From: a virus | Direction: 5' to 3' (one strand) | IMG/VR virus record: IMGVR_UViG_3300028024_000175 | Location: 1-26,039 of that record | DNA: 26,039 nt | Notes under the pieces: generated by a model | The model's input: only the letters and a program-made list of their open reading frames with translations | The model's database searches: none | What the model was told of the DNA's origin: nothing | Translations under genes and position numbers: made by a program | Shown: one piece after another, positions 1 to 26,039 of the stretch | Numbering within the stretch: position 1 is the first letter of the stretch | How the letters are laid out: each line of letters opens with the position of its first letter

Positions 1-1458
1 CGTCTTCTGCAGGCCCTGCAGAGCAGCTTGGTATTTGGCATTCTCGATTTCGATCTCGCCCTGCACCTCCTGTTGCCCGGTGATGTTGCCGAGCTGTAGT
101 TGGGTCTGGAGGTTGTTCTGCTTGATCGAGAGCAGCGTTTGCGCCTTGCCCTGCGCCGCATCGATCTCCGCCCGGTCCTGCGCCTTTTCGCGGGCATCGT
201 CCAGAGCGTCGAACTGGCGATCGAGTGCATCTTCCTGAGCCCGCAGCTTCTGCTGCTCAGCAAGCTCCTTGGCGGCCTTGTCTCTGTTGTCAGGCGTGTA
301 TTTCTTGTTGCCGCCAGCGGACACCTCTGATGGCCCTGGCGTGCCAAAATTCGCCCGCAGGCGGTTGCCAAGGTTCTTGCCCGAGGTTTCGATGTCGGCA
401 AAGGTACTGGTCCAGGCATTGCGAACGCCAGCGGCGGCCTGTTCGACCGTCTGTTGCGCACCATCGAAGTCGCCGTGCAGGGCCTGAGCGGACGCCTTGC
501 CGAGCAGTCCCACGCCGTCATAGACCGATTTCAGCGTGTCGTAGATGCCGCTAAGCGACCGCACCAGCTGATAGGCGGCGACAAACACCGCATCGAATAC
601 CGAGACGATGACCTTGAAACCCGTCACGATGGGATCGATTGTTGGACCCAGCACGTCGCGCATTTCGGTTGCCAGGGCGGTCAGGGCGGGTGTCAGCGCA
701 TTGCCGAGCTTGACCTGCAGGGTATCGAAGACGATGCCGAGGCTGTTCGATGCCTGTTCGAATTGCTCCGACCGCTCGATCTCATCTTGGGTGGTGGCAC
801 CATAGATCGCCAGCCGCTGGGCCGTCTGGTCATAGACCTCAGCCGTCAGCTTCTGGATCTTGTAGACCTCCTGGGCGCCCCGGCCGAACAGCTCCATGCT
901 GACGAGGTTGCGTTCGGTACCGGCGGAATACTGGTTCAGCACAGCGACGGCGTTCTGCATCAGCTGCTGGCCGCTGACCAGCTGCCCGTTCTGGTCGCGC
1001 GTGGCAACGCCGAGCTGGACGAAACGATCCTCGTTCGCCTTCAGCTGGCGCTCCAGCTTGAACTGCATATTGGTGTATTCGTCGGTACTGACGCCGACCG
1101 TAGCCAGGGCATTGTGCAGGACGTTCGCAGCTCCGGCCGTCGTGCCGAGTTGAAGCGTCATCGCCTCGATGCCTTCATTGAACTCGGCCGCGCCGGAAGC
1201 CAGCTCTTTGATAGACGCCAGGCCTTCCTTGACCTTGTCGAAGGCAAAGGCCGCAACCGCGAGCGCGGCAAGGCCGGTGAAGAGCTCCTCGATCCCGCGT
1301 ACTGCCTCGCCGATGCCACTGACGGATTCGGTCAGGCCGCTGAACTTCTCCTTGATCGTATCGGTCGCCTGGGTGACGGAGGCGGTTGCCTGATTGAGAC
1401 CGCTTTTCAGCTCAGCGGTTTGGGCCCCAATGACAACATCAATTCTATCGTCGGCCAT
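1..1458 (-). CDS. Phage tail tape measure protein (N-terminal part, runs off the window)
   Basis: The leftward frame is open from the ATG at 1458 to the window edge, 486 codons without a stop, so the C-terminal part is missing. The product begins MADDRIDVVIGAQTAELKSG. It is rich in alanine, glutamine and alternating charged residues, with a hydrophobic stretch around residues 60-75 (LFTGLAALAVAAFAFDKV) and a long coiled-coil Gln/Lys/Glu-rich segment towards the window edge, all typical of tape measure proteins that set siphovirus tail length. The ribosome binding site GGAG lies 6-7 bases before the ATG. The gene directly follows the tail assembly chaperone locus, its usual place. A terminator-like hairpin lies only 13 bases upstream of the start. 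The family assignment rests on context plus composition and is firm; subfamily is not resolved. Confidence 0.88.
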   Translation of the reverse strand, partial: MADDRIDVVIGAQTAELKSGLNQATASVTQATDTIKEKFSGLTESVSGIGEAVRGIEELFTGLAALAVAAFAFDKVKEGLASIKELASGAAEFNEGIEAMTLQLGTTAGAANVLHNALATVGVSTDEYTNMQFKLERQLKANEDRFVQLGVATRDQNGQLVSGQQLMQNAVAVLNQYSAGTERNLVSMELFGRGAQEVYKIQKLTAEVYDQTAQRLAIYGATTQDEIERSEQFEQASNSLGIVFDTLQVKLGNALTPALTALATEMRDVLGPTIDPIVTGFKVIVSVFDAVFVAAYQLVRSLSGIYDTLKSVYDGVGLLGKASAQALHGDFDGAQQTVEQAAAGVRNAWTSTFADIETSGKNLGNRLRANFGTPGPSEVSAGGNKKYTPDNRDKAAKELAEQQKLRAQEDALDRQFDALDDAREKAQDRAEIDAAQGKAQTLLSIKQNNLQTQLQLGNITGQQEVQGEIEIENAKYQAALQGLQKT

Positions 1459-1470
1459 AACGGCTCCAAT

Positions 1471-1494
1471 AAAAAACCCCGCCGGAGCAGGGTT
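1471..1494 (-). terminator. Terminator-like hairpin just upstream of the tape measure gene
   Basis: On the minus strand, AACCCTGC pairs with GCGGGGTT around a UCCG loop (8 pairs, one of them G-U), followed by six T residues. The T-run ends 13 bases before the tape measure ATG. This has the form of a Rho-independent terminator, or of an RNA structure controlling tape measure expression. Confidence 0.7.
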
Positions 1495-1521
1495 CTATGA
1501 TTCAGATCGGATGTTTTGGTT

Positions 1522-1929
1522 TTAGGTTTCTCGATGCGGCGTCATCTCGACCCAGCCAAGCTGCATATTTCGCGCAGCCACAAGGCGCCTAGCCCGGATG
1601 GCATAGATGATGCCTGCGATGAAATAAGCCGGCAGGAAGAAGAGGCAAAGCACGAGGATAACAGCTGGGATCCAGAGCTTCTTATAGGCGAAATAGAACG
1701 GCCAAAAGATCAGCGCCCATAGCCACGCATTGCTGACATCTTCGATCTGTCCGGTGATCGGATGCTTGAAATACGTGCCGCCCGGCACGGTCCCGGGACT
1801 GCTGGTCTGGGCTATCACCGTCTTCGGTCGCCGAACAATTGCCCGGATTACGAAGAACGCCACGATCAGAATTATCGCCATCGGCGCGAAGCTGCCGATT
1901 ACCGAATAGATATCAGCTTGATGATTCAC
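1522..1929 (-). CDS. Small phage membrane protein between tail chaperone and tape measure
   Basis: This encodes 135 residues. I place the start at the GTG at 1929, which overlaps the stop of the frameshifted chaperone frame as GTGA and has AGGGAGG 7 bases upstream. A longer reading from an ATG at 2061 would overlap the chaperone extension and is unlikely. Hydrophobic segments lie at about residues 11-31, 69-85 and 87-112, with WALIFWPFYFAYKKLW between them and an Arg-rich end. The middle resembles DUF2628-like small membrane proteins (aromatic helix followed by a Lys/Trp turn). A membrane protein is unusual between the chaperone and tape measure genes. It could act in superinfection exclusion, in virion-borne DNA entry, or be a lysogenic cargo gene. 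Function is not established. Confidence 0.75.
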   Translation of the reverse strand: MNHQADIYSVIGSFAPMAIILIVAFFVIRAIVRRPKTVIAQTSSPGTVPGGTYFKHPITGQIEDVSNAWLWALIFWPFYFAYKKLWIPAVILVLCLFFLPAYFIAGIIYAIRARRLVAARNMQLGWVEMTPHRET

Positions 1930-2473
1930 CCAGGCCTCCCTAGCGCCATCAGTTCCGCCAGGCCGCCACTGGTATTGTTCGTGGCGGCCACTGCCCTGGC
2001 GGGGGGCTTGTAGCCCACATAGGCAGCGAGAAGTATATGGGTCGGCGGACGCTGGCTCCAATAGGAATGCATTGCCGTCAGGCGGGGTAGCGTTAACTGG
2101 TCGACCTCATCCCACGTCCAGCCTGTGCACGCTATGACATGGGCGTAGAGGGCATCCCAGTCTACTGGCCCCCCGCCACCGCTTCCCCCGAGGAAACGAG
2201 TCCGGACAACGACTTGAGGGCCTTCATCGCATCAGCGGCCGTGCGGCTGTCGAGCAGGTCCTCCAGCTGATCCTTGGTCATGTCCGGATAGTTCCGGCTG
2301 AACGAGGCGTGCAGCAGTTCGATCACCGCGTCAAGCTGGCTGATCACGCCGCCGCCCTGGTTCAGGGTCTCGAAGATCGGCGCCAACTTCTTCAGCTGCC
2401 GGATCGTCAGGGGCGCCAAGGTGTATTCCTGGCCGCCCAGCTTTACGGCAATGCCGTCAATCAAATCAGGCAT
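1926..2473 (-). CDS. Tail assembly chaperone G-T fusion, made by -1 frameshift
   Basis: If ribosomes slip -1 at the G GGG GGC heptamer (2168-2174), the chaperone frame continues for 80 more codons to a TGA at 1926-1928, giving about 182 residues instead of 103. The added part begins PVDWDALYAHVIACTGWTWD and has the short helical, Trp-rich form of phage GT extensions, with no start codon or ribosome site of its own. In lambda and most siphoviruses the T part binds tail tube subunits while the G part coats the tape measure protein. Both products should be made in a fixed ratio. The shift is inferred from the heptamer, the open -1 frame and the gene position. Confidence 0.8.
2162..2473 (-). CDS. 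Tail assembly chaperone, unshifted product (G-like)
   Basis: This encodes 103 residues, starting at ATG 2473 with GGAG 6 bases upstream; the start lies 3 bases after the stop of the tail tube gene. The sequence (MPDLIDGIAVKLGGQEYTLA, then PLTIRQLKKLAP and a helical body) matches the small chaperones encoded between tail tube and tape measure. These coat the tape measure protein during tail assembly and are not part of the finished virion. The unshifted frame ends at TAG immediately after the slippery heptamer. Confidence 0.85.
   Translation of the reverse strand: MPDLIDGIAVKLGGQEYTLAPLTIRQLKKLAPIFETLNQGGGVISQLDAVIELLHASFSRNYPDMTKDQLEDLLDSRTAADAMKALKSLSGLVSSGEAVAGGQ
2168..2174 (-). promoter_or_regulatory. 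Programmed -1 ribosomal frameshift site (GGGGGGC)
   Basis: In the zero frame the codons are GCG GGG GGC CAG TAG. The heptamer G GGG GGC fits the X XXY YYZ rule exactly, so both tRNAs can re-pair one base back. The zero-frame stop follows one codon later and the -1 frame is open for 80 codons. Confidence 0.82.
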
Positions 2474-2476
2474 TTA

Positions 2477-3220
2477 TCACTCCGAGGTCGAATAGGTCAT
2501 GAGATTGTTCGACGCATCGCAGAAGCAGTCGAAGTCGATCTCGGGGATCATCCAGTCTTCAAGCTTGGTCTGAAGGCTGAACTTGTTGGAGACGCAGGCC
2601 AGCATCTTGATGGTGTTGACCGAGCCGTTGATGCCCGCATTGAACATCAGCTGGAAGGTCGGCTGGACGCCCAGCAGCGGGTTGCTAACGGTTGTCTTCT
2701 GCTGCGACAAGGTGCCGGTGCTGGTGTAGGAGTAGCTGATCAGCACGGTCTTGGTGGTATCGGCGGTGTTGAAGGTATAGACGCCACCGGCGCTGACCGA
2801 ATACTGGCCGGCTGCCGGGGTCGCGGCCACCTTTGTCAGCGGCAGACCGGTCGCCGAGTAGAAGACGCCCAGGTCGTCGGCGAAGGTCGCCGCATTGGCG
2901 ACGGTGACCTGGAACGGGGTGGTGGGGACGACGCCGACTTCGTTGTTGGCGATGCTCAGCAGGCCGACAGCGGTTGTCGTGCCGAATAGGATATCGTTCA
3001 GCTGCCGGCCGAAGATGCGGGCGAACTTGGCCTTACCGCTGACCTTGGCCGTGCCGCGCCCGACCGCGACCGGGAACTGATACTGGCCATAGAGGGGCTT
3101 ATTGCTGAACGAGATGTCGATCGAGCCTTCCTGCAGGATGCCGAACGGCAGCGGGGTTGATGCAGCAACATCGGTCCGCGTGGCCCACATGGAGCCCGAG
3201 CCAAAGATGAAATCAGACAT
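2477..3220 (-). CDS. Major tail tube protein
   Basis: This encodes 247 residues, with ATG at 3220 and GGAG 8 bases upstream. It begins MSDFIFGSGSMWATRTD. The body is beta-rich with Thr/Ser/Ala-rich strands, and the segment GILQEGSIDISFSNKPLYGQ is typical of siphovirus tail tube proteins. A central region at about residues 95-175 looks like an inserted small beta domain. The position, between the tail terminator-like gene and the chaperone, is the canonical tube position. Lack of a second sheath-like gene suggests a non-contractile tail. Confidence 0.82.
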   Translation of the reverse strand: MSDFIFGSGSMWATRTDVAASTPLPFGILQEGSIDISFSNKPLYGQYQFPVAVGRGTAKVSGKAKFARIFGRQLNDILFGTTTAVGLLSIANNEVGVVPTTPFQVTVANAATFADDLGVFYSATGLPLTKVAATPAAGQYSVSAGGVYTFNTADTTKTVLISYSYTSTGTLSQQKTTVSNPLLGVQPTFQLMFNAGINGSVNTIKMLACVSNKFSLQTKLEDWMIPEIDFDCFCDASNNLMTYSTSE

Positions 3221-3225
3221 GGGGC

Positions 3226-3435
3226 TTACTCCTCGATTGCCTGGAGCAGCTTGGCCTTGAGAGCGTCGAGGCTGCTGGTCAGGTGGTTGTAGGCGGCGGT
3301 GGTCTGGGCGACCGGGCTGCCGTGGATGTGCTCGCTGACCCAGGCATTGACGGCGTCGCTGATCTTGTCGGCCGTGGTTGGCGCAGCAGTGGTCTCGGCG
3401 GGTAGCTGAGCTACCGCCGTTTCATCGTTCGGCAT
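3226..3435 (-). CDS. Small phage protein upstream of tail tube
   Basis: This encodes 69 residues (MPNDETAVAQLPAETTAAP at the start). The ATG at 3435 has GGAG 6 bases upstream. A longer frame from 3540 would overlap the tail terminator-like gene and lacks a ribosome site. The N-terminal third is Ala/Thr/Glu-rich and probably disordered. The C-terminal half is helical and ends LDALKAKLLQAIEE. It sits in the tail operon 5 bases before the tube gene. Function not recognised; similar short proteins are common at this place in prophages. Confidence 0.7.
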   Translation of the reverse strand: MPNDETAVAQLPAETTAAPTTADKISDAVNAWVSEHIHGSPVAQTTAAYNHLTSSLDALKAKLLQAIEE

Positions 3436-3449
3436 GGGTGTCTCCGGGG

Positions 3450-3890
3450 TTAGGGAACGAGGATCGAAATCGGAATGATGGCGATCGACTGTTCGCCGAG
3501 GGCGCCGTCGAAGACCTCGACCTCGCCATCGAGCCAGCAATGGCTGACCATGCCGCCGAGGGTCTGGACGTTCTGCATGAGGTCACTGCCGGGGCCGGGG
3601 CCGAGTGACTTTTCGATAGCGTCCATCAGGTCATTCAGCTTCGTCGCCGGGATCACATTCGGATCGGCGCCAGTATTGACATAGAGATAGACCTCAGCCC
3701 TCAGCAGCCACTTGGGCGGCAAGCCGCGACCGGTTTGCTGGGGCTCTTGGTTGCTCTGGACCATGAATAGCGCGGGCTGTACGCTGACAGTCGACCAGTG
3801 CTCCAGCCGTCGGCTTGCGCTGACGATGCCGGGGATCTGCACCAGCAGGCCAAAGAGTGCCGCATAGACGGTCTCGCGCGGAACATTCAC
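3450..3890 (-). CDS. Tail terminator/completion-like protein
   Basis: This encodes 146 residues starting MNVPRETVYAALFGLLVQIP, then SASRRLEHWSTV and QPALFMVQ. This N-terminal pattern of a helix, a short loop and a paired strand, with a C-terminal beta strand IAIIPISILVP, matches small phage proteins (lambda U / tail terminator type) placed between the gp10-like protein and the tube protein. It overlaps the upstream gene by 4 bases (ATGA type), so translation is probably coupled. Such proteins cap the growing tail and join it to the head. The assignment rests on position plus general pattern. Confidence 0.72.
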   Translation of the reverse strand: MNVPRETVYAALFGLLVQIPGIVSASRRLEHWSTVSVQPALFMVQSNQEPQQTGRGLPPKWLLRAEVYLYVNTGADPNVIPATKLNDLMDAIEKSLGPGPGSDLMQNVQTLGGMVSHCWLDGEVEVFDGALGEQSIAIIPISILVP

Positions 3891-4369
3891 GGCCGGATCG
3901 CCTGTTGCAATGCACTCGATAGGCCGGCGCGGATCTCTGGCGCCATATCCTGCAGGGCGGTGCGCAGGAACGAATGGGCTGGGTAGCTGACCTCGCGGGT
4001 GAAGGCCCTGACGGTCACGGAGACCGGGCTGATCGGGCGACCGAACGCCTGCTTGATCTGCCGCAGATGCTCTTTGACGCTCTCGGTTCCGGTGAAGCCG
4101 TATTCGTGCCGCGCCGCATATTCGACGTTCGTGCCGACCGAGGCGGTGATCTCGGTCACGCCTTGGTTGAGGCGGTAATTGATCGACCTCGACAGTGTGC
4201 CGGTGCGGCGCTTCAGTACCTGCCCGGACAGCTTATCGGTCTTGATCTTGGCTTGCAGGCCGACCGCCAGGCGTGTCACGGCGGCGGTCAGGGTGGCTTG
4301 CGTCCTGGCCGGCAGCTCGCGCAACCGGGCGACAACGCGCTCGTCGCCAACGATATAGCCATTGATCAT
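3887..4369 (-). CDS. HK97 gp10-like head-tail protein
   Basis: This encodes 160 residues. The segments TGTLSRSINYR, VGTNVEYAARHEYG and PAHSFLRTALQDM are hallmarks of the HK97 gp10 / minor tail Z family (an RRTGTL-type turn, the YA..HE.G strand, and the final R.FLR.AL helix). These proteins act at the head-tail joint. It overlaps the connector gene by 4 bases and the terminator-like gene by 4 bases, a tightly coupled operon. Confidence 0.88.
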   Translation of the reverse strand: MINGYIVGDERVVARLRELPARTQATLTAAVTRLAVGLQAKIKTDKLSGQVLKRRTGTLSRSINYRLNQGVTEITASVGTNVEYAARHEYGFTGTESVKEHLRQIKQAFGRPISPVSVTVRAFTREVSYPAHSFLRTALQDMAPEIRAGLSSALQQAIRP

Positions 4370-4920
4370 GCCTGGATGACCTTCTGATAGCTGTAGAGCA
4401 AGGTCCGCACGTCAGACGGCATGTCCTTCATGCTGTAGGTCGTGGTCTCGGCGCCGATCGCCTGCGATGACTTGCCGATCCAGGCGCGCTCGCGGTAGCG
4501 CGTTGAGACGACCTCGATGCAGGCCTGCGCCAGATCCTCCGGGATCGAGGCAAAGCCCGCGGTATAGCTCACCGCCACGTTCTGGAATCCCCTCGTGAAG
4601 CTGTAACCGCGCAGATAAAGCAGCTCGCCGTCGGTCACATAGCCGTTGACGGTCGGGCCGGTCGAGGCGGGAATCGTCTGGCCGTCCACCGTCACGCTGG
4701 CGATCGCCGTCACCGGATAGTTCGGCATCGCCATCCGGTTCATGCCGACGCCGTTATAGACCTCGCTGTAGCTCTGGCTCAGCAGGTCACGCGAAATGAC
4801 CCTCTGCATGAACTGGCTGCATGCCGTGATGAGACGCGACAACATCTCATCGTCGTCGCTCGTGGTCTGCTTGAGCCACGCCTTGACGTCGGGCAGGGTC
4901 GTGAAGTCGCCAGCGGTCAT
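4366..4920 (-). CDS. gp6-like head-tail connector (adaptor)
   Basis: This encodes 184 residues. The N-terminal helical part (PDVKAWLKQTTSDDDEMLSR, then LITACSQFMQRVISR) and the central pattern YPVTAIASVTVDG, LYLRGYSFTRGF and VAVSYTAGFASIPEDLAQAC are those of phage gp6-like connector proteins, which dock under the portal after packaging. The YxxGF and P.DL.QA motifs are highly characteristic. It lies two genes after the capsid gene, as in HK97-like phages. Confidence 0.92.
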   Translation of the reverse strand: MTAGDFTTLPDVKAWLKQTTSDDDEMLSRLITACSQFMQRVISRDLLSQSYSEVYNGVGMNRMAMPNYPVTAIASVTVDGQTIPASTGPTVNGYVTDGELLYLRGYSFTRGFQNVAVSYTAGFASIPEDLAQACIEVVSTRYRERAWIGKSSQAIGAETTTYSMKDMPSDVRTLLYSYQKVIQA

Positions 4921-4925
4921 GAGGG

Positions 4926-5246
4926 TTACTGCTTGCCGGCTGCCTTGGCGGCCTCTGCGTTGGCGGTATCCTTGGCCGCTTTCGCTGCTGCTTCGTCGGC
5001 TTCCCGCTTCGCATCGGCTGCAGCCTTGTCAGCGGCGTCCGCATCCGCCTTGGCTTTCGCTTTGGCCTCGGCAGCCAGTTGCTGCTTGGTCTTGACCTCT
5101 GCCTCGGCAAAGCCAAACGGGTGCATCTCGGCCAGGAACCGAGCTGCCTTCTCGTCCGGCACATCGAAAGTGCCATCTTCGCTGATGCCGATTTCGTTGC
5201 CGTCAACAGAGATCGAGCTGATGCTCTCGGGGCCTTTGAGTTTCAT
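4926..5246 (-). CDS. Small Ala/Lys-rich head-region protein
   Basis: This encodes 106 residues. The ATG at 5246 has GGAG 6 bases upstream, so I prefer it to the start at 5258. The first 45 residues (beginning MKLKGPESISSISVDG) form a small beta domain ending FDVPDEKAARFLAEMHPFGF. The rest is a long Ala/Lys/Asp/Glu repeat-like helix (about residues 50-106), probably coiled coil. Proteins with a 'VPDE.AA.FL...GF' end are often found between the capsid and connector genes; some may decorate or close the head. The low-complexity tail may have expanded by codon repeats. Function is unknown. Confidence 0.72.
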   Translation of the reverse strand: MKLKGPESISSISVDGNEIGISEDGTFDVPDEKAARFLAEMHPFGFAEAEVKTKQQLAAEAKAKAKADADAADKAAADAKREADEAAAKAAKDTANAEAAKAAGKQ

Positions 5247-5271
5247 GATGGTCTCCACGCTGTAGAAATGC

Positions 5272-5295
5272 GGGCGGCAGCCGAAGCCGCCGCCC
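5272..5295 (-). terminator. Very stable cUUCGg hairpin after the capsid gene
   Basis: On the minus strand GGGCGGCGGC pairs with GCUGCCGCCC (10 pairs, one G-U) around a UUCG tetraloop closed by C-G. Only three T residues follow shortly after, so it may be a weak terminator or an mRNA-protecting 3' structure for the capsid transcript. Confidence 0.6.
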
Positions 5296-5326
5296 AGGCT
5301 TCTGGGAGAAACAACGGTGACTGAGA

Positions 5327-6838
5327 TCAGCCGTTGGCGATGTTGGTGATAACCGCCATGGAGGGCGGAAAATAGTGCTGCAGCACTTCGTCCGCATAGA
5401 CACCGTATTCATACTTGCGGGTCTTCAGCGGCCATTCGAGTTGATAATAATCCTGCCTGCAGAGAACGCGGCGGACGCTGGCGACATTCGACAGCGGGTA
5501 AGGCAGCTCTTCGGTATCGAACAGCACCGTGCCCGGCGTCAGGTTCGGATGGATGCCGATCGGGATTTCCTTCATTCCTTCCATCGTGAACTTGTTGAGG
5601 TAGGACCGCACGGCGACGCCGCCGGCGATCATGCCCTGCTCCGCGTTGAACACGAAACGCTGAGCGGCCGTCGACGGGGCGGCCAGGATCTTCTTGCCGA
5701 CGTTGTTCATCTCCTGGGATGCAACCCAGATCTTCGACGGTGACAGCCGGTAATTGTCCCAAAGCGCCTGCAGGACCTTGTCGAACTCGACGATGCCACC
5801 GGCATTGTCGCTGGTCAGCGGCGTGCCGGCGCCGATCGTGCCGGTGGGCTGCACCAGGATGTAAGCACCCGAACCCGGCTTAAATGCCTGGGTGAGCAGG
5901 CCATCGAACACCAAGCCGTTCTGGGAGTTGTCATTGGTGCCGAGAGAGGCCGCTGTCTGCGTGCCGGCCGCGGTTGCCGTGATGACGATCGAGTTAATGC
6001 TGGTGATGGCACCGAGCACTTCCGAGCCGGACGCACCCCAGAACCACGCATAGCCAACCGCACCGTTGACCGCTGCGACACTGGCGGCGATGCTGCCAGC
6101 CGAGCCGGACGCGACGGTTGCCGAAGCCGCAACTGACTTCTTGGCCGAGCCGCCGCCGTAGGTATCGCTGGTGCCATCCGCATTGGGCCGGGTAACGGCT
6201 GCACGGATGCCGCCGGCGACGCTGCCGGTCAGCATGGCATCCAGCGTCAGAGCGACGCAGATGACCGAGTAGGTCGCAGCCGCCAGCGATCCGCCGGTGA
6301 TCGCACCAACAGCGGTCGGGGTCGGCGTGGTGCCCAGCGCCAGGCTGGTATTGCCACCCAGGAGCACCTTCTCTTCGCCGATCATCAGGCCGCGAAGCAG
6401 GCCCTGCACCGCGCGGGCGCGGACATCGTCGAAGGTCTGGCCCGCATATTGGGCTTCGAAGGTCACGTAATCTTCCATGCCGATGCCACGGAAGGCCGCG
6501 AAGTAATCGGCCGTCGAGCTGGCTTGCACGCCGCCGCGGTTGCCTTCGGAGACACCAATGGCGAGCGAGCCGGTGTTGATGCCGGTGATGGCGCGCCAGT
6601 TGGCCTGGATGCCGACACCTCCGGTCACGCGCGGGATGCTGTTGCGTAGCGGCGTGATGACCGGATAGAGCAGCTTAGCCGGGGCTTCCAGGCTATATGC
6701 ATTCAGGCCGGATACGGCCGAACCGGGCTGCACCCAGGCTTTCGCCAAAGCGCTGTTGAGGATGTCGTTGTTCGGAGCTGCCATCGCCTCCTTGAGGAGA
6801 CGCAGCGTTTCAGCAACGTTATTGATCGGGGCGTTCAT
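5327..6838 (-). CDS. Major capsid protein with an inserted beta domain
   Basis: This encodes 503 residues. I choose the ATG at 6838 (MNAPINNVAETL) because GGAG lies 8 bases upstream; the ATG at 6850 has none. The N-terminal part and the C-terminal part (from FDKVLQALWDNYRLSPSKIW, then GVAVRSYLNKFTMEG, to the end YFPPSMAVITNIANG) read as an HK97-fold coat protein. Residues about 170-310 are a Ser/Thr/Gly/Ala-rich beta region (ATYSVICVALTLDAM, GYAWFWGASGSEVLG) like an Ig or fibronectin-type insertion, which would be displayed on the outside of the head. The gene follows the protease gene and is preceded by a terminator-like hairpin and followed by a very stable one. Confidence 0.85.
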   Translation of the reverse strand: MNAPINNVAETLRLLKEAMAAPNNDILNSALAKAWVQPGSAVSGLNAYSLEAPAKLLYPVITPLRNSIPRVTGGVGIQANWRAITGINTGSLAIGVSEGNRGGVQASSTADYFAAFRGIGMEDYVTFEAQYAGQTFDDVRARAVQGLLRGLMIGEEKVLLGGNTSLALGTTPTPTAVGAITGGSLAAATYSVICVALTLDAMLTGSVAGGIRAAVTRPNADGTSDTYGGGSAKKSVAASATVASGSAGSIAASVAAVNGAVGYAWFWGASGSEVLGAITSINSIVITATAAGTQTAASLGTNDNSQNGLVFDGLLTQAFKPGSGAYILVQPTGTIGAGTPLTSDNAGGIVEFDKVLQALWDNYRLSPSKIWVASQEMNNVGKKILAAPSTAAQRFVFNAEQGMIAGGVAVRSYLNKFTMEGMKEIPIGIHPNLTPGTVLFDTEELPYPLSNVASVRRVLCRQDYYQLEWPLKTRKYEYGVYADEVLQHYFPPSMAVITNIANG

Positions 6839-6855
6839 GATTAGCTCCATGAATC

Positions 6856-6878
6856 AAAAAGCCCGCACGGAGCGGGCT
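6856..6878 (-). terminator. Terminator-like hairpin just upstream of the capsid gene
   Basis: On the minus strand AGCCCGC pairs with GCGGGCT around TCCGT and is followed by a T-run. The structure ends 18 bases before the capsid ATG. A second, looser pairing GGGTGCC/GGCACCC lies just upstream (about 6879-6917). It has full terminator form inside what should be one late operon. Confidence 0.75.
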
Positions 6879-6961
6879 GGGTGCCTTGCCGAAGGGCGCT
6901 AAGGGCGTGGGCACCCGTCCCCGGGGCCGCTAGACCGTCTCCGGCCTGATGGTGAATCCTG

Positions 6962-8173
6962 TCAGATGACCGGCTGCGGACCGGCCTTCTGGATGAACTT
7001 GATCATTTCGGTGGCTTGCTGTTCCGGCGTCATGGCCGAGACGCGCTCGACGAACTTCTGCATTGCCGCTTCCTTTTCCGGATCGCCACCGGCGTCATCA
7101 CCTTTGCCGACGGCGCGGATGCTGCCTTTGGCCGGGGCGGGCTGCTTGGCGAGTTCTTCGACGCGCTTCTGGAGGGCTTCATTTTGGGTCTGGAGCGGCG
7201 CAACTGCATCGGCAATAGCTTTTGCAATGGTCTCTCTCAAGGCTTCAGCCTTGGCGAGTTCCTCCGCTGCGGCCTTGTCTGCTGCCGCCTTGGCGAGGTC
7301 CTTGGGCTTGCCAGCCAGCTCGACCACCGTGACAACCGCGTCAGCCTCGGCGTTGGCAGCCGCCATTTCGGCCGCTTCCTCGGCAACCATCTCTTTCAGG
7401 ATGCCAGTCAAGCTGTCGATCGCCGCCTTCAGCTTGGCCGGGACGGTGCTGCCGTCACCTTCCATCATGGCTTCCCAGCGGGTATCGTTCTGCAGGCAAT
7501 CCAGGCTGGAGACCAGATCGGCCAGCCAAGCGACTTGGCCCATGCCCTTCTTGACGGGCTCGGTAACAGGCGGCGTGACGGCCGGCGCATTGAGAGCTCC
7601 AAGCTTGGCAATGCGGGCTTCTTCCGTGCGCTCATCCGCCGGCGTCTTGTCGATGCAGGCAGTCGCCTCGGCCTTGGTGAAATGCTCGTGGCCTGGATGT
7701 GCGCAGGTCCATGCCTGTTTCAGCAGGTTGGGCGACGGTTCGGCCGCCGGCAGATCGGCCTTGAACATTTCGAAGACCGCTTCCGGGTTGGCGGGGCGAT
7801 CCACCAGGCTGATTTCCATCAGCGCAAGATCCGTGATCACCGCCTTGTTGGCCGGATCGCGGCCCTTCACGGCGCCCCCGATCGAGAAACCCTTGTAGAC
7901 GCCTTCCTTGACCTTGATCCAGGCGGCGTCGTCAACGACCTTGGCCGACAGATAGAGACCCGTATCATCCATCTCGGCGCTCTTGGCGACGCCAACTGCC
8001 GAGGGCTGATGCATCTCCCGGATGTTGCCGAACTTAATGTAGTCAGGCAGCGCGGCCTTGATAGCCTCGCGCTTGACGACCTCGCCCTGGCTATCCAGCG
8101 CCTCGGTCGACGCGTAGCCGTAGACCATGCGCTGCTCTTCGTCGATCTTCTGGATCGGAGCGAAAATCTTCAT
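6962..8173 (-). CDS. XkdF-like prohead protease with scaffold-like C-terminal helix
   Basis: This encodes 403 residues. Residues 1-135 (RMVYGYASTEALDSQGEVV, REMHQPSAVGVAK, GVYKGFSIGGAVKGRD, MEISLVDRPANPEAVFEM) match the S78-type, XkdF-like prohead protease. The His of the HQPSAVG motif and the Ser of FSIGG are the expected catalytic residues; they are assigned by family resemblance. The rest, about 270 residues, is Ala/Glu/Lys-rich and helical, with coiled coil near the end (ETIAKAIADAVAPLQTQNEA), as expected for a scaffold. No separate scaffold gene is present, so protease and scaffold look fused. The start overlaps the portal gene stop as TGATG. Confidence 0.87.
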   Translation of the reverse strand: MKIFAPIQKIDEEQRMVYGYASTEALDSQGEVVKREAIKAALPDYIKFGNIREMHQPSAVGVAKSAEMDDTGLYLSAKVVDDAAWIKVKEGVYKGFSIGGAVKGRDPANKAVITDLALMEISLVDRPANPEAVFEMFKADLPAAEPSPNLLKQAWTCAHPGHEHFTKAEATACIDKTPADERTEEARIAKLGALNAPAVTPPVTEPVKKGMGQVAWLADLVSSLDCLQNDTRWEAMMEGDGSTVPAKLKAAIDSLTGILKEMVAEEAAEMAAANAEADAVVTVVELAGKPKDLAKAAADKAAAEELAKAEALRETIAKAIADAVAPLQTQNEALQKRVEELAKQPAPAKGSIRAVGKGDDAGGDPEKEAAMQKFVERVSAMTPEQQATEMIKFIQKAGPQPVI

Positions 8174-10500
8174 CAGTCGGTCTCCTCGTTGTCATCGCTG
8201 CCCAACACAGGGGCGACATCACAGACGCAATTCGGATGGGCCGGCGGCGCGTCGTCACCGCTCGGGAATGTCTCATCGATGCCTATTTCGCCAGCATCTG
8301 CATTGCCTTGGCATATGTCGCAGGCTTCCTCGCCCAGCAGCCAGACCTTGCCCGTCACCACCCCGCTTGCCCGGTAGCCGGCCATGGCGCCGCGGGCATT
8401 GGCAAAGGCGAGCTCAGTGCGCGCAATGGTCTCAGCTCGCGCTGCGCTGAATGCCTCGCTATCGGCGATCTCGTCTGCCAGCCGGTCGGATGACCATCCC
8501 TCCTCGATCGCGCTGCCGATGGTGGTGCGCAGCTTGTCGCGGGTTGATTCCTTGATCGACCAGCCCGGCGTCGGGTTATCGACCAGGATCTCGCCGTGAT
8601 ACGTCTTGCCGACCAGCTCGGCGGCGCGATCGGTGGCATAATCGACCGCATCCTGATGCACCTGGCTGGTGATTCCCTGGTCGCTGATACCGACCTGAAC
8701 CAGCGCCTTCTGCCCGGCATCACCGAAGATGCGTTGCAGCTCTTCCTCGGTCGGATCGAGCAGCACATCAAGGCCGCTGAGGTCGAGCGCCTGCAGGATG
8801 GGGCCGATCCGGCTGTCATCCGGCGGGGCCATCTTGGTGACCTCGGGCGTGACGTTCGAAATGCCCCTCAGCTTATGTGCGACCTGCGCCGCGACGTCCT
8901 CGGCAACCGCCTTGAATGCGGCGGCGATCTTGCGCTTCAGGCGGCGGATACCCTTATTGACCTGCGGCCGCGTGGCCTTGATGGGTGCCGGCCGCTTCAT
9001 GGCCCGCTTCACGAAAGGGGCGGTGGCTAGTTTGCCTACCTCCGGTTTCGGATCATCGCCCTTGGCCGGCGGCGTCTTGCCGTCCTCGCCGGGCTTCGCT
9101 GCGCCAGGCTGACCGGGCATCCCGGGGACAACCACCGGCTCGGGCGGCTCCAGCGCATCGGCCAGCGTGATCGGGCCGGTGCCAGTGTAGATCAGCGGCT
9201 CGTCGCCGTCCGGAATCGGGTCGAGGCCGTCATCAGCCCGGGCCTCGTTGATGGTCTTGGTGCCATTGCGGACTTTGATATCGTTGGTCTGCGCTAGCTT
9301 TAGCTGATCGACCTGCTCGTCATCGACCCATGTGAATTCCAGGTCTGGCGCCTGAAAATACTTGGCGACGATCGCATCAATCAGATTCTTGATGTAGGTC
9401 AGCAGGGGGGTGATGCCCTCCTCCTTGGCCTGCTGCAGCGAACTGTCGGCCGTCGCCCGGTTCACCTGTTTGATGAACGGCGTCGGCGAAATCGAGAAGG
9501 CAAAGCAGACGATTCGAGCCAGCCACTCGTCCATTTCGTCCTTCAGGACAGTCTCGCGTGTCGGCACATAGTTCTTGGCGATGTCGCCGGGCACGAATTT
9601 CATGTGCCGGCGCTGGGCCATATTACCCTCTAGCAGGCTGTCCCAATAGGCCTGGAACTGCTTGATCTGATCTGGCTGCCAGGTCGCCGGCACGCCTACC
9701 AGCGCCTCAGGCACGTTGCCCTCGGTGTAATATTGCAGCTGGTTGGTTTGGCGCCGTAGGGCGATGTTGACCGTGGCAATGATCTGCTCGACAGGTGAAT
9801 AGCCAAGCACCTTGTTGGTACGATAGTTCCGCATCGAATAAATCAGCTCGTCGCGGCTGTAATCCACCGCCGGCACGCCCTTCAGGAACTGCTGATAGGC
9901 GGCCTGCGGCGGTAACGGCGTGCGTCCGGTGCGGTCGATCAGGCGCTTAATTGTCGCGGCATCGAACAGTTCGAGTGCATAGAGTGGGCCGCCGAGGGTC
10001 GCGCGCGGGTAGATCGCGACGGCATCCAGGACAAACAGATCCTCCAGCAGCGCCCGCAACCAGGTCGACCAGGGATGTTCCTTGTCGGGCTGCCGCAGGA
10101 ACGCCTCGATATCAAGCGCTCGCTGATCGGTCACGGCGTCTTTCTTCGCCTTCTGGCCCGGTCGCTGGCGCTTCTTGATCGAGAAATCCAGCTTTTCGAT
10201 CTGATCCTTACGTGTCTCGATTACCAGACGTAGCAGGTCGTAGCCATCGGCCAGGGCTCGCAGTTGGTGGAAGCTGATGGCCTCGGTCGACCGCGGCTGC
10301 AGCTGGAGGTTATAGGCAACCGGGAAATCGAACGTGCGCCCCCGCGCCTGCTCCTGTGCGAGCGGCAGCGTCGGCTGACCGGGCCCGAACCAGTCATTGA
10401 CGAAATCGACATCGCTGATCGTATAGCGAACGCCGGCAACCACCTGATTGATCGTCTGCTGATCGATCGGCATGCCCTTCTTGCCGCTGCGCTCACCCAT
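8173..10500 (-). CDS. Portal protein fused to MuF-like minor head protein
   Basis: This encodes 775 residues. Residues about 1-440 are a phage portal protein (PVAYNLQLQPRSTEAISFHQL, LLEDLFVLDAVAIYP, DELIYSMRNYRTNKVLGYSP, FSISPTPFI). A Pro/Gly/Lys-rich linker spans about 450-530. The C-terminal third is a MuF / SPP1 gp7-type domain: ARAETIARTELAFANARGAM, then WLLGEEACDICQ and a final HPNCVCD, giving the CxxC and HPNCxC pattern of the family. Separate genes encode these two proteins in most phages. The first ATG (10500) overlaps the terminase stop by 8 bases; a second ATG at 10473 has AAGG nearby and may be the true start. Confidence 0.92.
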   Translation of the reverse strand: MGERSGKKGMPIDQQTINQVVAGVRYTISDVDFVNDWFGPGQPTLPLAQEQARGRTFDFPVAYNLQLQPRSTEAISFHQLRALADGYDLLRLVIETRKDQIEKLDFSIKKRQRPGQKAKKDAVTDQRALDIEAFLRQPDKEHPWSTWLRALLEDLFVLDAVAIYPRATLGGPLYALELFDAATIKRLIDRTGRTPLPPQAAYQQFLKGVPAVDYSRDELIYSMRNYRTNKVLGYSPVEQIIATVNIALRRQTNQLQYYTEGNVPEALVGVPATWQPDQIKQFQAYWDSLLEGNMAQRRHMKFVPGDIAKNYVPTRETVLKDEMDEWLARIVCFAFSISPTPFIKQVNRATADSSLQQAKEEGITPLLTYIKNLIDAIVAKYFQAPDLEFTWVDDEQVDQLKLAQTNDIKVRNGTKTINEARADDGLDPIPDGDEPLIYTGTGPITLADALEPPEPVVVPGMPGQPGAAKPGEDGKTPPAKGDDPKPEVGKLATAPFVKRAMKRPAPIKATRPQVNKGIRRLKRKIAAAFKAVAEDVAAQVAHKLRGISNVTPEVTKMAPPDDSRIGPILQALDLSGLDVLLDPTEEELQRIFGDAGQKALVQVGISDQGITSQVHQDAVDYATDRAAELVGKTYHGEILVDNPTPGWSIKESTRDKLRTTIGSAIEEGWSSDRLADEIADSEAFSAARAETIARTELAFANARGAMAGYRASGVVTGKVWLLGEEACDICQGNADAGEIGIDETFPSGDDAPPAHPNCVCDVAPVLGSDDNEETD

Positions 10501-11881
10501 GCTGCGTCTTGCCTTTCTCAGCCTCTTTCGCAGCCGCCGCTTGAGCGGCGAGCTGGGCGTAAAATTCGAGCATGCCGGTCTCGGTATCTTCGAGCATCAG
10601 CTCGGTGAACGCCCAAACCAGCGCGTCCATGCGATCGGGCGAATAACCCATAGCCTTGCGATCAAAGTCGACCGTGAAGCCGCACATCTGATCCTCGAGA
10701 ACCGGGAACGCGCCGATATGATGGATGCGACCCTGCTCATAAAGCGCTGCCACCGGCTCGGCCCGGACTGCCTTGCCCTTGGTCGCGTGCACGCCCTTGT
10801 AGGAGACGTTGCGATCGACCACGCGCACGGTGGATTCCACCATGTCGCCGCCCTGATTGATTTCAGCGACGATGCGGTCAGCTTTTCGATTGTGGTATTG
10901 CGCGACGGCCTCACGCGCCCATCCGTCCGGTGAATAGGCCCCAGATCGGTCTTCCCACACATATCCGTGGTTATCGAAGCCAAGGCCGGCGACCACGATC
11001 CCCGTCTCGTCAGACCCTTCGTTCGTGCTCGTCGCCGGATCGATCGCGACCACGATCCGCCGCATCTCCGGGACCGGCTTGCCAGTGGGCCCGCCGACCC
11101 GGAGGTCGTCGATCATCTTCCTGTTCCAGAGCGCGCCCGGCATGTCTTCGAGCAGCTCAGCGTAAAGCTCTTGCCGGCCAAGGCGGGTGCCTTCATATTT
11201 CTTGATGATCTTGCTAAGAAACTTCGGCGACAGGTTCGCCTTGTTGTCGTAGGTCGAGCCCCTGGTGATCGTCGTGCCAGAATCAACCAGCAGGTCCTTG
11301 ACGAGCTTCACTGGCTTCGGCGTGGTCGTGACGCAGGACTGAGGATTTGGGCCAAGCCGTAGGCCGAACATCAGCATGTCCCAGGCGTCCGGATAGCGCC
11401 ATGATCCCAGCTCGTCGCACCACGCCGCATCGTGCTGCGGACCGCGTAACCGTTCCGGCTCGTCCGCCGAATACGTTGTCGCCAAGGCGCCGTTGGGCCA
11501 GGTCAGTCGCCGCTTGGACGGCTCGTAGTGTGGTCGAAACCACGGCGGCGAAATAGCCAGGATGCCGGACTCACCCTCGACCAGCACATCGCGGGCGTCA
11601 GATGCGGTCGGCGCGACGAGGGCGATACGGCCGAACTTGCCGGAGGTTGCCTTGTCCCTCACCCACTCGGCGCCGGTACGCGTCTTGCCGAAACCGCGGC
11701 CTGCCAGCAATAGCCATGTCTGCCAGTCGCCGATCGGCGCCAGCTGGTTGGGCCTGGCCCAGAACTGCCAATCGTATTCGAGGGCAGCCGCCTCTTCGTC
11801 AGTTAGATCCGCCAGGACCTTCAGGCGTTGTGCTTCCGGCAGCGAGGCTAGCGAGGCGGCGAGCGATACGGTCCCGGGCAT
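10493..11881 (-). CDS. terL: Terminase large subunit
   Basis: This encodes 462 residues from the ATG at 11881, which has GAGG in the upstream bases; a GTG directly before it (11884) is the alternative. Walker A is AGRGFGKTRT (about residues 60-69) and Walker B is AAWCDELGSW (about 152-161). The nuclease half carries the acidic residues expected: VAIDPATS (about D281), AEINQGGD (about E340) and YSPDRMDALVWA (D416, D419). The enzyme cuts concatemeric DNA and drives it into the prohead through the portal. It overlaps the small terminase gene by about 83 bases. Confidence 0.95.
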   Translation of the reverse strand: MPGTVSLAASLASLPEAQRLKVLADLTDEEAAALEYDWQFWARPNQLAPIGDWQTWLLLAGRGFGKTRTGAEWVRDKATSGKFGRIALVAPTASDARDVLVEGESGILAISPPWFRPHYEPSKRRLTWPNGALATTYSADEPERLRGPQHDAAWCDELGSWRYPDAWDMLMFGLRLGPNPQSCVTTTPKPVKLVKDLLVDSGTTITRGSTYDNKANLSPKFLSKIIKKYEGTRLGRQELYAELLEDMPGALWNRKMIDDLRVGGPTGKPVPEMRRIVVAIDPATSTNEGSDETGIVVAGLGFDNHGYVWEDRSGAYSPDGWAREAVAQYHNRKADRIVAEINQGGDMVESTVRVVDRNVSYKGVHATKGKAVRAEPVAALYEQGRIHHIGAFPVLEDQMCGFTVDFDRKAMGYSPDRMDALVWAFTELMLEDTETGMLEFYAQLAAQAAAAKEAEKGKTQHG

Positions 11882-12212
11882 CACTCACCTCGATCGGCTG
11901 GCCGTTCGGGCCGGAATGCTCGGCGGCGATCCGATATTTGAACGTCTCGGGTTTATAACCATTGAGAAGGAACATCATCAGCTTGTCGGACCCCTTGAAG
12001 GCCCGCTTGACCGCCTCGTCCTGCAGGGCCTCGATGCCGAGTTTGAATGCGGCGTCCCAGGCCTTGGCGAATGCCTTGTCGCTGTTTCGATGGTCATAGG
12101 CCTTCGACCGGCTGACCCGCGCGACCTTGCACGCCCAGACCACATTTGGATGCGTCGCCAACGCCTCGAGGAACCTGTCCCATCCCTTCTTGGTAACCTT
12201 GCGCCCTCTCAT
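11799..12212 (-). CDS. terS: Terminase small subunit
   Basis: This encodes 137 residues. The N-terminal half holds a helix-turn-helix (VVWACKVARVSRSKAYDHRN at about residues 24-43), followed by the typical DEAVKRAFKGSDKLMMFLLN helix and a YKPETFKYR motif seen in phage small terminases. It recognises the packaging site. The Pro/Gly/Ser tail is probably disordered. The start overlaps the upstream gene's stop as ATGA, and the gene end overlaps terL. Confidence 0.9.
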   Translation of the reverse strand: MRGRKVTKKGWDRFLEALATHPNVVWACKVARVSRSKAYDHRNSDKAFAKAWDAAFKLGIEALQDEAVKRAFKGSDKLMMFLLNGYKPETFKYRIAAEHSGPNGQPIEVSDARDRIARRLASLAAGSTTPEGPGGSN

Positions 12213-12523
12213 GACGTCGGATCCTCGCAGCTGACCGCGCCATAAAGCACCAATGTCTCGGCCTGCGATGTCGTGGCGGTGAAGATCACCAGATAGCGCT
12301 CGCCGGCAACTAGATTGCTGATCAGCTGCTGGACGATGTTGCCCGTGATGATGGCCGGTCCGCTCAACCTTGTGGCAGGGCTCGGATCAATGCCGTTGAG
12401 CGCAACCAGCGTGATCGTGCAGGACGCAACGCTATCGGCCGCCAGCAAATCGTTGGTGAAGTCCATGCCGTAGCGCTTCGCCTCGGTCGGCTGGGCGGGG
12501 CTGTAATCGGGCTTCACGCGCAT
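12209..12523 (-). CDS. Fiber-tail adaptor-like small beta protein
   Basis: This encodes 104 residues. The sequence (KRYGMDFTNDLLAADSVAS, then CTITLVALNGIDPSP, RLSGPAIITGNIVQQLISNL and AGERYLVIFTATTSQAETL) follows the Ig-like pattern of small phage proteins annotated as fiber-tail adaptors: 'D....L..gdti.....tv', 'sG...G..Y.v...itts.G'. It lies in front of the terminase genes rather than next to the fiber genes. The start is 15 bases after the previous gene, and its stop overlaps terS as ATGA. Confidence 0.72.
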   Translation of the reverse strand: MRVKPDYSPAQPTEAKRYGMDFTNDLLAADSVASCTITLVALNGIDPSPATRLSGPAIITGNIVQQLISNLVAGERYLVIFTATTSQAETLVLYGAVSCEDPTS

Positions 12524-12538
12524 GGGTCGGTCAGTCCT

Positions 12539-13285
12539 TCAGGCGATGGCACGGCGCTTCGGTGAGGCAAGCGTCCGGTAAACGTTGTTCGGGGCCACGG
12601 TCTGGATACGATCGGGGCCGAGGCGCATCATGGCCTGGTTGTCGCCCGTATCTACCGGCGGCGGCGGTGCTGGGGCCATCGCCATGACCGCCGAGATCCA
12701 TCGAGCTGATGGGCTGGTGTATGGGCCCGGGTCGATCGTCGAGGCCAGCTGCTGCAGGTAGTCGGTGCTGATCGTCGCCTGATTGACGCCGCCCTGGCTC
12801 TGCGACCAGCCGAGGCCGGTGAATCCAGCCGGAAAGCCGGTCGGGGTGATCGTGCCCGCCCAGGTCATCCATGAGACCCACAGCGTGTCAGCTAGGCCCC
12901 AGCTCGGCGACAGGGCCGGCGGGTTGGGGTTTGCGCTGTTCGCCTGCAGGATGGCGAATTCGGGCGCCTTGTTCGGGTCGAAATCGTAGATCGCGATCGC
13001 CTGGGCCTGCCAGCGCATCGCGGCGCTCAGGATGATCGGGAACGTCGTGCCGCCCTCACTGCCGTCGGCGATCCGGTAACGGATGTCCTGCTGGATGTTG
13101 TTGTTATTGGTCTGCGACGGTCCCGGTATCCAACCGCCCGGCCAAGTGTGCGTCGTCGAGCCCCCTGGGCTGAAGCCGACGGTGATCCGGTCGCCCGCCA
13201 GAACCACATCCGGGTAGCTCACAACCGCCGTCAGGAACGCTGACCCGGCCCCGCTGATCTTGCTACTGCGGATCTTGGCGGCCAT
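12539..13285 (-). CDS. Virion surface-like protein, first gene of the late operon
   Basis: This encodes 248 residues beginning MAAKIRSSKISGAGS. The sequence is beta-rich, with SYPDVVLAGDRITVGFSPGG and HTWPGGWIPG. This resembles the '...AGD.l.v....gg....tP.GWt' type of module found in phage tail spikes and fibers. Residues about 110-165 carry repeated Trp/Gly turns (GLADTLWVSWMTWAG, GLGWSQSQGG). The end is Pro- then Arg-rich. It may be a virion surface or receptor-facing protein; exact role is unknown. It is the first gene of the late leftward operon in the window, and no clear promoter could be fixed in the 108 bases upstream. Confidence 0.7.
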   Translation of the reverse strand: MAAKIRSSKISGAGSAFLTAVVSYPDVVLAGDRITVGFSPGGSTTHTWPGGWIPGPSQTNNNNIQQDIRYRIADGSEGGTTFPIILSAAMRWQAQAIAIYDFDPNKAPEFAILQANSANPNPPALSPSWGLADTLWVSWMTWAGTITPTGFPAGFTGLGWSQSQGGVNQATISTDYLQQLASTIDPGPYTSPSARWISAVMAMAPAPPPPVDTGDNQAMMRLGPDRIQTVAPNNVYRTLASPKRRAIA

Positions 13286-13358
13286 TGCTCGCTCTTGGGT
13301 TGCGATGTGGTCGGAAAAGCGCCGAAATCCATCAACATAGCGTTTATGTTTATTATGC

Positions 13359-13387
13359 TTGTAGTTATACGCATCGCGTATTACATT
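13359..13387 (+). promoter_or_regulatory. higBA promoter with palindromic operator
   Basis: A perfect inverted repeat ATACGC-ATC-GCGTAT (13367-13381) fills the 17-base spacer between TTGTAG (13359-13364) and TACATT (13382-13387), weak -35 and -10 elements. HigA-type antitoxins bind such palindromes. The predicted transcript would start at or near the higB ATG (13394). Confidence 0.6.
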
Positions 13388-13393
13388 GTTCGT

Positions 13394-13672
13394 ATGATAG
13401 AGAGCTTCAAAGACAAGGCGACCGAAACGCTGTGGATGACCGGCAAGTCAAAGCAGTTCGGCTCGTTCAAAAAGGTGGCGCTCCGCAAGCTCGATATGCT
13501 GCAAGCCGCCGTAAAGCTGGACGATCTGCGCTCGCCGCCGGCCAATCACCTTGAAGCTCTGAAGGCGGACCGTAAGGGCCAGCACAGCATCCGGATCAAC
13601 GATCAGTTTCGGATCTGCTTTGTGTGGACTGCGACCGGCCCGGCCGATGTTGAAATCACGGATTACCACTGA
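13394..13672 (+). CDS. higB: HigB-type toxin (RelE superfamily mRNA interferase)
   Basis: This encodes 92 residues from the ATG at 13394. The N-terminal MIESFKDKATETLWMTGKSK and the C-terminal HSIRINDQFRICFVWTATGP, then ADVEITDYH, are the HigB signature (RINDQ.RICF.W, with the final DYH). The upstream ATG at 13295 would add a hydrophobic stretch that no HigB has, so I reject it. HigB cuts mRNA on the ribosome and is neutralised by HigA. It lacks a visible ribosome site and may be read from a leaderless mRNA. Toxin comes first, as is standard for higBA. Confidence 0.93.
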   Translation: MIESFKDKATETLWMTGKSKQFGSFKKVALRKLDMLQAAVKLDDLRSPPANHLEALKADRKGQHSIRINDQFRICFVWTATGPADVEITDYH

Positions 13673-13683
13673 GGGAGAGGGAT

Positions 13684-13980
13684 ATGACCCCCAACCGCAT
13701 CACCACCCACCCGGGCGAGATCCTCGCCGAAGAGTACCTGAAGCCGCTGAACATGTCGGTCAACGCCCTGGCTATGGCGCTGCGAGTGCCCGCAACCAGG
13801 ATTGGCGCCATCGTCAAGGGCGAGCGCGGCGTCACCGCCGATACCGCGCTGCGGCTCGGCCGGTTCTTCCGCACCACGCCAGAGTTCTGGGTGAACCTGC
13901 AGGCAATGCATGACCTGACCACGGCCAAGGCCGAGATCGGTGAAGCGATCGAGCGCGATGTCAACCCGCATGCTGCTTGA
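13684..13980 (+). CDS. higA: HigA-type antitoxin (XRE family)
   Basis: This encodes 98 residues. THPGEILAEEYLKPLNMSVN, then ALAMALRVPATRIGAIVKGE and TTPEFWVNLQAMHDL are diagnostic of HigA antitoxins: a start motif 'HPGEiL.EEfl.pl', an XRE helix-turn-helix and the 'F.sPefWl.LQ..ydL' motif. It binds HigB and represses the higBA promoter, probably through the palindrome at 13367-13381. GGGAGAGGG precedes the ATG. Confidence 0.95.
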   Translation: MTPNRITTHPGEILAEEYLKPLNMSVNALAMALRVPATRIGAIVKGERGVTADTALRLGRFFRTTPEFWVNLQAMHDLTTAKAEIGEAIERDVNPHAA

Positions 13981-14048
13981 TCGGGTGCAAAAAGGCCGCG
14001 CCTACCTGGAATGACGTTTCCCTGAGAACCAGCATCAAGGAGGAGACA

Positions 14049-14372
14049 ATGGCAATGATGGAAGCTCGGAACGCAGACACTGAAGCGCCGGCGCCTCTGA
14101 TTGGCGCAGATGGCCAGTCGATGACGATTCCTGAACTTATCGTTCATACGACGAACGATTTCATGGGCAACACGTTACGATCTAACCTTAACCACCCCTA
14201 CGTTGGAACGCATTGGGATAGTCAGCTCCACATTAGATCGGTGATCATAATCGCCGGCACTTGGACTTTTTTCGAAGGCGAAGAGTATCAAGGTCGATCC
14301 GTCGAGCGAGGCCCCGGGTATCATCCGAACTTTCCAGACTTCAACGCCAAGTCATTCAAAGTCTCGCAGTGA
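14049..14372 (+). CDS. Beta/gamma-crystallin-like small protein
   Basis: This encodes 107 residues; the start at 14049 has AAGGAGGAGACA in front, a near-perfect ribosome site, so the frame from 13977 is rejected. Residues about 62-105 (IRSVIIIAGTWTFFEGEEYQ, then GRSVERGPGYHPNF and SFKVSQ) fit the beta/gamma-crystallin Greek key pattern 'irSv.v.sGtW.fye...yqGrs....pG.yp...f....i.Sfkv'. Residues about 38-60 may be a first, degenerate Greek key. Such proteins often bind calcium or are secreted inhibitors, but no signal peptide is visible here. It is the last gene of the cassette with higBA, before a strong terminator. Role unknown. Confidence 0.72.
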   Translation: MAMMEARNADTEAPAPLIGADGQSMTIPELIVHTTNDFMGNTLRSNLNHPYVGTHWDSQLHIRSVIIIAGTWTFFEGEEYQGRSVERGPGYHPNFPDFNAKSFKVSQ

Positions 14373-14378
14373 AATGCG

Positions 14379-14412
14379 AAAGCGCCCGGCGAGGTTTCCC
14401 TCCGGGCGCTTT
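14379..14412. terminator. Terminator hairpin, probably bidirectional
   Basis: AAAGCGCCCGG pairs perfectly with CCGGGCGCTTT (11 pairs) around a 12-base loop. It closes the rightward higBA-crystallin cassette and lies 47 bases past the stop of the leftward early operon, so it may also end leftward transcription; A/T-rich ends flank both arms. Confidence 0.85.
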
Positions 14413-14459
14413 AATTCACTCTTGCGCAAACATGCTCGCCTCCAGATCGGAAGTCAAGA

Positions 14460-15296
14460 TCAGGTATTTTGCTGTAACTTCCGATACTCGATGTAGAGGT
14501 CCCAATAGCGTTCCAGACCATCGCGCAACTTTCCTAAAGCATTGGCCCGACTCATTTTTTGATGAACGCGGACGGCATGCAGGCTGATGCCGAAGACGGC
14601 GACCTGCGTGACGATCCGAAGCGTTTCAGGGGCCTTGGCCGAGAGGTCGGCGGTCCATGGCAGGTAGCAGGTTTGCCGTTCGGTATCCAAATCGTCGGTC
14701 ATGTCCGGGGCTCGGAAGCCGCCGCCGGACGTCCGCCCTGCCCCGTCCATCCGACCGATCCTGGCCTGGCCGGCCGCCGATATCGCCTGGAACACGCAAG
14801 CGATGCGGCGCGCGGCCGCGGCCTGCTGAGGGGAGATCCGGTCCTGCTCCCGCTCGGCTTCCTCAAGCGCGCGAATTGAATCACGCCGAGACGGCCGCGC
14901 CAGCTGCTCAGGGGTCGCGCCCTCGTCATCCTGGCGTGGCGGCACCCGCACGTGAGCGACCAGCTTGGCGAGGTCCGCCATGCGCGCGGTCATCGTGCTG
15001 ATCTGGGCCGTCACCATCGCCTCACGGCCGTTGGCGCTGAGGTACTTCTGGCGCCGCTCGATGTCGGCCGTGAAATCGTCCAGCTCCTGCTGCGCCCGCG
15101 CAAGGCTGACCTGCAGCGTTTGTGGGATCAGCTCCCGACGGTTGACCAGCGTCTGGATCTTGCCGTCAAGCTTCGCGATCTCCTGCTTCACGCGCTCGAT
15201 AGCACCCGGTTTGCCATTCGCGATGGCCGAGGCCAGGACCGCCACCTGCGCGGCCCAAAGATCCCTGTCCTCGTCCACCCTTGCAACTTCGGTCAT
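14460..15296 (-). CDS. Coiled-coil protein, last gene of early operon (late regulator candidate)
   Basis: I start this at the ATG at 15296 (MTEVARVDEDRDLWAAQ); a TTG at 15326 has no ribosome site. The result is 278 residues. Residues about 40-110 form a long coiled coil (VKQEIAKLDGKIQTLVNRRE, LARAQQELDDFTADIERRQK). The C-terminal part (DRISPQQAAAARRIACVFQA, then IVTQVAVFGISLHAVRVHQK and KLRDGLERYWDLY) vaguely recalls DUF6456-type alphaproteobacterial regulators ('...l.p.q..Aa.r...df.....' and a final 'G...LR..Ler...'). Its place at the end of the replication operon is where Q-like or RinA-like late activators are encoded. The regulator role is a hypothesis from position and weak similarity. 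Confidence 0.6.
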   Translation of the reverse strand: MTEVARVDEDRDLWAAQVAVLASAIANGKPGAIERVKQEIAKLDGKIQTLVNRRELIPQTLQVSLARAQQELDDFTADIERRQKYLSANGREAMVTAQISTMTARMADLAKLVAHVRVPPRQDDEGATPEQLARPSRRDSIRALEEAEREQDRISPQQAAAARRIACVFQAISAAGQARIGRMDGAGRTSGGGFRAPDMTDDLDTERQTCYLPWTADLSAKAPETLRIVTQVAVFGISLHAVRVHQKMSRANALGKLRDGLERYWDLYIEYRKLQQNT

Positions 15297-15340
15297 TCCT
15301 GCCGCCGTCCCTTTTCCGTTGTCCAATGTGTTCAGGATAG

Positions 15341-15628
15341 CTACCGATTAAGTCGCTCCAAGACGCCGATCAGCCGGTAGAGTTCTTCCGCCGTCTCGCG
15401 GTCGATACGGCCACTAAAGGCGAGACGACTGACGTCTTCGCGGGACCTGGTGGCCGTACTTTCGCGGATCGGATTGATCCATAGCCGCTCTAGCCGGATC
15501 GATCGCGGAACCTTTGAGTAGACTTCAAGGCGGGCCTCACCGAGCTGCGACGGCTTCAATTTGTTGATGATCTCCAGCATCTGGCCCGCTTCACCCGTAA
15601 GCACCACGCTCAATTCGATCGGCTGCAT
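15341..15628 (-). CDS. Small early protein of unknown function
   Basis: This encodes 95 residues, starting MQPIELSVVLTGEAGQMLEI with GAAGGA about 8 bases upstream. The first 35 residues look like a beta-alpha unit and residues 60-95 form a helix ending LYRLIGVLERLNR. It lies between the helicase gene and the coiled-coil protein in the early leftward operon. No family recognised. Confidence 0.65.
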   Translation of the reverse strand: MQPIELSVVLTGEAGQMLEIINKLKPSQLGEARLEVYSKVPRSIRLERLWINPIRESTATRSREDVSRLAFSGRIDRETAEELYRLIGVLERLNR

Positions 15629-15666
15629 TTTCCATTCCTTCTCGCCGGACGATCCTTACAGAATGA

Positions 15667-17118
15667 TCAAGCTACCTGCCGGCTGTCCTCGGTATCGACG
15701 ACCGTGTAATGGTTGTCCTCGGTGCTGAAGACGACCTCGACCTCGCCCGGTACACCGATCTGGTCGTGATACTTCGATTTCGCGATCTTGATGATGGTCA
15801 CGGGCCTGCCATCCCGAGCGCCCATCCAGACCACGATCCCGACATCCGACTTGTTCGCCCAGTGCGCCGAATCGCTGATGTCGTAGAGGGTCGGCATCGG
15901 GTAATCGCCGCTCTGCCGGTCGCGGTGCAACTTGGCCGGGTGGGCCGCCACGACCAGATGAACCTGATACCGCCGAGCGAACGCCTTGAACTGCTTGATC
16001 GCAAAACCGGTGTATTCGGTCATCGTCATTTCCGGTGGCCTGACGTGATCCATCTCATTCCAGGGGTCGATCACCACCATCTTCGCCCCAAACCTCACCA
16101 CGGCCACCGCGCATCGCTCCAGCAGCCAGGGGAGCGTCACGTCATCATCGAAGCCAGGGACGATGAAGCAGAAATGCTTGTCGATCCATTCGTCGGCCCT
16201 TGCGATCTCCTCCTGGCTCTGATGGATCACGCGCTTCCGGTTGAAATAGGTCCGCAGGTTCCGCTTGTGGTCGGTCTGGGCGATCTGCTCGAAGCTGGCG
16301 AAGCACGTCACCCAGCCGTGATGCATGGCCTGACGTCCAGCCACCTCGTTCAGCCAGCTTGACTTGCCGTGCCCGGGGATACCGGTGACGGTCACGAAAT
16401 CGCCGGGCCTCGGCCGGTAGTGGTTGTCGATCACCGGCATGCCCATGGGGAACCGGAGCGGCGTTTCCAGCGGCGGGAGATCGCCCATGCGATAGACGCC
16501 CGGCATGTCGCACCATTGGGCCTTCTGGATCGTGCGCTTCACGCCCTCGACGCCATAGGCTTTCAGCGCGTCGTTGAGATCCTTGCAGCCCTTCGGATAG
16601 CGCACCCACTTGCACCTGACGCGGCCAATGCGGATAGCCAGATCATTCATCAGGTTGGACCCCGGACCGTCTCCGTCAGTCGCCAGGATGATTTCCCCGC
16701 AGGCCTTGAGATAGTCCAGGATCTCGGAAACGTAGCTGTATTTCTGGCTGTCCTGGTTCGTGACCTCGACGCTGGGTGCGCCATCGGGAACGCTGACGGT
16801 ACGGACAAATCCGCACTGGATCGCGGCCAATGCGTCGAATTCGCCCTCGGTGATGATCAGCGGCTCAGTCGCCAGTGATGCGTCGGTGATGACGTCCTGG
16901 TTCCAGAAGACCTTCGGTGCCCCGGCGTCCTGGTAGAATTTCTTCTCACCCGAAATCGTGCGGCGCTTGTGGTTGACGGTTACGCCGTCGACGTTGAAGG
17001 GGATGACGATCCAGTCTTCACCGCCAGGCCTCTCGACACTTTCGACTCCAAACCTCGCCAGTGTTTCGGCGTCCAGGCCTCGATCGCTTAAAATCTTCAG
17101 GTGCTTGTCGGTTAGCAT
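15667..17118 (-). CDS. TOPRIM primase / DnaB-like replicative helicase (T7 gp4-like, lacking its zinc domain)
   Basis: Starting at ATG 17118, this has 483 residues. The TOPRIM domain shows LIITEGEFDALAA (about residues 87-99) and ILATDGDGPGSN (about 144-155). The helicase core has Walker A GIPGHGKSS (about 246-254), Walker B MVVIDPWNE (about 347-355) and VVAAHPAKLHR (His about 393). The enzyme makes primers and unwinds the fork. T7 gp4 and its relatives carry a zinc ribbon at the N-terminus of one long chain, but here the ribbon is in the preceding gene in a different frame. AAAGG 8 bases before ATG 17118 supports a separate start. Confidence 0.92.
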   Translation of the reverse strand: MLTDKHLKILSDRGLDAETLARFGVESVERPGGEDWIVIPFNVDGVTVNHKRRTISGEKKFYQDAGAPKVFWNQDVITDASLATEPLIITEGEFDALAAIQCGFVRTVSVPDGAPSVEVTNQDSQKYSYVSEILDYLKACGEIILATDGDGPGSNLMNDLAIRIGRVRCKWVRYPKGCKDLNDALKAYGVEGVKRTIQKAQWCDMPGVYRMGDLPPLETPLRFPMGMPVIDNHYRPRPGDFVTVTGIPGHGKSSWLNEVAGRQAMHHGWVTCFASFEQIAQTDHKRNLRTYFNRKRVIHQSQEEIARADEWIDKHFCFIVPGFDDDVTLPWLLERCAVAVVRFGAKMVVIDPWNEMDHVRPPEMTMTEYTGFAIKQFKAFARRYQVHLVVAAHPAKLHRDRQSGDYPMPTLYDISDSAHWANKSDVGIVVWMGARDGRPVTIIKIAKSKYHDQIGVPGEVEVVFSTEDNHYTVVDTEDSRQVA

Positions 17119-17296
17119 TTTCAACGCCTTTGAAGCCGCAGTGGTGACAGAACCAGGTCGCTGTATCGCCGTCGATCTTGACCGACAGGCAGGCCTCGGT
17201 CTTGTTCCGCCGAGTGTGCGAGCATTGGGGGCATAGGGTTTTCTGGTTGCCTTGTCGGGGGTGTTTCAGCGTGATGCCGTGAGCCGAGAGGTTCAT
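17018..17296 (-). CDS. Primase zinc-ribbon protein
   Basis: This encodes 92 residues from the ATG at 17296, whose A is the last base of the previous gene's stop (TGATG). MNLSAHGITLKHPRQGNQKT is followed by CPQC, a Lys/Arg-rich SHTRRNK stretch and WFCHHCGFKG: the four-Cys zinc ribbon of T7 gp4-like primases, which reads the primer start site. After the ribbon the frame runs on for about 35 residues of no recognisable type, overlapping the TOPRIM/helicase gene by 101 bases. That tail looks like a shadow of the helicase gene. Confidence 0.8.
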   Translation of the reverse strand: MNLSAHGITLKHPRQGNQKTLCPQCSHTRRNKTEACLSVKIDGDTATWFCHHCGFKGVENANRQAPEDFKRSRPGRRNTGEVWSRKCREAWR

Positions 17297-18216
17297 CACA
17301 GCCCCCCGAAGCGATGGCGGTTGAGATCGACCTTGGGTGGCTCTGGTCCGCCGGCGCTGAGGCATTTGGTGATGAAGCTCACCGGCTCGACGGCTTGAGC
17401 CAGCTGCGCCCGAGTAACGGCGTCGATGATCGCTTCGTCGGAATAAGCCTTCCGCCATCGACCAAGGATTTGCCGGCACTGCTGATCGGACTTGCCTGTG
17501 GCGGCGATGAGGTAGGTTAACGGCTTACCCCAGATGGTCGGGACGGGAGGCATCTGAACGACCCCAGCGACGCCCTCCGCGTCGATAGCTTTAGCTATCG
17601 TTCTTTCTTTCTTACCTTTACTTACCTTAAGAGCGTTTTCCGCTGGATTTCCGACGGAATGGCTTTCATTTTCCGTCGGAAACAGATCACCTTTCCGGAT
17701 CTCATCTTGTGGAATATTGTCATCCGTCTGTTGGAATTCCTCCGGGATGTTGACGGAAATCGGCTCGGGCTCTGGCGGAAGGGGTGCCTGCTTTTCGTTG
17801 TTTTGTTTGCGTTTTCCGTTCTCTTTCCGGATCCGGTCACACTCCCGCTGCCATTCTGCCTTCATCTTCGAATTGAACGAATCGGCCGCCCGTCCACAAA
17901 TGACCTCGTGATACAGGCGCCCGTCGCTGCACTTCCTCCATCCGTAGAGGGCGCCCTCCCTAACGCGCCTCCACTCCTTGATGACGCGGCCAAAGCCAGC
18001 CAGCGCCGCGAGCTCTATGTCGTCGTCCGGCAGGCTTCCGGCCGGGACCTGGTGCCAGCTCGCACACCAGAGGAGAACGCCGACCATGAAGTGCTCGGGA
18101 TCGGCCGAGGCGGCGAATCGACTGTCGCGTAGTTGCCGGACATGCAGTGGCATATAGGACAGGCCGGTGAGGTCGACATGTGCGGGTATGAAGGGCGCTG
18201 GCAAATGATCCGTCAT
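17296..18216 (-). CDS. DUF1376-like phage replication protein
   Basis: This encodes 306 residues. Residues 20-115 (SYMPLHVRQLRDSRFAASAD, LLWCASWHQVPAGSLPDDD, LAALAGFGRVIKEWRRVREG, CSDGRLYHEVICGRAADSF) are a clear DUF1376-type N-terminal domain with the 'W..vPAgSLPDDD..La.l.G' signature. A charged Lys/Glu/Asn/Pro-rich linker covers about 120-205. The C-terminal part (PTIWGKPLTYLIAATGKSDQ, QILGRWRKAYSDEAIIDAV) resembles the DnaD/DnaT-like ends of phage replication initiators. It probably helps load the helicase encoded just downstream. Family firm, role inferred. Confidence 0.85.
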   Translation of the reverse strand: MTDHLPAPFIPAHVDLTGLSYMPLHVRQLRDSRFAASADPEHFMVGVLLWCASWHQVPAGSLPDDDIELAALAGFGRVIKEWRRVREGALYGWRKCSDGRLYHEVICGRAADSFNSKMKAEWQRECDRIRKENGKRKQNNEKQAPLPPEPEPISVNIPEEFQQTDDNIPQDEIRKGDLFPTENESHSVGNPAENALKVSKGKKERTIAKAIDAEGVAGVVQMPPVPTIWGKPLTYLIAATGKSDQQCRQILGRWRKAYSDEAIIDAVTRAQLAQAVEPVSFITKCLSAGGPEPPKVDLNRHRFGGL

Positions 18217-18223
18217 TTTGTTG

Positions 18224-18409
18224 CTACCGTCGCGCCGTAGCGCTGTTGTCTAATCGTCCAATGCGAGTGACCGCGGTGTCCCAGTTTCCCCGAATTTGCT
18301 TATGCTCGATCAGTTCATTGAGATACGTTGTCGCCATCCTCGCCGCCCTTCCCCATTCCTTTGTCGCTTCATGCGATTGAATCCCCGCAGGAGGGCTGGC
18401 AGAAATCAC
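18224..18409 (-). CDS. Possible small early ORF
   Basis: This would encode 61 residues (starting from GTG 18409). It fits neatly between its neighbours: 16 bases after the HTH gene's stop and 7 bases before the DUF1376 gene start. No ribosome site is clear at 18409. An inner ATG (MATTYLNELIEHKQIRGNWD) with GAAGG about 9 bases upstream would give about 36 residues. Without homology evidence this stays a candidate. Confidence 0.4.
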   Translation of the reverse strand: MISASPPAGIQSHEATKEWGRAARMATTYLNELIEHKQIRGNWDTAVTRIGRLDNSATARR

Positions 18410-18425
18410 TCGTTGGTGATGCTGC

Positions 18426-19004
18426 TCAACCGCCGTCGAGCGCCTTCAATGCTTTCATGCCCTCAGCGATCTGCTGGAACGCCGCAGCGCGGCGATCGCA
18501 GAGTTTGATCAGGACGCAGCCGGTCGGCTGAAGAATTTCGTTTGCGAGCGCATCGTCGGCAAAGGCGAGCAACGCCATCAGCACGGGCCCGCTTGGATCG
18601 TGGTTGCCGCTCATCAAGTTATCGACCGTGCTGGCAGAACAGCCCAGGCCGCGCCGAAGGTCATCTCTCGTCAATGCCCGCGCATTGACCCGGTGCCACA
18701 GCGCGTCGCTGATCCGTTTTCCCAAACTTTTGGGGGAATTATTTCGATACTTCACGGCTTCCTCCATCACAGATTGTGTCTGTGACGAAGGGGCCGACGG
18801 ACAAGGCAACGAGGTGACGGATTGAGAGCCTACCGAATAGTTTCGATTGGAGAGCTTGCGAGAAAGATCGTGGCTGACATGGCGCTGCAACGCCGATCGG
18901 CCGGTGGTGTTCTGAATGGAAAGTCCAGCGGAGCTTATCGCAGCGGGGCTCGCGATAAGCTCCGCGGGAGGATGCGGCCTGCGGGCAGCGGCGGAAAGGG
19001 TCAT
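18426..19004 (-). CDS. Early HTH regulator-like protein
   Basis: The frame from ATG 19004 has 192 residues. That start has a strong site (GGAGGGGGAGTCT) and an ATGA overlap with the ORF before it. The recognisable part begins near residue 84: SLGKRISDALWHRVNARALT, then RDDLRRGLGCSASTVDNLMS, a helix-turn-helix, and LMALLAFADDALANEILQ. A GTG at 18755 (MKYRNNSPKSL) also has GGAGG 6 bases upstream and may be the real start, since the first 80 residues look low-complexity and cover a long hairpin (18928-18965) and an inverted repeat (18767-18785). It is probably a CII-like or second-tier early regulator; target unknown. Confidence 0.65.
   Translation of the reverse strand: MTLSAAARRPHPPAELIASPAAISSAGLSIQNTTGRSALQRHVSHDLSRKLSNRNYSVGSQSVTSLPCPSAPSSQTQSVMEEAVKYRNNSPKSLGKRISDALWHRVNARALTRDDLRRGLGCSASTVDNLMSGNHDPSGPVLMALLAFADDALANEILQPTGCVLIKLCDRRAAAFQQIAEGMKALKALDGG
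18767..18785. promoter_or_regulatory. Operator-like inverted repeat before the internal GTG start
   Basis: TCACAG-ATTGTGT-CTGTGA is a perfect 6-bp-arm inverted repeat, 12 bases upstream of the GTG at 18755 that has a strong ribosome site. A second nested repeat CACA-GAT-TGTG is present. It could be the binding site of the HTH protein encoded here. Confidence 0.45.
18928..18965 (-). repeat. 14-bp perfect inverted repeat with 10-base loop
   Basis: GCGGAGCTTATCGC and GCGATAAGCTCCGC are perfect reverse complements separated by 10 bases. In the leftward early transcript this makes a very stable hairpin with no following T-run. It lies in the segment between the Cro-like gene and the HTH domain. 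Confidence 0.75.
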
Positions 19005-19165
19005 AGACTCCCCCTCCCCGCCACCGCGATGGGATTGCGCGGATTTAAGTTGCTGCTTCCGGCAGGGAACGATGTGCCGGCTGTGATTGGCCCATCACCG
19101 CATACGGGAACACTCATTGCTGAGTGCTCTCGAGCGCCGTTACCGTAGTGATTGCGACCGGTCAT
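19001..19165 (-). CDS. Possible 54-aa ORF coupled to the Cro-like gene
   Basis: ATG 19165 overlaps the Cro-like stop as ATGA, and its own stop overlaps ATG 19004 as ATGA; two such overlaps in a row suggest a real coupled operon. The product (MTGRNHYGNGAREHSAMSVP at the start) has no domain I recognise and is Gly/Pro/Ser-rich. No ribosome site of its own is clear. It may be a short leader whose translation carries ribosomes onto the next gene. Confidence 0.4.
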   Translation of the reverse strand: MTGRNHYGNGAREHSAMSVPVCGDGPITAGTSFPAGSSNLNPRNPIAVAGRGSL

Positions 19166-19407
19166 GCAACATCGGCTTGCTTCTGTTGCACGACACGGCC
19201 CGCCTCGATAAGGCCCCCGACGGTATCGGGCAGTTCGTGAGAAGGAGCGGCAGCCAGGACGGCGGTTAGCCGCCACGGGGGAATTCGCCCCGACCTCACC
19301 CAGCTGTGGACCGTCGAGATGCTGATTCCTAGAGCTCGAGCGAGCGCGCTGACGCCGCCGAATGCGAGGGCGATCAATTTGACGTCAGAGACAGAGGGCT
19401 TTTCCAT
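19162..19407 (-). CDS. Cro-like regulator (carph-isopro type HTH)
   Basis: This encodes 81 residues. FGGVSALARALGISISTVHS, then WVRSGRIPPWRL is the short carph-isopro helix-turn-helix found in many alphaproteobacterial prophage Cro-like proteins. It diverges from the CI-like repressor, the classical cI/cro arrangement. No ribosome site precedes the ATG, and the promoter predicted at 19415-19444 puts the transcript start at about the ATG, so it is probably read from a leaderless mRNA. It opens the early leftward operon. Confidence 0.88.
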   Translation of the reverse strand: MEKPSVSDVKLIALAFGGVSALARALGISISTVHSWVRSGRIPPWRLTAVLAAAPSHELPDTVGGLIEAGRVVQQKQADVA

Positions 19408-19414
19408 GTCCGTA

Positions 19415-19444
19415 AATTTACGATAATCGCAATAAATTCGTCAA
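19415..19444 (-). promoter_or_regulatory. Early leftward promoter
   Basis: On the minus strand TTGACG (19439-19444) and TAAATT (19415-19420) are separated by 18 bases. The operator at 19418-19432 lies across the spacer and -10, so repressor binding would block it. Only 7 bases separate the -10 element from the Cro-like ATG. Confidence 0.65.
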
Positions 19445-19467
19445 GACTATTCTTCCGATTTTCGCAA
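19418..19467. promoter_or_regulatory. Left operator pair (TTNCGA-N3-TCGYAA)
   Basis: TTACGATAATCGCAA (19418-19432) and TTCCGATTTTCGCAA (19453-19467) share a 6-3-6 dyad pattern. A separate perfect palindrome CGTAAATTTACG (19411-19422) overlaps the first. They lie between the divergent Cro-like and CI-like genes. The same motif appears again at 20279-20316. Confidence 0.75.
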
Positions 19468-19508
19468 TCCGTAAATGACATCAAAGATTTCAACGTTTAG
19501 AAGGTGTT

Positions 19509-20153
19509 ATGGCTCGGAGAATCGTATCTAACCCCTGGTTCAATGCTCAGCTCAAAAGCAATGGGTTGAATAAAACCCGCCTTGCACGAGCTGTCGGCAT
19601 TCATCCATCGGCGCTTTCGAATATCCTCAGCGGCAATCGACGCCTCCAGTTGGATGAAGCAAATAAGATCGCAGAGGCCCTGCACCGGCCGGTCGTTGAG
19701 GTGCTGGAGCGTTTCGGGATCTCCTTCGGCCCGGGCCTTGGCGGCTCCGGCCTTTTGTCTGGGCAGATTAGCTCCGAAGACAAAGCCGTCTTCTTCAATG
19801 AAGCCACAGGTCCGGTCGAACTGAAATATATCGATCTGAGCATCGGCCTTTTCTATAGCTTCCTTGAGTTTACAACGAATGAGGCGGCTCCGCGCTATTT
19901 CGCCGGGGAGCTAATTGGAATCCAAGAGGAAAACGATCTCGATGCCTGCCTCGGCGCCGAGGCCGTGGTTGGCCTGAAGGATGGTACAGCGGTCTTTAAG
20001 CGCGTGCAGCCAGGCAGCGGCCCGGGCCTCTTCACATTGATTTCGCTAAATCAATCCCGCCCCGCCCTCATTGATGTGCCGCTTGAATGGGGCTATGCGG
20101 TCGGCGTCCACGTTCCCATCAATGCCGTGCGATCTTCGGACAAATTGCCCTAA
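19509..20153 (+). CDS. CI-like prophage repressor with degenerate S24 domain
   Basis: This encodes 214 residues from ATG 19509 (AGAAGG just upstream). Residues about 8-65 are an XRE helix-turn-helix (LNKTRLARAVGIHPSALSNI, then LSGNRRLQLDEANKIAEAL). Residues about 125-205 align with the LexA/S24 fold of phage repressors: YFAGELIGIQEENDLDACLG, VVGLKDGTAVFKRVQPGS, LEWGYAVGVHVP. The lysine of FKRV (K164) fits the catalytic Lys, but where the GDSM-type nucleophile serine should be there is FAGELIG. The protein would thus hold the prophage silent without RecA-stimulated self-cleavage. It is the only rightward gene between two operator pairs. Confidence 0.9.
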   Translation: MARRIVSNPWFNAQLKSNGLNKTRLARAVGIHPSALSNILSGNRRLQLDEANKIAEALHRPVVEVLERFGISFGPGLGGSGLLSGQISSEDKAVFFNEATGPVELKYIDLSIGLFYSFLEFTTNEAAPRYFAGELIGIQEENDLDACLGAEAVVGLKDGTAVFKRVQPGSGPGLFTLISLNQSRPALIDVPLEWGYAVGVHVPINAVRSSDKLP

Positions 20154-20196
20154 CATGCGCTCGCAACCCAAGAACAGTAGTCGCTACGGCTTATCC

Positions 20197-20218
20197 CTTG
20201 AACCCGCGGCAAGTTTTT
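20197..20218 (+). terminator. Weak terminator after the repressor
   Basis: CTTG and CAAG pair around a short loop that can add two inner C-G pairs, followed directly by five T residues. It is a weak candidate, 44 bases past the repressor stop. Confidence 0.3.
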
Positions 20219-20278
20219 CTTAGTCCTCCGACAAACAGGCTGTTTCGGGACGCTTGGCACCGCCCCAATTTAATTTCC

Positions 20279-20330
20279 TTACGATTATCATAATTATTTT
20301 CTTGCGATTTTCGTAAGAAACTGCATATTC
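20279..20330 (+). promoter_or_regulatory. Right operator pair and early rightward promoter region
   Basis: TTACGATTATCATAA (20279-20293) and TTGCGATTTTCGTAA (20302-20316) repeat the motif seen left of the repressor. TTGCGA (20302-20307) plus ATATTC (20325-20330), 17 bases apart, can serve as promoter elements. The surrounding 20154-20445 stretch otherwise holds no gene I can support. Confidence 0.65.
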
Positions 20331-20445
20331 ATCCCATCAGCCATCGCTGATCACAGCCGCCTCCTCCCCGCACGCGGCCGTGGGATTGCCAACGCCCGGC
20401 GCTGCTTCATCCCCAGCGTCGGGCCGGCAAATTGGGAGAGCGAAA

Positions 20446-21000
20446 ATGAAAGTAACCTCAATATCGACCGCTGCCGCGCAACCTCAGCTGGCCAGCAACG
20501 CCAGCGATGAACTGGCCATCGACGAGGCCATCACGATTGCCGCTTGTGAACTCAGGGAGCAAATCGCCAACATCACCGCTGCGTACGGGTTGATACATTT
20601 GCAGGCGCCCCAGGGTGATGATGACAAAGATGGGCACGGCGAACTGATCGTCTATTTAGGCGAACGCATCTATATTCACTGTGACCATATTAGGGAACTG
20701 GCTAAACGGCTCAGGTCCAAAGATCCCAAAAGTGCTCCCTACCCGAAAATCGTCACCGATATCACTCCAGCCGCTGAGCTGGTCGGCAGTGCGATCGCCC
20801 ATCACCTTAAAGGCTTAACGACTGCGGCAGATCTGATCCGTCAGCTTGCGCCCGATAAAGAGGGCCGCGATCAAGCACGAAACGAAGCCACTCGGTATCT
20901 GGTGCAACAGATTTTCAATCACGTTGCCGAGATTGATAAGGAAGTCATGCCCATTCTCTTGGGCGGGCGCGATTACATGGCGCCTGTCGCCGCGCTCTAA
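20446..21000 (+). CDS. Early rightward protein 1, unknown function
   Basis: This encodes 184 residues starting MKVTSISTAAAQPQL with GGGAGAG before the ATG at 20446; the upstream frame from 20380 is not supported. It is mostly helical and acidic (DEAITIAACELREQIANITA, IHCDHIRELAKRLRS). The first 30 residues are Ala/Ser-rich. No catalytic motif, membrane segment or metal site is evident. It is the first gene under the right operator pair, so it should be repressed in the lysogen and made early on induction. Confidence 0.7.
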   Translation: MKVTSISTAAAQPQLASNASDELAIDEAITIAACELREQIANITAAYGLIHLQAPQGDDDKDGHGELIVYLGERIYIHCDHIRELAKRLRSKDPKSAPYPKIVTDITPAAELVGSAIAHHLKGLTTAADLIRQLAPDKEGRDQARNEATRYLVQQIFNHVAEIDKEVMPILLGGRDYMAPVAAL

Positions 21001-21054
21001 CGGCACGCGCCGATCCGGACAGCCCCAAACTCGTTATCTCATCAGGAGAGCACT

Positions 21055-21579
21055 ATGCAGATCCGTCAGATTTCAATCTCACAGACCGAAGCTCACAGCA
21101 GCACCGCTGCGATTGCAACGGCCGCTCTCGGTTCCCCAGCAGCAGATCCTGTAGTGAGGATGATGCGGCGCGCCAGGCAGGCGATGAACATGATGTTTGA
21201 TGCTGATGAAGCGGGGCTTCGCGCGACAGATCTCGCAGAAAAACATCGGCATCGGGAGACCGAAGAAGCGGCTACAAACGAGCTGACAGAGATCGAGCGG
21301 CAGATCGGCGAAACTCCTTGCTCTACTCTGGAGGGTGCGCTTGTCCATGTGATGTTTGCACTTTCATGGAGCGAGCCTGGCGGTGATGACAAAGAGGCTG
21401 ACGCTGAGCGTTGCCGTCGTGCTGACTTTGTCCTCACATCGGCCCTTAAGGTGCTCCTCCAGGCAACTGGCTTCGACCTGCAGTCGGTTCTTGGCGAGTA
21501 TTTCCTGACCGATGACCAGCTTTCGCTTTTGGGCGATCGTGGTGAGGCGCCTCCCACCGTGGCGCAAGCAGCGGAATAG
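21055..21579 (+). CDS. Early rightward protein 2, unknown function
   Basis: This encodes 174 residues starting MQIRQISISQTEAHSSTAAI with AGGAGAG before the ATG. The body is helical and acidic (MMRRARQAMNMMFDADEAGL, RETEEAATNELTEIERQIGE), with a long internal helix from about residue 110 to 145. The short N-terminal Ser/Thr/Ala-rich start recalls that of the preceding gene, which may reflect common origin or shared localisation. No family recognised. Confidence 0.7.
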   Translation: MQIRQISISQTEAHSSTAAIATAALGSPAADPVVRMMRRARQAMNMMFDADEAGLRATDLAEKHRHRETEEAATNELTEIERQIGETPCSTLEGALVHVMFALSWSEPGGDDKEADAERCRRADFVLTSALKVLLQATGFDLQSVLGEYFLTDDQLSLLGDRGEAPPTVAQAAE

Positions 21580-21656
21580 CAACGGAAATTGAGTGAATGA
21601 CGGTCGTGCGGACCTGCGGCCGTCATTCGCATCGCGCTCAGCGAGGAGCTTTTAAA

Positions 21657-22109
21657 TTGGTGAACCCACAGATCTTGAGCGATTTGATTGTCCTGCTGAA
21701 AAAGACCAAGGAAGCAAGCCGACCGCTCGACGACGCGATCGACGCGTGCGTTGGGAAAATGCCACCGGACTACGGGGGAGGCAGCTGGCATCGATTGGCG
21801 CCATGCTCATATGCTCGCCCCGCCTCTATCGCCGGGGGCATCGAAACATATTTCTCGCCGCATTTCACCAGCAGCATAGATGCAGCATCGGCACTGATTC
21901 CCGCCGGCTGTATCTGGCAGATCCTTCACGCGCCGGCGGGCCCACGTGGGAGCGTCTGGTGCGTGAGGGACAATGGTGGAGATTTTGACGTCTGGGCGGA
22001 TAGCGATGTTTGCGCGACGCCGGCGCTCGCGATTTGCGTCGCTGGATTACGGGCGCAGTTGCAGCTGATTGACGGCGGTGGGCCCGTCCGCAGTGCTTCA
22101 GCGGCATAA
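21657..22109 (+). CDS. Conserved phage protein (DUF2591-like)
   Basis: GAGGAG lies 8 bases before the TTG at 21657 and 11 before a GTG at 21660, so the product has about 150 residues; the upstream ATG at 21597 is less likely. The layout is that of small unknown proteins common in alphaproteobacterial and enterobacterial phages: SRPLDDAIDACVGKMPPDYG, then a beta middle with YFSPHFTSSIDAASALIPAG, and a helical end TPALAICVAGLRAQ. Function is unknown even where the family is known. It ends the rightward early operon before converging genes. Confidence 0.75.
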   Translation: MVNPQILSDLIVLLKKTKEASRPLDDAIDACVGKMPPDYGGGSWHRLAPCSYARPASIAGGIETYFSPHFTSSIDAASALIPAGCIWQILHAPAGPRGSVWCVRDNGGDFDVWADSDVCATPALAICVAGLRAQLQLIDGGGPVRSASAA

Positions 22110-22201
22110 GAGAAGATGGCCAGACGTCCGACCATCGATCATTGCGATTCCTCGGTATGGCATTTTACGCTGTGATGAGACACCGAGAGCCGTCATATGA
22201 G

Positions 22202-22702
22202 TTAGGACGCTACAGTGGAACTCATCGACAAACTATTCAGCGCAACCAATCCCTCCATCACGCCATAGATGAAGGCTGCTACGCCCAGGGCTGCGGCGAC
22301 CATCGCCAGAATATGGAAACAACGCGCGACTATCTCTCCCTTATTTCGAAACTGAAATCTGCTGTAGGAAAGTTGTGCAACGTAGCTGAAACACGCAGAC
22401 GCGATCGCCGCCGTTGCTCCTACCGCGAAAATAATCAGGCTATGAGAAGCTGGCGCGATAGCCTCTTTCAATGCCGGCTTACCCCATATGGTGCCGAGAA
22501 ATGCGAGTACCGTCCCGGCCGCGGCACTGTTGGTCAATATAATGCTGTTAATCGCAAGTGTTGCGAATCCTACAATGGCTTGAGTGTGGGTCGCATAAAG
22601 CTGAATTTTAGCTTCGCGCTCGCGCATGGTGCGCTCATCGAAGCGCCCCGGCCTCCTCGAATTCCCAGTCGTTTCGGCTCGCCTCACTCGAATTCTGGCC
22701 AT
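22202..22702 (-). CDS. Multi-span membrane protein of a two-gene cassette
   Basis: This encodes 166 residues. After a basic N-terminus and a charged helix (RTMREREAKIQLYATHTQA), hydrophobic segments lie at about residues 42-73 (one or two spans, with TNSAAAGTVLAFLGTIW), 87-110 (SLIIFAVGATAAIASACFSY, then VAQL) and 127-152. The layout matches a common proteobacterial type with an 'N.gAa..lLaFLG' and 'Y.aQ' pattern, but its role is not known. It is 9 bases downstream of 22712-23254 and presumably shares a transcript. Its strand and lower GC differ from the phage genes around it, as expected for a lysogenic conversion or exclusion gene. Confidence 0.75.
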   Translation of the reverse strand: MARIRVRRAETTGNSRRPGRFDERTMREREAKIQLYATHTQAIVGFATLAINSIILTNSAAAGTVLAFLGTIWGKPALKEAIAPASHSLIIFAVGATAAIASACFSYVAQLSYSRFQFRNKGEIVARCFHILAMVAAALGVAAFIYGVMEGLVALNSLSMSSTVAS

Positions 22703-22711
22703 ATTGCTCGC

Positions 22712-23254
22712 TCACTCGCCGTCATGGATAGGAGCGACGGCCGTCAATGCCTGCTCAGTCAGACTGCGGCTCAGCGCCACGTGTCGCTCCATCAGCTCGG
22801 TCGGATTAAACTGAGGTCGCTGTGGCGTCACTGCTTCAATCATGCGATTCGTTTGTGCCATAGTGGCAATCAGCTGCTGGATCAGTCCTCCAGCATCGCT
22901 CCCCAATATGTAAAGATTGTCGACATTACGTTCGAGCGCCGGTGTGATAGGCACCAGAAGCCGATTACGTTCGTCTGGCTTAAGTGCGATTTCTGTGTCC
23001 GGCGGTGCCAGGCTCCTAAGCCTGCTATCGAGGACGTTGAGTTTGATTTTGAGCTCAAGCAACTCTGGGTAAATCGCCAATGCCAAGGATCTAGATCGGA
23101 GTTTCCGATCACTTGCCGCTTCCGCCCGCTCATCATGCCTAATGCGCCAAGGCACGTAGATCGCTATTCCGAGACCCACGGTCCCGATCATACCCTGCGC
23201 CCATGCCGCGGCGCCGGGATGCGTTTCAATCCAGTCGAGAACAGTTCCCCACAT
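22712..23254 (-). CDS. Membrane-anchored helical protein of a two-gene cassette
   Basis: This encodes 180 residues. One hydrophobic segment near the N-terminus (about residues 14-36, AAAWAQGMIGTVGLGIAIYV) is followed by a basic WRIRHDERAEAASDRKLRSR stretch, so most of the protein is cytoplasmic. The rest is helical (LALAIYPELLELKIKLNVLD, LIQQLIATMAQTNRMIEAV). This 'W.qg.gt...i.i' anchor plus helical domain is a common unknown type. With the multi-span partner just downstream it forms a membrane pair like lysogen-expressed exclusion systems (RexB, for example, is a membrane protein), but no homology to these is claimed. Confidence 0.72.
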   Translation of the reverse strand: MWGTVLDWIETHPGAAAWAQGMIGTVGLGIAIYVPWRIRHDERAEAASDRKLRSRSLALAIYPELLELKIKLNVLDSRLRSLAPPDTEIALKPDERNRLLVPITPALERNVDNLYILGSDAGGLIQQLIATMAQTNRMIEAVTPQRPQFNPTELMERHVALSRSLTEQALTAVAPIHDGE

Positions 23255-23361
23255 CTGATGCCCCCATCATTGATGGAAACCATCCTGTGTGACGGCGCGG
23301 ACTTTATCAAGTCGGTGCACACATCGGGCGTGCGCGTACGGGGAATCACGGAGACAAAGCT

Positions 23362-23679
23362 GTGAACAGAAACCGCGTCCTCCCGTCCCGTTTGCAGCCC
23401 CTCCACTCGAAGCCGGCCGTAGAGGCTATTCAGGCTGCCGCCGACATCGACCCGGCGGTAAAAAGGGACGGACCGGCCGGATCGATCGCGGCCGACATGC
23501 TCTACGGAGCAGAGGAAATTCAAGAATTCCTCGGACTGAGAAACCCGAAACAGGTTTACTACCTAGTGGAAAAGGGCGAGGCGCCAATCAAGAAAGTCCC
23601 TGGCTTCAAAGGGTTGGTCGCCAGCAAGACGGCCTTAACGGCCTGGCTCCGGCAATATGTGCCGGGGCTTGCAGTCTGA
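23362..23679 (+). CDS. Excisionase-like / AlpA-type HTH protein
   Basis: This encodes 105 residues from GTG 23362 (GGAG 8 bases upstream); an ATG at 23497 would start directly at the domain. The second half, MLYGAEEIQEFLGLRNPKQV, then YYLVEKGEAPIKKVPG and KTALTAWLRQYV, is a winged helix-turn-helix of the MerR/AlpA/excisionase type. It lies 25 bases before the integrase gene, the usual place for a directionality factor. The N-terminal 45 residues are probably disordered. Confidence 0.82.
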   Translation: MNRNRVLPSRLQPLHSKPAVEAIQAAADIDPAVKRDGPAGSIAADMLYGAEEIQEFLGLRNPKQVYYLVEKGEAPIKKVPGFKGLVASKTALTAWLRQYVPGLAV

Positions 23680-23704
23680 GAGGTTGGCGGCCTAGGCTGA
23701 ATGC

Positions 23705-24961
23705 ATGCGGATCAGGAAAGTCAAATGGACGCGGGCCGACGGGTCGGTTGGTATCGGGTATCAAGCCGACGCCGGCCGAGATCCTTTTACCAGCAAGCGG
23801 CGGCGCAAGACATTTCCGTCCCGCGGCGAGGCCAAACAATGGCTCGAGCAGGGTGCGAAGCGGCCAGCAAAATCAGCCAAAGGCAAGACGCTATCAGAGA
23901 TCGGCGCACTCTACGTCACTGATCGCAAGGCCGCTGGCCGCGAGCGGTCGACCTACGAGAAATACGACCAGCATTTCAAGCAACACATCAACAAGCTGGC
24001 ATTCAAATTTGAGCAGGGCGACCCGCCAGAGGATGAGCGATTCGATGGTGTCACGTTCGGCGCCATGCGCCCGTCCGAGATGCGGCCCCGACATTTCATG
24101 CAGCTCAAGGCGGCATTGGTTGCAACGAGATCGCATGCGATGGCGCTGAGGATCTGGTCGACGCTGACGGCCGCCCTGGATCACGCTGTCGCGGCTGAGG
24201 TGATTGGCGCCAACGTAGCCGGCAGCATCAAGATCGACCGCCGGCCGCGCGAAACGCAGGAGCCTGTCGAGATTCCCAGCAAGGCGGAGATCGGCGCGAT
24301 CTTGGAGGCAGCCCAGCCAGCGAACGGTGAACCGATCTTTGTTGGCCAAGCGATGATCACGCTGACCCTGACCACAGGCCTGCGGCCGAGCGAGATGCGG
24401 GCGCTGCAATGGTCGAGGATCTCGATCGACGCAGCGCCCTTCCTTGTGAAGGTGGCGGAGCGCGTTGACCAATGGATGGAGGTCGGGGCGCCCAAGTCTG
24501 CCTCGGGCTATCGAGAGATACCTTTGCCTGAATCGACTGCTAAGTTGCTGCGCGAGTGGAAGCTGAAATGCCCGAAGTCGGGCGAGCTCAATCTAGTATT
24601 CCCCAATACCGCCGGCAGCTACCAGAACCTGTCCAACATCCACAACCGCATCTGGACACCGTTTCAGATTGCGATCGGCCTGTGCGATCCGAAGCTTGGC
24701 GACGATGGTGCGCAGTTGGTCGATAAGGACGGCAAGCCCCTCTTTCAGAGCCGCTACACTTGGTATGCCCTGCGCCATGCCTATGCGTCGATGCAGATCG
24801 AGCTCGGAATCACACCGAAGAAGCTGCAGCATTGGATGGGGCACGCCAGCATACAGACCACGATGGATCTCTATGGCCACCTGTGGGCGGACCATGACGG
24901 GGATAGTCAGAACATGGTGGCAATGGACGTGTGGTTGAGAAGCTTGCCGAACCAGAAATAG
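23705..24961 (+). CDS. int: Tyrosine-family phage integrase
   Basis: This encodes 418 residues. The N-terminal part binds arm sites (WTRADGSVGIGYQADAGRDP) and the core-binding domain is at about residues 60-165. The catalytic domain has R227 (TGLRPSEMRALQW), K264 (VGAPKSASGYREIPL), YALRHAYAS (R357), MGHAS (H380) and the nucleophile Y390 in DLYGHLW. The usual His three residues before R357 is Tyr (Y354), a change seen in other active phage integrases. It is the outermost phage gene on the right, so the attachment site is likely nearby. An ATG at 23701 is in a different frame and is not used. Confidence 0.96.
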   Translation: MRIRKVKWTRADGSVGIGYQADAGRDPFTSKRRRKTFPSRGEAKQWLEQGAKRPAKSAKGKTLSEIGALYVTDRKAAGRERSTYEKYDQHFKQHINKLAFKFEQGDPPEDERFDGVTFGAMRPSEMRPRHFMQLKAALVATRSHAMALRIWSTLTAALDHAVAAEVIGANVAGSIKIDRRPRETQEPVEIPSKAEIGAILEAAQPANGEPIFVGQAMITLTLTTGLRPSEMRALQWSRISIDAAPFLVKVAERVDQWMEVGAPKSASGYREIPLPESTAKLLREWKLKCPKSGELNLVFPNTAGSYQNLSNIHNRIWTPFQIAIGLCDPKLGDDGAQLVDKDGKPLFQSRYTWYALRHAYASMQIELGITPKKLQHWMGHASIQTTMDLYGHLWADHDGDSQNMVAMDVWLRSLPNQK

Positions 24962-25028
24962 GCCATCGTTGTCGCACAGGACTCGTGCCGCGGCTGGCCC
25001 TAAGAATATGTTGGGGGAGATCACAGAT

Positions 25029-25442
25029 ATGCATTTCAAGCCACTCGCGGGCGTCGTCATGGTATGGGCGCTCGCCGCCTGCACTGCGTCGAGGGTGCAG
25101 GTGAGGCCTGAGCAACTCACGGCCTTCCATCAGGGCCAGTCCACTCCGCAGGATGTCATCGCCATGCTTGGCAACCCGACCTCGCAAACCGTCACATCGG
25201 ACGGCAGCCGGATGCTGTTCTACAGCTATGCGGCTGCCCAGGCTCGCCCGGGATCGTTTATTCCGATCGTCGGGCCACTCGTCGGTGGCGCTGATGTGCA
25301 GACGAGCATGGTCTGGTTTCGCTTTGGCCCGGACGGCAAGATGATTGACTATTCGGCCAGTAACAGCGCGACGGGAACCGCGACCGGGTTTGCGGCGCCC
25401 GCTACACCAACAACGCCGAATCAGCCAGCGGCGGCTCAATAG
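25029..25442 (+). CDS. BamE/SmpA-like lipoprotein
   Basis: This encodes 137 residues from ATG 25029 (GGGGGAG about 9 bases upstream); starts further upstream lack a signal sequence. A lipoprotein signal MHFKPLAGVVMVWALAAC ends in a LAAC lipobox. The mature part (VRPEQLTAFHQGQSTPQDVI, AMLGNPTSQTVTSDGSRMLF) fits the BamE/SmpA/OmlA fold: 'f..Gkst..dV...lG.Pt....sdG...w.Y'. The C-terminal tail is Thr/Ala/Pro-rich. These lipoproteins sit in the outer membrane. Probably a host gene past the prophage end. Confidence 0.85.
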   Translation: MHFKPLAGVVMVWALAACTASRVQVRPEQLTAFHQGQSTPQDVIAMLGNPTSQTVTSDGSRMLFYSYAAAQARPGSFIPIVGPLVGGADVQTSMVWFRFGPDGKMIDYSASNSATGTATGFAAPATPTTPNQPAAAQ

Positions 25443-25451
25443 GGGGAGATC

Positions 25452-26039
25452 ATGTGGAAGAAAAACTGGTTTTTGAATCCGAGATTTATCGGGTCGCTCA
25501 GTCTGGCTTTGCTAGTCGGTGGCTGCACAGCAACGACAGTGCCGCCGACGCAGACTCAAAAAGAGAGCAGCGTGACGACGGTGATCAACAAGCCGGTCGA
25601 AGAAACCTGGCAAGCCGTAATTGACTATGCGGGCACGACGTTCTTTGTGATCGACAATGTCGCAAAGGATAGCGGACTGATGACGATGTCATTCGGCTCC
25701 AATAATCCGGGCGATTTTATCGATTGCGGCACCTGGTCATTTGGCAATCGATCTGGGCCCTTCGTCCTCATAGTCGCGCAAGAGGGCGCACCAAATGCCC
25801 TGAACGGCAAACTCAATGTATTGGTCAAGGAGATTGCGCCTGGGCGCTCGCAGATAACGGTCAAGGCTCGCTACGTGTATCAGGTGACCGACCTCAATCG
25901 CGCGACAACAACGTGGGCATTCAACACGGGTGATCGTGCGACAAATCGGATGGGGCTTGGCAATACGGTCACATGCGTTCCCACGGGTAAGGTTGAGAAT
26001 GACTTGATTGCGGGCACCCGCGGCAAGCTCGGCCTGTGA
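25452..26039 (+). CDS. Putative lipoprotein
   Basis: This encodes 195 residues, with stop TGA exactly at the end of the window. GGGGGAG lies 4 bases before ATG 25452. The signal segment FIGSLSLALLVGGC ends in a GGC lipobox. The mature part (NKPVEETWQAVIDYAGTTFF, VIDNVAKDSGLMTMSFGS) resembles bacterial outer-membrane lipoproteins with a small alpha/beta domain for trafficking or assembly ('..v..v..aW.av.......g..i...d...G.i...f'). It follows the BamE-like gene by 9 bases and shares the upstream GGGGGAGATCA sequence. Role unknown; probably host. Confidence 0.78.
   Translation: MWKKNWFLNPRFIGSLSLALLVGGCTATTVPPTQTQKESSVTTVINKPVEETWQAVIDYAGTTFFVIDNVAKDSGLMTMSFGSNNPGDFIDCGTWSFGNRSGPFVLIVAQEGAPNALNGKLNVLVKEIAPGRSQITVKARYVYQVTDLNRATTTWAFNTGDRATNRMGLGNTVTCVPTGKVENDLIAGTRGKLGL

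Follow-up and report, generated by a model that had tools for sequence, protein, structure and literature searches.

A reversed pair of membrane-protein genes beside the integrase of a temperate phage, and its possible part in superinfection exclusion

Two minus-strand genes beside the integration genes

The DNA analysed here (hereafter the window) is an entire virus record of 26,039 bases, possibly incomplete, from a temperate tailed phage. Its minus strand carries the terminase, portal and capsid genes and then, still on that strand, a replication protein gene and a cro-like gene; the plus strand carries the gene of a CI-like repressor, three further ORFs, a small gene and the integrase gene. 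The nearest relatives of the terminase are found in metagenomic phages and, among isolates, in Brevundimonas phages. Since the bacterial genome hits are, in addition, mostly Alphaproteobacteria, an alphaproteobacterial host is likely. Two minus-strand ORFs, A and then B, occupy the interval from the plus-strand ORF ending at 22109 to the gene at 23362. The features of the region are the following:

19509, plus strand: CI-like repressor (ORF call)
20380, 21055 and 21597, plus strand: three further ORFs (ORF calls)
22115–22136, minus strand: terminator-like hairpin 3' of B, 9 pairs with a T-rich tail (weak)
22202–22702, minus strand: gene B, ORF of 166 aa
22703–22711, minus strand: gap of 9 bases from the stop of A to the start of B, read directly; co-transcription probable
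22712–23254, minus strand: gene A, ORF of 180 aa
23255–23361: divergent intergenic region of 107 bases, 5' of both A and the plus-strand gene at 23362
23362, plus strand: small gene, xis-like by position only (ORF call)
23705, plus strand: integrase (ORF call)

The sequence-only reading that preceded this analysis had described two membrane-protein genes 9 bases apart and read against their neighbours, and both points are confirmed by the ORFs and by the flanking genes, which are on the plus strand. The spacing and the shared strand point to joint expression, and A and B probably share one small transcription unit. Regarding its signals, the hairpin scan gave two hairpins in the region compared to a mean of 0.9 in shuffles, which is a weak signal. 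For A, no promoter candidate was found in the scan at a threshold of 9 of 12; by eye, we could pick out a weak minus-strand candidate (TTGATA and CAGGAT, separated by 17 bases) with 8 of 12 matches.

The GC content of the pair is 0.549 (0.560 for A and 0.537 for B) and that of the window 0.603, a difference of about 2 SD. The lower GC content remarked on earlier is therefore real, but it does not single out the pair, because the immunity region at 19–21 kb is equally low. Codon use is the most atypical among the genes compared, with mean log RSCU values of -0.119 for A and -0.207 for B, while other accessory and immunity genes range from -0.074 to +0.083. A 407-aa plus-strand ORF (22142–23365) runs antisense across both genes and was treated as spurious. 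Judged by family homology, A and B are real genes: against family HMMs from which the window protein had been left out, A scored 48 bits over residues 2–58 and B scored 86 bits, far above the best of 2000 block shuffles made for each gene (12.9 and 16.9, respectively).

Elsewhere in the window, two adjoining plus-strand ORFs stand amid minus-strand genes (13295–13980). By eye, they resemble a HigB/HigA-type toxin-antitoxin pair, a plasmid maintenance killer-like gene followed by an HTH gene. Two lipoprotein-like genes follow the integrase (24969–26039). A related phage has, adjoining its repressor, a homologue 37% identical to the first of them (L008:1594-2004); that gene therefore probably comes from phage, not host, DNA.

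Two membrane proteins from separate families

Searches of Pfam, PHROGs, PADLOC and NCBIfam gave no significant match for A or B, and the PADLOC models yielded 0 families for both of them up to E 10. This agrees with the earlier statement that neither protein matches a recognisable named defence family. No convincing relatives came from tblastn searches with A or B against phages and plasmids, nor from single-sequence scans of viral contigs (A and B) and genome contigs (A); relatives were reached via whole-genome searches and then alignments. Candidates dropped as chance matches were L164 (E 0.0018) and L173 and L175, whose matches fell within long frames of other proteins. Literature searches returned nothing on either family. 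Homology between A and B themselves was considered and rejected (hhalign, 0.5%).

Protein A has one hydrophobic segment, at residues 16–34. Its AlphaFold model (pLDDT 88.5) contains helices at residues 2–11, 119–141 and 151–177 and a continuous helix from residue 13 to 82, and this 70-residue helix is predicted to traverse the membrane into the cytoplasm. With the N-terminus outside and the helical domain in the cytoplasm, as predicted from positive-inside charges, A would be a single-span inner-membrane protein with a cytoplasmic helical bundle. Helical bundles give many weak structure matches; in Foldseek searches of A against the PDB and viral structures, no match was found at E<=0.001.

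The family of A was reached from a distant homologue in an alphaproteobacterial genome, whose alignment led to two phage relatives and these to 92 relatives in IMG/VR, 80 of which were kept as the sample. Candidates dropped as chance matches were L164 (E 0.0018) and L173 and L175, whose matches fell within long frames of other proteins. The hallmark of the family is the N-terminal periplasmic/membrane sequence WIExHPGxASWVQAxGS, with W18 and Q20 invariant across 77 aligned members, and A carries a module of this type with its span. Most of the aligned members (61 of 77) match phrog_33632, a family of unknown function, with a best E value of 8.8e-40. That family has the N-terminal membrane motif in common with A, but A itself does not match the profile up to E 1. 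It is thus through the wider family HMM, and not through a direct match, that A is tied to phrog_33632, and by profile similarity it belongs, as an outlier, to a large phage family made up of relatives of phrog_33632.

Conservation in this family drops sharply past residue 40 or so, and the cytoplasmic end is variable. The N-terminal/membrane module is conserved as protein, with entropies of 0.47, 0.37 and 1.34 bits at codon positions 1, 2 and 3. The gene opposes the strand with most coding sequence in 70 of the 80 phage loci, which are not independent owing to shared ancestry. Its neighbours vary from phage to phage; relatives sit in early regions, many of them adjoining DNA methyltransferases, and some phages carry two or three paralogues close together.

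Several of these loci deserve a description of their own. In the stretch of about 46 bases before the start of A, compared at 26 of them (L201–L264), many have a near-invariant leader, GGGGATCCTCGCCGGTATAGTTCCGGGATCTACAGGGGAGTGGGTT-ATG, in common. The leader-bearing loci have a divergent gene about 48 bp away, and several of the divergent genes start with MSAQQ and are of unrelated kinds (DNA methyltransferases and others), as if modules had been swapped at the shared leader. The near-identical phages L186 and L187 have the same A gene followed by different genes: a Dam-like methyltransferase in one phage and, in the other, a 94-aa three-span protein, a zinc-finger-like gene and a 231-aa phrog_9267 membrane protein. 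This site downstream of A is a cargo exchange site. In L176:1-2037, a Fic gene with a match to the SoFic defence model (8.7e-20) is followed after 16 bases by an A-like gene, which the end of the contig truncates. Finally, a plus-strand ORF of Leptolyngbya phage Lsp-JY19 (L192:1495-2337) at first resembled noise, being antisense to the annotated hypothetical gene XAI95371.1, but it scores as an A-family protein, so the annotation of XAI95371.1 is probably wrong.

As for protein B, it has three hydrophobic segments (residues 42–60, 77–95 and 131–149) and an AlphaFold model (pLDDT 80.3) with three long helices (22–72, 76–115 and 120–165), and is predicted to be a three-span membrane protein. Hydrophobicity, AlphaFold models and charges thus bear out, as a predicted topology, the single-span protein with a helical cytoplasmic domain and the multi-span partner seen in the sequence-only reading. 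The 'channel-like' character then given to B derives from its number of spans, and a Foldseek search of the PDB gave no match at E<=0.001, solved channels included. The family profile matches B over its full length, including NxxAAxxxLAFxG in span 1 and YxxQ after span 2, and residues N58, L66, G95, Y107 and F144 (window numbering) are invariant in 18 aligned sequences. On the strength of this profile match, B belongs to an undescribed three-span family.

One could argue that such small membrane proteins are not cargo at all but lysis proteins, either holin/spanin or antiholin-like. Indeed, an Rz-like spanin PHROG is hit by two relatives of A (E about 0.003) and a holin PHROG by one relative of B (E 0.014), the latter match lying outside the spans. 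However, the pair adjoins xis/int, far from the late genes, A and B themselves match neither Pfam nor a lysis PHROG, and their relatives are found in early regions (A) or as lone chromosomal genes (B). We therefore rejected the holin/spanin reading, and consider a role in lysis highly improbable.

Distribution and pairing of the two families

A class-wide search found the B family in 16 of 385 alphaproteobacterial genomes, and it was also present in 11 of 369 genomes from the class to which a betaproteobacterial centre belongs (in GTDB, Gammaproteobacteria), which amounts to 3–4% of the sampled Alpha- and Gammaproteobacteria, as well as in seven viral contigs. Most chromosomal copies are lone genes outside mobile elements, several of them near housekeeping genes. 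Among the mobile relatives, those of Paraburkholderia phage IPK and phage G803 come immediately after the integrase (in G803, across the record ends); plasmids carry others, one in Vibrio within an inovirus-like block and one in Thalassospira. The sequence-only reading had named families lying apart and outside mobile elements as a finding that would speak against it, and for B this is largely the case.

Some B genes are near secreted nucleases of the thermonuclease-like, PLD-like and DNA/RNA non-specific endonuclease types (L193:5506-5958, L194:7106-7687, L197:2347-2754, L191:5632-6597 and L168/L184), and one B domain is in the same long ORF as a thermonuclease-like region. Of 33 B loci, 4 have a nuclease motif, while among 240 control loci there are 2 (p 0.002, Fisher test). 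Given that this comparison is post hoc, that one of the four motifs is more than 10 kb from B and that no secreted nuclease was seen beside B in the window, the link is only a lead.

A profile search detected B in none of the 79 A-bearing viral records, using a profile that does recover B in bacterial genomes. Conversely, A was present in one of seven B-bearing viral records, namely G803, where it is on the reverse strand, 2.4 kb ahead of xis-int and not adjacent to B. G803 is the only other record with both families, both of them near the integration genes. A was absent from all 33 B neighbourhoods and was not found in the complete IPK genome. For any single phage such absence is weak evidence, because the records may be fragments. 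Overall, the co-occurrence does not fit an obligate A-B pair, and the proposal that the two genes form one conserved system is not supported; that they adjoin in the window may reflect a local union.

These counts speak for an explanation in which two independent morons came to lie side by side by chance in an accidental operon, A doing one job in the envelope of the lysogen and B another that is not specific to phages, for example in host membrane physiology. The predominance of lone chromosomal genes among B relatives and the changing neighbours of A point the same way, but the 9-base spacing on a shared strand implies joint expression, and G803 has both families near its integration genes. 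We regard this explanation as a serious possibility, second to the one that we favour.

Prophage cargo with a possible role in exclusion

Morons are extra genes of temperate phages, with their own transcription unit and often set against their neighbours. A and B have this layout, being a minus-strand pair among plus-strand genes beside the integrase. The cargo spot assigned to them earlier is the usual moron position, adjoining xis/int, and the cargo-like context is shared by relatives, both in the strand opposition of A and in the B relatives directly after phage integrases. The explanation that we favour, with a probability of roughly 45%, is that A and B are lysogenic-conversion morons and that the role of A is most likely superinfection exclusion at the inner membrane. 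The two would probably be passenger genes that alter the host cell, and perhaps keep out rival viruses.

According to this explanation, A and B would be expressed in the lysogen as inner-membrane proteins from one small unit, read against its neighbours and ending in the terminator-like hairpin. A would be anchored via its conserved periplasmic helix and span, so that this membrane module sits in or binds the envelope and the fast-diverging helical domain faces the cytoplasm, where it may meet incoming phage components or the injection apparatus. B would be another protein of this membrane, distinct from A and with three spans, whose union with A may be confined to this lineage; the two may interact. 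The position, opposed strand and atypical codon use of the pair argue for cargo, as do the reversed A gene before xis-int in G803 and the B relatives in IPK, G803 and the inovirus-like block; as for exclusion, the N-terminal module conserved as protein and the divergence of the cytoplasmic part would fit a fixed anchor with a variable recognition domain. On the other side, the two families do not occur together as a pair, most B relatives are lone chromosomal genes, the promoter evidence is weak, and reversed membrane morons serve other purposes too.

In order to contextualize this proposal, we compared the pair with known exclusion proteins. SieA is an inner-membrane protein expressed by the prophage that blocks early, at DNA entry (PMC10883804). 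In P22 it is a 164-aa protein whose gene is reversed against the late genes, as A and B are against their neighbours, although it has four hydrophobic segments by scan. SieB of P22 is likewise a membrane protein (192 aa) from a gene reversed against the early-left operon, but with two N-terminal spans and a hhalign probability of 0.4% to A. HK97 gp15, reported as a superinfection exclusion protein by Cumby et al. 2012 (as cited in PMC11436027), resembles A as a single-span moron protein with a cytoplasmic helix, and differs in its size (62 aa), its tail-gene region and its co-directional gene. The A and B family models matched none of the P22 and HK97 ORFs, SieA and gp15 included. Because A and B have no homology to SieA, SieB or HK97 gp15, the comparison is one of layout (reversed genes for small membrane exclusion proteins, in the case of sieB and sieA) and likely mode of action, not of membership.

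The conserved membrane part and diverging cytoplasmic part of A may alternatively be a fixed membrane effector with a variable sensor, as in a two-component abortive infection system in which the cytoplasmic domain of A would sense a phage product, the conserved membrane module of A, or else B, would breach the membrane, and the infected cell would die. The distant A relative downstream of the Fic gene is consistent with this, but there is no conserved A-B pairing, no PADLOC model matches either protein, and the three helices of B resemble no solved channel at the threshold used. We judge it unlikely, and rank exclusion first, independent morons second and abortive infection third. A broader version, which we find rather doubtful, is that A stands for a large class, so far unrecognised, of exclusion or abortive-infection proteins acting at the envelope, with a fixed periplasmic/transmembrane module and a diversifying cytoplasmic domain, which would have spread among temperate phages as reversed morons; in the present phage, A would have recruited B as a partner to make a two-component membrane defence.

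The novelty of this work is that A and B are placed in two families without an assigned function; the three-span family of B, present in a few per cent of the sampled Alpha- and Gammaproteobacteria, is not covered by the libraries searched. As things stand, A-B is ordinary prophage cargo with an unusually clear family structure. If A acts in exclusion, there would be a testable role for a family of unknown function from dozens of temperate phages, whose build of conserved membrane part and variable cytoplasmic part would offer a handle on what is recognised.
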